Assembly: GCF_003627795.1 (NCBI RefSeq)
Contig: NZ_CP032684.1
Span: 845,001-909,000 of the forward strand
Source of the DNA: Rhizobium sp. CCGE531
GTDB taxonomy: Bacteria; Pseudomonadota; Alphaproteobacteria; Rhizobiales; Rhizobiaceae
Direction of reading: 5' to 3'
DNA: 64,000 nucleotides
Of the stretch, positions 1 to 64,000 are shown piece by piece. The notes under the pieces are model-generated. The model ran no database searches. It was given only the letters and a program-made list of their open reading frames with translations, and was not told the DNA's origin. The translations under genes were made by a program, and so were the position numbers. Position 1 is the first letter of the stretch. Every line of letters begins with the position of its first letter.

Positions 1-138
1 CCGGCCTCATTGCTCGAAAGCCAGTTGCAGACGCTGGAAATGCCAACCGGCGAGCCCGGCGTCGTGACCGTCGATATCGACGATACGATCGACGCGATCG
101 TCGATGCTTCCGTCAAGAGCCTCAAAGCAATCCTCTAA
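1..138 (+). CDS. gntK: Gluconokinase, C-terminal fragment
   Basis: Only the last 45 codons are in the window; the gene enters from the left edge and stops at TAA 136-138. The readable tail (SLLESQLQTLEMP near its start, then VVTVDIDDTIDAIVDASV) matches the C-terminal end of the GntK/thermoresistant gluconokinase family, which ends in an SQ..TLE segment followed by a VDID motif and a helical tail. Such enzymes phosphorylate gluconate to 6-phosphogluconate in the cytoplasm. The P-loop and catalytic part lie outside the window, so the call rests on the tail alone. The next gene is on the opposite strand and ends 9 bases away (convergent). Confidence 0.72.
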   Translation, partial: PASLLESQLQTLEMPTGEPGVVTVDIDDTIDAIVDASVKSLKAIL

Positions 139-147
139 AACAATAGC

Positions 148-1395
148 TCAGGGCGCAAATCGGTCCGGTGCATAGGCTGAGATATCGATGAAGGGCTTCT
201 CGCCGGTGATAAGCTCGGCAAGCACGCGCCCCGTCACCGGCCCGAGCGTCAGGCCATGATGGGCATGCCCGAAGGCGAACCATAGACCCTTATGGCGCGG
301 GGCCTTGCCGATGATCGGCATCATGTCGGGCGTGCAGGGGCGCGCGCCCATCCAGGGCTCCGGGTCGAGCCGTTCACCAAGTGGGAAGGTGGCGCGGGCG
401 ACGGCCTCGGCACGATCCAGCTGCACCGGCGTCTTCGGCGCGTCGCGCAGGGCGAATTCGGCGCCGGTCGTGAGCCGGATGCCGCGGCTCATCGGTGCCA
501 GCAGGTAGCCGCGCTCGGCATCCAGCGTCCAGTTGTTGAGGATAGCGTTGCCTTCCGCCGCATAATGCATGTGATAGCCGCGCTTGACGCCGAGGGGAAA
601 GGCATAGCCGAAGCGCTTCGTCACGATGTCGGCCCATGGGCCGAGCGCGACGACGACATCCTCCGCCTCGATCGACCCTTCCGCCGTCACCATTCTCCAG
701 GCCGAGCCGGCCATGCCGAGCGAGGCGGCATCTCCCGTCGTCACGCGGCCGCCGATGCTCTCGAAGTAGCGGCGATAGGCAGATGTCAATCCGTGCGGGT
801 CCAGCACCGACCAGGGATCGCGCCAGCGCAGGGCACCGGAAAAATTGCCCGTGAGATGCGGCTCCGCGGCTGCGATCTCCGCACTGCTCAAGGCGTCAGA
901 ACCGATCCCGAATTCGCGGTTGAGGCGCTCAGCCTCGGCAAATTCCGCATCGCGCTTCTCGTCCGAACGGAACAGCTCCATCCAGCCATTCTTGCGAATG
1001 AGTTCCTCGGCATGCGCGGCTTCGATGAGGTCGTTATGTTCGCTGACGGAATGCTCGATCAGCGGCGCGTAGGCGCGTGAAATCATCTCGTGGCGCTTCG
1101 TATTGGAGTTCCACCAATAGCGGGCGAGGAAAGCGATCTGCGCGGGAAGGGCGCGCAGATGATAATGCGCGTCGATGCGATTGTTGAAGGCATAGCGCAG
1201 CAGCAGGCCGAATTGTTGCGGAAAGCCGTAGGGCACGACTCCCTCGCGCTGGATGAGGCCGGCATTGCCGAAGGACGTTTCCCGGCCGGGTTCCTTCCTG
1301 TCGACGAGGACGACCTGTCGCCCCCGCCGCTGCAGATGGATTGCCGTCGAAACACCGACGATGCCCGCGCCGAGAACGATTGCGTCCTTTGTCAT
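148..1395 (-). CDS. FAD-dependent D-amino-acid dehydrogenase-like oxidoreductase
   Basis: A 415-residue flavoprotein of the DAO/DadA family. An N-terminal dinucleotide-binding motif GAGIVG (residues 9-14) with the following VVLVDR strand marks the FAD Rossmann fold, and the C-terminal GLWFAFGHAHHGLTLGP segment is the second FAD-contact region typical of DadA-like enzymes. These proteins oxidise D-amino acids or related amines and pass electrons to the respiratory chain from the inner face of the membrane. Length is normal for the family. It stands alone between convergent gntK and the polyketide cassette, so the substrate cannot be inferred from context. Confidence 0.85.
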   Translation of the reverse strand: MTKDAIVLGAGIVGVSTAIHLQRRGRQVVLVDRKEPGRETSFGNAGLIQREGVVPYGFPQQFGLLLRYAFNNRIDAHYHLRALPAQIAFLARYWWNSNTKRHEMISRAYAPLIEHSVSEHNDLIEAAHAEELIRKNGWMELFRSDEKRDAEFAEAERLNREFGIGSDALSSAEIAAAEPHLTGNFSGALRWRDPWSVLDPHGLTSAYRRYFESIGGRVTTGDAASLGMAGSAWRMVTAEGSIEAEDVVVALGPWADIVTKRFGYAFPLGVKRGYHMHYAAEGNAILNNWTLDAERGYLLAPMSRGIRLTTGAEFALRDAPKTPVQLDRAEAVARATFPLGERLDPEPWMGARPCTPDMMPIIGKAPRHKGLWFAFGHAHHGLTLGPVTGRVLAELITGEKPFIDISAYAPDRFAP

Positions 1396-1513
1396 CTTAT
1401 CCTGCTATCCGCATGCTCATTGCATTGTCGCGCGGCCCTTCTTCATTGCCTGGGCAACGCTGTAAGCATCGAAAATGCCTGCCAAATTTCAGCGGCGCAA
1501 TTGAAAAATGCGG

Positions 1514-2011
1514 TTAGGCCGCACTCTGTTTCAGGCAGGCGTTTTCGGCACGGATGCGGATTGTAAGAATGATGCCGTTCAGTAGGGAAAAGATCGCGGC
1601 ATAGAGCGGTAAGCCGAAGGCGAGCGGCAATACGGCGATCTCGCCGATAACGATCGCATAGTTCGGATGGCTGAGGAAGCGATAGGGTCCCCTGGTCACG
1701 AGAGCCGCATCCGGCAATATGATGATGCGTGTCGTCCATCGTTCCCTCAGCGTCGCCAGCACCCAGAGGCGCAATGCCTGCAACAGCATGAAGAGCAGGA
1801 ACCAGCCGGGATCGACCGGCCGGCCGATGGCGAGCAGCCATAGTCCGATCAGCCAGGCCGCATGCAGCGCCACCATGAAGGGATAGTGCTCCGAGGCATA
1901 TTCCCGGGCGCCGCGGGCAAGCAGGGCGGCGGTGTTGTGCCTGGAATAGATGAGCTCCGCCAGCCGCTGCAGCGTCACGAAGGCTAGAAGCGCGATCGAT
2001 GGCCACGGCAT
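1514..2011 (-). CDS. Isoprenylcysteine carboxyl methyltransferase (ICMT)-family membrane protein
   Basis: About 165 residues, with four or five hydrophobic segments and the ICMT/PEMT-family core RGPYRFLSHPNY around residues 105-120, where the conserved H-P-N and downstream E residues sit. The start ATG at 2011 overlaps the stop of the upstream polyketide synthase by one base, and a GTG lies one codon earlier; a GAGGAGGG ribosome-binding site precedes both. In other bacteria a protein of this family is paired with a type III polyketide synthase and O-methylates the product (known for Bacillus BpsA-BpsB and similar cassettes). I infer the same role here: S-adenosylmethionine-dependent methylation of the alkylpyrone or resorcinol product at the membrane. 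Confidence 0.85.
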   Translation of the reverse strand: MPWPSIALLAFVTLQRLAELIYSRHNTAALLARGAREYASEHYPFMVALHAAWLIGLWLLAIGRPVDPGWFLLFMLLQALRLWVLATLRERWTTRIIILPDAALVTRGPYRFLSHPNYAIVIGEIAVLPLAFGLPLYAAIFSLLNGIILTIRIRAENACLKQSAA

Positions 2012-3063
2012 CACGCGACCCTCCTCAAAGTGATGCAGCTTGCCGAGAAGCCCGGACCCATGGCGAGCAATGCCGAGCGAGAGGGAAGTCCGGCCGCAAT
2101 TGCGCGCTCCAGCACGAAGAGCACGGTGGGAGAGGACATATTGCCGTAGTCGCCGATCACCTCGCGCTCGATATCGAGCGATCCCTCTTGCAGACCAAGC
2201 GCCGTTTCAAGTGCTGTCAGCACCTTGGCTCCGCCGGGGTGGCAGATGAAGCGGTCGACATCCGAGATCAAAAGCCTGGATCGCTCCAGAATGCCGGCAA
2301 CCGCGCTCCTCAGATGGGTCTCGGCAAAGTCCGGCAGCGATTGCTGCAGCACGATGCCGAAGCCCGTATCGTCGATCCTCCAGCCCATGATGCCAAGGCT
2401 GTCGGGAAAGAGATGTTCGCCTGTTGATTCGATCTCCGCGATGCCGCTCTCGCCTGCCCGCAGCACGCAGGCAGCCGCGCCATCGCCGAACAGCGCCGTG
2501 GCAATGATGTTGGGTCGTGTCAGTTCGTCCAGACGGAAGGCGAGGGAGCAGAGTTCGATCGCAACGAAGAGCACTACGGCGCCCGGCCGGCTTCTGGCCA
2601 TCTTGGTCGCAATGGCGAGACCGGATACGCCGGCCGCGCAGCCGAGCCCGAAGATCGGCACGCGTTCGATATCGCCGCGGAAGCCCATCTCGCCGGCGAG
2701 CCGCGCCTCGAGGCTCGGCGTCGCGAGCCCGGTGGATGATGCCGTGACGATGCAGTCCACCTGGCCGGCCTCAAGGCCGGCGCGTTGCAGCGCTGCGGTC
2801 GCTGTCCGGCCGAAAAGCTCGGACGCCACCTCCGCATAGGCGGCCATGCGGTCCTGCCAGCCATGCGGCTCTTCGAACCAGGTAAGCGGCCGCGCCAAGT
2901 GGCGTTTGCGAATGCCGGTGCTCTCAAACACGCGGGCGAGATATTTGAAGTCCTGAAAGCGATCCGAGAACAGGCGGCTCGCCGTCTCGGCGGCGTCCGT
3001 CTGGAGGATGATGTTGTCGGGTGTTGCAACGGCGAGGCTTAGAAGTTTGATGCTGTCGGTCAC
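2011..3063 (-). CDS. Type III polyketide synthase (chalcone/stilbene synthase family)
   Basis: A 350-residue ketosynthase of the chalcone-synthase fold. The Cys-His-Asn triad is visible: Cys142 in FGLGCAAG, His275 in ICHPGG and Asn308 in GDYGNMSS. The reading frame is open further upstream, but the GTG at 3063 has an AGGAGGA ribosome-binding site five bases away and gives the usual family length, so I prefer it. The enzyme condenses malonyl-CoA onto a starter acyl-CoA to yield pyrones or resorcinols. It is translationally coupled to the ICMT-family gene, so the two probably make a methylated product. Starter unit and product cannot be read from the sequence. Confidence 0.92.
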   Translation of the reverse strand: MTDSIKLLSLAVATPDNIILQTDAAETASRLFSDRFQDFKYLARVFESTGIRKRHLARPLTWFEEPHGWQDRMAAYAEVASELFGRTATAALQRAGLEAGQVDCIVTASSTGLATPSLEARLAGEMGFRGDIERVPIFGLGCAAGVSGLAIATKMARSRPGAVVLFVAIELCSLAFRLDELTRPNIIATALFGDGAAACVLRAGESGIAEIESTGEHLFPDSLGIMGWRIDDTGFGIVLQQSLPDFAETHLRSAVAGILERSRLLISDVDRFICHPGGAKVLTALETALGLQEGSLDIEREVIGDYGNMSSPTVLFVLERAIAAGLPSRSALLAMGPGFSASCITLRRVA

Positions 3064-3260
3064 GGGTTCCTCCTGCGCCCTTGAGGGGCATGTGGTGGAA
3101 ACACGCAATGACGGTGGTCTATTCGATGCCGGAACGGTCACGAAAGAGTGACGGGGTCCGGGCTAGGGATGTTCAGAAAAAAATTCTCAGGCCCTCCGAA
3201 TAAAACGCCCGGACGGTGTGTTCTCTCCTCGCAACGTTCATTTTGCCAAGGAGACAATCC

Positions 3261-3803
3261 ATGACGACCAAAGCATTTCGCCTGGCTTCCATCGCCCTCG
3301 GTGCAGGCCTGACCCTCGGCGCTTTCGCCGTTCCCGTCTTTGCAGCCGGCAACGATTCGAGCACGACGCCGACCTGCAAGAAGGGTGAGATCTACGATCA
3401 GAAGGCGAAGAAATGCGTCAAGCAGCAAAGCGCCAACGTCACCGATGAAAATCGCGCCGACTACGCCTATTCGCTGGCCAAGAAGGATCATCGCTACCAG
3501 GAAGCTCTGGCGGTTCTCGACACGATGAAGAACCCGAATACGGCCGAGGCGCTGAACTACCGCGGCTATGCCACCCGCAAGCTCGGCCGCACGGACGAAG
3601 GCATTTCCTACTACCAGAAGTCCGTCGCCATGGACCCCAAATATACACTGGTCCGTGAATATCTCGGTGAAGCCTACGTCATCAAGGGCCAGGTGGATCT
3701 CGCCAAGGACCAGCTGAGCACGATCAAGACGCTTTGCGGCAATACGAGCTGCGAGGAATATCGCGATCTTCACGCCGCGATCCTGAATCCATCCAGCCTG
3801 TAA
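3261..3803 (+). CDS. Secreted tetratricopeptide-repeat protein
   Basis: 180 residues starting at an ATG with AAGGAGA just upstream. Residues 1-28 form a Sec signal peptide (hydrophobic core LASIALGAGLTLGAFAVP, cleavage likely after AFA/VFA-A), so the mature protein is periplasmic. A short region with two cysteines (TCKKG and KKCVK) follows, then two or three TPR helical hairpins covering roughly residues 60-145 (EALNYRGYATRKLGRTDEGISYY, REYLGEAYVIKGQ). TPRs mediate protein-protein contacts. It is followed 54 bases later by an ECF sigma factor and anti-sigma factor on the same strand, so it may be part of, or regulated by, that module. Function unknown. Confidence 0.8.
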   Translation: MTTKAFRLASIALGAGLTLGAFAVPVFAAGNDSSTTPTCKKGEIYDQKAKKCVKQQSANVTDENRADYAYSLAKKDHRYQEALAVLDTMKNPNTAEALNYRGYATRKLGRTDEGISYYQKSVAMDPKYTLVREYLGEAYVIKGQVDLAKDQLSTIKTLCGNTSCEEYRDLHAAILNPSSL

Positions 3804-3856
3804 CGGCGGGTCCAGGTCAACGATGAGGGCTGCAAGCAGGGAGCTTTGCGAGGGAT

Positions 3857-4489
3857 ATGGGAGTGATGCCGGTCGCTCAAGGCGCAATTTCCGCTTATAG
3901 TCTGACAGCAACGAAGCCGCCGAAACGGTCGGCGGCTTCCCGACATGCGAATGCGGCGGAGGATGTCATAGCGAGCGAAGAGGATATCAGGGCGGGCCTG
4001 TCCCAACATCTGACGCGGCTGTGGCGCTATGGCGTGGTGCTGTCGCGCCAGCGGGACGTGGCAGACGATCTCGTGCAGGCGACCTGCGTCAGGGCTCTGG
4101 AGCGGGCGGCCCAGTTTACATCGGGCACAAGGCTGGATCGTTGGCTGTTTGCCATCCTCCATTCGATATGGCTGAACGAAGTCCGTTCGCGCCGGGTTCG
4201 CATGGGGCAGGGCTTCGTCGATGCCGACGAGACGCTGGTTTTCGACGGCGCGCGCGAAACCGAAACGCATATTTTGGCCGGGCAGGTATTGCAGCGCGTG
4301 CAGGCATTGCCGGAGGCACAGCGCACCGCGGTATTTCTTGCCTATGTCGAAGGGCTTTCCTATCGCGAAGTGGCGGAGATCCTGGAGGTGCCGATCGGAA
4401 CGGTCATGAGCCGGCTGGCGGCGGCGCGGGCAAAACTTGCGGATGGCATGGGAATGGTGGCCGACGGAAAATCTTCCGGAGGCGGGTGA
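3857..4489 (+). CDS. ECF-type RNA polymerase sigma factor
   Basis: 210 residues with the two conserved domains of extracytoplasmic-function sigma factors: region 2 (about residues 45-110, including DVADDLVQATCVRAL and RLDRWLFAILHSIWL) and region 4 (about 140-195, including LPEAQRTAVFLAYVEGLSYREVAEIL and IGTVMSRLAAAR, the -35 recognition helix-turn-helix). An N-terminal extension of about 45 residues is not conserved; a second ATG at 3866 is also possible. The following gene encodes a membrane-bound anti-sigma factor 7 bases downstream, the usual pairing, so activity is probably controlled by release from that partner. The inducing signal and the regulon are unknown. Confidence 0.9.
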   Translation: MGVMPVAQGAISAYSLTATKPPKRSAASRHANAAEDVIASEEDIRAGLSQHLTRLWRYGVVLSRQRDVADDLVQATCVRALERAAQFTSGTRLDRWLFAILHSIWLNEVRSRRVRMGQGFVDADETLVFDGARETETHILAGQVLQRVQALPEAQRTAVFLAYVEGLSYREVAEILEVPIGTVMSRLAAARAKLADGMGMVADGKSSGGG

Positions 4490-4496
4490 CTGGGGA

Positions 4497-5306
4497 ATGG
4501 AAATGAGTGAATTGGACAAAGGACAGATACCCTCGGACGAGCAACTCACCGCCTTCATCGATGGCGAGCTGAACGCCGCCGACCGCGAAAGGATCGAACG
4601 ACTGATCGCCGACGACATGCGCGTGGCGGAGCGGTTCGATTTCCTGTCCCGTAGCACGCTGCCCTTCAAGGCGGCATTCGAGCCGATGCTTGCCGAGGCG
4701 CCGGCTGCGAAGCTGGAGGCCATGCTTGCCGCCATTCCCGTAACTGAAAAGCCCGGGGCTCGCGCTACCGGCATAGGTCGTCGCGGCTTCCTTGCGGCGG
4801 TTGCCGCGAGCTTCGTGGCCGCCATTGCCATCGACCGCGCCATGATCGGCATCGGCCATCGGCTTTCGAAGCCGGATGAGGATGCCGAATGGCGTGCCGT
4901 GGTAGCGGAATATCTTTCGCTCTATACTGCGGATACGCTGAGCGCCCCGGCTGGCGACGATACGCAACAGGTCGCGCAATTGAATGAGGTCGGCGCCAAA
5001 CTGGACCTGTCTTTGGCGCCGGAAGCGGTGGCCATGCCCGGCATCGAATTCAAGCGTGCACAGATCCTGAGTTATGATAGCAAGCCGCTGGCTCAGATCG
5101 CCTATCTCGATCCGGAAAGCGGCCCCATGGCACTTTGCATTGTCCAATCCGCCAAGGGCGCGGCTGCGCCCGATATGGAAAATCGCCGGGGCATGAATGT
5201 CGTCTATTGGTCGAGCTCCACGCATGCCTTCATGCTGATCGGCCATGCGCCGATCGATCGCATGCAGCAACTTGCGGCTGATGTCCGGACGCATCTGATC
5301 GCCTGA
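4497..5306 (+). CDS. Membrane-anchored anti-sigma factor
   Basis: 269 residues. The N-terminal part (PSDEQLTAFIDGELNAADRERIERLIADD) is the anti-sigma domain common to zf-HC2-like regulators, but I see no His-Cys-Cys zinc cluster. A single transmembrane segment lies near residues 98-115 (FLAAVAASFVAAIAI), preceded by an RR and followed by an extracytoplasmic domain of about 150 residues (VVAEYLSLYTADTL onward) that would be the sensor part. It follows the sigma-factor gene after 7 bases; start could be ATG 4497 or ATG 4503. Role by family and context: sequesters the sigma factor at the inner membrane until a periplasmic signal is sensed. Confidence 0.85.
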   Translation: MEMSELDKGQIPSDEQLTAFIDGELNAADRERIERLIADDMRVAERFDFLSRSTLPFKAAFEPMLAEAPAAKLEAMLAAIPVTEKPGARATGIGRRGFLAAVAASFVAAIAIDRAMIGIGHRLSKPDEDAEWRAVVAEYLSLYTADTLSAPAGDDTQQVAQLNEVGAKLDLSLAPEAVAMPGIEFKRAQILSYDSKPLAQIAYLDPESGPMALCIVQSAKGAAAPDMENRRGMNVVYWSSSTHAFMLIGHAPIDRMQQLAADVRTHLIA

Positions 5307-5450
5307 CGGCTGTTCCCGACGCCTCCAAACTGGCGTTTTTCAAAAAGAATTTGGCGAAAACCCATCCTGCTGGTATTCTTTGCCCAACGAAAATCGAACG
5401 AGCGCCAGCTGCATGCCCCAGGGCCTTGCGCGGTGCGGTGGAAAAGATAC

Positions 5451-7031
5451 GTGAGTGACCCCGACAGCGGCCTAGCGCCGCAGGCAGACGGGGCGTCGAC
5501 AGCAGAGCGCGGGAAGGGTAAATCCTCCCGGCGCGCGAAGCGTAAGCGCAGCCATGGCCGCCCGAACGCTCATTCTGCGGAGGCCAGCCAGGCAGGCAAG
5601 TCCAGCCAGGCGGCGCAACGCCCAGCAGAGGATGAGGCCGGTTCGCCGGCCAGAAAGCGCAAACGTCGGCGCCGTGCGCGTGGCGTGGCCCACGGTGGCG
5701 CGCAATCCGCTTCCCAAACACAGCAGCAGCTTTCATCCGCGCCGGAACACCGTGCGGCAGCGGATGCCGGCCATCCATCATCGCACAAGAGCAGCAAGAA
5801 TCGGCGCAAGCATCGCAGCAAGCGCGGCCTGCAGGGCCGGCCATTGGCGCATGAGAAGACGGCACAGATCGTCGCTCCCGCGAACATGCCGGCAAACGCC
5901 CATGCCCCGGCCCATGACGATCATCGCCAGAACCGGCAATCGCAGCCTCGGCGCGAAGGGCAGGGGCAGCATCATTATGCCGACGCTGATTCCCGCCCGC
6001 TCGACCTCTATGCCGCCCTCGATCTCGGCACCAACAATTGCCGCCTGCTGATCGCTCAACCGACCCGTCCCGGGCAGTTCCGTGTTGTCGATGCGTTTTC
6101 CCGCATCGTGCGCCTCGGTGAAGGGCTCGGCGCCAGCGGTCGCCTTTCGAGCGATGCCATGGATCGTGCCGTGGAGGCGCTGCGCGTCTGCGCGGCCAAG
6201 CTGAAGACGCGCGAAATCCGCCGCATGCGGCTGATCGCGACCGAGGCCTGCCGCGCGGCTGACAATGGCGAACTATTCCTTTCTCGGGTCACCGAAGAGA
6301 CGGGATTGCAGCTGGAGATCATCGATCGCGAAACCGAGGCGCGGCTTGCCGTTTCCGGTTGCTCGTCGCTCGTCGGCCCGGAGGCGCGCTCGGTCGTGCT
6401 GTTCGATATCGGCGGCGGCTCTTCCGAGATTGCCGTCATCCGCATCGGCGAGAATCGCTCCAGCCGGCTCGCCAATCACATCACCCATTGGACCTCGCTG
6501 CCCGTCGGCGTCGTGACGCTCTCCGAGCGGCATGGCGGACGCGACGTGACGCCGGAGCTGTTCGAGACGATGGTGTGCGAAGTCGAGGGCATGCTCGAGC
6601 GTTTCGATTGCCCGCCGGTGCATGGCGCCGCGCGAGACAGCGGCGATTTTCATCTGATCGGGACTTCGGGCACGGTGACGACACTTGCCGGCGTCCATCT
6701 CGATCTGCCGCGTTACGACCGGCGCCGGGTCGACGGCGTCTGGCTGTCGGACGACGAGGTGAGCGCGATGCAGGCGAAGCTCTTGTCCTGGGATTTTGCC
6801 GGCCGCGCCGCCAATCCCTGCATCGGACCGGATCGCGCCGATCTGGTGCTGGCGGGATGCGCCATTCTGGAGGCGATCCGCCGCCGGTGGCCGAGCCCGC
6901 GCATGCGCGTTGCCGACCGCGGCTTGCGTGAAGGATTGCTGACCGACATGATGGCAGATGATGGCGTGTGGCGGCGGGGGCGTTCGCGCCGCGGCCATCG
7001 ACCGAGGGATATGAAGGGGCCGCAGGCATGA
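5451..7031 (+). CDS. ppx: Ppx/GppA family exopolyphosphatase / pppGpp phosphohydrolase
   Basis: 526 residues from the GTG at 5451 (another GTG at 5433 is possible). The C-terminal 340 residues are an actin-fold phosphatase: phosphate-1 loop [14 protein letters not shown], then FDIGGGSSE (phosphate-2) and [11 protein letters not shown] further on. These enzymes hydrolyse polyphosphate and/or pppGpp. The first 185 residues are unusual: low-complexity, strongly basic ([25 protein letters not shown]), rich in Gln, Ala and His, and likely disordered, perhaps binding RNA or polyphosphate (inference). The stop overlaps the start of rlmE (ATGA), so the two are co-translated. Confidence 0.88.
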
Positions 7032-7765
7032 CCAAGCCGACTATCGCCGGCAACCGCACGGGCCGCAAGCTCGGCCAGCGCGTCAAGAAGAAGAAGCTGA
7101 AGGCCTCCTCGCGGCAATGGCTGCATCGGCACATCAACGATCCCTACGTGCAGCGCGCCCAGCTCGAAGGTTATCGCGCCCGCGCCGCGTTCAAGTTGCT
7201 GGAGATCGACGAGAAGCATGAGATCCTGAAGGGTGCGCGCCGCATCATCGATCTGGGGGCCGCACCGGGCAGCTGGTCGCAGATTGCAGCGAAGGTGACT
7301 GGATCGACCGAAGAGGATATTCGCGTCGCGGCCATCGACTTTCTGGAAATGGCGCATCTGCCTGGCGTTGCCATCCTGCAGCTCGATTTCCTGGAGCCGG
7401 ATGCGCCGCAGCGGCTGGTCGATGCGGTTGGCGGTGCGCCGAATCTCGTGCTTTCGGATATGGCCGCGCCGACGACGGGCCATCACCGCACGGACCACCT
7501 GCGGACGATGCATCTCTGCGAAGTCGCCGCGCATTTCGCCGTCGAAGTGCTGGCTGAGGGCGGGCATTTCCTTGCCAAGACCTTCCAGGGTGGCACGGAG
7601 CGCGAGTTGCTGGCCTTCCTGAAGCAGAATTTCCGTCAGGTCATCCATGTGAAGCCCGGCGCATCCAGGGCCGAGTCGGTGGAAATGTTCCTGCTGGCAA
7701 AGGGCTTCAAGGGCCGGAAGCCGAACGGCGAGACGGAAGAAGAGCAATCCGTCACCGGTCGCTAA
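7028..7765 (+). CDS. rlmE: 23S rRNA (uridine-2552-2'-O)-methyltransferase RlmE/FtsJ
   Basis: 245 residues with the complete K-D-K-E tetrad of FtsJ-type methyltransferases: Lys56 in AAFKLLEID, Asp144 in LSDMAAP, Lys184 in FLAKTFQG and Glu216 in [12 protein letters not shown]. The SAM-binding motif [13 protein letters not shown] is at about residues 73-85. It methylates the 2'-hydroxyl of U2552 in the A loop of 23S rRNA, a late step of large-subunit assembly. A lysine-rich N-terminus ([13 protein letters not shown]) fits RNA binding. The ATG overlaps the ppx stop codon, so the pair forms an operon. Confidence 0.95.
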
Positions 7766-7795
7766 ATCCCACTATCCTCAATCGATAAATCGACG

Positions 7796-7838
7796 AAACC
7801 CTCGTTATGCCGCGGCTTTGCCGAAGCGTGGCGAGGGT
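7796..7838. terminator. Inverted repeat between convergent rlmE and MFS genes
   Basis: AACCCTCG and CGAGGGTT arms enclose a GC-rich loop that can extend the pairing imperfectly. It lies in the 80-base gap between two convergent genes and may terminate both, but no clear T tract follows on either strand. Confidence 0.4.
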
Positions 7839-7845
7839 TGGATCA

Positions 7846-9276
7846 TTACTTCGCGGCCGGCTGCTGCACCTGCGGCTGCAGGGTGTCGACGCGCTTGAGG
7901 CCGGCCTTGTGGCCGGAAACCATGGCGCCGGCACTGCGATCCATCCGGATGAAGGGGATGGTGGCGAGCACGGTCAGGACCGAGATGCAGAAGAAGGCGA
8001 TGTGGAAATCGCGAACCTGCAGCTCCGTACCGCTGAAGAAGGTCGAGGTTTCCAGGATCATGGCGGCGACGGCGACACCGAGCGCGAGGCTGATCTGCTG
8101 CATCACGGAACTCATCGACGTCGCCTGGCTCGCCTGCTTGTCGCTGATATCGGCGAAGGCGAGCGCATTGATGCCGGTGAAGAAGAACGAACGCGAGAAA
8201 CCACCGACCAGCAATATGCCGACGATGATGAGATGCGACGTCCAGGGCTGGAAGAAGCCGGTGCAGATCGTGGTGATGGTCGTGATGGCCGCGGCCGAAA
8301 GCAGGGCGGTCTTGAAGCCGACGGCGGTAAAGACCCGGCGGGCGATGAACTTCGTCGAAATCGCGCCGATCGCGCCGGCAAAGGTGATGAGGCCGGACTG
8401 GAACGGATTGAGGCCGAAGCCGAGCTGTAGCATCAACGGCGTCAGGAAGGGCATGGCGCCGATGCAGATGCGAAACAGCGTGCCGCCGGTCACCGAGGCG
8501 CGGAAGGTGGCGTTCTTCAGCAGCGACAGGTCGAGGATCGGCGCCGGGTGGCGGCGCGCATGGCCGACATAGAGGATGCCGCAGACGAAGCCGATGATAA
8601 CAGCGGAGATGCCGACATAGGGCGGCAATGCCGGCAGGCTGATGACGGACATGCCGAAGACCACGCCGGATGCGGCGAAGGACGTCAACAGGAAGCCGAT
8701 GAAATCGAGCTTCGGCGGCATCGTCGCTTCCACATCAGGCAGGAAGATCGACGACAGGATGACGCCGAGGATGCCGACGGGCACGTTGATCAGGAAGATC
8801 CAGTGCCAGGAGGCATAGGTGGTGATGAAGCCGCCGAGCGGCGGGCCGGCGAGCGGGCCGACGAGCGCGGGGATAGAGAGCAGCGCCATGGCGGAGACCA
8901 GGTCGCTTTTCTGGGTGGTGCGCACCAGCACGAGACGGCCGACCGGCGTCATCATCGAGCCGCCGACGCCTTGCAGGAAACGGGCGAAGACGAATTCCAG
9001 CAGGCCGCCCGAGAAGGCGCACATGATGGAGCCGATGACGAAGACGCAGATGGCGATGCGGAAGATGTTCTTCGCGCCGAAGCGATCCGCCATCCAGCCG
9101 CTGATCGGAATGAAAACGGCCAGCGACACCATGTAGGAGGTCAGCGCCAGCTTGAGCGTGATCGGGCCGACATGGAGATCGTTGGCGATGGCCGGCAGCG
9201 CTGTCGCGATGACGGTGGAATCCATCTGTTCCATGAAGAGAGCGACGGCGAGGATCAATGGAACGATGCGATTCAT
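7846..9276 (-). CDS. MFS multidrug exporter, DHA2 (EmrB/QacA) family
   Basis: About 476 residues with 14 predicted transmembrane helices. Recognisable family motifs are the helix-1 signature LFMEQMDSTVIATALPAIA, motif A between helices 2 and 3 (GWMADRFGAKNIFR) and the proline/glycine-rich motif C around GPLAGPPLGGFI. The start ATG 9276 has AAGG about 9 bases upstream; ATG 9282 is the alternative. DHA2 proteins export drugs and other small amphiphiles from the cytoplasm using the proton gradient. No HlyD/EmrA partner is adjacent. A large double-palindrome repeat sits directly upstream of the start. Confidence 0.9.
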   Translation of the reverse strand: MNRIVPLILAVALFMEQMDSTVIATALPAIANDLHVGPITLKLALTSYMVSLAVFIPISGWMADRFGAKNIFRIAICVFVIGSIMCAFSGGLLEFVFARFLQGVGGSMMTPVGRLVLVRTTQKSDLVSAMALLSIPALVGPLAGPPLGGFITTYASWHWIFLINVPVGILGVILSSIFLPDVEATMPPKLDFIGFLLTSFAASGVVFGMSVISLPALPPYVGISAVIIGFVCGILYVGHARRHPAPILDLSLLKNATFRASVTGGTLFRICIGAMPFLTPLMLQLGFGLNPFQSGLITFAGAIGAISTKFIARRVFTAVGFKTALLSAAAITTITTICTGFFQPWTSHLIIVGILLVGGFSRSFFFTGINALAFADISDKQASQATSMSSVMQQISLALGVAVAAMILETSTFFSGTELQVRDFHIAFFCISVLTVLATIPFIRMDRSAGAMVSGHKAGLKRVDTLQPQVQQPAAK

Positions 9277-9321
9277 AGGCATCTGCCTTGATGGGTCTGT
9301 CTTCGGGAAGGCTGTCGCCCA

Positions 9322-9422
9322 CTGCATAATTCCTTAAATCGGAATCGATTTAAGGAATTATGCAGCAGACTGAAAGTGCTACAGCGACCTTTGCGCGTCA
9401 CATGTGACGCGCGGCGCTGTAG
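9322..9422. repeat. RIME-like double palindrome
   Basis: Two adjacent strong inverted repeats. The first has perfect 19-base arms (9322-9340 and 9347-9365) around the six-base loop GGAATC. The second has an uninterrupted 20-base palindrome at 9393-9412 (GCGCGTCACATGTGACGCGC) inside outer arms CTACAGCG (9379-9386) and CGCTGTAG (9415-9422). Roughly 100 bp with two large palindromes in an intergenic position is the described architecture of rhizobial intergenic mosaic elements (RIME); I assign it by architecture, without a database comparison. Confidence 0.6.
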
Positions 9423-9921
9423 GGCGATCAGCCGCTCTGTAGTCCTATGCGAAGCTGCTGCCAATCCCGGATTTTTCTCCATGAATGCTTGTGGATCACG
9501 TCTTGGTGATATCCACCGCCGCATGGCGTCGAACACAGGATTTGACATATGCTAAGAGCATGTAAATGCTAAACGCATAAAACGTCGTCCGGTGTATTAG
9601 CGGATTTGGATTGGGTTGTCATGACCAATTTTTCGATCAAGCGGCATGTCTTCCCGGGCCGTTGCCGCCGGCGGCGTCGATAGGTGCAACTTACGTCGCG
9701 CATCAGCACAAGGAGCAGGATCATGACTGCTCTCCAGCCCCGGAGGCAAATTGAGGATTGCCTTCAGAGCCTGATCACAAGGCGGAGCCCTCGACCAAAA
9801 TGCGAATGGTTTCTGTCGTAAAAGCCGTGACGCAAGCCGGGCTTTCCGCTCGCGAGTTTTGCGACAGAAATGTCCGTGGCGCCAACCATCGGTGGCAGTC
9901 GGCAAATATGTGGTTCAGCTC
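9423..9921. other. 500-base stretch without a recognised gene
   Basis: No recognisable protein gene. A TTGACA hexamer at 9542-9547 is followed by ATGCTAA direct repeats (9549-9571) that could be a promoter with operator sites. A 32-codon frame with a good ribosome-binding site lies at 9723-9821. A second frame at 9800-9931 reads QAGLSAREFCDRN, faintly reminiscent of the start of IS66-type accessory proteins, so the area might hold a decayed mobile element; this is weak. Confidence 0.4.
9723..9821 (+). CDS. Possible small ORF of 32 codons
   Basis: ATG at 9723 is preceded by AAGGAGCAGGATC, a good ribosome-binding site at suitable distance. The peptide is basic (RRQIEDCLQSLITRRSPRPK) and I do not recognise it. 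It lies between the double palindrome and plsY on the opposite strand to both neighbours. It may be a remnant rather than a gene. Confidence 0.25.
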   Translation: MTALQPRRQIEDCLQSLITRRSPRPKCEWFLS

Positions 9922-10596
9922 TCAGTTCTGAACCGCCTTGCCCAGCTGTGGCTCTGTTCCCGCCAGCAGTCGCCGAATGTTCGTACGATGGCGTATGATC
10001 ACGTAAAGGCCGCCCGCGATCACCAGCAGCCGATAGGGTAACGGTTGCTCCAAGCTGCAGATGAGGGCAATCGCGGTCAGAGCCGCCAGGATCGAGCCAA
10101 GGGAAACAATCCGAAAAATAGCCAACGCAACGCCAAAAACCGTCACGGCACCTAGCCCCACAGGCCAGGATATCGCCAGCAACAGGCCAAGTCCGGTCGC
10201 GACGGACTTGCCGCCCTTGAAATTTAGCCAAATCGGACGGCTATGCCCCAGCAGGACGGCGAGCCCCGCCAGGCAGATAGCCCAGGGCGCCCAGCTTTGC
10301 TGAGTTGGCAGATCAAGCGCAGTCGGTGGCAAGATAGACGGCAATGTTTCGAGCCAAGGATAGAACCAACCTGCAAAGACGATTGCCGCGGCACCTTTCA
10401 GCACGTCTACCAGGAGCACCATCGAGGCTGGCCATTTCCCAAGGGTCCGCAATACGTTCGTCGCGCCGGTGGATTTGGAGCCATGCTCTCTTATATCGAT
10501 GTCCTGGAGGAGTTTCCCCGCCAGATAGCCCGTGGGCATGGAGCCGAAGAGATAGGCGATCACCAATCCAATTATGCCCGCTATCCAGAAAGTCAT
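9922..10596 (-). CDS. plsY: Glycerol-3-phosphate acyltransferase PlsY
   Basis: 224 residues from the ATG at 10596, which has GAGGTGG six bases upstream (a GTG at 10605 is less likely). Five or six transmembrane helices and the three PlsY motifs are present: motif 1 GSMPTGYLAGKL with HGSKSTGATNVLRT, motif 2 GHSRPIWLNFKGGKSVAT, motif 3 near the C-terminus. PlsY transfers an acyl group from acyl-phosphate to glycerol-3-phosphate, giving lysophosphatidic acid in the inner membrane. The STGATN and GGKSVATGLG variants and the RLLAGTEP tail look more like cyanobacterial PlsY than the usual SGN.GATN proteobacterial form, so this may be an acquired second copy. Confidence 0.92.
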   Translation of the reverse strand: MTFWIAGIIGLVIAYLFGSMPTGYLAGKLLQDIDIREHGSKSTGATNVLRTLGKWPASMVLLVDVLKGAAAIVFAGWFYPWLETLPSILPPTALDLPTQQSWAPWAICLAGLAVLLGHSRPIWLNFKGGKSVATGLGLLLAISWPVGLGAVTVFGVALAIFRIVSLGSILAALTAIALICSLEQPLPYRLLVIAGGLYVIIRHRTNIRRLLAGTEPQLGKAVQN

Positions 10597-10840
10597 AAAT
10601 GCCACCTCGTTTATTCTTGGCCGTCATGGATCGAGGGCTGCCTATGAAAATCTCTCAGCGCCGCAGTCGAATCCCACGTTGAAGCCAGGGATCGGCATAT
10701 CTGCCCCGCGCTTTTTGCTATTCCCTTCCTGTCATAGACGTGTTACCAGCCCTCGCCAACTTCCAAGCAACACTTGCAAGATCGCCCGGTAGACGATTCG
10801 TTCCGGGCTTTCCTGTTTTTCACAGACGAAGGAATTGGCC

Positions 10841-12325
10841 ATGGCACGCATTATTGAAACGTCAACCGGGTTGGATGCGTTGACATTCGACGACGTGCTC
10901 CTGCAGCCGGGACACTCCGAGGTCATGCCCGGCCAGACGAATATCGCCACCCGCATCGCCCAGGACATCGAGCTCAACCTGCCGATCCTCTCCGCCGCAA
11001 TGGACACGGTGACGGAAAGCCGCCTTGCGATCGCCATGGCGCAGGCGGGCGGCATGGGCGTTATCCACCGCAATCTGACACCGGTGCAGCAGGCCGAAGA
11101 GGTCCGCCAGGTCAAGAAGTTCGAAAGCGGCATGGTCGTCAATCCGGTTACGATCGGCCCGGAGGCGACGCTTGCCGAAGCGCTCGGCCTGATGAAAGCG
11201 CACGGCATTTCCGGCATCCCGGTCGTCGAAAAGTCGCATCGCCTCGTCGGCATCCTCACCAACCGCGACGTCCGCTTCGCCTCCGATCCCGAGCAGAAGA
11301 TCTACGAGCTGATGACCCGCGAAAATCTCGTCACGGTCAAGGACGGCGTGCAGCAGCAGGAGGCCAAGCGCCTGCTGCACCAGCATCGCATCGAGAAGCT
11401 GCTCGTTGTCGATGGCGATAGCCGTCTGGTCGGTCTGATCACGGTCAAGGACATCGAGAAGTCCCAGCTCAACCCGAATGCTTCGAAGGATGCTCAGGGC
11501 CGCCTGCGCGCCGCCGCCGCCATCAGCGTCGGCGATGATGGCTACGAGCGTGCCGAGCGCCTGATCGACGCCGGCGTCGACCTCCTGGTCGTCGATACCG
11601 CCCACGGTCACTCGCAGCGCGTTCTGGATGCCGTTGCCCGCGTCAAGAAGCTTTCCAATTCGGTCCGCATCATGGCCGGCAACGTCGCCACCTATGACGG
11701 CACGCGGGCGCTGATCGATGCGGGCGCCGACGCCGTCAAGGTCGGTATCGGCCCCGGCTCTATCTGCACGACCCGTATCGTCGCCGGCGTCGGCGTGCCG
11801 CAGCTGGCCGCGATCATGTCGGCGGTGCAGGCGGCGCAGGATCAGAATATCCCAATCATCGCCGATGGCGGCATCAAGTTCTCGGGCGATCTCGCCAAGG
11901 CGATCGCCGCCGGCGCATCCGCCGCCATGATCGGCTCGCTGCTCGCCGGCACGGATGAAAGCCCGGGCGAGGTCTATCTCTACCAGGGCCGCTCCTTCAA
12001 GGCCTATCGCGGCATGGGTTCCGTCGGCGCCATGGCGCGCGGCTCGGCCGACCGCTACTTCCAGGCTGAGGTCCGCGACACGCTGAAGCTCGTTCCGGAA
12101 GGCATCGAAGGCCAGGTTCCCTATAAGGGGCCCGTCGCGGGCGTGCTGCATCAGCTCGCGGGCGGCCTCAAGGCCGCCATGGGCTATGTCGGTGGCGGCG
12201 ATCTCAAGGACTTCCAGGAGCGCGCGACCTTCGTGCGCATCTCCGGCGCGGGCCTGCGCGAAAGCCATGCCCACGATGTGACGATCACCCGCGAAAGCCC
12301 GAACTATCCGGGCGCGGGCGGCTGA
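10841..12325 (+). CDS. guaB: Inosine-5'-monophosphate dehydrogenase
   Basis: 494 residues, a full-length IMPDH. The TIM-barrel catalytic domain is interrupted at about residues 95-210 by two CBS domains. The catalytic cysteine is Cys309 in GPGSICTT; the flap region with the conserved YRGMGS motif and a RYFQ stretch follows. It oxidises IMP to XMP with NAD, the committed step of guanine nucleotide synthesis. The ATG at 10841 has AAGGA seven bases upstream; an in-frame TTG at 10835 is not needed. The next gene starts three bases after the stop, so they are probably co-transcribed. Confidence 0.97.
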
Positions 12326-12328
12326 TCG

Positions 12329-12919
12329 ATGGCGGATCGCGCTTCGGGCAACGCCAGATCCTTGCAGGGTCTGGCGGCGATCCTCGCGGCTCTTTCGCTG
12401 GCGCTCTTTGCCTGGATCTATGCCGGCTTCGTCAGGGCGTTCAGCGCTGCCGCAGCCGGCCAGCAGATGCTCGATGCGCGTATCGGCGGCTATGAGCGCG
12501 ACGACGTCATCGCCATGCTGCGCTACCTCAAGGATCATCCCGATCCGGCGATCATCCTGCATTCCATGTATCTCGGGCCGGAGCTCATCTTTCCGCTGGT
12601 GCTGGGCGGCCTCATGTTCTGCCTGTTGCGGCTCATCGGCCCCAGCGGCTTCTTCTTCGGCCGCCCGATCCCGCCGGGCGCGAAATCAGTCATTTTCTGC
12701 CTGCCGATCTTTTATGCGGTCGTCGACTATGCCGAGAATATCGCCGGCCTCCTGCTTTACCCGCCGGCGATGCCATCGGATTCGACCGTGACGCTGCTTT
12801 CAAGCGTGCTGCCTGTTATCGTCAGGCTGAAATTCCTGACGCTGGTGGTGACGGTTATTCTACTGGCCCGTTTCGCGATTTTTCGCTACCTGTCGCGCGA
12901 CGGCGCGCGGCCGTCCTGA
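12329..12919 (+). CDS. Conserved four-helix membrane protein of unknown function
   Basis: 196 residues with about four hydrophobic segments (residues 12-32, 77-100, 114-140 and 160-185) and a short soluble loop (YERDDVIAMLRYLKDHPDPAI) between the first two. I do not recognise a domain. It starts three bases after guaB, with no room for its own promoter, so it depends on guaB transcription. Nothing in the sequence suggests an enzymatic motif. Confidence 0.8.
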   Translation: MADRASGNARSLQGLAAILAALSLALFAWIYAGFVRAFSAAAAGQQMLDARIGGYERDDVIAMLRYLKDHPDPAIILHSMYLGPELIFPLVLGGLMFCLLRLIGPSGFFFGRPIPPGAKSVIFCLPIFYAVVDYAENIAGLLLYPPAMPSDSTVTLLSSVLPVIVRLKFLTLVVTVILLARFAIFRYLSRDGARPS

Positions 12920-12961
12920 TTGATCCTATCGGCTTTCTGAAATTCCAAAGGAGTTGGCGGC

Positions 12962-13384
12962 GTGACCGGCTATGAAATGTTTTGGCCCATGGTGGCGCAT
13001 GCGGTGCTTGTCTTCGTTCTCTATGCGCTCCTGGGATGGCGCCGCCGCGTATTGGTGAAGGCCGGCCGCATCCAGCCCTCGCAATTTCGCGAGAACCATG
13101 CCGCCAACGAGCCGGCGGAAAGCCTGGTAGTGCGAAACAGCCTCGCCAATCAGTTCGAGCTTCCCTTGCTCTTCCACGCCTGCTGTATCATCCTCTACAC
13201 CACGCAGGCGGATAATCTGCCGGCCGTGATCCTCGCCTGGATCTTCGTCGCCACGCGCTATGCTCATGCTTTCGTGCAGGTGACCAGCAACGACCTGCGC
13301 TATCGCAGCCCGCTCTTTACTCTCGGCTTTGTGGCGCTTGTCGGCATGTGGGTCTGGCTCAGCATCTGGCTTGCCTTCTCCTGA
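12962..13384 (+). CDS. MAPEG-family membrane protein
   Basis: 140 residues beginning at GTG 12962 with AAAGGAG at 9-10 bases upstream. Four transmembrane helices and the family pattern FRENHAANEPAESLVVRNSLANQFELPLLF, with R-N..NQFE shared with eukaryotic membrane-associated eicosanoid/glutathione proteins, support the MAPEG call (R. TRYAHAFVQ in the third helix also fits). Bacterial members are mostly uncharacterised; some have glutathione transferase or peroxidase activity. It follows the guaB-linked membrane gene after 42 bases. Confidence 0.85.
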   Translation: MTGYEMFWPMVAHAVLVFVLYALLGWRRRVLVKAGRIQPSQFRENHAANEPAESLVVRNSLANQFELPLLFHACCIILYTTQADNLPAVILAWIFVATRYAHAFVQVTSNDLRYRSPLFTLGFVALVGMWVWLSIWLAFS

Positions 13385-13393
13385 TGCCGCGTA

Positions 13394-13409
13394 TGTTATC
13401 GCGATAACA
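13394..13409. promoter_or_regulatory. 16-base perfect palindrome, possible operator
   Basis: TGTTATCGCGATAACA is fully self-complementary. It lies 10 bases after the MAPEG stop codon and about 120 bases before the next start, with no T tract, so a protein-binding site is more likely than a terminator. The binding protein is unknown. Confidence 0.4.
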
Positions 13410-13530
13410 ACCTGCGGTAACGCATTTGTGTTTTCCCTTTTCCCTTACGCCACCGCCCGCTGACCTATCTTGTCAAAGGGTGGCTGGCCACCTTGTGTCG
13501 GCTGCCGGGGAAAAATGGGAGACCAGGACC

Positions 13531-14412
13531 ATGAGCACGGAAAAGCCCGTCGTGACGCAGGCGATGATCGACGCCTATGACGAATATACGCATCTGACGC
13601 TCGATCGTCGGGGTTTCATGGAAAAGCTGACCAGGCTTGCAGGCTCGGCCGGGGCCGCCGCCGCTATCGCGCCGCTGCTCGCCGCCAACAAGGCGAGCGC
13701 CGAGATCGTTTCCGCCGATGACAGCAGGCTGGAAGCCATGGATGTGACCTATCCCGGCAGCAAGGGCGAAATGAAGGGCTATCTCGCTCGTCCGAAAGGC
13801 GCGGCTGGCAAGCTCGGCGGCGTCATCGTCATCCACGAGAACCGCGGTCTCAATCCGCATATCCGCGATGTGGCTCGCCGCATGGCGCTGGAAGGTTTCG
13901 TGGCGCTGGCGCCGGATTTCCTCTCTCCGCTCGGCGGCACGCCTGACGATGAAGACAAAGCGCGCGACATGTTCACCAATCTCGACCCGACGCTGACCGC
14001 CGCTAATGCCGAAGCGAGCCTGACCTACCTTGCCAAGGCCGATGGCGCCAACGGCAAGGTCGGCGCGGTCGGCTTCTGCTGGGGCGGCGGTCTCGTCAAC
14101 CGTTTCGCGACGATCTCGCCGGAGCTGAAGGCAGGCGTCGCCTATTATGGCGCACAGCCGCAGGCGAGCGATGTGTCCAATATCAAGGCGGCTCTGCTCT
14201 TGCATTATGCCGGCCTCGACGATCGCATCAACGCCGGTATCGATGCCTATAGCAAGGAGCTGCAGGCGGGCGGCAAGACGTTCGAGATCTTCGTTTACGA
14301 CGGCGTCAATCACGCTTTCAACAATGACACTTCGGCTGCCCGCTACGACAAGAAGGCGGCCGATCTCGCCTGGGGCAGGACGGTCGGGTTTCTGAAGAAA
14401 TATGTATCGTAA
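13531..14412 (+). CDS. Dienelactone hydrolase family protein with Tat-like N-terminus
   Basis: 293 residues. The alpha/beta-hydrolase triad of dienelactone hydrolases is visible: Cys183 in GFCWGGG, Asp230/231 in GLDDRIN and His261 in VNHAF, with Glu103 in HENRG as in the classic enzyme. Residues 25-58 (DRRGFMEKL followed by an Ala-rich stretch ending ANKASA) resemble a twin-arginine signal, so the protein is probably exported to the periplasm folded. The start is ATG 13531 after GGGAGACCAGGACC; the frame is open further upstream without a good start. Substrate unknown; family members hydrolyse dienelactones or carboxymethylene compounds. Confidence 0.87.
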   Translation: MSTEKPVVTQAMIDAYDEYTHLTLDRRGFMEKLTRLAGSAGAAAAIAPLLAANKASAEIVSADDSRLEAMDVTYPGSKGEMKGYLARPKGAAGKLGGVIVIHENRGLNPHIRDVARRMALEGFVALAPDFLSPLGGTPDDEDKARDMFTNLDPTLTAANAEASLTYLAKADGANGKVGAVGFCWGGGLVNRFATISPELKAGVAYYGAQPQASDVSNIKAALLLHYAGLDDRINAGIDAYSKELQAGGKTFEIFVYDGVNHAFNNDTSAARYDKKAADLAWGRTVGFLKKYVS

Positions 14413-14456
14413 CGACGCAAGCCGTTGATAGGGGCTTGCCAGCCATCCGCTGATTA

Positions 14457-14489
14457 TCGAGGTCGAAACCATGTTTCGACCTCGATTTT
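14457..14489 (+). terminator. Intrinsic terminator after the dienelactone hydrolase gene
   Basis: Perfect 13-base arms (14457-14469 and 14473-14485) around the loop CAT, followed by TTTT. It lies 45 bases after the stop codon. Confidence 0.85.
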
Positions 14490-14618
14490 CATAACGGCAA
14501 TGGCGCCTAAGTAATGATTAAAATTGAACTTTTCCCGTTTACGCGCATTGAACGCGTCTGGTGTCATAGCGTCTGCCGTGTCCAGCGTCGTTCAGTATGA
14601 AAATGAAACGGGAAAAGA

Positions 14619-15251
14619 ATGAAACCGGATAGGCCTGACCGCGTCACGTTCCGCAAAAGGCCGCAGCAGGAGCGAAGTATTCAACGCGTCGACGCCATCC
14701 TGTCGGCCGCAGCCAGGCTGATCGCCGAAAATGGCGTCAGCGCGATGAAGATGACGGAACTCGCCGCCGTCGCGGGGATTCCGATCGGTTCCGTCTATCA
14801 ATATTTTCCGGACAAGGCCGCAATTGTCAGAGCCCTGCTTGACCGGCACTCCAGCCGCATCCAGCAGAAGGTCGGGGAAGCCTTTGCGACCGTAACATCG
14901 CTGGATCATGCTATCGACTTGGTCTGCGGCATGATCGATTGGTATTACCACGAGTTTCGCAGCGATCCCGCCTATCTCGGCGTCTGGCTCGGCACGGATA
15001 TCGACAGGGATATCCTGCAGCTCAACATACAGCACAGCAATCGCGTCGCCGAGATATTCCTGACGAGCATTCGGCCATTCCTGCCGGCCGAAAGCCGCAT
15101 CGACCTGACGGCGCGCACCCCGCTTTTCAGCCATCTGATCGGCGCATCGGTCCGCTTTGCCATCATGAGCGACGACGGAATGGCCGTGCGCATGCTCCAT
15201 GAATGGAAACAGGTGATCCGCGCAACCCTGCTGGCGGAGCCGGCACAATAG
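14619..15251 (+). CDS. TetR/AcrR-family transcriptional regulator
   Basis: 210 residues. The N-terminal TetR_N domain occupies about residues 20-70: DAILSAAARLIAENGVSAMKMTELAAVAGIPIGSVYQYFPDKAAIV contains the helix-turn-helix with the typical G.S.YQYF recognition helix. The rest is a helical ligand-binding and dimerisation domain. GGGAAAAG precedes the ATG at good distance. TetR proteins are usually repressors of nearby exporters or enzymes; neither flanking gene (hydrolase upstream on the same strand, LysR gene convergent) is an obvious target. Confidence 0.93.
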   Translation: MKPDRPDRVTFRKRPQQERSIQRVDAILSAAARLIAENGVSAMKMTELAAVAGIPIGSVYQYFPDKAAIVRALLDRHSSRIQQKVGEAFATVTSLDHAIDLVCGMIDWYYHEFRSDPAYLGVWLGTDIDRDILQLNIQHSNRVAEIFLTSIRPFLPAESRIDLTARTPLFSHLIGASVRFAIMSDDGMAVRMLHEWKQVIRATLLAEPAQ

Positions 15252-15287
15252 TCGCGATCGAAGATGTTTGGTTGGTGAGCCCCGAGG

Positions 15288-16241
15288 TCACCAGCCCGGC
15301 AGAATGTGCCCGGCGCGCAGCCGCGGATAGAAGCGCGTATAGGTCTTCACCTCGCCATCGAGGTCATCATCGACCGCAGCAGGCGTGATGTTGTCCAGGC
15401 AGGCCGAGATATGGGCGGTGATCGCGTTCATCAATGAAACGGAAAGCCCAGGCCGTTTCATGATGCCGATCTGCACCGGCGGCAGCGGCGGGAAGCCATC
15501 AGCCTGGGTCAGCACCTTCATGCCGGTCCTGAGCGCCGATTCCGGCATGACCGAAACCGCCATGCCGGCAAGCACTGCCGCGGCAACGACGGTGCAGGAC
15601 CAGCTGGTGAACAGGATCTGATAGTCGCGGCCGCCGGCATCGAGTGCCGAGCAGGCAAGCTGGCGCCATTGGCAGTCACGCCGCCCGACGGCGAGCGGAA
15701 TGGGCGCATCGTCGCGCAGCGGATGGTTGGCCGAGCCGACCCAGCAGAGCGGCTCCGTCCGCACCACATCCGACATGCGTTCGCGCGGATTATGGGTGAC
15801 CAGCGCGATATCGAGTTCGCCGCGATGCATGCGCTCGGCCAGATCGACCGAGGGTTCGCAGACGATATAGAGCTCGACATTCGGATGCGTTTTGGCGAAG
15901 CGGCCGATGATTTCGGGCATATAGCGGTCGGCATAATCGTCCGGCGTGCCGATGCGCAGCGTGCCTTCGAGACGATTGTCGTCGAAAGCCGCCATCGCCT
16001 CGTTGTTCAGGCGGATGATGCGGCGGGCATAGTTCAGCAGCTTTTCGCCTTCGGCCGTCAGGCGGTTGCCGCGTCCGTCCTTGATGAAGAGCTGCTTGCC
16101 GACGCGCTCCTCCAGCCGGCGCATCTGCATGGAAACAGCCGACTGCGTCTTGAACACCCGGTCGGCCGCCTTGGTGAAGCTGCCGGAATCCACGATTGCG
16201 ATGAAGGTCTGCAACTGATCGATGTCAAGCGGCGCGGACAT
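15288..16241 (-). CDS. LysR-family transcriptional regulator
   Basis: 317 residues. The winged helix-turn-helix is at residues 8-66 (LQTFIAIVDSGSFTKAADRV followed by KTQSAVSMQMRRLEERVG), then a linker helix and the periplasmic-binding-protein-like effector domain from about residue 95 (LRIGTPDDYADRYMPEIIGRF). The start ATG 16241 is followed upstream by an A/T-rich leader shared with the divergent DUF1127 gene, 200 bases away. The target is unknown. Confidence 0.92.
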   Translation of the reverse strand: MSAPLDIDQLQTFIAIVDSGSFTKAADRVFKTQSAVSMQMRRLEERVGKQLFIKDGRGNRLTAEGEKLLNYARRIIRLNNEAMAAFDDNRLEGTLRIGTPDDYADRYMPEIIGRFAKTHPNVELYIVCEPSVDLAERMHRGELDIALVTHNPRERMSDVVRTEPLCWVGSANHPLRDDAPIPLAVGRRDCQWRQLACSALDAGGRDYQILFTSWSCTVVAAAVLAGMAVSVMPESALRTGMKVLTQADGFPPLPPVQIGIMKRPGLSVSLMNAITAHISACLDNITPAAVDDDLDGEVKTYTRFYPRLRAGHILPGW

Positions 16242-16442
16242 GGGTTCACCTATAAAGGAGTTTGATGATTATCATTAGAAACATTCGTTGGACTGATCAA
16301 TAGGGCTTTGGCATCTTCCTAATGCAATTCAGCATACCAATCGAACAGACATTCTTATCGAACTCCTCCCGGCATACGCCCCTTTTCCGGAATACCGGGA
16401 AGGGGCTTGGCTGGTGCGTGCCCCAAGGAAAGGACTACGGAA

Positions 16443-16739
16443 ATGCGCACGACAGATCGGACCCTTGAGCTCGGCCTTGCAACGCCATCGCTATCGCTGA
16501 CGGCGCGCATGATGCTTGCTTTTGCCAATGTGACATCCGTCTGGCGCGCAATCCGAAATCGCCGAGAGATCCACTATCTGAATGAGCTGAACGATGCCCA
16601 GCTGCGGGACGTTGGCCTGACCAGGCAGGACCTCGACGCTGCGCTGACCACCTCGACCTTTTTCGAGGACCCGTCCAGCCATCTGACCAATTCCGCGCGT
16701 CGCCGTACGTGCCTCTCCGCCTTCAGCTTCCGCGGCTGA
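16443..16739 (+). CDS. DUF1127 domain small protein
   Basis: 98 residues. The DUF1127 core spans about residues 35-70 (SVWRAIRNRREIHYLNELNDAQLRDVGLTRQDL), an arginine-rich amphipathic helix pair ending in the L.D.GL.R.D motif. Small proteins of this family in alphaproteobacteria have been linked to RNA binding and to phosphate or carbon metabolism; the role of this longer member is unknown. AAGGA lies upstream of the ATG. A GC-rich hairpin (16378-16406) is in the leader and a strong terminator follows, so it is probably a single-gene transcript. Confidence 0.88.
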   Translation: MRTTDRTLELGLATPSLSLTARMMLAFANVTSVWRAIRNRREIHYLNELNDAQLRDVGLTRQDLDAALTTSTFFEDPSSHLTNSARRRTCLSAFSFRG

Positions 16740-16791
16740 TGTCGGGCAATAGTTTCCCCGCAGGGTGATAGCCAATAAGCCCTGCTTCTTT

Positions 16792-16828
16792 CCCGGTGTT
16801 CGGCCCAAGGGCCAACACCGGGTTTTTT
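16792..16828 (+). terminator. Intrinsic terminator after the DUF1127 gene
   Basis: Arms CCCGGTGTT (16792-16800) and AACACCGGG (16814-16822), with an inner GGCCC/GGGCC stack, followed by six T. A textbook rho-independent terminator. Confidence 0.93.
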
Positions 16829-16930
16829 CTTTCTGGCGACCGTGTTTCCGCAATGGATTATACGCGGGCAAGTTGCCTCCGGTGGCAATTGTCTTATCTT
16901 GCCATTTGATCAGGTAGCGAGGATTCGACG

Positions 16931-17509
16931 ATGGCAACGGTGATCTTCTTCCACTCCGTCTACGGCTTGCGCTCGCTTGAGCATGAGGCGGTCGAGCGCG
17001 TGCAGGCGGCTGGACACAAGGCTTTCGCACCGGACCTCTATGACGGGCTGATCGCCCGATCGATCGACGAGGGCTTCGAATTCAAGGACGAGATCGGCTG
17101 GCCGACGATTTGCGAGCGCGCGGAATGGGCGCTGGCAGGCCTGCCGGCCACGACCGTGCTTGCCGGATTTTCGATGGGTGCCGGCGTCGCATCTAGCCTG
17201 TGGCCAAAGCGGGAGAAGACGGCCGGCGTCCTCTTGCTGCATGGCCTTGCCACCATTGCCGACAATGCCCGCAAGGGCCTGCCGTTGCAGCTTCATCTGG
17301 CCGATCCCGATCCGTTCGAACCGGCGGAGGAGGTCGCTGGCTGGCGGCAGGCGGCCGATCGATCCGGCATATCGGCGGAAGTCTTCACCTATCCAGGCGG
17401 CGGCCACCTCTATACCGATGCCAGCCTGCGCGACTACGACGCCAAGGCCGCCGATCTTACCTGGAAGCGCGTCATCGACTTCCTGAATGCCATCGACACT
17501 AAGGGTTGA
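16931..17509 (+). CDS. Dienelactone hydrolase family protein (serine variant)
   Basis: 192 residues, a compact cytoplasmic alpha/beta-hydrolase. The nucleophile elbow is GFSMGAG with Ser81 instead of the cysteine of classic dienelactone hydrolases; Asp125 (HLADPDPF) and His159 (GGGHLYTD) complete a plausible triad. The short length and the FFHSVYGL beginning match the small DLH subgroup. Substrate unknown. It is followed by an ABC-F gene 150 bases downstream, which starts after its own leader. Confidence 0.85.
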   Translation: MATVIFFHSVYGLRSLEHEAVERVQAAGHKAFAPDLYDGLIARSIDEGFEFKDEIGWPTICERAEWALAGLPATTVLAGFSMGAGVASSLWPKREKTAGVLLLHGLATIADNARKGLPLQLHLADPDPFEPAEEVAGWRQAADRSGISAEVFTYPGGGHLYTDASLRDYDAKAADLTWKRVIDFLNAIDTKG

Positions 17510-17659
17510 ACTTTGCACCGACTTTGCGCGCCGGGCTTGAATTGAAGCCGCTTGTCGCCTAGTTTATGGGCATCAGTAATACCAACAGGATGTGTGCAGC
17601 AATGAATTCCACCTCGACCGCAATGCCGTTCAGCCTTGTCATCGGGGAAATTTTTGCTC

Positions 17660-19258
17660 ATGCTCATATCCATCGTTCTATCCAATCTTTCGTGGTCCAC
17701 GCCTGACGGCCGGCCGCTTCTTTCCCATCTCGATCTGAGCTTCGGCGCCGAGCGCACCGGCCTTGTCGGCCGTAACGGCGTCGGCAAGACGACCCTGATC
17801 AAGCTCGTCGCCGGAGACTTGCAGCCGCAGTCCGGCAGCATCTCCTTCAACGGTAGATTGGGGATCTTGCGCCAGAGCGTGCAGGTGGAGGCCGAAGAAA
17901 CGGTTGCCGATCTCTTCGACGCGACCGAAGCCCTCGCCGTCCTGAAGCGGGCGGAAGCGGGCGAAGCGACGAATGAGGAACTCGCCTCGGCCGATTGGAC
18001 GCTCGAGGCGCGCATCGCCGCGGCCCTTGATCGCGTCGGCCTCGACGTTACCCCGGAAACGCCTCTCGTGACGCTATCAGGTGGACAGCGCACGCGCTGC
18101 GGTCTGGCAGCCCTCATCGTCGACGATCCAGATTTCCTTATTCTCGATGAACCCACCAACAATCTCGATCGCGACGGTCGTGCCGCGGTGATCGATCTGC
18201 TCTCGGGCTGGAGGGCGGGCGCCATCGTCATCAGCCATGACCGCGAATTGCTCGACACCATGGATGCGATCGTCGAGCTGACATCGCTCGGCGCATCGCG
18301 CTACGGCGGTAACTGGAGCCAGTATCGCGAGCGCAAGGCGCTGGAGCTTTCCGCGGCCGAGCATGATTTCGCCGAAGCGGAGAAGCGTGTCGCCGAGGTG
18401 GAAAGAAGCGCCCAGGCAACCATCGAGCGGCAGGCCCGGCGGGACAAGGCTGGCCGGAAGATGGCGGCCAAGGGCGGCATACCGCGCATCATGCTCGGCG
18501 GAATGAAGGAGCGAAGCGAGATGACGGGCGGCGAAAATACCCGCCTTGCCGAGCGCCGTCGTGCCCAGGCTTTGCAGGATGCCGCCGCTGCCCGCGAGAA
18601 GATCGAGATCCTGCAGCCGCTGACCGTGAAACTGCCGACATCGGGATTGCCGGCAAACAGGATCGTCCTGCGGATGGAGGGCATCACCGCTGGATACGAG
18701 CCAGAACGGCCGATCCTGCGCGATTTCGATTTCATCATCACGGGGCCGGAACGCGTTGCCGTCACGGGACCGAATGGCTCGGGCAAGACGACGCTGTTGG
18801 CGCTGACATCAGGCGCATTAGAGCCCTGGAGCGGAACAGTGCGCGTCGTCCATTCCGCCCTGCTGGACCAAAGGGTCAGTCTTCTCGATCCATCGCTTTC
18901 GATCCGCGACAATTTCAGGCGGATCAACCCGGACGCGGACGAGAATGCCTGCCGTGCCGCGCTGGCGCGCTTCATGTTCCGGGCAGATGCCGCGCTGCAG
19001 ATCGTCTCCAGCCTCAGCGGCGGCCAGCTTCTGCGCGCCGGGCTTGCCTGCGTGCTTGGCGGCTCGGTGCCGCCCTCGCTGCTGGTCCTTGACGAACCCA
19101 CCAACCATCTGGATATCGATTCCATTTCAGCAGTCGAAGCTGGGCTGCGGGCCTATGACGGCGCGCTTCTGGTCGTCAGCCACGATGAGGTGTTTCTCGA
19201 CAACATCGGAATAGAGAGACGGCTCGAGCTGTCTGCCCGAGCCGTCTCGGATGGCTGA
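17660..19258 (+). CDS. ABC-F family ATPase
   Basis: 532 residues with two ABC nucleotide-binding domains and no membrane segments. Domain 1 has Walker A GRNGVGKTT (about 37-45), signature LSGGQRTRCGLA and Walker B FLILDEPTNNLD; domain 2 has GPNGSGKTT, LSGGQLLRAGLA and LLVLDEPTNHLD. A charged, helical linker between them (residues 220-310, rich in Glu/Arg/Ala) corresponds to the P-site tRNA-interaction motif region. ABC-F proteins act on the ribosome, resolving stalls or giving antibiotic protection. I take ATG 17660 as start; an upstream TTG at 17636 is in frame. Subfamily not assignable. Confidence 0.92.
   Translation: MLISIVLSNLSWSTPDGRPLLSHLDLSFGAERTGLVGRNGVGKTTLIKLVAGDLQPQSGSISFNGRLGILRQSVQVEAEETVADLFDATEALAVLKRAEAGEATNEELASADWTLEARIAAALDRVGLDVTPETPLVTLSGGQRTRCGLAALIVDDPDFLILDEPTNNLDRDGRAAVIDLLSGWRAGAIVISHDRELLDTMDAIVELTSLGASRYGGNWSQYRERKALELSAAEHDFAEAEKRVAEVERSAQATIERQARRDKAGRKMAAKGGIPRIMLGGMKERSEMTGGENTRLAERRRAQALQDAAAAREKIEILQPLTVKLPTSGLPANRIVLRMEGITAGYEPERPILRDFDFIITGPERVAVTGPNGSGKTTLLALTSGALEPWSGTVRVVHSALLDQRVSLLDPSLSIRDNFRRINPDADENACRAALARFMFRADAALQIVSSLSGGQLLRAGLACVLGGSVPPSLLVLDEPTNHLDIDSISAVEAGLRAYDGALLVVSHDEVFLDNIGIERRLELSARAVSDG
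19216..19248. terminator. Inverted repeat at the 3' end of the ABC-F gene
   Basis: Perfect 11-base arms GAGACGGCTCG (19216-19226) and CGAGCCGTCTC (19238-19248) lie inside the last codons of the ABC-F gene, just before the convergent aldo/keto reductase gene. It may serve as a shared terminator, but T tracts are missing. Confidence 0.35.
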
Positions 19259-19266
19259 GGATCGCG

Positions 19267-20145
19267 TCAGGCGTGGCTGGCGCTGGCGATGCGATCGAGT
19301 TCGGCGATCGCATCCTCCGGCAATTCGAGCTCGGCGGCTGCGATATTCTGCTTGAGGTGGGCCAGCGACGATGTGCCCGGAATGAGGAGGATGTTCGGTG
19401 CGCGCTGCAAGAGCCAGGCGAGCGCCACCTGCATCGGCGTAGCCTCCAGACGGGTGGCCACATCGGACAGGGCTGAGGACTGAAGCGGCGTAAAACCGCC
19501 GAGCGGGAAGAAGGGCACGTAGGCAATGCCATCGCGGCCCAGTTCATCGACCAGCGCGTCGTCCCCGCGATGTGCGAGATTGTACTGGTTCTGCACGCAG
19601 ACGATCTCTGTAATCGTGCGGCCCTCGGCGATCTGACTGCGTGTGACATTGCTCAACCCGATATGGCGCACAAGACCCTGCCGCTTAAGCTCCGCAAGGG
19701 CGGTCAGCGGTGCCTCTATTGAGCCCTCGCTTGGGTGATGCGGGTTGAGCATGACGCGAAGATTGACGACGTCGAGCACGTCGAGCTGCAGGTTGCGCAG
19801 ATTGTCGTGCACCGCCTGCTTCAGCTCGTCGGCGGAGAAAGCCGGCAGCCAGGATGCATCCGTGCCGCGCTGCGCGCCGATCTTGGTGACGATGGTGAGA
19901 TCGTCGCGGTAGGGATGGAGCGCTTCCCGGATCAATTGATTGGTCACATGCGGACCGTAGAAATCGCTGGTGTCGATATGGTTGACGCCGGAGGTGATCG
20001 CTTCGCGCAGGACTGCGAGCGCGGTGTCGTGGTCCTTTGGCGGGCCGAACACGCCGGGGCCTGCGAGCTGCATGGCGCCGTAGCCAAGCCGTTTGACCTT
20101 GCGGTCCCCAAGGGTAAAGCTGCCGGATTGATCGATGCTGGACAT
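19267..20145 (-). CDS. Aldo/keto reductase
   Basis: 292 residues, a single TIM-barrel NADPH oxidoreductase. The catalytic tetrad can be traced: Asp59 and Tyr63 in NHIDTSDFYGPH, a Lys in the LTIVTKIG strand and a histidine later. The C-terminal IPGTSSLAHLKQN segment is the NADP-binding stretch. Family members reduce aldehydes and ketones. Convergent with the ABC-F gene (8-base gap). Confidence 0.9.
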   Translation of the reverse strand: MSSIDQSGSFTLGDRKVKRLGYGAMQLAGPGVFGPPKDHDTALAVLREAITSGVNHIDTSDFYGPHVTNQLIREALHPYRDDLTIVTKIGAQRGTDASWLPAFSADELKQAVHDNLRNLQLDVLDVVNLRVMLNPHHPSEGSIEAPLTALAELKRQGLVRHIGLSNVTRSQIAEGRTITEIVCVQNQYNLAHRGDDALVDELGRDGIAYVPFFPLGGFTPLQSSALSDVATRLEATPMQVALAWLLQRAPNILLIPGTSSLAHLKQNIAAAELELPEDAIAELDRIASASHA

Positions 20146-20270
20146 GGCTATCTCCTTTCAAGATGAAAGCAGAAATAGGCTCAGTCTCAGTGTATGATAA
20201 GCGGGCGCAATGCGCACGGGCTGTGCGGAATTACGAACAATGAGTGGGGATCGAAAGTGACGACCCGCCG

Positions 20271-21140
20271 TCACTCTTGTTTCGGCGCTGGCTTATCCTG
20301 CGTCTTCAAATAGCTGTCGAAGATCGCTTCCATGTTCTTCTGATAGCTCTTCTGCACTTCCAGGCCGCTGTCGAACATGGCGTTGAACATCTCGGTATAG
20401 GCGGCCATGTCGACGCCGGCGGCGGGCTTGGCCTTCGGCTCTTCCTTCGGCGGCTCTGCCGGCATCGGGAAGTTCTTCATCATATCCTGAAAAGCCCTGG
20501 CAAAGGGATTGTCGAGGAACGGATTGGTCTGCGCCGGCTTCCCGCGCTTGACCGAATCGGCCCCGAACATCAGCTCCATCGCCTGGGTGAAGGGATTGTC
20601 GAAGATGCTCGCCTGCGGTGTCGGCTGCTGCTTCGGCGCAAAGCCGATGCTCCGCAGCCAGCCCTGCATCATCTCGCCCATATCGGTATTGAGGAAGGGA
20701 TTGGCCATCTGCGGGAACTGACCGCTGGTTTCCTTGAACAGGCCGCCCATCAGCGTATCCGCCATGGCCGGCAGCATGCGCTTGTAGATTTCCTGGCCGA
20801 TGCCGGTCATCTGGGCTGCCTGTGCCGCAACCGCGCGGGAAACCTCCTTGGAGCCGAACAGCCTTCCGAGCACCGCATTGCCGTCGGCGATGCCCTCGGG
20901 CGTGAAGGCCTTGGTCATGTCCTCGAAATATTTGGCATAATTGCCCGAGCTGATGTCCTGCATCACGCCCATGAAATTATAGGGATCGGTCGCGCTGCGC
21001 TTGAAGCCGGAGGAAAAGGCCGGCATCAGCGCGGCCATCGCCTTGGTCGCCTGCTCCTGCGCTAGGTTGAACTGCTTGGCCATGGCTTCCGTGGCGGCGC
21101 CGTTCTGTGCCTGCATCATCATGTCGAAGAGTGGCAGCAT
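20271..21140 (-). CDS. DUF937 domain protein
   Basis: 289 residues. The N-terminal two-thirds match the DUF937 pattern: MLPLFDMMMQAQNGAATEAMAKQFN, then QATKAMAALMPAFSSGFKR with the conserved L-P-A-F..GL/F.R signature. The C-terminus is proline- and lysine-rich (PKEEPKAKPA) with a final helix. No signal peptide. Function of the family is unknown. Single gene, no close neighbours on its strand except gshA behind it (136 bases upstream). Confidence 0.85.
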   Translation of the reverse strand: MLPLFDMMMQAQNGAATEAMAKQFNLAQEQATKAMAALMPAFSSGFKRSATDPYNFMGVMQDISSGNYAKYFEDMTKAFTPEGIADGNAVLGRLFGSKEVSRAVAAQAAQMTGIGQEIYKRMLPAMADTLMGGLFKETSGQFPQMANPFLNTDMGEMMQGWLRSIGFAPKQQPTPQASIFDNPFTQAMELMFGADSVKRGKPAQTNPFLDNPFARAFQDMMKNFPMPAEPPKEEPKAKPAAGVDMAAYTEMFNAMFDSGLEVQKSYQKNMEAIFDSYLKTQDKPAPKQE

Positions 21141-21275
21141 CGAAGTCCCTTTCCCCGCTATGAGGCCGCTTCGGAATCAGGCGGCGCTTTATGTCGATAC
21201 TATAGCGGAAAAAAGAGGGCGCATACCGGTTTCTGCCGTCGCCGCATCGAGGCGATGACGGCGGCCGATCGGCTG

Positions 21276-22649
<1,374 letters not shown>

Positions 22650-22892
22650 GGTATTACCTTAGATCTCGGAGAAGAACCCGCGCAAGCCGCAGGTCAATAG
22701 GAGGGTGATTGACGCGGATTGAGGTACGGTGCAAGTGAATTTCTTTCAAGGGTCGTTCAAAAAAATAGGATTTTGTGTCTCGCCAGTGCATCACGCCAGT
22801 GCCAGCCGCCGGCATATTTGCACAAGCGTTCAAGACGTCTCGCCGTGAGCATGGATAGTTTTGCTTCGATTGACATCAAGCGGAGCATATCG

Positions 22893-23507
22893 ATGAACGG
22901 TCCGAACGCCCTTTACTATCCTATACTGACTTTGCTTCTGGCCTCCCTGGTCATCATGGGAAGCCCAGGCCCCTCGACGATCAGCGCGACGGCGATGGGC
23001 GCGGCCTATGGCTTCCGGCGGTCGCTCGGTTACGTCTCCGGCCTGATCGCGGGCACCGTCATGGTCTTGCTGGCTGTGGCAGCGGGCATCGTTGCGGTCC
23101 TGCTGTCGGTGCCGCATGGCGCCTTCCTGCTGACGGCGGTCTCGGCCGTTTATATCCTGTATCTCGCCTTCAAGATCGCCACCGCGCCGCCATTGTCGCG
23201 CCGCGACGATCGGGCCGAGGCTCCGGCCTTTTCAGGCGGCTTCCTGCTGGCCGTCGCCAACCCCAAGGCCTATCTGGCGATTGCCGCCGTCTTTGCCGGG
23301 GTCAGCCTGTTTCAGGACCAGCGGCTGCTCGATGCAACCGTCAAGATCGTGCTACTGACGGGAATGATCGTCGCCATCCACATGGTGTGGCTTTTTGTCG
23401 GCGCTTCGCTGTCCGGTTTTCTTCAAAATCCAAGGGTCTCGCGGATCGTCAATATCTCGCTGGCGATCCTGCTGATCGTTGCAACTATCGTTGCGGTCTT
23501 GGAGTAG
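22893..23507 (+). CDS. LysE-family amino-acid exporter
   Basis: 204 residues and six hydrophobic helices, normal for LysE/RhtB translocators. The family signature GSPGPSTISATAMGAAYGFRRSLGYVSG is in the first loop (the GPGP-like motif), and LAVANPKAYLA is the second hallmark. Start chosen at ATG 22893, preceded by GGAG; an ATG at 22851 in frame would add 14 residues of no family match. LysE proteins export amino acids or similar metabolites by proton antiport. Substrate unknown. Convergent with rsmE (3-base gap). Confidence 0.9.
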   Translation: MNGPNALYYPILTLLLASLVIMGSPGPSTISATAMGAAYGFRRSLGYVSGLIAGTVMVLLAVAAGIVAVLLSVPHGAFLLTAVSAVYILYLAFKIATAPPLSRRDDRAEAPAFSGGFLLAVANPKAYLAIAAVFAGVSLFQDQRLLDATVKIVLLTGMIVAIHMVWLFVGASLSGFLQNPRVSRIVNISLAILLIVATIVAVLE

Positions 23508-23510
23508 GGC

Positions 23511-24248
23511 TCAGTTCCAGTCGCCGATAACAGCCTGGATCACCGCCATGGCGGCGACGGCGGCCGTGTCGGCGCGCAGGATGCGCGGCCCGAGCGGAAT
23601 GGCGGTGACGAAATCGAGGCTGCGCAGCAGGGCGCGCTCCTCTTCGGAAAAGCCGCCTTCGGGGCCGACAAGCAGAGCCAGGTGCTTCTCCTTGACCCGC
23701 GTTAGCAGCGGCAGCGGGTTCTGGCCGGCATCGCCTTCGTCGCAATAGATGATACGCCGTTCGCGCGGCCAGCGGGCGAGCAGCTCGGCAAGCTTTAGCG
23801 GCTCGGCCACCTCGGGAATGCCGAGGATGCCGCATTGCTCCGCCGCCTCGATGACATTGGCCTTGACCTTGTCCAGATTGGTGATCTTGCCCTGCACATG
23901 CTGGGTCATGACCGGCTGCAGCAGGCCCGCGCCCATTTCCACGGCCTTCTGCACGAGATAGTCGAGCCGTCCGACTTTCAGCGGCGCGAAGAGATAATGC
24001 AGGTCGGAGGGGGCCGGCTGCGGTCTTGTTTGCTCGACGGGCGTCAGCAGGATGCGTTTGCGTGAGGGAAAGGAGGTGCTGACCTTCCACTCGCCGTCGC
24101 GGCCGTTGAATATAAGCAGCTCGGCGCCATCCTCCATGCGCAGCACGTTTGCGAGATAATTGAACTGATCCTGATCGACCTCGATGGCGATGCCTGCCGT
24201 GATGTCTGCGGTCACGAACAGCCGCTGCATGCGGAAATTGGCGCGCAT
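23511..24248 (-). CDS. rsmE: 16S rRNA (uracil-1498-N3)-methyltransferase
   Basis: 245 residues. A PUA-like N-terminal domain (residues 1-75) precedes a SPOUT-fold methyltransferase with the trefoil-knot motifs [13 protein letters not shown] and [13 protein letters not shown]. RsmE methylates N3 of U1498 in helix 44 of 16S rRNA using SAM. Length and start ([11 protein letters not shown]) agree with rhizobial homologues. Downstream of the repeat at 24269-24322. Confidence 0.95.
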
Positions 24249-24268
24249 GGATTACCCCCGGAATGACT

Positions 24269-24322
24269 TAGAGCAATGAGATGGAGCGGTTCGCAGATCC
24301 GGTGAGAAGCCGAACCGCTCTA
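24269..24322. repeat. Dispersed palindromic repeat, family A, copy 1
   Basis: Arms GAGCGGTTCG (24284-24293) and CGAACCGCTC (24311-24320), with TAGAGCAA on the left flank. The stop codon of the phosphate transporter (24320-24322, minus strand) lies in the right arm. The GAGCGGTTC/GAACCGCTC core is shared with the copy at 51381. Confidence 0.75.
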
Positions 24323-25855
24323 AATGAAGAGCGCGACCATAACCCAATATACGACGGCGGCAAGCAGGGCCGCGACCGGCACGGTGATCGCCCAGGCGGC
24401 GATGATGGTCATGAGATGGGAGCGGCGCACCAGGCGCCGGCGATGAACCTCGTCGGGATTGCGCTCATCCGTGATTTCCGGCTCGAGCCAGGGAATGCCT
24501 GCTGCTTCGGCCTTTTTGCGCATATAGTCAAATCGCCGCTTGGAGCGGACGGTAGACCACTCGCGAAAGAAGCCGACGCCGAAAACCGCGCCGACGGTAA
24601 TGTGGGTCGAGCTCACCGGGAAACCGAACCAGGCCGCGACGATGACGGTGAGCGCCGCGGATACGGCAACGCAATAGGCCCGCATCGGATTGAGCTTGGT
24701 GATCTGTTCGCCGAGCAGGCGAATGAGTCGCGGGCCGTAAAGCAGCACGCCGACGGAAATGCCGCAGCCGCCGATCATGACGACCCAGAAGGGCGCCTTC
24801 TGCGTGGTCGTTTCGGCCACCACGCCGAGCGAGCCGCCAAGCCCGATATCGCGCACGATCGCCGACAGCGGTCCGATGGCATTGGCGACATCGTTGGCGC
24901 CATGCGCAAAGGACATCAGCGCCGCCGAGCAGATCAGCGGCAGGCGGAAAAGCTTGCGCAGCGAGCCGTTCTTGTTTTCGAGCCCGACGGATTGCGCCGC
25001 CACCAGCGGCCGCGCGGACAGCCAGGCGATCATGCCGACGATAATGCCGATCGCAAGATTCAGCAGGTTCGGAATGGCATTCCTGGGCTCGAGCTGGACG
25101 ATGAGATAGGCCGAAAACGAGCCGGCCATCAAGCCGATCAGAATGGGGATCCAGTATCTGGCGGCGGCGATCTTGTCGTCGCGATAGACGATGAAGGTCT
25201 CGATGAAGAACAGGATGCCGGCCGCGATGGCGCCGCCAAGGAAAGGCGTCACGACCCAGCCGGCGGAGATTGCCGCGAGAAGGTTCCAGTTTACCAGTTC
25301 CGGACCGACGGCTGCGGCTCCCGCGCCGACGACGGCGCCGACGATCGTATGCGTGGTCGAAACGGGCGCTTTCAGCCAGGTTGCGAAGTTGATCCAGAGT
25401 GCCGCGGCAAGCAGCGCCGCCATCATCAGCCAGGCGAGCTTGCCGATGCTGATGATGCGATTGGTGTCGACGATATGCGCGGAGATCGTGTTGATGACCG
25501 GACCGCCGGCAATCGTCGCGCCGAGGATTTCGAAAATGGCCGCCATGACGAGCGCCTGCGTCATTGTGATCGCGCGCGCGCCGACCGCCGCGCCGACATT
25601 GTTGGCGACGTCCTTCGCGCCGATGTTCATGGCCATGTAGCCGGCAAGGCCGACGGCGGCAAAGATCAGCGTCGCGCGCGGCTGGTCGAGCACGTAAATG
25701 CCGGCGAAGACCATGGCGAGCCCGAGAAAGATCAAGCCGATACCCGGCGCCACAAGGCGCCTCGCGACGTGATGGGTCGCGTCCTCGACATAGGTGAATT
25801 TGTCGAGGTCCTTGTCGAGGGTCCTTTTTATTGGCGTGGACGGTCGGTCGGACAT
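24320..25855 (-). CDS. Inorganic phosphate transporter, PiT family
   Basis: 511 residues with about 11 transmembrane helices and a central hydrophilic loop. Both PiT signature repeats are present: AKDVANNVGAAVGARAIT in the N-terminal half and GANDVANAIGPL in the C-terminal half. Start taken at ATG 25855 (MSDRPSTP). PiT carriers import metal-phosphate with protons at low affinity. No phoU-like DUF47 gene is adjacent, although rhizobial pit genes often have one. The stop is embedded in a dispersed palindrome. Confidence 0.93.
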   Translation of the reverse strand: MSDRPSTPIKRTLDKDLDKFTYVEDATHHVARRLVAPGIGLIFLGLAMVFAGIYVLDQPRATLIFAAVGLAGYMAMNIGAKDVANNVGAAVGARAITMTQALVMAAIFEILGATIAGGPVINTISAHIVDTNRIISIGKLAWLMMAALLAAALWINFATWLKAPVSTTHTIVGAVVGAGAAAVGPELVNWNLLAAISAGWVVTPFLGGAIAAGILFFIETFIVYRDDKIAAARYWIPILIGLMAGSFSAYLIVQLEPRNAIPNLLNLAIGIIVGMIAWLSARPLVAAQSVGLENKNGSLRKLFRLPLICSAALMSFAHGANDVANAIGPLSAIVRDIGLGGSLGVVAETTTQKAPFWVVMIGGCGISVGVLLYGPRLIRLLGEQITKLNPMRAYCVAVSAALTVIVAAWFGFPVSSTHITVGAVFGVGFFREWSTVRSKRRFDYMRKKAEAAGIPWLEPEITDERNPDEVHRRRLVRRSHLMTIIAAWAITVPVAALLAAVVYWVMVALFI

Positions 25856-25951
25856 GCAATTCTCTGGATCAAAACTCTCGTATTGCGCTGACCGATGAGG
25901 CGCGCAATATCCGCCACGCACACTGGCATAGTTTTTTGTGACTAATGTGGC

Positions 25952-26461
25952 TTATTTCGCCTGGATTGCGGCAGGAGCCGTCGTCATCCGCTGCGCGAAA
26001 GCGACAATAAGATCGCGCAGCTCCGGTTCGCGAACGCGTTCGGCCGCCACTTCGAAGGAGACCCACTCCAGTGAACGCTCGCCCTTTTCCTTGAACTGCT
26101 TGGCACGCTCGCTGACTTCGAGCGCATAGACCTGCACGCGGCACGGTACCTGAATGCCATCCTTCAGCATCTTGTCGTAGCCGAACGAGCCGAGCGGCTC
26201 CGTCTCCACCGTGCCGCGCACGCCGGCCTCTTCATAGGCTTCGAGGGCGGCGACCTCATGGGAAAGCTTGCCCGGCATCGGCCAGCCCTTGGGAATGACC
26301 CAGCGGCCGGTATCGCGGCTGGTCAGCAGCAACACTTCGAGATCACCCGTTTTCTTCTTCAATCGATAGCAGAGCGCGGCATATTGCTGTCGCGGCGGGC
26401 GCCGAAACATAAGTTGCACATCATTAGCTATACGGTTGAGAAAGGCCAATTGTCGGATCAC
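25952..26461 (-). CDS. Nudix hydrolase domain protein, divergent Nudix box
   Basis: 169 residues. The segment RWVIPKGWPMPGKLSHEVAALEAYEEAGV is the Nudix box with the P-K-G-W-P lead of diphosphoinositol/dinucleotide-type enzymes. Compared with the G-x5-E-x7-REUxEExGU consensus, the arginine is replaced by leucine and the first glutamate by lysine; the EE pair for metal binding is intact. A GTG at 26461 and an ATG at 26410 are both possible starts; neither has a strong ribosome-binding site. Substrate unknown. It is divergent from the LysR gene across a 250-base A/T-rich gap. Confidence 0.83.
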   Translation of the reverse strand: MIRQLAFLNRIANDVQLMFRRPPRQQYAALCYRLKKKTGDLEVLLLTSRDTGRWVIPKGWPMPGKLSHEVAALEAYEEAGVRGTVETEPLGSFGYDKMLKDGIQVPCRVQVYALEVSERAKQFKEKGERSLEWVSFEVAAERVREPELRDLIVAFAQRMTTAPAAIQAK

Positions 26462-26713
26462 CTTTTGGTGTTGGAGTGAAGCTTAGGTTGCATAATAACA
26501 TTGTGTGGAAAAAATTTGCGCCACATATGACGCTATATGGTATTTCCCCACAAATTTATTCAGTGCTGCTTAGATAAAAAACAAGAGATTTGTTTTCTGA
26601 TATTCGGCAGCCATTGTGCTGAAAGCGACATTGAACAGCATTTTTATGCCGCAGATGGCGCAGTTGCTTGAATGTCGCCGCTATCATACTGGGAAAAAAG
26701 ATAAATTCTTGTC
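26462..26713. promoter_or_regulatory. A/T-rich divergent promoter region
   Basis: About 250 bases between two divergent genes, markedly richer in A and T than the surroundings, with an ACATATGACGCTATATGG stretch that contains partial dyads. Promoters for the Nudix gene and the LysR gene should lie here, but I cannot assign -35 and -10 boxes with confidence. Confidence 0.4.
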
Positions 26714-27619
26714 ATGTCAGAACGACCACCCCGACGCCTGCCACCTCTGAATGCATTGCGTGCTTTCGACGCAGTGGCGCGGCGCGGCAGCATTCTGAAG
26801 GCAGCCGACGAGCTTGGAGTCGTGCGCGGCGCCGTCAGGCAGCAGTTGAATCTGCTGGAAACCCATTTCGGCATGACCTTGTTCGATCGGGAGAATGGCA
26901 GGCTGGTGCTGACGGCCAAGGGCAAGGCATTCGCTGATTCGGTCGGTGTCGCCCTCGGCATCTTGGCACGGGCTTCGGCCGACCTTTCGATCGAAAGCAG
27001 GCGGTCCATCCGGCTCGGCGTGCCCTCGGCTTTCGTGGTCTGGTGGCTGATGCCGCGCGCCGCCGGCCTGCAGGCAGCGCTTCAGAACATCGATATGGAC
27101 ATCGTTCCGATGGCAACGGTGGAGCCTCTGGCCAAGCGCCCGGATCTCGAGGCCGTCATCATGGGCGGCGAATACCGGCCGACGCGTGATATCACCGCGA
27201 TCCGCTTCATGGAGGATGAATTCGGGCCGGTCACAACGCCGGAACTCGCCGATCGCCTCGGCCTCTCAGCCGATGTCTCGGTGCTCGCCGGTGCCGTCGC
27301 GCTCGCAAGCCGTTCCGCCCCGAGCTTGTGGGAGGATTGGTTTGCCGAAAGCGGTCATGCTCCCCTCCGCTTTGCCGGCAATCGCGAATTCGAGGATCTG
27401 CTGCTTGCGATCGGAGCGGCCCGTTCCGGGCTTGGCGTTGCCATCGCGCCGCGCACGGCCGTCGGTGACGATATCGATCGCGGCACGTTGGTGGCACCTT
27501 ACGGCTTCATTCGAAGACCGGCCGGCTACAGCCTCTGCATCCGCAGCGGCGATGTGAAGGATTCGGCGCTCGTCCGGCTGGCCGATTGGCTGAGCAGGGC
27601 AGGGGCCGAAGGGATTTAG
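26714..27619 (+). CDS. LysR-family regulator, GcvA-like
   Basis: 301 residues. N-terminal winged helix at residues 11-68 (LNALRAFDAVARRGSILKAADELGV, AVRQQLNLLETHFG) with the LP.LNALR.F start typical of the GcvA/AmpR subgroup, followed by the effector-binding domain (RLGVPSAFVVWWLMPRAAGLQ). It lies 127 bases upstream of, and reads toward, the SAH-hydrolase-like gene, with a perfect inverted repeat between them, so it is a candidate regulator of that gene. Confidence 0.92.
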   Translation: MSERPPRRLPPLNALRAFDAVARRGSILKAADELGVVRGAVRQQLNLLETHFGMTLFDRENGRLVLTAKGKAFADSVGVALGILARASADLSIESRRSIRLGVPSAFVVWWLMPRAAGLQAALQNIDMDIVPMATVEPLAKRPDLEAVIMGGEYRPTRDITAIRFMEDEFGPVTTPELADRLGLSADVSVLAGAVALASRSAPSLWEDWFAESGHAPLRFAGNREFEDLLLAIGAARSGLGVAIAPRTAVGDDIDRGTLVAPYGFIRRPAGYSLCIRSGDVKDSALVRLADWLSRAGAEGI

Positions 27620-27646
27620 CAAGGCATCTGCTCGATCGGGATCTAT

Positions 27647-27665
27647 ATGGCAGATTTTCTGCCAT
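27647..27665. promoter_or_regulatory. 19-base inverted repeat upstream of the SAHH-like gene
   Basis: ATGGCAGA (27647-27654), TTT, TCTGCCAT (27658-27665): perfect 8-base arms. It is 82 bases before the start of the next gene and 28 bases after the LysR stop. No T tract follows, so an operator is more likely than a terminator. Confidence 0.45.
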
Positions 27666-27746
27666 GCGACGCATTGCAATGTCCATCGACAGCCAACCTC
27701 TAGCCATGCCAGATCGCCATATGGAACCTACCGGCAGGAGCGCAAC

Positions 27747-28910
27747 ATGGATCAATCCTCTTATCTTTCCCGCATCGACTGGGTGGCGCGCAGCTGCCGA
27801 CTGCTGGCTGCCACGGCGGCGGAATTTCGCGACACCAGGCCCTTTGCCGGCCTGACCATCGGCACGGGCATCCATCTGGAGCCGAAGACGGTCGCGCTGC
27901 TGATGACGCTGCGGGCCGGCGGCGCGGACCTCGTCTGTACCGGCAATCTCAACAGCACGCAGCCCGAAACGGTCGACTATCTTCGTGCGCAAGGGATCAA
28001 GGTCTTCGCGACGCAGACCCGCGATGCCGAGGAGCACGGCGCGAGCCTCGATGCGATCCTGGCGGAAAAGCCGGATCTGCTGCTCGACAATGGCGGCGAT
28101 CTCTTCGCCCGTGCGGCCGAGCAGCCCTATGCCAATCTTCTCGGCGGCACCGAGGAAACGACATCCGGCCGCACCCGGCTCATACCGATGCGCGACAGGC
28201 TCAACATGCCGATCCTGGTCATCAACGACAGCCCGATCAAGCAATTCGCCGAAAACCGGCATGCCGTCGGGCAGAGCCTGTTCGAGAGCTATCTGCGCTT
28301 CACCAATCGCTCCACCAATGGCAAGCGCGTCACCGTCTTCGGTTATGGCGCCTGCGGCAAGGGCACGGCGGCGTGTTTCCGCAACGCCTTTTCCGCGGTC
28401 AGCGTCGTCGATATCGATCCGGTTACGACCCTTGAGGCACACCTCGACGGCTTCTCGACGCCGCCGCGGGACGCGGCGATCCGTTCCGCCGATATCCTGA
28501 TCACCGTTACCGGCTTCCGCGATATCGTCACGACAGCGGATTTGCCGCTGATCAAGGACGGTGCGATCCTGATGAATGGCGGTCACTTCCCGCATGAGAT
28601 CGATGTCGAAGGCTTCCGCAACAGTCCCGACGTCGCTGGTATCGATCGCTACGCGGCCGAGCAAATCGAAACGGTCCGCATGCGCGACGGCCGCGCCTTC
28701 CATATTCTCGGCGGCGGTCACATGGCCAATCTCGCCGGCCCGCGTCCGCTGGGCAATACCATCGAATCCATGGATCTCGGCTTTACGCTGCAGGCCCGTT
28801 GCCTGGAGCGCGTTGCCAAGGGCGGACTTGGCGGCGAAGCCTGCGTCATCCCCGTTCCCACTGATATCGACGCGTTGGTCGCCTCCGCCTATCTCGACTT
28901 GGCGCGGTAA
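27747..28910 (+). CDS. S-adenosylhomocysteine hydrolase-like NAD-binding protein
   Basis: 387 residues, about 40-80 shorter than true SAH hydrolases. Most active-site positions are recognisable: His43 (GTGIHLEP), Asp114 (LLLDNGGDL), Glu136/137 (GGTEETTSG), Lys165 and Asn170 (NDSPIKQFAEN), His280 (MNGGHFPHEID) and His325 (GGGHMANLA), plus the NAD Rossmann motif FGYGACGKG. Differences are a Glu (169) where the canonical enzyme has Asp, and no C-terminal KPDHYRY tail, which normally reaches into the NAD site of the neighbouring subunit. It may therefore act on another thioether or nucleoside, or have altered NAD exchange. It follows a LysR gene. Confidence 0.8.
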   Translation: MDQSSYLSRIDWVARSCRLLAATAAEFRDTRPFAGLTIGTGIHLEPKTVALLMTLRAGGADLVCTGNLNSTQPETVDYLRAQGIKVFATQTRDAEEHGASLDAILAEKPDLLLDNGGDLFARAAEQPYANLLGGTEETTSGRTRLIPMRDRLNMPILVINDSPIKQFAENRHAVGQSLFESYLRFTNRSTNGKRVTVFGYGACGKGTAACFRNAFSAVSVVDIDPVTTLEAHLDGFSTPPRDAAIRSADILITVTGFRDIVTTADLPLIKDGAILMNGGHFPHEIDVEGFRNSPDVAGIDRYAAEQIETVRMRDGRAFHILGGGHMANLAGPRPLGNTIESMDLGFTLQARCLERVAKGGLGGEACVIPVPTDIDALVASAYLDLAR

Positions 28911-28913
28911 GCG

Positions 28914-29477
28914 TCAGGCTTTATCAAGCGCTTGCGGCAGCAAGCGGTCGTAGAGCGCCGCCATGTCGTCGCCGAAGCAGCAGAAGATGATCTCCTCGAA
29001 GACGCCATCCTTGCTTTCAGCTAGACTGGTGTGGATTGCGATCCCGGCAGCCGGTTCGGCGGGAAAGCGATAGACGCCGGTGGAGATGGCGGGAAAGGCG
29101 ATGGTCTTGAGTCCGTGTTTCCGGGCAAGGCCGAGGCTGCTGCGATAACAGCTGGCGAGCAGCTCTTCCTCGTCATGATCGCCGCCATTCCAGACGGGGC
29201 CGACAGCGTGGATCACATGCCTTGCCGGCAGGCGATATCCCCCGGTGATCTTCGACTGCCCGGTTTTGCAGCCGTTCAGCCTCCGGCATTCGGCGAGGAG
29301 TTCCGGCCCGGCGGAGCGATGGATCGCGCCATCGACACCGCCGCCGCCGAGCAGGCTGCTATTGGCCGCATTGACGATGGCATCGACAGGAAGCCTGGTA
29401 ATATCGCCGAGAGCCACGGTGAAGCGTGTCTTCGAGATGGAGGCAACATCGGAACGAATGATCTCGGGCGCGGACAT
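28914..29477 (-). CDS. Macro-domain ADP-ribose / O-acetyl-ADP-ribose deacylase family
   Basis: 187 residues, a single macro domain. [17 protein letters not shown] and [13 protein letters not shown] are the two ADP-ribose-binding loops, with the catalytic Asn and Asp of the MacroD/YmdB group. Start ATG 29477 has GAGGAG upstream. These proteins hydrolyse O-acetyl-ADP-ribose or mono-ADP-ribosyl esters in the cytoplasm; YmdB in E. coli also inhibits RNase III. It is convergent with the SAHH-like gene (3-base gap) and overlaps no other gene. Confidence 0.92.
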
Positions 29478-29506
29478 GATGATCTCCTCGATCCTCGAAA
29501 GGGCTT

Positions 29507-30403
29507 TCATCGCTCCCAATAGGGAACGGGACCATAAAGTTCCGCAAGAAAATCGATGAAGACGCGCACTTTCGCTGGTAGGAACTGTCGGCTGGGGTAA
29601 ACGGCCGAAAGCGTGACATTGTGCGAGCCTTCATAGGCCGGCAGGACTTGAACGAGACGGCCGCTACGCAGCTCCGGGCCGACATCCCAGGTCGAGCGCA
29701 AGGCAATGCCGAGGCCGGCGATGACGGCTTCGCGGACGACCTCGCTGGAATTGGTGATCAGCCTGCCCTCCGGCCGGAAGGTCAGGCTGCCTTGCGGGCC
29801 GTCGAGCCGCCAGGGGTCGTGATTGTGCGCCGGCAGGCAGATATGGCGGCGCAGATCCTCGATATCCTCGGGCGTGCCGTGCGTATCGATATAGGCCGGT
29901 GAAGCGCAGAGCACCCTGCGCACCGGCGCAAGCCTGCGGGCGACGAGACTGGAATCGGTGAGCTCGGCGATGCGGATGGCAAGATCGAAGCCGCCGCCGA
30001 CGATATCGACGAATTCGTCGCTCAGTACCAGGTTGATCGCGAGTTCCGGATGGGCCTGCATGAAGGATTTCAGATGCGGCGCGATATGCAGCCGGCCGAA
30101 GGATGTCGGGGCGGAGATCTTCAGCGTGCCGTGCATCTGCGAGGAGCGCCCGGCAATATAGGCTTCCGCCTCTTCGAGCCCGGCGAGAATGGCAAGCACG
30201 CGGTCGTAGAAGCCCTGGCCCGCCTCCGTCAGCGAAATCTGCCGCGTGGTGCGCTGCAGGAGCCGGGTGCCGAGCCTGTCTTCGAGGCGCTTGATGCGCT
30301 TGGAAATCACCGCCGGCGAAAAACCGAGCGCGCGGCCGGTCAGCGACATGCTGCCGGTCGCGACGACGCTGGCGAAGATTTCGAGATCTCCTAAATTGGT
30401 CAT
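29507..30403 (-). CDS. LysR-family transcriptional regulator, CrgA-like
   Basis: 298 residues. Winged helix at residues 4-64 ([41 protein letters not shown]), then the substrate-binding domain beginning [18 protein letters not shown]. It is divergent from glcD (120-base gap), so it is a candidate regulator of the glycolate operon, but this is only positional. E. coli uses a GntR-type regulator (GlcC) instead. Confidence 0.92.
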
Positions 30404-30523
30404 GCACGATTATTACCTGTTTTGGAATAAATGCTTATCATTTGCTCCAAACTTGGGAAAGCGCTAAGCCTGTTATGCGTTAAAAGGAGGCTGCTCCCAA
30501 ACCGGATGCAGGAGGAGGACGGC

Positions 30524-31963
30524 ATGGCCGAGGCCATTTCATTTCTGGAGCCGCGTGCGGATGTTCTTGCCCGCCGCAGCATGATCGTCGCCGATCTTAC
30601 CGATCTTCTCGCACCCGAATGCCTCATTCACGAGGCGCGTGAGCTCGTTCCGTTCGAAACCGATGCCTTCGTCTCCTATCGCCGCGTGCCGCTCGCCGTC
30701 GCGCTGCCGCGCTCGACGGCCGAAGTCGCCGCTGTCATGAAATATTGCCATCGCTACGGCATTCCCGTCGTGCCGCGCGGCGCCGGCACCTCGCTTTCCG
30801 GCGGCGCCATCCCGCAGGAGGATGCCGTCGTTCTCGGCCTTTCCAAGATGAACCGCATCCTCGACGTTGATTATGCCAATCGCGCCGCGACCGTACAGGC
30901 GGGGGTGACGAACCTGCATGTCTCCGAAAGCGTCTCGGCCGATGGTTTCTTCTACGCGCCCGACCCGAGCTCGCAGCTTGCTTGCACCATCGGCGGCAAT
31001 ATCGGCATGAATTCCGGCGGCGCGCACTGCCTGAAATATGGCGTCACGACCAACAATCTGCTCGGCGTCAAGCTGGTGCTGACCGACGGCACCGTCATCG
31101 ATCTCGGCGGCAAGGCGCTGGATGCGGCGGGTTACGATCTGCTCGGCCTTGTCTGCGGCTCGGAAGGCCAGCTCGGCATCGTCACCGAGGCGACGGTGCG
31201 GCTCATCGCCAAGCCGGAGGGCGCCCGGCCGGTGCTGTTCGGCTTCGATACGTCGGAAGAGGCGGGCGCTTGCGTGGCCGATGTCATAGCCGCCGGCATC
31301 ATTCCCGTCGCCATCGAATTCATGGACAAGCCGGCGATCGAAATCTGCGAGGCCTTTGCCCATGCGGGCTATCCGCTCGATGTCGGCGCGCTGCTGATCG
31401 TCGAGGTCGAGGGTTCGGAAGCGGAAATGGACGACATGCTTGCCAGCATCGTCGCCATCGCCCGGACCCATCAGGTCAAGACAGTGCGCGAATGCCAATC
31501 GGCGACGGAGGCGGCCCTGATCTGGAAGGGCCGCAAATCGGCCTTCGGCGCCACCGGCCGCATTGCCGACTATATCTGCATGGACGGCACCGTGCCGCTC
31601 AGCCAGCTTTCCCATGTGCTGAAGAAGACGGCCGAGATTATCGACGGCTACGGCCTGCGCGTCGCCAATGTCTTCCACGCCGGCGATGGCAACATGCATC
31701 CGCTGATCCTGTTCAACGCCAACGATCCCGACGATGCCGCCAAGGCGGAAGCCGCCGGCAACGATATCCTGCGGCTTTGCGTCGATGCCGGCGGTTGTCT
31801 GACCGGCGAGCACGGCGTCGGCATCGAAAAACGTGACCTGATGCGGCATCAATATGCCGATGTCGATCTTGCCCAGATGATGTCGGTGCGCGCGGCCTTC
31901 GATCCCGGCTGGCTCCTCAACCCTTCCAAGGTCTTCCCGCTTGACGGACGTAACGCCGCATGA
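30524..31963 (+). CDS. glcD: Glycolate oxidase subunit GlcD (FAD-linked oxidase)
   Basis: 479 residues from ATG 30524, with GGAGGAGG seven bases before it. An FAD-binding type-4 (VAO) domain covers residues 45-225 (PVVPRGAGTSLSGGA and GGNIGMNSGG are the pyrophosphate-binding stretches), followed by the FAD-linked oxidase C-terminal domain (FHAGDGNMHPLI, LTGEHGVGIEKRD). GlcD is the catalytic flavin subunit that oxidises glycolate to glyoxylate at the membrane, working with GlcE and GlcF. The stop overlaps the glcE start (ATGA). Confidence 0.95.
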   Translation: MAEAISFLEPRADVLARRSMIVADLTDLLAPECLIHEARELVPFETDAFVSYRRVPLAVALPRSTAEVAAVMKYCHRYGIPVVPRGAGTSLSGGAIPQEDAVVLGLSKMNRILDVDYANRAATVQAGVTNLHVSESVSADGFFYAPDPSSQLACTIGGNIGMNSGGAHCLKYGVTTNNLLGVKLVLTDGTVIDLGGKALDAAGYDLLGLVCGSEGQLGIVTEATVRLIAKPEGARPVLFGFDTSEEAGACVADVIAAGIIPVAIEFMDKPAIEICEAFAHAGYPLDVGALLIVEVEGSEAEMDDMLASIVAIARTHQVKTVRECQSATEAALIWKGRKSAFGATGRIADYICMDGTVPLSQLSHVLKKTAEIIDGYGLRVANVFHAGDGNMHPLILFNANDPDDAAKAEAAGNDILRLCVDAGGCLTGEHGVGIEKRDLMRHQYADVDLAQMMSVRAAFDPGWLLNPSKVFPLDGRNAA

Positions 31964-33159
31964 CCGAGTTTCATCCCAGGACCGAGGAGGAAGCCGCCTC
32001 CATCATCAGCGATCATGCGGCGCGCGGCGCGGCTCTCGCGATCGTCGGCGGCAACACACGATCCGGCTTCGGCAACGAGGTGGTCTCCGAAGCGGTCCTG
32101 TCGTCGCGCGATCTTGCCGGCATCGTCGCCTATAATCCGGGCGAGATGGTGATGACCGCGCGCGCTGGCACGCCGGTCGCCGAGATCGAGGCGGCCCTTG
32201 CCGAGGGTGGCCAGATGATGGCGTTCGAGCCCATGGATCATCGGCCGCTGATGGCGACGCAAGGCGAGCCGACGATCGGCGGCATTTTCGCGGCCAATGT
32301 CTCCGGCCCGCGCCGTTTCGTCAGCGGTGCAGCGCGAGACAGCCTTCTCGGCATCCGCTTCGTCAACGGCAGGGGGGAGATCGTCAAGGCCGGCGGGCGG
32401 GTGATGAAGAACGTCACCGGCCTCGATCTGGCCAAGCTGATGGCCGGTTCGCACGGAACGCTCGGCCTGCTGACGGAGGTGACCTTCCGCGTGCCGCCGA
32501 AGCCGAAGACGGAGGAGACGATCGTCGTTTCCGGCCTCAATGATGCGCAGGCGGCCAATGCAATGGGCGCGGCCATGGCCCTGCCTGTTGACGTATCGGG
32601 TGCAGCCCATTTGCCCTTGACGGTCGCCTGGTCCTTCCTCGACGGCACCATGCCGCAGGGCGAGGCGACGGTGCTGCGCATCGAGGGCCTTCCCGGCTCC
32701 GTCTCGGCCAGGGCCGAGAAACTGGCCGCGGCGATGGGCCGGCTTGGGCCTGTGAAGCGCCTCGAAGAGGATGGCAGCCGCAGGCTCTGGCGCGAGATCC
32801 GCGATGTGAAACCCTATGCCGATGCCACGATGCGCCCGATCTGGCGGGTATCGGTCGCCCCCAGCATCGGCCACCAGCTTGTCGCGGCCCTTCGCCTGGA
32901 AGCAGGCGTCGATGCCTATTACGATTGGCAGGGCGGCCTTGTCTGGATGCGCATGGAGGCGGAGCCGGAAGGCGATACGCTGCGGCGCTACATTCATGCC
33001 TTGGGCGGCGGACACGCGACCTTGATGCGCGCCACCCCAGCTCTCCGGGCAATGACACTGGCCTTCCAGCCGCAGCCCGAGGCGGTTGCCATGCTTTCCG
33101 CGCGCGTGAAGGAAAAATTCGATCCTGCGGGAATTTTTAATCCGGGGAAGATGGCGTGA
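31960..33159 (+). CDS. glcE: Glycolate oxidase subunit GlcE
   Basis: 399 residues. FAD-binding type-4 fold with IVGGNTRSGFG near the N-terminus and GGIFAANVSGPRRF and KNVTGLDLAKLMAGSHGTLG in the core, but shorter than GlcD and without its C-terminal half motifs; this is the usual GlcE arrangement. It is the second flavoprotein subunit of glycolate oxidase. Translationally coupled to glcD. About 450 bases of repeats separate it from glcF. Confidence 0.94.
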   Translation: MTEFHPRTEEEAASIISDHAARGAALAIVGGNTRSGFGNEVVSEAVLSSRDLAGIVAYNPGEMVMTARAGTPVAEIEAALAEGGQMMAFEPMDHRPLMATQGEPTIGGIFAANVSGPRRFVSGAARDSLLGIRFVNGRGEIVKAGGRVMKNVTGLDLAKLMAGSHGTLGLLTEVTFRVPPKPKTEETIVVSGLNDAQAANAMGAAMALPVDVSGAAHLPLTVAWSFLDGTMPQGEATVLRIEGLPGSVSARAEKLAAAMGRLGPVKRLEEDGSRRLWREIRDVKPYADATMRPIWRVSVAPSIGHQLVAALRLEAGVDAYYDWQGGLVWMRMEAEPEGDTLRRYIHALGGGHATLMRATPALRAMTLAFQPQPEAVAMLSARVKEKFDPAGIFNPGKMA

Positions 33160-33182
33160 TGCGGATGGGTTCCTTCGTGCAG

Positions 33183-33597
33183 CGCCCCCTCACCCTAACC
33201 CTCTCCCCGCAGGCGGTAGGGCAATCGCATATGAGGCTTGTCGGTGCCGCAAGTTCCTTCTCCCCTCGGGGAGAAGGTGGCCCGAAGGGTCGGATGAGGG
33301 GGCTGGCCGATTTGAATGCGGGGATTTTCGTGCTCTTGGCACCCCCTCATCCGCCTGTCGGCACCTTCTCCCCGAGGGGAGAAGGGGGACGCGGCAACGC
33401 CCTCATTTCATATGGGATAGCCCTACCGCAAGCGGGGAGAGGGGACGACCTTGTTTGCAGTGCTTTATCGGATCGCCAGAGGCTGAGAGATGACGGAGGG
33501 CGCGTCTATCCCCTTCTCCCCGTTCATACGGGGAGAAGGTGGCCGCCCTTCGGTAAAAACTCAGGAGGCCGGATGAGGGGCGGAACCTTGCTCGAAC
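33183..33597. repeat. Compound G/C-tract repeat (CCCTCACCC type), block 1
   Basis: A 415-base non-coding block between glcE and glcF. It consists of CCCTCACCCTAACCCTCTCC, CCTTCTCCCC..GGGGAGAAGG and GGATGAGGGG modules in both orientations. Left modules (33183-33303) and right modules (33341-33450) are inverted copies of each other, and a third GGGGAGAAGG/GGATGAGGGG module lies at 33509-33583. Similar sequence is repeated at 46966-47243. It looks like a dispersed intergenic repeat that folds into large hairpins. Confidence 0.85.
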
Positions 33598-33611
33598 GGG
33601 GACGTGCATAG

Positions 33612-34937
33612 ATGCAAACCAATTTCACTCCCGAACAGCTTGCCGATCCGCATGTGGCCGAGTCCGAGGCGATCCTGCGCAGATGCGTGCATTGCGGCTT
33701 CTGCACCGCCACCTGTCCCACCTATGTGACGCTCGGCAACGAGCTCGACAGTCCGCGCGGCCGCATCTACCTCATCAAGGACATGCTGGAAAACGGCCGG
33801 GCCGCCGATGCCGAAGTGGTGACGCATATCGATCGCTGTCTTTCCTGCCTTGCCTGCACGACGACCTGTCCATCCGGGGTCGACTACATGCATCTGGTCG
33901 ATCACGCCCGTGCCCATATCGAAAAGACCTACCGGCGCCCGCTGATGGACCGGTTGACCCGCAATGTGCTGGCGGCCGTGCTGCCCCATCCCGGTCGTTT
34001 CCGCCTGGCTCTGCGGCTTGCGAGCCTCGGCCGGCCGTTCAAGGGCCTGTTGAGGCGCGTTCCGGCGTTGAAAGCTTTCGCTGCCATGCTCGATCTTGCG
34101 CCGCGTCGCATTCCGGCGCCGTCACTCTTTGCCAAGCCCGCCCGGCATGAGCCACAGACGGAGCGGCGTGGTCGCGTCGCGATCCTGACGGGCTGTGCCC
34201 AGCCGGTGCTCGATCCGGCGATCAACGAGGCGACCATACGCCTGCTGACGCGCCTCGGCGTCGAGGTCGTCGTGCCGGAAGGCGAGGTCTGCTGCGGTTC
34301 GCTGGTCCACCATATGGGGCGCGAGGAACAGGCGCTCGCCGCCGCCCGCGCCAATGTCGATGTGTGGATGCGTGAGATCGAGGCCGGAGGGCTCGACGCC
34401 ATCGTCATCACCGCCTCGGGCTGCGGTACGACGATCAAGGATTATGGCCACATGCTGCGGCTCGATCCGGCCTACGCCGAAAAGGCGGCGAGGGTTTCGG
34501 CGCTTGCCAGGGACATCACCGAATATCTCGCAAGCCTCGAGCTGCCGTCGCATATGCCGCGCGGCATCACCGTCGCCTATCATTCCGCCTGCTCCATGCA
34601 GCATGGGCAGAAGATCACCATGGCGCCGAAGCTGCTTTTGAAGGCCGCCGGCTTCACGGTGCGCGACCCGGCGGAAGGGCATCTCTGCTGCGGCTCTGCC
34701 GGCACCTACAACATCATGCAGCCGGAGATTTCGGCCGAACTGAAGGCGCGCAAGGTCAGGCACATCGAGGCGACGAAGGCCGATATCATCGCGACGGGCA
34801 ATATCGGCTGCATCACGCAGATCGCCACGGGGACAGGCATTCCCATCCTGCATACGGTGGAATTGCTGGATTGGGCCTATGGCGGCGATATGCCGGCCAA
34901 GCTGAAGGGGCTGCGGCCTAATTCCGTGAAAAGCTGA
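33612..34937 (+). CDS. glcF: Glycolate oxidase iron-sulfur subunit GlcF
   Basis: 441 residues. Two 4Fe-4S ferredoxin motifs: Cys25, 28, 31, 35 (CVHCGFCTATCP) and Cys76, 79, 82, 86 (CLSCLACTTTCP), followed by two cysteine-rich CCG domains (CCGSLVHHMG and CCGSAGTYNIMQPE), as in all GlcF/heterodisulfide-reductase-like subunits. It passes electrons from the flavoproteins to the quinone pool. The ribosome-binding site is weak (GGGGA, about 11 bases before the ATG). The last codons (..NSVKS, stop) lie inside a dispersed repeat, so the C-terminus was probably replaced by the repeat. Confidence 0.95.
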   Translation: MQTNFTPEQLADPHVAESEAILRRCVHCGFCTATCPTYVTLGNELDSPRGRIYLIKDMLENGRAADAEVVTHIDRCLSCLACTTTCPSGVDYMHLVDHARAHIEKTYRRPLMDRLTRNVLAAVLPHPGRFRLALRLASLGRPFKGLLRRVPALKAFAAMLDLAPRRIPAPSLFAKPARHEPQTERRGRVAILTGCAQPVLDPAINEATIRLLTRLGVEVVVPEGEVCCGSLVHHMGREEQALAAARANVDVWMREIEAGGLDAIVITASGCGTTIKDYGHMLRLDPAYAEKAARVSALARDITEYLASLELPSHMPRGITVAYHSACSMQHGQKITMAPKLLLKAAGFTVRDPAEGHLCCGSAGTYNIMQPEISAELKARKVRHIEATKADIIATGNIGCITQIATGTGIPILHTVELLDWAYGGDMPAKLKGLRPNSVKS

Positions 34938-35010
34938 GCCGCTCTATCTTTTTGTTTTCACGCAATTCCGGACGGAAAACCGCTGCGCACTTTTCCTGGA
35001 ATTGCTTTAA
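34926..35010. repeat. Dispersed palindromic repeat, family A, copy 2
   Basis: Starts within the last codons of glcF and ends at the stop codon of the convergent gene. It holds GAGCCGCTCTATC and then GCAATTCCGGACGGAAAA paired with TTTTCCTGGAATTGC. It is nearly identical to 51411-51484. Confidence 0.85.
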
Positions 35011-35366
35011 TGCAGCCTGTCCGGCGTCGGCACGTGATGAGCCTGCCATTCGACTTCGAACCTATCGGCGGCAATCCGCCTCATGCTGATGCGATCCTGC
35101 CCTTCCTCGAAGAAAATGCCATCGACCAGGCCGGCGATGCCGTCGTAAAACGAGCCTTCGACAAGGCTGGTGACCCGCCGCATCTTACGTCCCAATGCGG
35201 TAAAATCGGCAATCGACATGCATTGTCGCCGGCCATCGGCAAACACGTCGATAAGCCGGGGGACATCGCCGGTGATGTCGACCTCGTAGTAGACGATGAC
35301 CGGCTCCTTGCTTTCCGGATGGATCCAGTCGCATCTGTAATAGGAAAAGCTCATGTGCTGGAACAT
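35007..35366 (-). CDS. Small conserved-type hypothetical protein
   Basis: 119 residues (an internal ATG at 35354 would give 115). The frame reads SYYRCDWIHPESKEPVIVYYEVD, then PRLIDVFADGRRQC, a W-H..P..YE-D..R..D-F-DGR pattern that weakly recalls DUF6881-type immunity or regulatory proteins; I am not sure of this. No signal peptide or membrane helix. The stop TAA falls in the family A repeat, convergent with glcF. No good ribosome-binding site is visible. Confidence 0.6.
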   Translation of the reverse strand: MFQHMSFSYYRCDWIHPESKEPVIVYYEVDITGDVPRLIDVFADGRRQCMSIADFTALGRKMRRVTSLVEGSFYDGIAGLVDGIFFEEGQDRISMRRIAADRFEVEWQAHHVPTPDRLH

Positions 35367-35431
35367 AGCACATAATCCCCCAGGCCTGAACCGGTTTGGG
35401 AGATCGATCTCGAACCTCAGCCAGGCCGGCT

Positions 35432-36103
35432 TCAGAAGTTGAACGAGACGCCGAGGTTGAGCGCATGGGTGAAGACCCTGGTCTTCAGCGTGTCGCCGCT
35501 GTCGATCGAGACGTTGTTCACGAAGTTGTAGTTGCCCTTGTATTCAACGAAGGTCGACCAGTGCTCGGCGAACTGATAGCTGACGCCGGCCTGTGCCTGC
35601 AGCGAGGCGCCGCCAAATTGATAGTCGAAGGTGCGGCCGGATGCGCGGGTGACTTCGACGTGCGGCACGTTGATACCCGCACCCAGGCCGAGATAGGGCG
35701 TCCAGTTGCGGGCAGGGTCCTGGAACCGGTAGAGTGCGTTCAGCGTCAGCATGTTCAAGCCGTCGGTGAACTCGAAATGCGACCAGCCCGGCGTATTGCC
35801 GAGATCGCCATAGACCTTGGCATGCGAGTAATCCAGCGACACGCCCCAGTTCGGCTTGTCGAGCTGATCAAGCCACCAGATGCCGCGGAAGCCGAAATAG
35901 GGAGGCATCTTGAAGGATTTGCCCGACCAATTGGGGTCGAAATCGGCGCCATCCGACGTGGTCACGTTGCCGCCGGTTGCGCCCTGCACGCCGCCATAGG
36001 CGGAAAACTGCATCTCTGCGGAAGCGGAATTGGCGGTAAATACGAATGCTGAAATAGCAAGCGCGGCAAGCGCCGGCTGCCTGATGCGAAATGCACGATG
36101 CAT
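35432..36103 (-). CDS. Outer-membrane beta-barrel protein, possible lipid A oxidase LpxQ
   Basis: 223 residues. Residues 1-29 are a signal peptide (AALAISAFVFTANSASA). The mature part has alternating aromatic/hydrophobic strands typical of 8-stranded barrels, glycine turns and a C-terminal Phe (LGVSFNF). Length and the sequence FSAYGGVQGATGG..V match the rhizobial family annotated as lipid A oxidase (LpxQ, which makes 2-aminogluconate in R. leguminosarum and R. etli lipid A). I would treat the enzymatic role as likely but unproven; a plain barrel protein is the alternative. Confidence 0.7.
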   Translation of the reverse strand: MHRAFRIRQPALAALAISAFVFTANSASAEMQFSAYGGVQGATGGNVTTSDGADFDPNWSGKSFKMPPYFGFRGIWWLDQLDKPNWGVSLDYSHAKVYGDLGNTPGWSHFEFTDGLNMLTLNALYRFQDPARNWTPYLGLGAGINVPHVEVTRASGRTFDYQFGGASLQAQAGVSYQFAEHWSTFVEYKGNYNFVNNVSIDSGDTLKTRVFTHALNLGVSFNF

Positions 36104-36416
36104 ATGAAATCCCTGGATGCCAAAGTGCTACCATCTAAACGCGCTTCCGTGACATTTCTATTGCGGTCACCTGTGCGCATGCACGGCTTAGGTGGGAAAA
36201 CTGACGGTAAACTGAAGGGAATGGGCCGTTTTGCGGCAGGTCGGCGCGATAAGTTTCAGGCTGTAACACCGGTGCAACACTGGCGTCAGCAAAACCTAGC
36301 GCGGAATGGCGCGTCATGTGAGATACGGGCGTTCTTGACCTGCATGATCGGTGCCATGCCATGGTTCGGAACGCCCGCAAGCTGATTCGAATCAGGGGGA
36401 GGAGATACCGCTCCGC
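36104..36416. other. Gap of about 310 bases with no gene
   Basis: Contains the promoter side of the outer-membrane protein and the 3' side of the L,D-transpeptidase gene. GGGCGTTC and GAACGCCC (about 36327 and 36370) could pair across a long loop. I see no coding frame or strong hairpin with a T tract. Confidence 0.5.
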
Positions 36417-37115
36417 TTAGCCTCCGAACAGAGTTCTCAGAACATCGACTCCGCGATCCTGATAGCTGACTTCGCCCTGCTTGTTGCCGGGGCCGACGAC
36501 GATGACCTTAGTGCCGACAGGGACCCGCTCGTAGAGATCCGTCACGTCCTTGTTCATCATGCGGATGCAGCCGGAAGACATATTGAGACCAATGCTCCAC
36601 GGCTGGTTGGTGCCATGGATGCGGAAAGCCGTGTCGTTGCCGTTGCGATAGAGATACATGGCGCGCGCGCCAAGCGGATTGTCCTCGCCGCCGTCCTGAA
36701 AAGCAGGCAGCTTATGGCCCTTCTTGGCTTCGCGAACGATCATTTCGGCCGGAGGCGTCCAGCCCGGCCATTCCGCCTTGCGGCCGACCTTGACGACGCC
36801 GGACCAGCCGAAACCGTCGCGCCCGACGCCGATGCCGTAGCGCCTTGCACGATTGTTGCCCTCGACGAGATAGAGATACTTGTTGTTGGTGTCGACGATG
36901 ACGGTGCCCGGCGCCTCGTTCGTCGCAAGCCGCACCATGCGCCGCTGGAACTGTGGTTTCACCTGGCCTTGCGGTTCCATCGCAACCCGGATCACGTCGC
37001 CGCGCGTCGCCGGTGCCGCGTAGGGCGCGGAAGCGGTAAAGGCCGCTGCATTCGACGCCGCAAGAAGACACGCCGCGACGACGCCTGTCGCCACGACCGA
37101 TAGTACTGCTCTCAT
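36417..37115 (-). CDS. L,D-transpeptidase (YkuD domain), first of two
   Basis: 232 residues with a signal peptide (residues 1-25) and a YkuD domain at 70-215. The catalytic motif is His167 (RIHGTN) and Cys183 (SSGCIRM), where the H..S.GC.R pattern is complete. These enzymes make 3-3 cross-links between peptidoglycan stems or attach proteins to peptidoglycan in the periplasm; 3-3 cross-links are common in rhizobia. A second, similar gene lies 217 bases upstream on the same strand. Confidence 0.92.
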
Positions 37116-37231
37116 ATGGCATTCCCCTCGTTGAATTCAGGAGGAAACTACCGGAACCTGCGAGGGGATCAAGATCAAAATGCCGAATGAGGAGAACGGC
37201 CTGGAAGAACCGCCCTCTGTTCTATCGTGGA

Positions 37232-37247
37232 TCAGACTATAGTCTGA
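37232..37247. promoter_or_regulatory. 16-base perfect palindrome upstream of the first L,D-transpeptidase gene
   Basis: TCAGACTATAGTCTGA is fully self-complementary and is followed by a near repeat (ATTATAGT). It lies 116 bases before the start of the minus-strand transpeptidase gene, in its promoter region. Candidate operator; no regulator is known. Confidence 0.4.
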
Positions 37248-37331
37248 ATTATAGTGGAGAGCTTTCAGGCGTTGCGAATACTGCCCCTTCGATGGGGAGT
37301 ATCGCCGCGCAGGTCCAAAGGCTGTTGGCGC

Positions 37332-38114
37332 TCACATCACGATGACGCGGGTTCCGACCTTCACGCGATTATAGAGGTCGGTGACATCTTCGTTGCGCAG
37401 GCGGATGCATCCGGAAGACACGGCGTTGCCGATGGTCCAGGGCGCATTGGTGCCGTGGATGCGATAAAGGGTGGAGCCGAGATACATGGCGCGGGCGCCG
37501 AGCGGATTGGCTTCGCCGCCTTCCATGTGAGCGGGAAGATAGTGCCCCTTGGCCGCTTCGCGCGCGATCATTTCGGATGGCGGCGTCCAGTCCGGCCATT
37601 CCTGCTTGCGGGTAACGGTATGGGCGCCGGCCCATTCGAAGCCGGGCTTGCCGACGCCGACGCCATAGCGGCGCGCCTTGCCATCGTCCATCACCAGGTA
37701 GAGGAAGCGGTTATTGGTGTCGATGACGATGCTGCCGGGTCTTTCCTTGGTCTGGTAGTCGACGATCTGCGGCAGGAATTGCGGATCGATCTGGCCGCGG
37801 ATTGTCGGACGCTGCGCACGGACAACGGCAACCTGCTGGACGACAGGGCGCGCAAACAGGCCGCGCGGCTGCACGACCTGACGCACCTGCGGATTTGCCT
37901 GCTGTTCCATCCTGGGATCGGCCGTGCGGCGCGCCATCGGGCGGGGATAGACGACCGGCTGCACATTGCCGCCGCCAAGCTGCATCACCCAGGGGGCGGT
38001 CAGATCGGGACTGACGATGACGGGCGGGCGCGACTGATAACGGTCGTCGGCAAAGGCGGTTGACGCAAGCAAGCTCAGAGCGCCCGCGACACACAGGACG
38101 GCATGTTTCATCAT
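37332..38114 (-). CDS. L,D-transpeptidase (YkuD domain), second copy
   Basis: 260 residues. Signal peptide (residues 1-22), then a 95-residue Gln/Pro/Arg-rich linker absent from its neighbour, then a YkuD domain (residues 125-260) with His220 (RIHGTN) and Cys236 (SSGCIRL). The catalytic domain is closely related to the one just downstream (same IVIDTNN, WPDWTPPSEMI and [10 protein letters not shown] stretches), indicating gene duplication. Same role: peptidoglycan 3-3 cross-linking. Two ATG codons in a row leave the exact start open by one residue. Confidence 0.92.
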   Translation of the reverse strand: MMKHAVLCVAGALSLLASTAFADDRYQSRPPVIVSPDLTAPWVMQLGGGNVQPVVYPRPMARRTADPRMEQQANPQVRQVVQPRGLFARPVVQQVAVVRAQRPTIRGQIDPQFLPQIVDYQTKERPGSIVIDTNNRFLYLVMDDGKARRYGVGVGKPGFEWAGAHTVTRKQEWPDWTPPSEMIAREAAKGHYLPAHMEGGEANPLGARAMYLGSTLYRIHGTNAPWTIGNAVSSGCIRLRNEDVTDLYNRVKVGTRVIVM

Positions 38115-38415
38115 CGGACAAACTCTCTACACATGGGCCGAGGATGGGCGCGAAGGCACCCGGTCGAAACCATGGTGCCACTTGCACGCGAGCGAATGGT
38201 AAACATCTATTCATCAAAATGCCGCGAAGCCGATAAAGCTTTATCAGGGTTACCGCCTGGTTTGGAAAGATGGTTTGCAAGTGGTAAATCTGGAATCGGA
38301 ATGCGCGATCGTCGAAATGTGCTTACGATTTTAAGCGTTTGATTGATCTGGTTTTATCCGATATTTGCATACCGGCTTCCGGTAGCGCGCGCTGAAATAG
38401 GGACGAATCGCGAAA
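38115..38415. other. Gap of 300 bases between L,D-transpeptidase and tag
   Basis: No gene seen. A 14-base palindrome GATAAAGCTTTATC is at 38232-38245. The region should contain divergent promoters for the transpeptidase (minus) and tag (plus). Confidence 0.5.
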
Positions 38416-39045
38416 ATGGCCGAGACGGGCATCATCACCGGTGAAGACGGCAGGGACCGCTGCTTCTGGCACGGCAACCTGCCGGAATATCAGCGCTATC
38501 ACGACGAGGAATGGGGCCGCCCGGTCGTCGACGACATCAGGCTCTTCGAGAAGATTTGCCTCGAGGGCTTTCAATCCGGCCTCTCCTGGCTGACGATCCT
38601 GCGCAAGCGCGAAAATTTCCGCGCCGCTTTTGCCGGTTTCGATTTCGAGAAGGTCGCCAGGTTTGGTGATGCCGATATCGAGCGCTGTCTCGCGGATGCC
38701 GGCATCATCCGCCATCGCGGCAAGATCGTTTCCACCATCAACAATGCCAACCGCGCCATCGAGCTGCGTGGCGAATTCGGATCGCTCGCCCGCTATTTCT
38801 GGAGCCACGAGCCAGCCGCCGCCGAACGCCCCGAGGTCTTCGATTTTGCGCATCTTCGCGCCAATCCGACGACGCCTGCTTCCGTGCGGGTTTCGAAGGA
38901 TCTGAAGAAGCGCGGCTGGGCCTTCGTCGGTCCGACCACAGTCTATGCTTTCATGCAGGCCATGGGCCTAGTCAACGATCACATCGAAGGCTGCTACTGC
39001 CGGAAAGAGGTGGAGGCGATGCGTTGCGCATTGGAGCGGCCATGA
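38416..39045 (+). CDS. tag: DNA-3-methyladenine glycosylase I
   Basis: 209 residues. Complete Tag fold: Cys16 with His19 region (RCFWHG), YHDEEWGRPVVDDIRLFE, the SGLSWLTILRKRENFR helix and the C-terminal zinc ligands in DHIEGCYCR. Tag removes 3-methyladenine from alkylated DNA, starting base-excision repair. The stop overlaps the start of the next gene by four bases (ATGA). Confidence 0.95.
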   Translation: MAETGIITGEDGRDRCFWHGNLPEYQRYHDEEWGRPVVDDIRLFEKICLEGFQSGLSWLTILRKRENFRAAFAGFDFEKVARFGDADIERCLADAGIIRHRGKIVSTINNANRAIELRGEFGSLARYFWSHEPAAAERPEVFDFAHLRANPTTPASVRVSKDLKKRGWAFVGPTTVYAFMQAMGLVNDHIEGCYCRKEVEAMRCALERP

Positions 39046-39560
39046 AAGGCGCGCTTCTCGGCCTTTCCATGGCAATGTTCATGCTGTTTAGCGGTGTCGC
39101 CGCTGAGGCCCAGAGCGACAGCCGGCAACAGCAGCAGCCGCAGCTCGACCGTGGCGAGAAAGTCGAGAAGATCGGCTTTCCCGCCGTCCTCGAGAAGCTG
39201 ACGGGCTGGACGAAATTCGGCAAGGGCAAGGTTTACACGTTGCCGCTCAAGAAGGGCCAGCATGTGCGGGTCACCTTCAGCTCCAAGAGCAAATACGCCT
39301 ATATGGCGATCTTCGACCTGTCGTCGAGCGACGACGAATCCTTCTTCGGCACGGACGAGGACGGCGATACGGCCGACGTGACCGTCAACGAGGATACGAC
39401 CTGGCTGATCAAGCCCTATTATTCGCGCGTCACCCGTCGTCGCGGTCTCGGCGCACCTTACGAAATCCTCATCGATCCCAATCCGCCGGCCGCGCGGCAG
39501 ACGCCCGCCGATCAGCAGAAGGATCAGGGTCCGATGCTCTTCCCGCCACGTTCGAAGTAG
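39042..39560 (+). CDS. Secreted protein of unknown function, coupled to tag
   Basis: 172 residues from ATG 39042, which overlaps the tag stop and has GGAG upstream. Residues 1-24 form a signal peptide (LGLSMAMFMLFSGVAAEAQS). The middle is beta-rich (KGKVYTLPLKKGQHVRVTFSSKSKYAYMAIFDL), with acidic FFGTDEDGDTADVTVNEDTTW and a proline-rich tail. It resembles periplasmic beta-sandwich proteins of pre-peptidase type but I cannot assign a family. Confidence 0.8.
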   Translation: MKGALLGLSMAMFMLFSGVAAEAQSDSRQQQQPQLDRGEKVEKIGFPAVLEKLTGWTKFGKGKVYTLPLKKGQHVRVTFSSKSKYAYMAIFDLSSSDDESFFGTDEDGDTADVTVNEDTTWLIKPYYSRVTRRRGLGAPYEILIDPNPPAARQTPADQQKDQGPMLFPPRSK

Positions 39561-39566
39561 GGACAA

Positions 39567-39615
39567 TAGAGCCGTTCCAGGAAAAGTGCTCAGCGGTTTT
39601 CCGTCCGGAATTGCG
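39567..39615. repeat. Dispersed palindromic repeat, family A, copy 3 (inverted)
   Basis: Between two convergent genes. In inverted orientation it holds GGAAAAGTGCTCAGCGGTTT and CCGTCCGGAATTGC, the second module of copies 2 and 4, ending at TAGAGCC. It may help to terminate both genes. Confidence 0.8.
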
Positions 39616-39629
39616 AAACAACCGAGAGC

Positions 39630-40334
39630 TTACAGCAGCGCGTCGAGCACGCCGCGCAGCTCGCCGAGATGACCGATCTTGCGGAAACGCGGCGCTTCGG
39701 TCGGTTCCTCGACATGTTCGAAGGACCATGTGAGCTCGTGCGGCACGAAGACGCCATAGCTTCCGGCGGCGAGCGCCGGCACGATATCCGATTTCAGCGA
39801 GTTGCCGATCATCATCGCCCGTTCCGGCCCGTCCCCCACCTTGGAAAAAATGCGGCGATAGGTGGAGGCGTTCTTGTCCGAGACGATCTCGACCGCATCG
39901 AAGAGGTCGCCGAGCCCGGATTGGGCGAGCTTGCGCTCCTGATCGAAGAGATCCCCCTTGGTGATCAGCACCAGCAGGTATTTTCCGGACAGGGCTTCCA
40001 GCGTCTCCCGCACATGCGGCAGGGTTTCGACGGGATGGGCAAGAAGATCGCGGCCGATGTCGAGGATCTGGGCGATGACGGTCGCCGGCACTTCGCCTTC
40101 CGTGATCTCGATCGCGGTCTCGATCATCGAGAGGGTGAAGCCTTTGATGCCGAAGCCGTAGTGCCTGAGGTTGCGCTTTTCAGCCTCCAGCAGCCGCGCG
40201 GAAATGAGGTCGCTTGCGGCGTGATCGGCGAGAAGTTCGGTAAATTGCAGCTCCGTCAGCCGGTAGAACTGTTCGTTCTGCCAGAGCGTGTCGTCGGCAT
40301 CGAAGCCGATTGTGGTCAAGGGGCGTTGCGTCAT
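39630..40334 (-). CDS. HAD-superfamily hydrolase
   Basis: 234 residues. HAD motif I GFDADDTLWQ (nucleophile Asp11), motif II LITKGD, motif III Lys in VSDKNASTY, motif IV GNSLKSDI. The cap is a small helical bundle (residues 20-90), suggesting a phosphoglycolate-type or nucleotide phosphatase. Start ATG 40334 (MTQRPLTTIGF); an in-frame ATG at 40355 is possible. Substrate unknown. Confidence 0.88.
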   Translation of the reverse strand: MTQRPLTTIGFDADDTLWQNEQFYRLTELQFTELLADHAASDLISARLLEAEKRNLRHYGFGIKGFTLSMIETAIEITEGEVPATVIAQILDIGRDLLAHPVETLPHVRETLEALSGKYLLVLITKGDLFDQERKLAQSGLGDLFDAVEIVSDKNASTYRRIFSKVGDGPERAMMIGNSLKSDIVPALAAGSYGVFVPHELTWSFEHVEEPTEAPRFRKIGHLGELRGVLDALL

Positions 40335-40638
40335 CGGTATGTCCGTTTTGCGCATGACATGAAGGTTGGAGTCTATCCCGCGGCGGACCGGAAGCAAGAG
40401 CGGGCGCCGGTAACCGCATCGTGATCGACGGCAGGTCTCGCGTTGAAAACGGTTTCCGGTGCATTATGTGCTTGTTGTCTCGACCGCCGCGGAGCCAGAG
40501 CCGGGCCTCGATGGCCGTCTTATGACCTCCCCAGGGTAGCGCCGATAGCGACTGCCGTGCCGAGGCCAATTCATAGCCAAAAGATATGCATTCACCGGCC
40601 GGAAGCGTCTTCCGGCTGACCACAAGGGAATTTCTCCT
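40335..40638. other. Gap of about 300 bases with no gene
   Basis: Divergent promoter region between the HAD gene and the aldo/keto reductase. A perfect hairpin GCCGGAAG-CGT-CTTCCGGC (40598-40616) lies just before the aldo/keto reductase ribosome-binding site. Nothing else recognised. Confidence 0.5.
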
Positions 40639-41691
40639 ATGCGTTACAATCAACTCGGCAATACCGGGCTGTTCGTTTCCGAACTTTGCCTGGGCACGAT
40701 GACCTTCGGTGAAGCCAATCCCGAAAACGGCCTGTGGGGCTCGATCGCGGACGTCGATCAGGCGCTGGCGGACAAGATCGTCGAAGGGTCGCTTGCGGCC
40801 GGCGTCAACTTCATCGACACCGCCGACGTCTACTCCTCCGGCAATTCCGAAAAGCTGCTCGGCCAGGCCCTGAAGAACCTCGGCGTTCCCCGCAAGGACG
40901 TCGTCATCGCCACCAAGGTCTATGGCGTCATGGGCGACAAGCCGAACGATCGCGGTGCCTCGCGCGGCCATATCATGGATTCCGTGCAGGCGAGCCTCGA
41001 TCGCCTGCAGACCGATCACATCGACCTCTACCAGATCCATGCCACGGACACGGTAACCCCGATCGATGAGACGCTGCGGGGACTGGACGATCTCGTTTCG
41101 CGCGGTCTGGTGCGCTATGTCGGCGTTTCCAACTGGCAGGCCTGGCGCATCGCCAAGGCACTCGGCATTTCCGAACGTCGCGGCTTCGCCCGCTTCGAGA
41201 CGGTACAGGCCTATTATTCCATCGCCGGCCGCGATCTGGAGCGTGAAATCGTGCCGCTGATGACGGAAGAGAAGCTCGGGCTCATGGTCTGGTCGCCGCT
41301 GGCTGGCGGCCTGCTCTCGGGCAAATATGGTCCCGGTGCTCCCGGCAATGGCGAGGGGCGGCGCGCGAGCTTCGACTTCCCGCCCGTCGACAAGGACCGC
41401 GCCTGGGCCTGCGTCGCCGCGATGCGCGAAGTGGCGGAGAAGCATGGCTCCAGCGTCGCCACCGTGGCGCTTGCCTGGATTCTGGCGAAGCCCTTCGTCA
41501 CCAGCATCATCATCGGCGCCAAGCGCCTCGATCAGCTCGATCAGAATCTTGCCGCCGTCAAGCTGAAGCTCGATGTTGACGATATTGCAAAGCTCGATCA
41601 AGTCAGCGCGCTTCCGGCCGAATATCCCGGCTGGATGCTGGCCCGCCAAGGCGCGCAGCGGGTGCCGCAACCGTTCGAGCCGAAAGCCTGA
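40639..41691 (+). CDS. Aldo/keto reductase (Tas/YajO-like)
   Basis: 350 residues, larger than the reductase at 19.3 kb. TIM barrel with FIDTADVYSSGNSEKLLGQAL (catalytic Asp and Tyr), IATKVYG (Lys) and DLYQIHATD (His), plus the C-terminal NADP stretch IIIGAKRLDQLDQN. Such enzymes reduce diverse carbonyls in the cytoplasm. A hairpin lies before the ribosome-binding site (40598-40616). Single gene, with a hairpin terminator downstream. Confidence 0.92.
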   Translation: MRYNQLGNTGLFVSELCLGTMTFGEANPENGLWGSIADVDQALADKIVEGSLAAGVNFIDTADVYSSGNSEKLLGQALKNLGVPRKDVVIATKVYGVMGDKPNDRGASRGHIMDSVQASLDRLQTDHIDLYQIHATDTVTPIDETLRGLDDLVSRGLVRYVGVSNWQAWRIAKALGISERRGFARFETVQAYYSIAGRDLEREIVPLMTEEKLGLMVWSPLAGGLLSGKYGPGAPGNGEGRRASFDFPPVDKDRAWACVAAMREVAEKHGSSVATVALAWILAKPFVTSIIIGAKRLDQLDQNLAAVKLKLDVDDIAKLDQVSALPAEYPGWMLARQGAQRVPQPFEPKA

Positions 41692-41703
41692 TATCATGCG
41701 GAC

Positions 41704-41734
41704 GCCGGGCCGCCGCCATTCGTGGCGGCCCGGC
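41704..41734. terminator. Hairpin between convergent genes
   Basis: Arms GCCGGGCCGCC (41704-41714) and GGCGGCCCGGC (41724-41734), nine-base loop, in the 48-base gap between two convergent genes. Strong stem but no T tract. Confidence 0.55.
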
Positions 41735-41739
41735 TGCTG

Positions 41740-42768
41740 TCACAGCTCGATGACGATCTTGCCGAAGGCGCCGCGATCGAGATGATCGAAGGCGGCCGGT
41801 ACTTCACCGAAAGCATAGCGGTGGTCGATGACCGGCTTCAGGCCGATACTGTCGACCGCGCGGACGAAGTCTTCGAGCGAGCGGCGGTGGCCGACGCTGA
41901 TGCCTTGGATGACGGGAGATTTCAACAGCAGCGGCCCCGCCGGACCCGAAATATCGAAGCCCTCGAGGACGCCGATGACGGAGATCCGGCCGTGAAGCGC
42001 CACCGCCTTCAGCGATTGGCCCAGGTTAGGCCCGCCGGCGATTTCGATGATATGGTCGATGCCGCGATCATTGGTGAGGCGATAGACCTCCTCCACCCAA
42101 TTGCTTTTGTTCCTGTCGATGCCATGATGGGCTCCGAGCGCCTTGGCCTTTGCGAGCTTCTCCGGCCCTGATGAGGTCACGAAGACCTCGGCTCCTTGTG
42201 CGGCGGCGATCTGCAGGGCGAACAGCGCCACGCCACCCGTTCCCTGCACCAGCACGCTGTCACCGGGCTTGATCTTGCCGCGCTCCACCAGGGCAAACCA
42301 TGCCGTCAGGCCGGCGCAGGGCAAGGTGCTTGCCTCGGCATAATCGAGGGTTGCCGGCGCCGATACGAGCCAATCCTGCGGGATGGCGATATATTCGGAA
42401 AGCACGCCGGGATGGAAGCCGCCCAGCGTCTTGTAGGGCGGGTTGCGGGCATCGCCGAGCGGCTTGTCGTCGATCCAGCCGGGATGAAAGGTCGAAATAA
42501 CCCGATCGCCAACCGAGAATCTAGTCACCCCGTCTCCCACCGCTTCGACCACGCCTGCCATATCGGAGGCTGGTAAGAAGGGAAACTGGAGCGGCAGGCC
42601 CATGCCGGTCTCACGAACGAGCTTGTCACGATAGTTCAGCGAAACGGCCTTCACCCGCACCAGCACTTCGCCGCGCGCAGGTGTCGGAACCGCCGTTTCC
42701 GAGAGGACCAAGGGGGCGCCGACGGCGACCGTCTCGAGGGCCCAGCGCTTCGTGGTTTTTGTCATCAT
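41740..42768 (-). CDS. NAD(P)-dependent alcohol dehydrogenase / quinone oxidoreductase family
   Basis: 342 residues, medium-chain dehydrogenase fold. GroES-like N-terminal domain (residues 28-135: GEVLVRVKAVSLNYRDKL, PASDMAGVVEAVG), then the Rossmann domain with VQGTGGVALFALQIA. The catalytic-zinc cysteine and the GHE motif of zinc alcohol dehydrogenases are not evident, so it is closer to quinone oxidoreductase or enoyl reductase types. Divergent from a LysR gene with a palindromic element between them, so probably regulated by it. Confidence 0.88.
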   Translation of the reverse strand: MMTKTTKRWALETVAVGAPLVLSETAVPTPARGEVLVRVKAVSLNYRDKLVRETGMGLPLQFPFLPASDMAGVVEAVGDGVTRFSVGDRVISTFHPGWIDDKPLGDARNPPYKTLGGFHPGVLSEYIAIPQDWLVSAPATLDYAEASTLPCAGLTAWFALVERGKIKPGDSVLVQGTGGVALFALQIAAAQGAEVFVTSSGPEKLAKAKALGAHHGIDRNKSNWVEEVYRLTNDRGIDHIIEIAGGPNLGQSLKAVALHGRISVIGVLEGFDISGPAGPLLLKSPVIQGISVGHRRSLEDFVRAVDSIGLKPVIDHRYAFGEVPAAFDHLDRGAFGKIVIEL

Positions 42769-42785
42769 GATCTCCTGAGAGGAAT

Positions 42786-42819
42786 TGAAAGCAATGGAGC
42801 CACTATATCGTTGCTTTCA
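42786..42819. promoter_or_regulatory. Inverted repeat in the divergent promoter of the LysR gene
   Basis: TGAAAGCAA (42786-42794) and TTGCTTTCA (42811-42819), 9-base perfect arms 16 bases apart. It sits in the gap between the divergent oxidoreductase and LysR genes, the usual place for a LysR-binding site. Confidence 0.5.
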
Positions 42820-42875
42820 TGTCGCCAGTGGCGATATTATTTCCGCTAACTGGTTCCTATAGGGAAGCAATCATC

Positions 42876-43778
42876 ATGAATGACATGCTCAACGGCATTT
42901 CGGAATTCGTGGAGGCGGTCGAGGCCGGCGGTTTTTCGGCGGCGGCGGCGCGCATGAATCTCTCGCGCTCGGCCATCGGCAAGACCATCGCGAGGCTGGA
43001 AAGGCGCCTGAATGTGCGCCTGTTTCACCGCACCACCCGCATGCAGAGCCTGACGGATGAAGGCCAGGCCTTCTACGAGCGCTGCCGCCGGGCGCTGGAC
43101 GAGATACAATCGGGCGAGGCCATGCTGGAATCGGGCAAGCGCGAGGTCACGGGACGCCTGCGCATCTCCATGCCCGTGCTCTTCGGCCGCCGTTGTGCCG
43201 CACCGCTGTTGCTGGAACTGGCCCGCAGGCATCCCAGGCTCGAACTGGATCTTTCCTTCAGCGACAGGGTGGTCGATCTCTTCGACGAGGGGTTCGATCT
43301 GGCTGTTCGCAACAGCGCGCTGCGCGACGAAGCCGGCCTTGCCGCGCGCAAGATCGCCCTTCATCGCATGACGCTGTGTGCGGCGCCGGATTATCTTGCC
43401 GCAAGAGGCGCGCCGCAGACCATTGCCGACCTCGATGGCCACGACCTGATCGTCTATGGGAGATCGGGCGAGACGAAGAAATGGACCTTCCTGCAGGATG
43501 ACGGAACGGCCGTCGATTACTTTCCGGAAACGCGGCTGCGCCTCGATGATCTGGAGGTCATGGCGGATGCGGCGGTGTCGGGAATGGGGATTGCCTGGCT
43601 GCCCTGCTGGCTGGTGCGCGATCACGTATACGCCGGCAGGCTGGCTCAAGCGCTGAAGAATGTTTCGAGCCGGGCTATCGACGTCTATGCGGTCTGGCCG
43701 CAGACACCGCAGCTCTCGCTGAAGATGCGCGCGGTCATCGATTTGCTGGCCGCACGCCTGCCCGCCATCATGGGCTGA
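42876..43778 (+). CDS. LysR-family transcriptional regulator
   Basis: 300 residues from ATG 42876; the frame is open upstream but 42876 follows AGGGAAGCAA. Winged helix at residues 6-66 (ISEFVEAVEAGGFSAAAARMNLS, SAIGKTIARLERRL), then an effector domain (LRISMPVLFGRRCAAPLL). Divergent from the oxidoreductase gene (107-base gap with an inverted repeat), so it is the likely regulator of that gene. Confidence 0.92.
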   Translation: MNDMLNGISEFVEAVEAGGFSAAAARMNLSRSAIGKTIARLERRLNVRLFHRTTRMQSLTDEGQAFYERCRRALDEIQSGEAMLESGKREVTGRLRISMPVLFGRRCAAPLLLELARRHPRLELDLSFSDRVVDLFDEGFDLAVRNSALRDEAGLAARKIALHRMTLCAAPDYLAARGAPQTIADLDGHDLIVYGRSGETKKWTFLQDDGTAVDYFPETRLRLDDLEVMADAAVSGMGIAWLPCWLVRDHVYAGRLAQALKNVSSRAIDVYAVWPQTPQLSLKMRAVIDLLAARLPAIMG

Positions 43779-43846
43779 TCGACCAATGGCTATCTGACCT
43801 TAGTCGAGGGCACCACTGTACGGATTTGCGCGAGCCGGCCGGCCAG

Positions 43847-43873
43847 AAAAGGAGGCGGCACGGTGCCGCCTCC
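43847..43873 (-). terminator. Intrinsic terminator after the DUF305 gene
   Basis: GGAGGCGGCAC / GTGCCGCCTCC, 11-base arms around one G (43851-43873), followed by TTTT on the minus strand (43847-43850). It is 15 bases after the stop of the minus-strand DUF305 gene. Confidence 0.85.
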
Positions 43874-43888
43874 CATTTATCGGATGAT

Positions 43889-44257
43889 TTACTTGCCGTG
43901 CTTCTTCAGCCAGGCTTTCATTTCCTTGATCTCGGCTTCCTGCGCGGTGATGACGCCTTGCGCCAGTTTGCGCAGCTCGGGATCCTTGCTGTATTTCAGC
44001 TCGATCTTCGCCATGTCGATCGCGCCCTGATGATGGGGGATCATGCCGCGGACGAAATCCGCGTCGGCGTCACCGCTATAGTGGATCATCATGTCCTTGT
44101 GCATCTTGCCCATGGCGTCGTTGAACGCCTTGCTGGAGGCGCCCTGATCGCCCATGGGCTTGCTCATGTTCATGCCCGACATGTCGTCTGCGAGCGCGGG
44201 CAGGCTAAGGGCAAAGGCGAATGCGCCGGCGAGGATCAGCGATTTTGAGGTAGACAT
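43889..44257 (-). CDS. DUF305 (CopM-like) periplasmic protein
   Basis: 122 residues. Residues 1-23 form a signal peptide; the mature part starts with a methionine-rich stretch ([14 protein letters not shown]) followed by the DUF305 core [20 protein letters not shown], whose H-H..A..M pattern is a copper-binding motif. DUF305/CopM proteins bind copper in the periplasm and support resistance. Same strand as the Cys/Met/His-rich gene upstream. Confidence 0.88.
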
Positions 44258-44331
44258 AGGTGTCCTTTCCGTTTCTGGACGGTATCTGGATTTGACCGGA
44301 TGGCCGCTCGTTGATGGAATGCAGATGATCG

Positions 44332-44709
44332 TCAGGCGAAACGGGGCGGAGGCGGCGTCGGCTGCGGCCGCGAGTCGGCGAGACGTTGAACGGGCGCCGG
44401 TGCGGGATAGGAGAATGCGTGCTTGCCGCCTGCAGCCGCAAGGGTCGGTGTCAACGCAAGGCAGGCCGCACAGGATGGCACATGCGCCATACCGCCGGCG
44501 CAGGGGTTTTCCGGCTTCTTCTCCTGATGCTGCGCCATGTCGCTATGGCCCGCCATGCCAGGCATATCGGCCATGCCGTCGTGCATGCTCATGGTCGATG
44601 CGGCGGACATCGCCGACACGGAATCGCAGATGGGACAATTCGCCAGTGCCGGCATGGCACCGTAGAACATCCAGGCAATTACCATCGTCAGGATCGCAAG
44701 CAAGCGCAT
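44332..44709 (-). CDS. Met/His/Cys-rich secreted protein, putative metal handling
   Basis: 125 residues from ATG 44709. N-terminal hydrophobic signal ([21 protein letters not shown]), then Cys pairs (NCPICDS, SCAACLA), many Met and His ([22 protein letters not shown]) and a proline-rich tail. The composition suits copper binding, and the DUF305 gene lies 74 bases downstream on the same strand. I do not recognise a named family with certainty; DUF2946-like proteins have a comparable Cys/His makeup. Confidence 0.7.
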
Positions 44710-44778
44710 GAACACGAACCTAGCTGCGCCGGCCGCGAAGGCAAGCGTAAATTGCATCGTCTGAACATTGAAAGCCGC

Positions 44779-45306
44779 TCAAGACAGCAGTTTGACTTCT
44801 CTTATGATTTCGACAGGCGGAAAGCTGACGCAATCTACCGCATCGAAGGTGAGCGTAAACCTGGCAGGCGTTGCCTTCGCCCATGTCAGCGCTTCTTCCG
44901 CCGCGTGTGCGGAGATCTTCATCGCAATGGTGCAATGCGGTTGCCAGCGATCCGGGCGGGAATGCTCATGGCAAAGGGCAGGGTCGATCTCATCGTGAAT
45001 GGCACTGTGTATCTGCCTCAGAACACGATCGTCCACGGGACGCGCCCACAGCACCAGCATCTCGTTTGGAAAATGGTCGATGCCGGAAAATTCGATCGAT
45101 AGCGGTGGCACGTTTGCGAAAGCCTTCTGAGCCGCCGCGACGAGCCAGGGCACGGCTACGTCGGGATAGACCGCAAACGTCAGATGCGGCGGATAGTTCA
45201 GCGCCTGCATCGACGGAGTAGTTTCGAACCTGCTCGCCTCTCGCCAGAGATCCGTAACCGGAGTGGCGCTGTCACCAGTGCATTTCAAAACGATTGCGTA
45301 TGGCAT
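44779..45306 (-). CDS. 2'-5' RNA ligase / cyclic phosphodiesterase superfamily protein
   Basis: 175 residues. Two HxT motifs, PPHLTFAVY (about residue 41) and QPHCTIAMKI (about residue 123), are the hallmark of the 2H phosphoesterase superfamily. Members hydrolyse cyclic 2',3'-phosphates or ligate tRNA half molecules. Biological substrate unknown. Divergent from hisS; a 14-base palindrome TTGTCGGCCGACAA lies in the gap at 45342-45355. Confidence 0.78.
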   Translation of the reverse strand: MPYAIVLKCTGDSATPVTDLWREASRFETTPSMQALNYPPHLTFAVYPDVAVPWLVAAAQKAFANVPPLSIEFSGIDHFPNEMLVLWARPVDDRVLRQIHSAIHDEIDPALCHEHSRPDRWQPHCTIAMKISAHAAEEALTWAKATPARFTLTFDAVDCVSFPPVEIIREVKLLS

Positions 45307-45431
45307 GGTCTCTATCTCGCCTTCTCAGGCTTTTGTCGGTTTTGTCGGCCGACAACATACAACAATCCTTGCCGCATTCCGCCCAATCCGCTAGTTAACC
45401 GCCACTGTTCCCATACCGGATTACCCTACAA

Positions 45432-46955
45432 ATGAGCGACAAACAAAAGAAACCGCAGAAGCTCAAGGCCCGCCTGCCGCGTGGCTTTGTCGATCGTTCG
45501 GCCAGCGATATTCGCGCCGTCAACGAAATGACCGCAAAGATCCGGGCTGTGTATGAGCACTATGGTTTCGATCCAATCGAAACGCCGCTGTTCGAATATA
45601 CCGATGCGCTCGGCAAGTTCCTGCCCGACAGCGACCGGCCGAATGAAGGCGTGTTCTCGCTTCAGGACGACGACGAGCAGTGGATGTCGCTGCGTTACGA
45701 CCTGACGGCGCCGCTTGCCCGTCATGTCGCCGAGAATTTCAACGAGATCCAGCTTCCCTACCGCACCTATCGCGCCGGCTATGTCTTCCGCAACGAGAAG
45801 CCAGGCCCGGGCCGCTTCCGCCAGTTCATGCAGTTCGATGCCGATACCGTCGGCGCGCCGGGCGTGCAGGCGGATGCCGAGATGTGCATGATGATGGCCG
45901 ATACACTGGAAGCCCTCGGCATCAAGCGAGGCGACTATGTGATCCGTGTCAACAACCGCAAGGTTCTCGATGGCGTTCTGGAAGCGATTGGTCTCGGTGG
46001 CGATGACAAGGCTGCCCAGCGGCTGAACGTACTGCGCGCCATCGACAAGCTCGACAAGTTCGGCCCGGAAGGCGTCGCGCTGCTGCTCGGCCCCGGCCGA
46101 AAGGACGAGTCCGGCGATTTCACCAAGGGTGCTGGCCTCAACAACGATCAGATCGAAAAGGTGCTCTTCTTCGTTGGCATCAAGGATTATGCCGAAAGTG
46201 CCGTGCGGCTCGCCGAGCTGGTCGCCGGCACCTCGAATGGCGTCGAGGGCGTCGACGAATTGAATTTCATCGGCAGTCTCGTCACCAGCGCCGGTTATCA
46301 GTCCGATCGCATCAAGATCGACCCTTCCGTCGTGCGCGGCCTCGAATATTATACCGGCCCGGTCTACGAAGCCGAGCTCACCTTCGACGTCACCAACGAG
46401 AAGGGCGAAAAGGTCGTCTTCGGCTCGGTCGGCGGCGGCGGTCGCTATGACGGGCTCGTGTCGCGCTTCATGGGCCAGCCGGTGCCGGCCACCGGCTTCT
46501 CCATCGGCGTCTCGCGCCTGATGACGGCGCTGAAGAACCTCGGCAAGCTCGGCGCCGAAGAGGTGATCGAGCCCGTGCTCGTCACTGTCATGGATGGCGA
46601 TGTCGATGCCATGGGGCGCTACCAGCGCTTCACGCAGCAGCTGCGCGCTGCCGGCATTCGCGCCGAGATGTTCCAGGGCAATTGGAAGAAATTCGGCAAC
46701 CAGCTGAAATATGCCGACCGCCGCGGCTGCCCGATCGCCATCATCCAGGGCGGCGATGAACGCGCTGAGGGCGTCGTCCAGCTCAAGGACCTGATCGAGG
46801 GCAAGCGCCTCTCCGGTGAGATCGAGGACAATGCCAGCTGGCGCGAGGCCCGCGTCGCGCAGGAAACCGTGCCGGAAGCCGAATTGATCGCAAAGGTCAA
46901 AGCTATCTTGGCGGCGCAGGCGGAAGACCGGAAGAGGACACTCGGCAATGTCTGA
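45432..46955 (+). CDS. hisS: Histidyl-tRNA synthetase
   Basis: 507 residues, class II aminoacyl-tRNA synthetase. Motif 2 ([29 protein letters not shown]) and motif 3 ([10 protein letters not shown] with FSIGVSRL) are plain; the C-terminal anticodon-binding domain starts near residue 375. It charges tRNA-His. The two-histidine-motif family relation to hisZ just downstream is clear in the shared motifs. The next gene is separated by a 290-base repeat block rather than a short gap. Confidence 0.96.
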
Positions 46956-46965
46956 GTGCGCGGCC

Positions 46966-47243
46966 TTGCCCCTCACCCTAGCCCTCTCCCCGCAGGCGGG
47001 GAGAGGGGACGACCTCTTTTGCTGCGGATTGTCGTCCCTTAGTTGGGTCATGGATGGCGGCAGACTCCTTCATCCCCTTCTCCCCAGCGGGGAGAAGGTG
47101 CCCGATAGGGCGGATGAGGGGGCCGAGGAACGGAGTGACGAGGATCGTGAGCGTGAAGCGAAGGATAGCTTTCCCGAGCTGAGAAGCCCCCTCATCCGAC
47201 CCTTCGGGCCACCTTCTCCCCGGGGGGAGAAGGGGAGGGCAAT
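46966..47243. repeat. Compound G/C-tract repeat (CCCTCACCC type), block 2
   Basis: A 278-base non-coding block between hisS and hisZ. Modules: CCCCTCACCC..CCCTCTCCCCGC with GCGGGGAGAGGGGACGAC (46968-47013), CCTTCTCCCC..GGGGAGAAGG with GGATGAGGGG (47071-47123), and CCCCCTCATCC with CCTTCTCCCC..GGGGAGAAGG (47189-47239). Same family as 33183-33597. Its last bases (GGGGAGGG at 47232-47239) are the ribosome-binding site of hisZ. Confidence 0.85.
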
Positions 47244-47246
47244 CCC

Positions 47247-48365
47247 ATGCCCCTGATCAACCTCCCAGACTTTGCCGGCGATCTGCTGGCCGAGTTCGGC
47301 ACCCGCCGGACGGAGCGAGTGGATACGCCCATCATCCAGCCGGCCGAGCCCTTTCTGGACATGGCCGGCGAGGATCTTCGCCGGCGCATCTTCTTGACCG
47401 AAAGCGAAACCGGCGCCAGCCTTTGCCTGCGCCCGGAGTTCACGATCCCGGTCTGCCTGCGTCATATCGAAACCGCCACGGGCACGCCGAAGCGCTATTC
47501 CTATCTCGGCGAGATCTTTCGCCAGCGCCGCGAAGGCGGCCATGAGTTTTATCAGGCTGGCATCGAGGATCTGGGTGACCGCGATACGGCCCGCGCCGAC
47601 GCCCGCGCCATCGGTGATGCCATCGGTATCCTGACCCGCCTGGTCCCCGGCAAGCCACTCTCTGTGACCTTGGGCGATCAGGCCGTGTTCGAGGCCGTCG
47701 TCCAGGCGCTCGGGCTGCCGTCCGGCTGGCAGAAGCGGCTGATCCACGCTTTCGGCAACATGATGCAGCTTGAAACCTTGCTGACGCATCTGGCAAGCCC
47801 GCAGCCTGTCACCGGGCTCGATGCGCATGTGCTCGATTTCCTCAATCGCGGCGACGAGCCGGGGCTGGTCAAGCATATCGACGCCACCATGCAGGCAACC
47901 GGCTATTCCACCAATGCCAGCCGCTCGCCGCAGGAGATCGCCCGTCGTCTTCGCGAGAAGCTGGTCCTGTCGGAAACGCGGCTCGATGACGCCGCCTTCC
48001 GCGTGCTGGAGGAGTTTCTCTCTCTGACCGTGCCGTTGGCGGATGCTTCCGCTGCATTGGCCGGCTTTGCCGATGCGGCAGGGCTGGAGCTGGGCGCGGC
48101 CCTGAAGAATTTCGACGCCCGCGTTAAAGCATTGGCCGATGCCGGTGTCGATGCCTCGAAGATCGACTATCGCGCCGCCTTCGGTCGGCCGCTCGATTAT
48201 TATACCGGCCTCGTCTTCGAAGTGACGGTAGAGGGATCAAGCGCGGTGCTTGCCGGTGGCGGCCGCTTCGACCGGCTGATGACCCTGCTCGGTGCCAAGG
48301 ATCACATTCCGGCTGTCGGCTTCGCGCTCTGGCTCGACCGCATCGAAACCGCGAGGGCGGCCTGA
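47247..48365 (+). CDS. hisZ: ATP phosphoribosyltransferase regulatory subunit HisZ
   Basis: 372 residues, a class II synthetase-like fold without the tRNA-anticodon domain. Shared with his[11 protein letters not shown] (motif 2 region), [19 protein letters not shown] and the C-terminal YYTGLVFEV and GGRFDRL. HisZ is an inactive synthetase paralogue that activates the short-form HisG. The stop overlaps the hisG start (TGATG). The ribosome-binding site derives from the upstream repeat. Confidence 0.95.
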
Positions 48366-49060
48366 TGACCATCACGATAGCGCTTCCCTCCAAGGGCCGG
48401 ATGAAGGACGACTGCTCGGCGGTTTTCGACCGCGCCGGCATGCCGATCGTCGCCGTCGGCAATGACCGCTCCTATCGCGGCCGCGTCGAAGGCTTCGAAG
48501 GCGTCGAGATCGCCTTCCTGTCGGCCTCGGAAATCTCGCGCGAGATCGGCAATGGCAGCGTCGATTTCGGCATTACCGGCGAAGACCTCGTGCGCGAAGG
48601 CATGGCGGAGGCCGACCGCCGTGTCGAATTCTGCGCAAGGCTGGGCTTCGGCCATGCCGATGTCGTCGTCGCGGTGCCGGATATCTGGCTCGATGTCGAC
48701 ACCATGGCCGATCTCGGCGATGTCGCCGCCGATTTCCGCGCCCGCCATGGCCGCAGGCTGACGGTCGCGACGAAATACTGGCGGCTGACGCAACAGTTCT
48801 TTTCGAGCCAGCACGGCATCCAGCTCTATCGTATCGTCGAAAGCCTCGGCGCCACGGAAGGGGCGCCGGCTGCGGGCTCGGCCGATATCATCGTCGACAT
48901 CACCTCCACCGGCTCGACGCTGCGGGCGAACCATTTGAACGTCCTGTCGGACGGGATCATCCTGCGTTCTGAGGCTTGTCTGGTGCGTGCCCGCAAGGAA
49001 AGTCATGAAGGCGATCCGATGGTTGAGCGCATCATTTCCGCGGTGCGCAGCGCGCTCTGA
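48365..49060 (+). CDS. hisG: ATP phosphoribosyltransferase, short form HisG
   Basis: 231 residues, the short form lacking the C-terminal ACT-like regulatory domain. [11 protein letters not shown] at the N-terminus and [16 protein letters not shown] (the PRPP-binding loop) are conserved. It condenses ATP and PRPP, the first step of histidine synthesis, and needs HisZ. Its start overlaps the hisZ stop. A perfect terminator follows. Confidence 0.95.
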
Positions 49061-49085
49061 GCATCCAGCTCCCTATTCACGCAAT

Positions 49086-49115
49086 AAGGCCCGCCGGAAT
49101 TCCGGCGGGCCTTTT
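49086..49115 (+). terminator. Intrinsic terminator after hisG
   Basis: GGCCCGCCGGAA / TTCCGGCGGGCC, a 24-base perfect palindrome (49088-49111), then TTTT. Ends the hisS-hisZ-hisG unit. Confidence 0.93.
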
Positions 49116-49136
49116 GTCTTGGAGGATATGCTTTGA

Positions 49137-49580
49137 TCAGGCGGTTGCGTAGGCACCGCGACGGGCATCGACCGAGTAGACGCCAGCGCCGTTGGTGGCG
49201 AGCATGATGTAGGCGCCGGCGAGCGTGACGTTCTTCAGGAAGTTGACGAAGTTCAGGCCGTTGATCCAGCCGTTGGCGGCAGCCGGAAAGTCCGGAACGT
49301 TGACGGTCGGCAGGTGGAAGACGATGCCGGTGAAGACGCAGAAAGCGGCAAGCAGCCAGCCGACGATGCGGATCTGGAAGCCGATGAGGACACAGACGCC
49401 GGTGATGAATTCGAAGGCGCCGGCGAGATAGGTCAGCAACGTCGCGGCCGGCATGCCGGCACCGGCGATCATGCCGGCGGTGCCGGACGGATCGGTCAGC
49501 TTGCCGAAGCCGGCGAAGATGAACATGAAAGCGAGCAGAATGCGCGCCACGAGAATGATGATGTTGTTAGTATTGGACAT
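49137..49580 (-). CDS. DoxX-family membrane protein
   Basis: 147 residues from ATG 49580 with GGAG 7 bases upstream. Four transmembrane helices; the start ILVARILLAFMFIFAGFGKLTDP and the LAGAFEFITGVCVLIG helix are typical of DoxX/YphA-like proteins. Proposed functions include redox and thiol homeostasis at the membrane, none established here. Single gene, convergent with hisG. Confidence 0.9.
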   Translation of the reverse strand: MSNTNNIIILVARILLAFMFIFAGFGKLTDPSGTAGMIAGAGMPAATLLTYLAGAFEFITGVCVLIGFQIRIVGWLLAAFCVFTGIVFHLPTVNVPDFPAAANGWINGLNFVNFLKNVTLAGAYIMLATNGAGVYSVDARRGAYATA

Positions 49581-49795
49581 GACGATCTCCAGTAAATTCC
49601 ATTCGGATCGGGTGGCGACAATTTCTGGAGGCAGATATCCGTGATTTTCAGGCAATTGAAAAGATAAACAACTGCGCACAATTAGTTCACAATCATTGAA
49701 CAATGGGGCCGCCCGCCCGCTCTTCCCATCGGCTCGATATCGGCTATGGTGGCGCAAATTTATTCGCCAAATCATGATCTTTAGAAGGAAATCCC

Positions 49796-50503
49796 ATGGC
49801 CGATCTGTCCTCGTTTCCGATTACGAAGCGCTGGCCTGCCAGCAATCCGGACATCATCCAGCTCTATTCGCTGCCGACGCCGAACGGCGTGAAGGTTTCG
49901 ATCGCGCTGGAGGAACTCGGCCTGCCCTATGAGCCGCATCTGATCTCCTTCAACATCAATGATCAGAAATCGCCGGAATTCGTTTCGCTGAACCCGAATG
50001 GCCGCATTCCCGCGATCATCGACCCCAATGGTCCCGATGGCAAACCGATCGGTCTGTTCGAATCGGGCGCGATCCTGGTCTATCTCGCGGAAAAGACCGG
50101 CAAGCTCATCCCTGGCGATGCCGCCGGGCGTTACGAGACGTTGGAATGGGTCTTCTTCCAGATGGGCGGCATCGGTCCGATGTTTGGCCAGTTCGGCCAT
50201 TTCTTCAAATTCGCCGCCGAAAAGGTTGCCAACAACTCCTATCCCGTCGAGCGTTACCGCGATGAGGCCAAGCGCCTGTTGAGTGTGCTGGAAGGTCGTC
50301 TGCAGGGACGTCAGTGGATCATGGGCGATGAATATACCATTGCCGACATCACCACCTTCCCGTGGGTCCGCGGCGTCGATGTCTTTTATGGCGGCCGTGA
50401 AATCCTCGAACTCGAAAGCTTCCCCTCGGTCATGAGCTGGCTTGATCGTGCTCTTGCGCGCCCGGCAAGCCAGCGCGGCCTCAATATTCCGAAGCGGGAT
50501 TGA
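49796..50503 (+). CDS. Glutathione S-transferase, YfcG/YghU-like
   Basis: 235 residues. N-terminal thioredoxin-like domain (residues 20-110) with LYSLPTPNGVKVSIALEEL and LNPNGRIPAIID, the G-site pattern with an Asn-Gly instead of a Ser/Cys nucleophile, and FESGAILVYLAEK. An all-helical C-terminal domain follows. YfcG/YghU-type members bind glutathione disulfide and reduce disulfides or peroxides. Glutathione supply is from gshA in this window. Confidence 0.92.
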   Translation: MADLSSFPITKRWPASNPDIIQLYSLPTPNGVKVSIALEELGLPYEPHLISFNINDQKSPEFVSLNPNGRIPAIIDPNGPDGKPIGLFESGAILVYLAEKTGKLIPGDAAGRYETLEWVFFQMGGIGPMFGQFGHFFKFAAEKVANNSYPVERYRDEAKRLLSVLEGRLQGRQWIMGDEYTIADITTFPWVRGVDVFYGGREILELESFPSVMSWLDRALARPASQRGLNIPKRD

Positions 50504-50542
50504 TTGGATTCGAGCTCACCTGATCATCCTCAACAGTAGTTT

Positions 50543-51001
50543 TTATTGCCGGGTGGCAAGCTGGCTGCCCGGCTCCGGCTTGAAGCGTGGAAACAGAAAG
50601 ACGCCGACCATGCTGCCGGTGTGTTGCCCATCCGCAGCAACGGATTCGCCGACGCAGAAGATCGGCTGGCGATAACCGCCGGCGCCGAGCGTCGTGGTGG
50701 AATAGCAGAAACAGGAATTGGTGGTTGCCGCCTGTTCGAACAGATCGAGGATACGCACTCGATCATGGGCGTCGTAGCAGTGCATCAGGCTCAGGAGACC
50801 GCATTCCGAGGAAGTCAGGCCATGCAGCATCGTGCTCCATTGCCCAAGCTTGATGATGCCGCTCGACAGATCGCCCGTCCAGCCCTCGGAAACGCAGAAC
50901 TGCGCGAGCAGGTCAGGATTGTGACCGTCAAACTCCAGCGAGCCCGGCGCAAACGGTGCGGCAAAATTGGCCTTGGCAATCTTGAACAAGATGATCCCCA
51001 C
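50543..51001 (-). CDS. Rhizobial-type hypothetical protein, possible PAS-like fold
   Basis: 152 residues from GTG 51001. The segments WTGDLSSGIIKLGQWSTMLHGLTSSECGLLSLMHCYDAHDRVRIL and SFCYSTTTLGAGGYRQPIFCVGES fit a PAS-like sensor, in which a core strand set ends in a GSM.GVF.FPRF edge. I believe similar proteins are common in Rhizobiaceae without a known function. No signal peptide or DNA-binding domain. Single gene, opposite strand to the GST. Confidence 0.65.
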   Translation of the reverse strand: MGIILFKIAKANFAAPFAPGSLEFDGHNPDLLAQFCVSEGWTGDLSSGIIKLGQWSTMLHGLTSSECGLLSLMHCYDAHDRVRILDLFEQAATTNSCFCYSTTTLGAGGYRQPIFCVGESVAADGQHTGSMVGVFLFPRFKPEPGSQLATRQ

Positions 51002-51380
51002 TTGAGCGCATAGTCCTCCTGCGCTTCATCCAAATTCCCATGCATCTTCCGGTTGGAATGTCTTCCCGCACGCCGCGCTCCACGAAAAAGCGAGGCATTC
51101 GGCTCCATTGATTCCATTTTTCGCCGTGCTTCTTCCGGACTGTCGATCCCGTCCGCGAAGTCATTTCAAGTAAAAAATCCGGATGCCCATCAACTCTCAA
51201 GCTCATGACTGTGCACGGGCACTGATTAAGCCTGCCGAAAATAAGTAAAATTTGCGTGCATCGCAGCTAACCCTCCAAAGTCGCCGCGCCGGGATTTATA
51301 AGAGCTTTTTTGAAAACGGCAATGGGGCAATTTGCGTAAATTTGCGCTACCGTGAAACTTGCCGGACTTATATCGGAACA
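51002..51380. other. Gene-free stretch upstream of the family A repeat
   Basis: About 380 bases with no convincing reading frame. Direct repeats of ATTTGCG occur at 51248-51340 (three copies) and the region is A/T-rich near 51230-51350. Promoter of the minus-strand hypothetical gene should be at the left. Confidence 0.5.
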
Positions 51381-51485
51381 TAGAGCGGTTCAGCTTTTCA
51401 CGGAATCTCTGAACCGCTCTATCTCTTTGTTGTCTCGCAATTCCGGACGGAAAACCGCTACGCACTTTTCCTGGAATTGCTCTAG
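51381..51485. repeat. Dispersed palindromic repeat, family A, copy 4 (full length)
   Basis: Module 1: TAGAGCGGTTCAG (51381-51393) and CTGAACCGCTCTA (51409-51421), perfect 13-base arms. Module 2: GCAATTCCGGACGGAAAA with TTTTCCTGGAATTGC (51437-51480). This is the most complete copy in the window and lies downstream of groL. Confidence 0.85.
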
Positions 51486-51490
51486 GCGCG

Positions 51491-51522
51491 CAAACGAAAA
51501 GGGCGGCCCGAGAGCCGCCCTT
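51491..51522 (-). terminator. Intrinsic terminator of groESL
   Basis: On the minus strand, AAGGGCGGC / GCCGCCCTT arms (51499-51507 and 51514-51522) are followed by TTTTCGTTT. It is about 160 bases past the groL stop. Confidence 0.85.
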
Positions 51523-51566
51523 CGTCAATTCCGGATGTCGGATTGAACAATGGTTATAAGGCTAAA

Positions 51567-51593
51567 GCCTTATCACATCATGTCCATGCCGCC
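51567..51593 (-). repeat. Partial duplicate of the groL 3' end
   Basis: 27 bases that match groL 3' end 51673-51699 at 26 positions and would read GGMDMM-stop on the minus strand. It lies between the groL stop and its terminator. The 106-base interval contains two further hairpins (CTTCAGGCCG/CGGCCTGAAG and GCATC/GATGC). Confidence 0.85.
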
Positions 51594-51678
51594 ACTTCAG
51601 GCCGCTTGGCGGCCTGAAGCATCAAAGATGCATGGGCGAAGCTTTATGGACATTCCCGTGATGAGGCCGTTGGCCTTG

Positions 51679-53352
<1,674 letters not shown>

Positions 53353-53395
53353 TTATGGCCCGTCAGCTGTATCGGAAAAGGGGAAATCGGCTGGA

Positions 53396-53692
53396 TTAGC
53401 CGATGATGCCCATGATGTCGGCTTCCTTCATGATGAGAAGGTCTTCGCCGTCAAGCTTGACTTCGGTGCCCGACCACTTGCCGAACAGGATGCGGTCGCC
53501 GGCCTTGACGTCGAGCGGGACGATCTTGCCGGAGTCATCGCGAACGCCGGAGCCGACGGCGACGATTTCGCCTTCCTGCGGCTTTTCCTTGGCGGTGTCG
53601 GGAATGATGATACCACCCTTGGTCTTTGCTTCGGACTCGACGCGACGAACGACGACGCGGTCATGAAGGGGGCGGAAATTGGTGCTTGCCAT
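53396..53692 (-). CDS. groS: Co-chaperonin GroES
   Basis: 98 residues, full length. [33 protein letters not shown] is the GroES N-terminal core and mobile loop; [18 protein letters not shown] the roof. Caps GroEL rings. First gene of the operon; the promoter and CIRCE lie just upstream (53752-53815). Confidence 0.98.
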
Positions 53693-53751
53693 TGTCTAAT
53701 CCCTCGATCAAATGACATTCACGGATCAGCGGGGGATCCGTATGGGCTATG

Positions 53752-53778
53752 TTAGCACTCAGCCTTTGGGAGTGCTAG
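53752..53778. promoter_or_regulatory. CIRCE operator of groESL (HrcA site)
   Basis: TTAGCACTC (53752-53760), nine bases, GAGTGCTAG (53770-53778): the CIRCE consensus TTAGCACTC-N9-GAGTGCTAA with one mismatch at the last base. It lies at the expected transcription start of groESL, so HrcA should repress it. Confidence 0.95.
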
Positions 53779-53786
53779 CGACGGTG

Positions 53787-53815
53787 ATTTAGGGGTGGCT
53801 CCCAGACGAGTCAAG
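53787..53815 (-). promoter_or_regulatory. RpoH (sigma-32)-like promoter of groESL
   Basis: On the minus strand: -35 CTTGAC (53815-53810), 17-base spacer, -10 CTAAAT (53792-53787) within CCCCTAAAT. This resembles the alphaproteobacterial heat-shock consensus. The predicted start is at the edge of the CIRCE. Confidence 0.8.
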
Positions 53816-54082
53816 AACAGCACTGTGAATTTTTTGCGGCGCGCCTCGGCTTGTGTCGAGGATAATTAACGGCGCTGGTGACCATCGTGGCTATCTTGTC
53901 AGGTGGGCGCCCTGCTTTTCACGTCCGGGGCGAAAGCCCGGATTGTCTCTCATTGATCGTCATCTTCCCGTTCCGGAGCCGCTTTCCGGGCCTTGTGCGT
54001 CGCAAAAACCTTGCGGGCCGCTCTTGTAATTTGCCGGCCGGTTTGCGATGTCAGCCCGTGATTTATTAGGTGCGAGGACGGC

Positions 54083-54931
54083 ATGGGCAAACGGATCGAA
54101 AGCTTTCGCGAAATCGGCGGACTTTATGATGTGGCGCTCTGCGATGTCTGGGGGGTGCTGCACAACGGCGTCTCCGCCTATGAGGAAGCCCCCATCGCGC
54201 TGGAAGCCGCCCGCGGCGAAGGGCTAGCCGTCGTGCTCATCACCAACTCTCCGCGCGTTGCTCCCAAGGTGGTCGAGCAGTTGCGGGCGATCGGCATTCC
54301 CGACAGCGCCTACGATCGCATCGTCACGTCGGGCGATGTGACGCGTAAGCTGATCGCCGCAGGCCCGAAGAAGGTATTTCTCCTCGGTCCGGAGCGGGAT
54401 ACCGGCATCCTCGAAGGTCTTGATGTCGTGCGTGTCGATGCGGGCGAGGCCGAAAGCATCGTCTGCACTGGCTTCTTCGATGACGAGACCGAAACGCCCG
54501 ACGACTATACCGATATGCTGACGGCCTGGTCGGCCCGCAACGTGCCGCTGATCTGCGCCAATCCGGATCTCGTGGTCGAGCGCGGCCACCGGATGATCCC
54601 CTGCGCCGGCGCCATGGCCGCCTATTACGAGCGGCTCGGGGGTGAGACGCGCATCGCCGGCAAGCCGCACCAGCCGATCTATGATGCAGCGCTCGCCGCG
54701 GCGCGCGAAGTGCGCAGTGAATTCCCGCTGTCCCGCGTGGTCGCGATCGGCGACGGCATGCCGACCGACGTGCGCGGCGCGCTCGATTATGGCCTCGATC
54801 TCCTTTATATCAGCCATGGCATCCACGCCCGCGAATATGTCGTCGAGGGGCATACGGATGAGGCCGCCCTCGGTGCCTTCCTGGCACGCGAGCAGGCTTC
54901 GCCGAAGTGGTGGATGCCGCGCCTTGTCTGA
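54083..54931 (+). CDS. HAD-type hydrolase, TIGR01459 family
   Basis: 282 residues. HAD motif I is CDVWGVLHNG (nucleophile Asp21), motif II LITNSPR, then GKPHQPIYDAAL and VAIGDGMPTDVRGA. The spacing matches the TIGR01459/NagD-like IIA hydrolases of alphaproteobacteria, found next to ribF in many genomes. Its substrate is not known; the neighbouring ribF suggests a link with flavin metabolism but gives no proof. ribF starts 15 bases downstream. Confidence 0.9.
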   Translation: MGKRIESFREIGGLYDVALCDVWGVLHNGVSAYEEAPIALEAARGEGLAVVLITNSPRVAPKVVEQLRAIGIPDSAYDRIVTSGDVTRKLIAAGPKKVFLLGPERDTGILEGLDVVRVDAGEAESIVCTGFFDDETETPDDYTDMLTAWSARNVPLICANPDLVVERGHRMIPCAGAMAAYYERLGGETRIAGKPHQPIYDAALAAAREVRSEFPLSRVVAIGDGMPTDVRGALDYGLDLLYISHGIHAREYVVEGHTDEAALGAFLAREQASPKWWMPRLV

Positions 54932-54946
54932 GGAGAGTGGCAGACG

Positions 54947-55930
54947 ATGACCGTTTTCCATCGCAACGAGACCCGCGAGCCGCTTCCCGATGCCTTGAAG
55001 GGCGGTGTCATCGCCATCGGCAATTTCGACGGCGTGCATCGTGGCCATCAGTCCGTGCTCACGCGCGCGCTGGAGATCGCCAGGGAACGCGGCATTCCAG
55101 CTCTCGTGCTGACCTTCGAGCCGCATCCGCGCACCATATTCAAGCCCGAGCAGCCGGTCTTTCGGCTGACCCCAGCGCCGTTGAGGGCGCGTCTCCTGGA
55201 AGCGCTCGGCTTCAACGCCGTCATCGAATATCCCTTTGATCGCGCCTTCTCGCAGCGTTCGGCCGATGAATTCGTCCATTCGATCCTGATCGACTGGCTG
55301 CATGCCTCCGAAGTCGTCACCGGCTTCGATTTCCATTTCGGCCACGATCGCCAGGGCGGTCCGGCTTTTCTCATGAACGCCGGCAGCCACAACGGTTTCG
55401 GCGTGACGCTCATCGATGCCTTCCGCGATGAAAATACCGAGGTCATCTCGTCGAGCCGCATCCGCGCGCTGCTGGCCGAAGGCGATGTTGCTCAGGCCGC
55501 CGGCCTGCTTGGATACCGCTTCACCGTCGAGGCGCCCGTCATCGGCGGCGAGAAGCTGGGCCGCACGCTCGGCTTCCCCACGGCAAACATGCAGCTTCCA
55601 TCGGAAATATCACTGAGATCAGGCATCTATGCCGTGCGCTTCCGCACGGCCGATGGCGTCATCCGTGATGCTGTTGCCAGCTACGGACGCCGCCCGACGG
55701 TAACAGACAACGGCGCCCCGCTGCTCGAGACCTTCGTCTTCGATTTCAGCGGCGATCTCTACGGCCAGATCTGCTCGGTCTCCTTCTTTGGCTACCTCCG
55801 CCCCGAACTGAAGTTCGACGGCCTCGACCCGCTGGTCGCACAGATCCGCAAGGATGAGGAAGAGGCGCGGGCGCTGCTCGCCGGCGTTCAGCCGCTCAGC
55901 GATCTCGATCGCATCATCGCGTTCAGCTGA
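54947..55930 (+). CDS. ribF: Bifunctional riboflavin kinase / FAD synthetase
   Basis: 327 residues. The N-terminal FAD synthetase domain has GNFDGVHRGHQSV (the HxGH-like nucleotide-binding motif) and the C-terminal riboflavin kinase domain has GRTLGFPTANM. Converts riboflavin to FMN and FAD. Follows the HAD gene after 15 bases. Confidence 0.96.
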   Translation: MTVFHRNETREPLPDALKGGVIAIGNFDGVHRGHQSVLTRALEIARERGIPALVLTFEPHPRTIFKPEQPVFRLTPAPLRARLLEALGFNAVIEYPFDRAFSQRSADEFVHSILIDWLHASEVVTGFDFHFGHDRQGGPAFLMNAGSHNGFGVTLIDAFRDENTEVISSSRIRALLAEGDVAQAAGLLGYRFTVEAPVIGGEKLGRTLGFPTANMQLPSEISLRSGIYAVRFRTADGVIRDAVASYGRRPTVTDNGAPLLETFVFDFSGDLYGQICSVSFFGYLRPELKFDGLDPLVAQIRKDEEEARALLAGVQPLSDLDRIIAFS

Positions 55931-56061
55931 TTTTATTCGGCATTGCTGCGCGCAAGGATTGCGGCGGTGCAGTATGTTTTTGCCTTGAGCGGGTAGGAAG
56001 ATGCTGCAATGCTCGCAGCTGGGTGCGAGTCGCCGCGCCCGTTTTCCGAAAGGCGCACGAG

Positions 56062-56259
56062 ATGGATAAACGTTTCGGAACGGCGGCCTGCTGGCTGCTC
56101 GTTATTCCTTATATTGGTTTGCTTTGGGTCCCCTTTTACAACAGCCACGATCCGGTTCTGCTCGGGTTTCCGTTCTTCTATTGGTATCAGCTGGCCTGGG
56201 TGCCGATCACCGCCATCCTGACGTGGATCGCCTATCGGAGCATGCGCCATGACGACTGA
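56062..56259 (+). CDS. DUF3311 small membrane protein
   Basis: 65 residues from ATG 56062, preceded by AAAGG. Two transmembrane helices (LLVIPYIGLLWVPFY, WYQLAWVPITAILTWIAY), the usual DUF3311 pattern with the conserved PFYNS... motif. DUF3311 genes sit directly upstream of sodium:solute symporter genes and are probably accessory subunits. The stop overlaps mctP by 11 bases. Confidence 0.9.
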   Translation: MDKRFGTAACWLLVIPYIGLLWVPFYNSHDPVLLGFPFFYWYQLAWVPITAILTWIAYRSMRHDD

Positions 56260-57724
56260 GATCGATATGACCGCACTCGCCGTCTTCATCTTCTTCCTGG
56301 CGCTCGTGACCGTGATGGGCTTTGTCGCGGCGCGCTGGCGCCGACCGAAGACCCTTGCCCATATCGACGAATGGGGCCTTGGCGGACGCACTTTCGGTAC
56401 CTGGATCACATGGTTCCTCGTCGGCGGCGACTTCTACACCGCCTATACCGTCATTGCTGTGCCGGCCCTGGTCTATACGGTCGGCGCCTACGGCTTCTTC
56501 GCGCTGCCCTATACGATCGTCGTCTATCCCTTCGTCTTCATGGTCATGCCGCTTCTGTGGAAGCGCGCGAAGGATCATGGCTATGTCACCGCTGGCGATG
56601 TCGTGCATGGCCAATACGGCTCGCGCGCGCTCGAATTGGCGGTTGCGCTGACCGGCGTCATCGCCACCATGCCCTATATCGCCTTGCAGCTCGTCGGCAT
56701 GACGGCGGTCTTCAAGGCACTCGGGCTCCACGGCGAACTGCCGCTTGCGGTGGCCTTCATCATTCTGGCGCTCTATACCTATTCGGCCGGTCTTCGCGCG
56801 CCGGCGCTGATCGCCTTCGTCAAGGACATCATGATCTACATCGTGGTGATCGCAGCCATCGCCCTTATCCCCGCAAAGCTCGGTGGCTACGCCAATGTCT
56901 TCGCCGCGGCCGATGCGGATTTCCAGGCCAAGGGTGCGGGCAGCCTGCTGCTCGGCGGCAACCAGTACGTCGCCTATGCGACGCTTGCACTCGGCTCGGC
57001 GCTGGCCGCCTTCATGTATCCGCATACGCTCACCGGCATCTTTGCCTCCAACAGCGGCAATACCATCCGCAAGAATGCGGTGCTGCTGCCGGCCTATACG
57101 CTGCTGCTGGGTCTCCTGGCTCTGCTCGGCTATATGGGCCATGCAGCCCATCTGAAGCTGGACAGCGCCAATGACGTCGTTCCGGCGCTGTTCCAGACCT
57201 TGTTCTCGAGCTGGTTTGCGGGCTTTGCCTTTGCGGCGATTGCCATCGGTGCGCTCGTGCCGGCGGCCGTGATGAGCATTGGCGCCGCCAACCTCTTTAC
57301 GCGCAACTTCTGGAAAGCCTACATCGATCCGCAGGTTTCCGATGCCGGCGAGGCAAAGGTGGCCAAGATGACCTCGCTCGTCGTCAAGGTCGGCGCGCTT
57401 CTAGTCATTATTTTCCTGCCGACACAGTTCGCGCTCGATCTGCAGCTGCTCGGCGGCATCTGGATACTGCAGACGCTGCCGGCCCTGGTCTTCGGCCTCT
57501 ATACCAAGTGGTTTCGCGCGCCGGCCCTGCTTGTCGGCTGGTTCGTCGGCTTCTTCGGCGGCACCTATCTCGTCTGGGATGCCGGCTGGAAGCCGCTGCA
57601 TTTGGTTCCGTTCGGAGACGCAAGCTTCACTGTCTATACGGGGCTGCTGGCGCTCGTGGCAAACATCCTTGTCTCGGTGGTCCTCAACGCCGTCATGCCG
57701 GCGCGAGCGACGGCACGCGCCTGA
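56249..57724 (+). CDS. mctP: Sodium:solute symporter, monocarboxylate transporter MctP
   Basis: 491 residues with about 13 transmembrane helices. The SSS-family region (GGRTFGTWITWFLVGGDFYTAYT, SNSGNTIRKNAV) and the similarity to Rhizobium leguminosarum MctP, a carrier for lactate, pyruvate, propionate and alanine, support the name. Adjacent DUF3311 gene overlaps by 11 bases. In R. leguminosarum its expression depends on a two-component system; none is present here. A terminator follows. Confidence 0.88.
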   Translation: MTTEIDMTALAVFIFFLALVTVMGFVAARWRRPKTLAHIDEWGLGGRTFGTWITWFLVGGDFYTAYTVIAVPALVYTVGAYGFFALPYTIVVYPFVFMVMPLLWKRAKDHGYVTAGDVVHGQYGSRALELAVALTGVIATMPYIALQLVGMTAVFKALGLHGELPLAVAFIILALYTYSAGLRAPALIAFVKDIMIYIVVIAAIALIPAKLGGYANVFAAADADFQAKGAGSLLLGGNQYVAYATLALGSALAAFMYPHTLTGIFASNSGNTIRKNAVLLPAYTLLLGLLALLGYMGHAAHLKLDSANDVVPALFQTLFSSWFAGFAFAAIAIGALVPAAVMSIGAANLFTRNFWKAYIDPQVSDAGEAKVAKMTSLVVKVGALLVIIFLPTQFALDLQLLGGIWILQTLPALVFGLYTKWFRAPALLVGWFVGFFGGTYLVWDAGWKPLHLVPFGDASFTVYTGLLALVANILVSVVLNAVMPARATARA

Positions 57725-57743
57725 CCGAAGCAATCTCCTATAG

Positions 57744-57772
57744 GCCGCGGGCGGAAACGTCCGCGGCTTTTC
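57744..57772 (+). terminator. Intrinsic terminator after mctP
   Basis: Arms GCCGCGG (57744-57750) and CCGCGGC (57761-57767), an inner CG pair, then TTTT. 20 bases after the mctP stop. Confidence 0.85.
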
Positions 57773-57835
57773 TATGGATTGCCGCAACTGTTTTCTCTTC
57801 CTTTCCTTGGAAAAAACGCCTATGAACCGGCGACC

Positions 57836-57898
57836 ATGACCCAATTTCGGCCGAGCCTATCGATACGAATTATTGGCCCGGCCTTCCGCGCGCTGTAA
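57836..57898 (+). CDS. Putative ileS leader peptide with clustered Ile codons
   Basis: A 20-codon reading frame, [24 protein letters not shown], with three isoleucine codons (ATA 57863, ATT 57869, ATT 57872) within 12 bases. Its end overlaps the 5' arm of a strong intrinsic terminator. A five-codon frame (ATG 57822, MNRRP-stop) ends at the ATGA of this frame, so translational coupling is possible, since no good ribosome-binding site precedes it. It lies 125 bases before ileS. This is the layout of an amino-acid attenuator. The weak point is translation initiation. Confidence 0.55.
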
Positions 57899-57921
57899 GC
57901 TGCCGGAAGGTCCGGGTTTTT
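57877..57921 (+). terminator. Terminator hairpin of the putative ileS attenuator
   Basis: CCCGG and CCTTCCG (57877-57888) pair with CGGAAGG (57904-57910) and CCGGG (57912-57916): 12 base pairs with a one-base bulge, then TTTTT (57917-57921). The 5' arm lies in the leader peptide codons. A competing hairpin can form between GGCCGAGCC (57849-57857) and GGCCCGGCC (57875-57883), which shares bases with the terminator arm. Confidence 0.75.
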
Positions 57922-57922
57922 G

Positions 57923-57942
57923 GCGTCTCGTTCACGAGACGC
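57923..57942. promoter_or_regulatory. Second hairpin in the ileS leader
   Basis: GCGTCTCG (57923-57930), TTCA, CGAGACGC (57935-57942), perfect 8-base arms just after the terminator T tract and before ileS. Function unknown. Confidence 0.4.
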
Positions 57943-58023
57943 TTTCCGCCGCCGAAAAATCCCCATATGGCTGCGCCAGTTCAGGCGCAAGACGCCCGAG
58001 ACACCGAGGCAATTGTCACGACT

Positions 58024-60906
58024 ATGACCGATACCGCTGAAAAGATGGATTACTCCAAGACCCTTTACCTGCCGGAAACCGATTTTCCGATGCGTGCCGG
58101 GCTGCCGCAGAAGGAGCCGGAGCTGGTGAAGCGCTGGGAGGAGATGAGCCTCTACAAGACGCTGCGCGCCTCCGCCGCCGGCCGCGAGAAGTTCGTGCTG
58201 CATGACGGCCCTCCCTATGCCAACGGCAACATCCATATCGGCCATGCCCTCAACAAGATCCTCAAGGACGTCATCACCCGCTCGTTCCAGATGCGCGGCT
58301 ATGACAGCAACTACGTTCCCGGCTGGGATTGCCACGGCCTGCCGATCGAATGGAAGATCGAGGAAAAGTACCGCGAGAAGGGCAAGAACAAGGACGAGGT
58401 TCCGGTGAACGAGTTTCGCCAGGAATGCCGCGATTTTGCCGCCGGCTGGATCAAGATCCAGTCCGAGGAGTTCAAGCGCCTCGGCATCACGGGCGATTTC
58501 GAAAATCCCTATCTGACCATGAACTTCCATGCGGAATCCCGCATCGCCGGCGAACTCCTGAAGATCGCCCGCACCGGCCAGCTCTATCGTGGCTCCAAGC
58601 CGGTCATGTGGTCGGTGGTCGAGCGCACGGCTCTGGCGGAAGCCGAGGTCGAATATGCCGACGTCGAGAGCGACGCGATCTGGGTGAAATTCCCGGTTGC
58701 CGAAGGCTCGGCTGATCTCGTCGGCGCCTTCGTCGTCATCTGGACGACCACGCCCTGGACGATCCCCGGCAACCGCGCGATCGCCTATTCCTCGCGTGTG
58801 TCCTACGGGCTTTATGAAGTCACGGAAGCGGCTAATGATTTCGGTCCTCGCCCCGGCGAGAAGCTGATCTTCGCCGACAAGCTGGCTGAGGAATCCTTCG
58901 CCAAGGCAAAGCTGCAGTACAAGCGCCTGGGCGACGTCACCGCCGCCGATCTCGCCGCACTCACCTGCGCGCACCCGCTGGCCTCGCTCGGCTACGGCTT
59001 CAAGGTTCCGTTGCTCGACGGCGATCATGTGACCGACGACGCCGGCACCGGCTTCGTGCACACGTCTCCCAGCCATGGCCGCGAAGACTTTGACGCCTGG
59101 ATGTCGCATGCGCGCGACCTCGAAAAGCGGGGCATCTCGTCCACCATCCCGTTCCCGGTCGATGACGCCGGCTTCTATACCGCCGATGCTCCCGGCTTCG
59201 AAGGCGGCCGCGTCATGGACGACAACGGCAAGAAGGGCAATGCCAACGATCTCGTCATCAAGGCGCTGATCGAGACGAACACGCTGTTTGCGCGCGGCCG
59301 GCTGAAGCATTCCTATCCGCATTCCTGGCGGTCGAAGAAGCCGGTCATCTTCCGCAATACGCCGCAGTGGTTCGTCTATATGGACAAGGACTTCGCTGAC
59401 GGCTCGACGCTGCGCTCGCGCGCCCTGAAGGCGATCGACGATACGCGCTTCGTGCCATCAGCCGGCCAGAACCGCCTGCGCGCCATGATCGAGCAGCGTC
59501 CGGACTGGGTTCTGTCGCGCCAGCGCGCCTGGGGCGTACCGATCGCGATCTTCGTCGACGAGCATGGCAATATCCTGCAGGATGATGGTGTGAACGCCCG
59601 CATCCTCGAGGCTTTCGAGCAGGAAGGCGCCGACGCCTGGTTTGCCGAAGGCGCGCGCGAACGCTTCCTCGGCGAAAAGGCCAACGAGCCCTGGACGCAG
59701 GTCATGGACATCCTCGACGTGTGGTTCGATTCCGGTTCGACCCATTCCTTCACGCTGGAAGACCGCCCGGACCTGAAGTGGCCGGCGGACGTCTATCTCG
59801 AAGGCTCCGACCAGCATCGCGGCTGGTTCCATTCGTCGCTGCTCGAAAGTGCCGCGACGCGTGGCCGTGCGCCATACGATACTGTCGTCACGCATGGCTT
59901 CACCATGGACGAGCATGGCCGCAAGCAGTCGAAGTCGCTCGGCAATGTCGTCGCTCCGCAGGACGTGATGAAGGACGCCGGCGCCGATATCCTGCGTCTC
60001 TGGGTCATGACCACGGATTATTGGGAAGACCAGCGCCTCGGCAAGGCCATCATCCAGACCAATGTCGATGCCTATCGCAAGCTGCGCAACACCATCCGCT
60101 GGATGCTCGGCACGCTGGCGCACGACAAGGGCGAGGTGATCGCCTATGTCGACATGCCAGAGCTGGAGCGGCTGATGCTGCATCGCCTCGCCGAGCTCGA
60201 CGAGCTGGTGCGCGAAAGCTACGACGCATTCGACTTCAAGCGCATTGCCCGCGCCCTCATCGATTTTGCCAATGTCGAGCTCTCGGCTTTCTATTTCGAT
60301 GTTCGCAAGGATGCGCTCTATTGCGATGCGCCGTCGAGCCCGCGCCGCCGCGCCTCGCTCGCCGTCATCCGAACGATCTTCGATTGCATGGTGACATGGC
60401 TGGCGCCGATGCTGCCGTTCACGACGGAAGAGGCTTGGTTGTCGCGCAACCCGTCGGCGGTCTCCGTTCATCTCGAGCAGTTCGTGACCATTCCCGCCGA
60501 CTGGAAAAACGAGTCGCTGGCCGAGAAATGGAAGAAGATCCGTGCCGTGCGCAGCGTCGTTACTGGCGCGCTGGAAATCGAGCGCAAGGACAAGCGCATC
60601 GGCTCCTCGCTGGAAGCCGCCCCGGTGGTCTATATCGCCGATCCGGAGCTGTTGAAGGTGCTCGAAGGGCAGGACTTCTCCGAGATCTGCATCACGTCGG
60701 GCATCACCGTCCTTGGTGGTAAGGGTCCGGCCGATGCCTTCCGCCTCGAAGATGATGCCAAGGTCGGTGTGGTTCCGAAGCTTGCCGAAGGCAGCAAATG
60801 CGCCCGTTCCTGGCGCATCACCACCGATGTCGGTTCCGATCCGGAATATCCGGATGTCTCGGCTCGCGATGCCGCGGCATTGCGCGAGCTGATGGCTGTC
60901 AACTGA
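58024..60906 (+). CDS. ileS: Isoleucyl-tRNA synthetase
   Basis: 960 residues from ATG 58024 (979 if the ATG at 57967 is used; neither has a strong ribosome-binding site). Class I signatures: [15 protein letters not shown] (HIGH at about 71-74) and KQSKSLGN (KMSKS loop, with Gln for Met). The editing domain contains [11 protein letters not shown], and IWVKFPV. The C-terminal zinc-binding CxxC..CxxC module is degenerate: only one Cys remains in KCARSWR. Charges tRNA-Ile. Preceded by a putative attenuator. Confidence 0.97.
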
Positions 60907-61040
60907 AGAAACTTGCCGGATGAATTGCCTTTGCGGCGTTCATCCGGTAAAACCTGCCTGAAAATGGCCCGATTTTTGCGGCAGTTGCCGTCAAATGGGG
61001 TCTTGTTACGTTTATTCCGGCATGGCTGGGAAGGGTTTTC

Positions 61041-61670
61041 ATGAGAGCGATGCATAGCGTTCGTGTCGGCGTCAGCTTGGCGGCACTTGTGATTGGCTGC
61101 GGTGCCATGTCCGGCTGCCTGAGCAGCCCGACTTACGGCACCGACAAGACGGCCGGCGTGCAGCTCCTGGATGACCTTGGCGATATCGCGTCTGTTTCGG
61201 CCGCAACGCCGAAAGAGAAGGGCGTGAAATATCCGAACCGCCCCGGCCTGGTCGTCGGTGGTGCAAAGGATACTCTGACCACGCCGCAGCAGTCGCTTGC
61301 AAGCAAGGACAATCCGGCCTGGCTGGAATCGCCGGAGGATGCGCGCAAGCGTCTTGCCACGGAAGCTGACGAGAAGAAGAACGACGTCAACTATCGTTCG
61401 CCCCTGGCTCAGGCCGACAGCGGCAGAAACCGCATGACCGAGGCGCAGCAGACGGCTGCCTATCGCGCCGCGCGTCAGGATCAAGCCGGCACCTATATCA
61501 ACCAGCGCCGCTATCTGATCGACCCGCCGCAGCAATATCGCGAGGTTGCGGATCAGGCTGCCCTCAACGATCTTGGCACGCCCGAATCCAAGAAGGAAAA
61601 GAAGCGCAAGAAGGATGCGGAGGCTGCGCAGCAGTCCAACAACAGCAGCTGGTGGAAGCCCTTCCAGTAA
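61041..61670 (+). CDS. Lipoprotein of unknown function
   Basis: 209 residues. Residues 5-26 form a lipoprotein signal: hydrophobic stretch LAALVIGCGAM then the lipobox MSGC with Cys26 as the lipidated residue. The mature part is hydrophilic and Ala/Asp/Lys-rich with a charged C-terminal KKEKKRKKDAE and a final aromatic WWKPF. No recognisable domain. Located after ileS (134 bases); a terminator follows. Possibly an envelope lipoprotein of Rhizobiales. Confidence 0.8.
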   Translation: MRAMHSVRVGVSLAALVIGCGAMSGCLSSPTYGTDKTAGVQLLDDLGDIASVSAATPKEKGVKYPNRPGLVVGGAKDTLTTPQQSLASKDNPAWLESPEDARKRLATEADEKKNDVNYRSPLAQADSGRNRMTEAQQTAAYRAARQDQAGTYINQRRYLIDPPQQYREVADQAALNDLGTPESKKEKKRKKDAEAAQQSNNSSWWKPFQ

Positions 61671-61679
61671 GAAGTTCTC

Positions 61680-61707
61680 AAAGCGGCGGCTCTAAACTGC
61701 CGCTTTT
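61680..61707. terminator. Bidirectional terminator between lipoprotein gene and tadA
   Basis: AAAGCGGC (61680-61687) and GCCGCTTT (61699-61706), an 11-base loop, with A and T runs on either side. Serves convergent genes; the tadA stop starts at its edge. Confidence 0.75.
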
Positions 61708-62165
61708 CAGTCTTCGGAGCGTTTCGCTTGAAAGAAGCCTCTGAGGATATCGGCGGATGCGGTCTCGCCGAGGCCGGAATAGACCTCCGGCGCATGATGG
61801 CAGGTCGGCTGATGATAGAAGCGCACGCCGTTGTCGACGCCTCCGCCTTTCGGATCTTCGGCGCCATAGTAAAGACGACGGATGCGCGCGAACGAAATGG
61901 CCGCGGCGCACATGGTGCAGGGCTCCAGCGTGACGTAGAGATCGGCGCCTGCAAGACGCTCCTGGCCCAGCTCTTCGCAGGCCAGGCGGATGGCGACGAT
62001 TTCCGCATGGGCTGTGACGTCGTGGAGTTCACGGGTGCGGTTGCTGGCGGTGGCGATGACCTTGCTGTCGAGAACGATAACGGCGCCGATCGGTACTTCG
62101 CCCCGCTCTCCGGCGCGGCGCGCTTCGGCCAAAGCAAGCTCCATGAATTGATTTGTAGCCGCCAT
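61707..62165 (-). CDS. tadA: tRNA-specific adenosine deaminase TadA
   Basis: 152 residues. The zinc-deaminase motifs are complete: His53 and Glu55 in TAHAEIVA, and Cys83 and Cys86 in PCTMCAAA. Converts A34 to inosine in tRNA-Arg. Length and start (MAATNQFMELALAEARRAG) fit. Divergent from the pseudouridine synthase gene (72-base gap). Confidence 0.95.
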   Translation of the reverse strand: MAATNQFMELALAEARRAGERGEVPIGAVIVLDSKVIATASNRTRELHDVTAHAEIVAIRLACEELGQERLAGADLYVTLEPCTMCAAAISFARIRRLYYGAEDPKGGGVDNGVRFYHQPTCHHAPEVYSGLGETASADILRGFFQAKRSED

Positions 62166-62237
62166 TCAAGATTTTCCACTTAACCGCAAGGGCGTGACCT
62201 GATAGGAACACGCGTTAAAAATTCAGGCAAACAACAA

Positions 62238-64000
62238 ATGACGATGAATGACAAGCCCAAGCGGCCTGGGCCTAAACCCTTTGCTCGCGACAAGCAGATG
62301 AAATCGGATGGCGCGAAGCCGGCAAAAGCCGCAACCGTCAAGGCCGCGGATGAAACCGTGGCAGGAGATGGGAAGGCCGAGCGCATTTCCAAGGTGATGG
62401 CGCGCGCCGGCGTGGCGTCGCGCCGCGATATCGAGCGCATGATCATGGACGGCCGCGTCAGGCTGAACGGCGTGCCGCTGGATACGCCTGTTGTCAACGT
62501 GACGCTGGCCGATAAGATCGAGGTCGACGGCGTGCCGATCCGCGGCATCGAGCGCACGCGCCTGTGGCTCTATCACAAGCCGGCCGGCCTGGTGACCACC
62601 AATGCCGATCCGGAAGGACGCCCGACTGTTTTCGACAATCTGCCGGAAGAGCTGCCACGGGTCATGTCGATCGGCCGCCTCGACATCAATACCGAAGGTT
62701 TGTTGCTGCTGACCAATGACGGCGGCCTGGCCCGCGTTCTGGAACTGCCGACGACCGGCTGGCTGCGCCGCTATCGCGTCCGCGCCCATGGCGAGATCGA
62801 TCAGGAAGCGCTGGACAAGCTGAAGGAAGGCATTGCAGTCGACGGTGTGCTCTACGGCTCGATCGAGGCGACGCTCGACCGCACGCAAGGCTCCAACGTC
62901 TGGATCACCATGGGCCTGCGCGAAGGCAAGAACCGGGAGATCAAGAATGTCCTCGGCGCGCTCGGCCTCGAGGTCAACCGCCTGATCCGCATCTCCTACG
63001 GCCCGTTCCAGCTCGGCGAGCTGCCGGAAGGTCACGTCTTGGAAGTGCGCGGCCGCACGCTGCGCGATCAGCTTGGCCCACGTCTGGTCGAGGACGCCAA
63101 GGCGAATTTCGACGCGCCGCTCTACAATGCCCCGGCCGTTGCCGAAGCCGAAGAGGTGGATGCCAAGCCGGTTCGGACGGTCAAGGAAGAGCGTCCGAGG
63201 CGCGACCGCGAACGTCCCGAAGATAAGCGCGAACGCGCCTTGAGCCGTCTCGACACGAAGCGTGATGCCAAGCGCGACGATCGTCGCGAAGGCGGCCGCG
63301 ATGGTGGTCACAAGGACGATGACCGTCAGAAGCGCCAGCCGCTCGGCCCGCGCCGCAGCGCCAATGTCTGGATGGCGCCTGGTGCCAGGCCGCTCGGTGA
63401 AAAGGCCGCGGCCAAGGCTGCCAAGAATGTAAAGACCGCCTCCCGGCGCGGCGAACCTGAACGCCCGCAGCGCAGTGGCTTCGACCGCCCGGACGAAGGC
63501 CCGCGCGTTCGCGTCAACCGCGTGGCCGAGGCGGATGGCGAATGGATTCGTTCGAGCGAGGAAGCTCCGCGCACGGGGCGTGGCGATGACCAAGGTTCGG
63601 ACCGCAAGCGTTCCGATCGTCCCCGTGGCGACCGCCCGTTCGGCGATCGTCCTCCGCGGGGCGACCGGCCTTTTGGCGACAAGCCTCGCGGTGATCGTCC
63701 CTATGGTGACAAGCCACGTGGTTCGCGGCCGGAGGGCGGTGATCGTCCTCGCGCTAAGTCTTTCGATGGCGAAGGCCGTTCCGAGCGTCCTCGCGGTGAT
63801 CGCCCGTTTGGCGACCGTCCGCCTCGCGGCGACCGGCCTTTCGGTGACAAGCCTCGTGGTGATCGCCCCTATGGCGATAAACCCCGTGGCGATCGTCCCT
63901 ATGGCGAACGCCGGCCCCGCGCTGAGGGTGATGAGCGTCCTCGCGCCAGAGCTTTCGATGGTGAGCAGCGTTCGGAGCGCCCCCGTGGTGACCGTCCATT
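62238..64000 (+). CDS. rluB: 23S rRNA pseudouridine synthase RluB-like, with long repetitive tail (partial)
   Basis: At least 587 residues; open to the window end, so the stop is not seen. S4 domain at about residues 48-100 (AERISKVMARAGVASRRDIERMI) and pseudouridine synthase domain at 105-270, with the catalytic Asp149 in GRLDINTEGLLL. The usual enzyme is about 290 residues. The tail beyond residue 300 is a basic, disordered region with about a dozen degenerate repeats of RGDRP(F/Y)GDKP from position 63620. This tail is expected to bind RNA. Modifies U2605 in 23S rRNA in E. coli; the tail makes target choice uncertain. Confidence 0.9.
   Translation, partial: MTMNDKPKRPGPKPFARDKQMKSDGAKPAKAATVKAADETVAGDGKAERISKVMARAGVASRRDIERMIMDGRVRLNGVPLDTPVVNVTLADKIEVDGVPIRGIERTRLWLYHKPAGLVTTNADPEGRPTVFDNLPEELPRVMSIGRLDINTEGLLLLTNDGGLARVLELPTTGWLRRYRVRAHGEIDQEALDKLKEGIAVDGVLYGSIEATLDRTQGSNVWITMGLREGKNREIKNVLGALGLEVNRLIRISYGPFQLGELPEGHVLEVRGRTLRDQLGPRLVEDAKANFDAPLYNAPAVAEAEEVDAKPVRTVKEERPRRDRERPEDKRERALSRLDTKRDAKRDDRREGGRDGGHKDDDRQKRQPLGPRRSANVWMAPGARPLGEKAAAKAAKNVKTASRRGEPERPQRSGFDRPDEGPRVRVNRVAEADGEWIRSSEEAPRTGRGDDQGSDRKRSDRPRGDRPFGDRPPRGDRPFGDKPRGDRPYGDKPRGSRPEGGDRPRAKSFDGEGRSERPRGDRPFGDRPPRGDRPFGDKPRGDRPYGDKPRGDRPYGERRPRAEGDERPRARAFDGEQRSERPRGDRP
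63620..64000 (+). repeat. Tandem Arg-Gly-Asp-Arg-Pro coding repeats in rluB
   Basis: The DNA is a degenerate tandem repeat of 30-base units (encoding RGDRPFGDKP or RGDRPYGDKP) and interspersed RSERPRGDRP blocks. Codons for the same residues vary (CGT/CGC, GGC/GGT), so the protein repeat is kept despite silent changes. It runs to the window end. Confidence 0.9.

Follow-up and report, generated by a model that had tools for sequence, protein, structure and literature searches.

Introduction

How is the short open reading frame (ORF) that precedes ileS, the isoleucyl-tRNA synthetase gene of Rhizobium sp. CCGE531, connected with the control of that gene, and which part of it could register a shortage of isoleucine? 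The locus lies in the window, by which we mean the whole stretch of 64,000 nucleotides that was analysed, and the original prediction took it for a leader-peptide attenuator. Synthetase genes that respond to tRNA charging are known from T-box leaders, which bind the tRNA directly and have no leader peptide. The ileS leader resembles them in being a leader RNA that would control a synthetase gene and differs from them in having no Rfam match at gathering score. As had been noted from the sequence, no T-box was found: no Rfam family, T-box included, reached its gathering score in the window, and the six matches that appeared at E values up to 5 were at chance level (E 0.58 to 3), none of them a T-box.

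Published precedents for attenuation are trpE(G) of S. meliloti, which has the leaderless leader trpL (PMC7298713, PMC10117765), and an ilv operon of Caulobacter, for which ribosome pausing is said to block a terminator (PMC4117421). A leader in front of ileS has also been noted. A ribosome-profiling paper names CCNA_03934 of Caulobacter crescentus as 'ileS leader CDS' and uses it as an overexpression control, so that the existence of such a leader was already known (PMC4117421). No description of ileS attenuation in alphaproteobacteria was recognised in the open-access literature searched. As far as these searches go, what is new is a fixed unit of dicodon and stem, its spread, and a second target gene.

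Anatomy of the locus

The leader and its hairpin sit upstream of ileS, and the element was confirmed as real (Table 1). The predicted frame of 20 codons, with Ile at codons 10, 12 and 13, is present, and so is the predicted terminator-like stem of 12 pairs followed by five T, to which one bulged U has to be added; its arms are CCCGGCCTTCCG and CGGAAGG-T-CCGGG. Some details needed correction. The leader was thought to begin at 57822, where an ATG opens a frame of 5 codons, and to end inside the 5' arm of the stem; the ORF begins 14 nt further on and stops at the hairpin tip. The ileS frame is open from 57967 and, judged from relatives, its true start is probably 58024. By IleRS, the nearest named relatives are R. 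freirei (94%), R. lusitanum (93%) and R. calliandrae (93%). The pattern CGAATTANNNNCCCGG was found once in the window's own 7.1-Mb genome, at the ileS leader.

Table 1. Features of the ileS leader region, in coordinates of the window
Feature	Position	Strand	Remark
Terminator-like hairpin after mctP	57751..57764		
Putative promoter CTTCCT-N18-TATGAA	57797..57826	+	promoter-like pattern; start predicted on the leader ATG or a few bases from it (leaderless mRNA)
Leader ORF, 20 codons	57836..57898	+	ATG 57836-57838, TAA 57896-57898
Ile codon 10, ATA	57863..57865	+	
CGA-AUU-A, invariant dicodon plus A	57866..57872	+	109/109 family leaders
Ile codon 12, ATT	57869..57871	+	
Ile codon 13, ATT	57872..57874	+	
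Hairpin	57877..57916	+	5' arm 57877-57888, 3' arm 57904-57916, bulged U 57911
T5 tail	57917..57921	+	terminator-like in the window and many Rhizobiaceae
Second hairpin, GCGTCTCG-TTCA-CGAGACGC	57923..57942	+	directly 3' of the T-run
ileS, isoleucyl-tRNA synthetase	58024..60906	+	TIGR00392, E 4.9e-241

The gene mctP lies upstream on the same strand as the leader, and a hairpin with five T might be taken for its ordinary terminator, the ORF being due to chance. This is scarcely credible, given that mctP has a terminator-like site of its own, that the leader is conserved where the sequence farther upstream differs, and that the ORF and the dicodon are conserved too.

The promoter-like pattern fits 87 of the 99 distinct family upstream sequences against a shuffle mean of 1.3, a comparison made with a pattern that was composed after viewing the sequences; a standard sigma-70 promoter scan found none at the leader. 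SD-like 4-mers occur in 4 of the same 99. TTGAC is present 30 to 44 nt before a candidate leader ATG in 19 of the 27 loci where an ACT-domain gene follows (see below), most often at 35 to 36 nt, and in 6 of 26 ileS loci from other orders of the class; the 109 family loci and the 14 order loci gave no such case. Four loci (L125, L127, L129 and L131) were dropped from the TTGAC counts and from those of the T tail. Transcription probably begins at or just before the ATG, which would make the leader ORF leaderless, as in trpL of S. meliloti.

Conservation and codon usage in Rhizobiaceae

The DNA upstream of ileS was taken from 112 records, comprising the best 80 named relatives, 30 loci drawn from 199 family genomes (one of these loci belongs to the window's own genome), one further locus of that genome and the window. 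Removal of L001 and L082 (the window's own genome) and of L041 (at a contig end) left a family set of 109. This set samples the closest relatives, with 101 distinct sequences over 108 bases; its leaders are kin and therefore not independent.

All 109 family leaders carry CGAATTA, in frame as CGA-AUU-A, together with an in-frame ATG 9 to 17 codons before CGA; in each of them the stem opens with CCCGG, placed exactly 11 nt past the C of CGA. The leader stop falls exactly 30 nt past the C of CGA in 101 of them and at 21 or 24 nt in the others. In the alignment of 101 rows, each of the seven columns of CGAATTA is constant (101/101), and the neighbouring codons are variable. Because the frame is always CGA-ATT-A, the invariance takes in two wobble positions. 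A search for look-alikes in 58 upstream sequences that lack CGAATTA recovered the full anatomy only with CGAATTC, at three loci; synonymous variants of CGA-AUU with the full anatomy were absent from these 58. Across genomes, the exact pattern CGAATTANNNNCCCGG is present in 181 of the 199 from the family, and the reversed pattern in 21; several of the 18 genomes without the exact pattern are small.

The relatives did not bear out a sensor made of all three Ile codons. The AUU of codon 12 is the sole invariant Ile codon, and the codon that follows is Ile in 67 of 109 leaders; the others have Thr, Ser or Met there. What was expected of an alignment of relatives is thus seen in part: Ile is fixed at codon 12 and the stem has compensatory changes, but Ile is not fixed at codon 13.

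In the ileS genes of 110 loci, CGA accounts for 66 of 7568 Arg codons (0.87%), ATT and ATA for 6.7% and 0.7% of Ile codons, and Ile for 4.8% of all codons. In 89 distinct family leaders, Ile makes up 132 of the 901 codons before CGA (14.7%), and 53 of these 132 are AUA. The corresponding values are 27/248 (10.9%) in 27 leaders of ACT genes and 35/368 (9.5%) in 31 class-level ileS leaders, where the ileS baseline is that of family loci only; the near duplicates L159 and L225 were left out here, as they were from the counts of downstream [AG]TTCG below. The leader frame is Ile-rich, and a short, putatively translated ORF enriched in codons for the regulated amino acid is a feature by which attenuators are recognised.

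Hairpin and T tail

The segment 57877-57923 folds with -28.0 kcal/mol (z -4.1), and 0 of 200 shuffles were as stable. The alignment contains 32 double-changed cells, compared with 6.4 in shuffles, and 7 of the 12 stem pairs have changes on both sides; standard pairing holds in 95.3% of the cells of these 12 pairs vs 92.0% in shuffles. The lower five pairs, CCCGG/CCGGG, are nearly invariant in the family, and most of its leaders retain the bulged base that separates them from the upper stem (a T in 87 of 101 rows). The conserved hairpin overlaps the end of the ORF, with the stop codon near its tip, which is likewise typical of attenuators. In the 48 nt that follow this hairpin, the stretch that holds the second hairpin of the window, 55 of 100 family leaders have an uninterrupted stem of at least 7 pairs, as against 15.4% of shuffles.

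The terminator that was originally proposed finds its best match in Rhizobiaceae. At least four T in the 8 nt past the stem are found in 51 of 93 leaders of this family, but only in 1 of 13 from the order, in 5 of 25 ileS leaders from the class and in 3 of 26 ACT leaders. As a T tail is uncommon beyond Rhizobiaceae, intrinsic termination can hardly serve as the output throughout. The proposal had also invoked an exclusive pairing of 57849-57857 with the 5' arm. In the window, 8 of the 9 bases can indeed pair in this way, but the relatives scarcely keep the pairing, with 58.3% of cells paired vs 57.3% in shuffles.

These data bear on a classical attenuator of the trp or ilv kind, in which several Ile codons, exclusive pairings and an intrinsic terminator would work together and CGAATTA would be kept for a structural reason. 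Precedents are S. meliloti trpE(G), with its leaderless leader (PMC7298713), and the Caulobacter ilv operon (PMC4117421), and the Ile-rich ORF and the hairpin with T5 of the window are what such a device would have. The shuffle-level alternative pairing, the single invariant Ile codon and the scarcity of T tails beyond Rhizobiaceae, however, make it a somewhat unlikely account.

Distribution beyond Rhizobiaceae

Sequences upstream of ileS were also sampled without regard to the motif; 25 belong to the same order but not to Rhizobiaceae, and 80 to the same class but not to this order. CGAATTA occurs within 460 nt upstream of ileS in 18 and 29 of them, respectively (shuffles 1.9%, for CGAATTA alone). 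The full unit, consisting of CGAATTA, an in-frame ATG and the stem, precedes ileS in 17 of 25 and 26 of 80, so that 54 of the 80 class sequences are without it. The 11-nt distance to CCCGG recurs in 14 of the 17 order leaders and in all 26 class leaders; in L131 the stem is wholly different (CGCCGTG/CACGGCG), yet begins at 11 nt. One of the 17 order units, L125, resembles coding sequence and may be a chance match.

A scan with CGAATTANNNNCCCGG found the pattern in 138 of 385 genomes of the class, compared with 37 for the reversed pattern. Among 182 genomes of other classes the figures were 13 and 22, and the pattern is therefore at background level there. Ninety sites, a part of the class matches listed, were read. 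A same-strand ileS lies behind 38 of them (two, L149 and L207, fall inside ileS itself), a small ACT-type gene behind 24 and a SnoaL-like gene behind four. The remaining 24, without a recognised target gene, were set aside, and several of these are plainly coding, e.g. inside rho.

L172 and L188 have a leader-like frame and a hairpin, but a target gene was not recognised behind them. The four leaders before a SnoaL-like gene (L167, L168, L169 and L178) have no evident link to isoleucine; SnoaL-like is our own label, and Pfam gave no family for the one such protein tested.

An ACT-domain gene behind the leader

The leader unit also precedes a small ACT-domain gene that resembles regulatory subunits of acetolactate synthase (27 ACT loci, for example L142, L144, L146, L151, L154 and L156). 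The gene lies between the leader and ileS in three of the ileS cases, and in one case the next gene resembles citramalate synthase over its N-terminal 180 residues. The ACT label is based on tblastn similarity among the loci, on PF26954 in the relatives of one member (23 of 24) and on a structural model of that member; at E 0.01, Pfam gave no family for five of the ACT proteins and NCBIfam none for four. The model (mean pLDDT 76.5) has the order beta-alpha-beta-beta-alpha-beta. Its best PDB matches, at E 1.8e-4 to 4.4e-4, are IlvN and the AHAS holo-enzyme; other ACT domains and ribosomal protein S6 come next. As modelled, the fold of the second target thus most nearly resembles the AHAS regulatory subunit IlvN.

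An ATG or GTG in the ACT frame is found 73 to 82 nt after CGA in 24 of the 27 ACT loci, and the ACT frame is +1 relative to CGA in 18. In 13 of these 18, the leader frame reads through the hairpin and ends 87 to 108 nt after CGA, passing the ACT-frame ATG, which suggests translational coupling at these 13 loci.

The heptamer CGA-AUU-A has the form of known +1 sites. A programmed +1 frameshift under Ile shortage would bypass the stop in the hairpin, and the 18 loci with a +1 ACT frame agree with it. It is nonetheless very improbable, since the +1 frame reaches ileS in 62 of 109 family loci and the +2 frame in 65, and since TAG directly follows UUA in the +1 frame at five loci. For ileS leaders it was rejected, the shifted frame not being favoured open towards the gene.

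The motif might instead be an RNA recognition site beside the hairpin, which a protein or a nuclease (RNase E, for instance) would bind or with which a downstream segment would pair, and which translation would merely expose or hide. Seven fixed bases would suit such a site, as would the [AG]TTCG, complementary to CGAAT, that occurs within 45 nt past the hairpin in 13 of the 27 ACT loci (2.7 expected from shuffles). In class ileS loci, however, this complement is about as frequent as in shuffles (5 of 31 vs 2.4), and in Rhizobiaceae it is rarer than in shuffles (3 of 92 vs 9.0). Moreover, the frame is kept, synonymous variants were not found among the 58 upstream sequences searched and the seventh base can change. 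We hold a recognition site to be quite unlikely. An outer helix of CGAAT with downstream ATTCG was rejected, being enriched in ACT loci only.

Discussion

Anatomy, invariance, spacing, covariation, enrichment in Ile and rare codons, and gene context are direct observations on these leaders. From them we infer translation, stalling, competition for the A site, the direction of the response and termination, in a cis-acting leader that would gauge charged tRNA-Ile through a ribosome stalled at CGA-AUU beside the stem. We give this reading an even chance. Sensing of Ile-tRNA by a translated leader, the core of the original prediction, gains support from the Ile content of the leader (14.7% vs 4.8%), the compensatory changes in the stem and a second target that resembles a subunit of branched-chain synthesis.

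Bao and colleagues report that the stem-loops of dnaX and HIV block A-site tRNA only at 11 to 12 nt, that the HIV stem docks into the ribosomal A site, and that the effect is largely independent of codon identity (PMC7282821). The same paper cites an earlier case in which the inhibitory pair CGA-CCG lay in the P and A sites and a small hairpin was observed in the A site. The ileS leaders fit this distance, their stem beginning 11 nt after the first base of CGA, the proposed P-site codon. They differ in that the dnaX and HIV stems promote frameshifting (PMC7282821), whereas ileS leaders do not favour open shifted frames. Because the published effect is largely codon-independent, the invariant codons need an explanation of their own, and we propose that CGA and AUU are decoded slowly.

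The sequence of events might be as follows. RNA polymerase would be trailed by a ribosome translating the leaderless short ORF. At codons 11 and 12, the rare Arg codon CGA would occupy the P site and AUU the A site, awaiting Ile-tRNA, while the GC-rich stem, starting 11 nt past the first base of CGA, would lie at the mRNA entry channel. Stem and Ile-tRNA would then compete for the A site, giving a single slow step that is sensitive to the supply of Ile-tRNA. If Ile-tRNA is scarce, the ribosome would stay and cover most of the five lowest stem pairs, no terminator would form and ileS would be transcribed; these five pairs are the most conserved ones. If Ile-tRNA is ample, the ribosome would melt the stem, stop at its tip and depart. 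After its release the stem would refold, and transcription would end where the lineage has a U-rich tail. Lineages without a T tail would have a different output, for which Rho, RNA decay or translation are options.

Reading the leader as a sensor is supported by CGA-AUU, which is invariant in the leader down to its wobble bases although both codons are rare in the same genes, and by the spread of the full unit to other families and orders, the IlvN-like second target, the enrichment in Ile and AUA, the fixed spacing of 11 nt and the covariation of the hairpin. It is weakened by the single invariant Ile codon, classical sensors having several, and by the fact that a ribosome which terminates at the hairpin tip would also cover the 5' arm for as long as it stays there. 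Also against it are the 54 of 80 class upstream sequences without the unit and the 18 of 199 family genomes without the exact pattern, the weak or absent T tail in many lineages, and the 13 of 18 +1 ACT loci in which the leader frame runs past the ACT-frame ATG.

Related leaders share parts of this design. S. meliloti trpL is, as the ileS leader would be, a leaderless short ORF with regulatory codons and an attenuator hairpin in an alphaproteobacterium (PMC7298713, PMC10117765). It differs in its Trp codons and in forming exclusive structures before trpE(G), and a fixed spacing between a rare dicodon and a stem is not described in the passages that treat it. The Caulobacter ilv leader is likewise a leader CDS with Ile codons, but these are tandem Ile and Val codons, and it precedes a biosynthetic operon rather than ileS (PMC4117421). 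CCNA_03934 is a leader CDS preceding ileS in an alphaproteobacterium, likened here by name; where PMC4117421 names it, no motif, hairpin or mechanism is given.

It is conceivable, although we would sooner doubt it, that these leaders form a distinct alphaproteobacterial sensor of aminoacyl-tRNA, in which a slow CGA-AUU at 11 nt from an A-site-competing stem controls two targets, ileS and an AHAS-like ACT gene, with the terminator as an optional readout. If this is right, the contest between an mRNA stem and charged tRNA for the A site, hitherto linked with frameshifting, would serve as an amino-acid gauge in a large class, and alphaproteobacteria would control a synthetase gene by a device that corresponds to the T-box but works through the ribosome. 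The response would then be lost on synonymous change of the two codons or with a spacer 2 to 3 nt longer. ileS and an uncharacterised family of ACT proteins may in this way be linked.

A minor observation concerns one family locus, L050, in which the core is partly duplicated in tandem (CGAATTGTTGGCCGAATTACTGGCCCGG).
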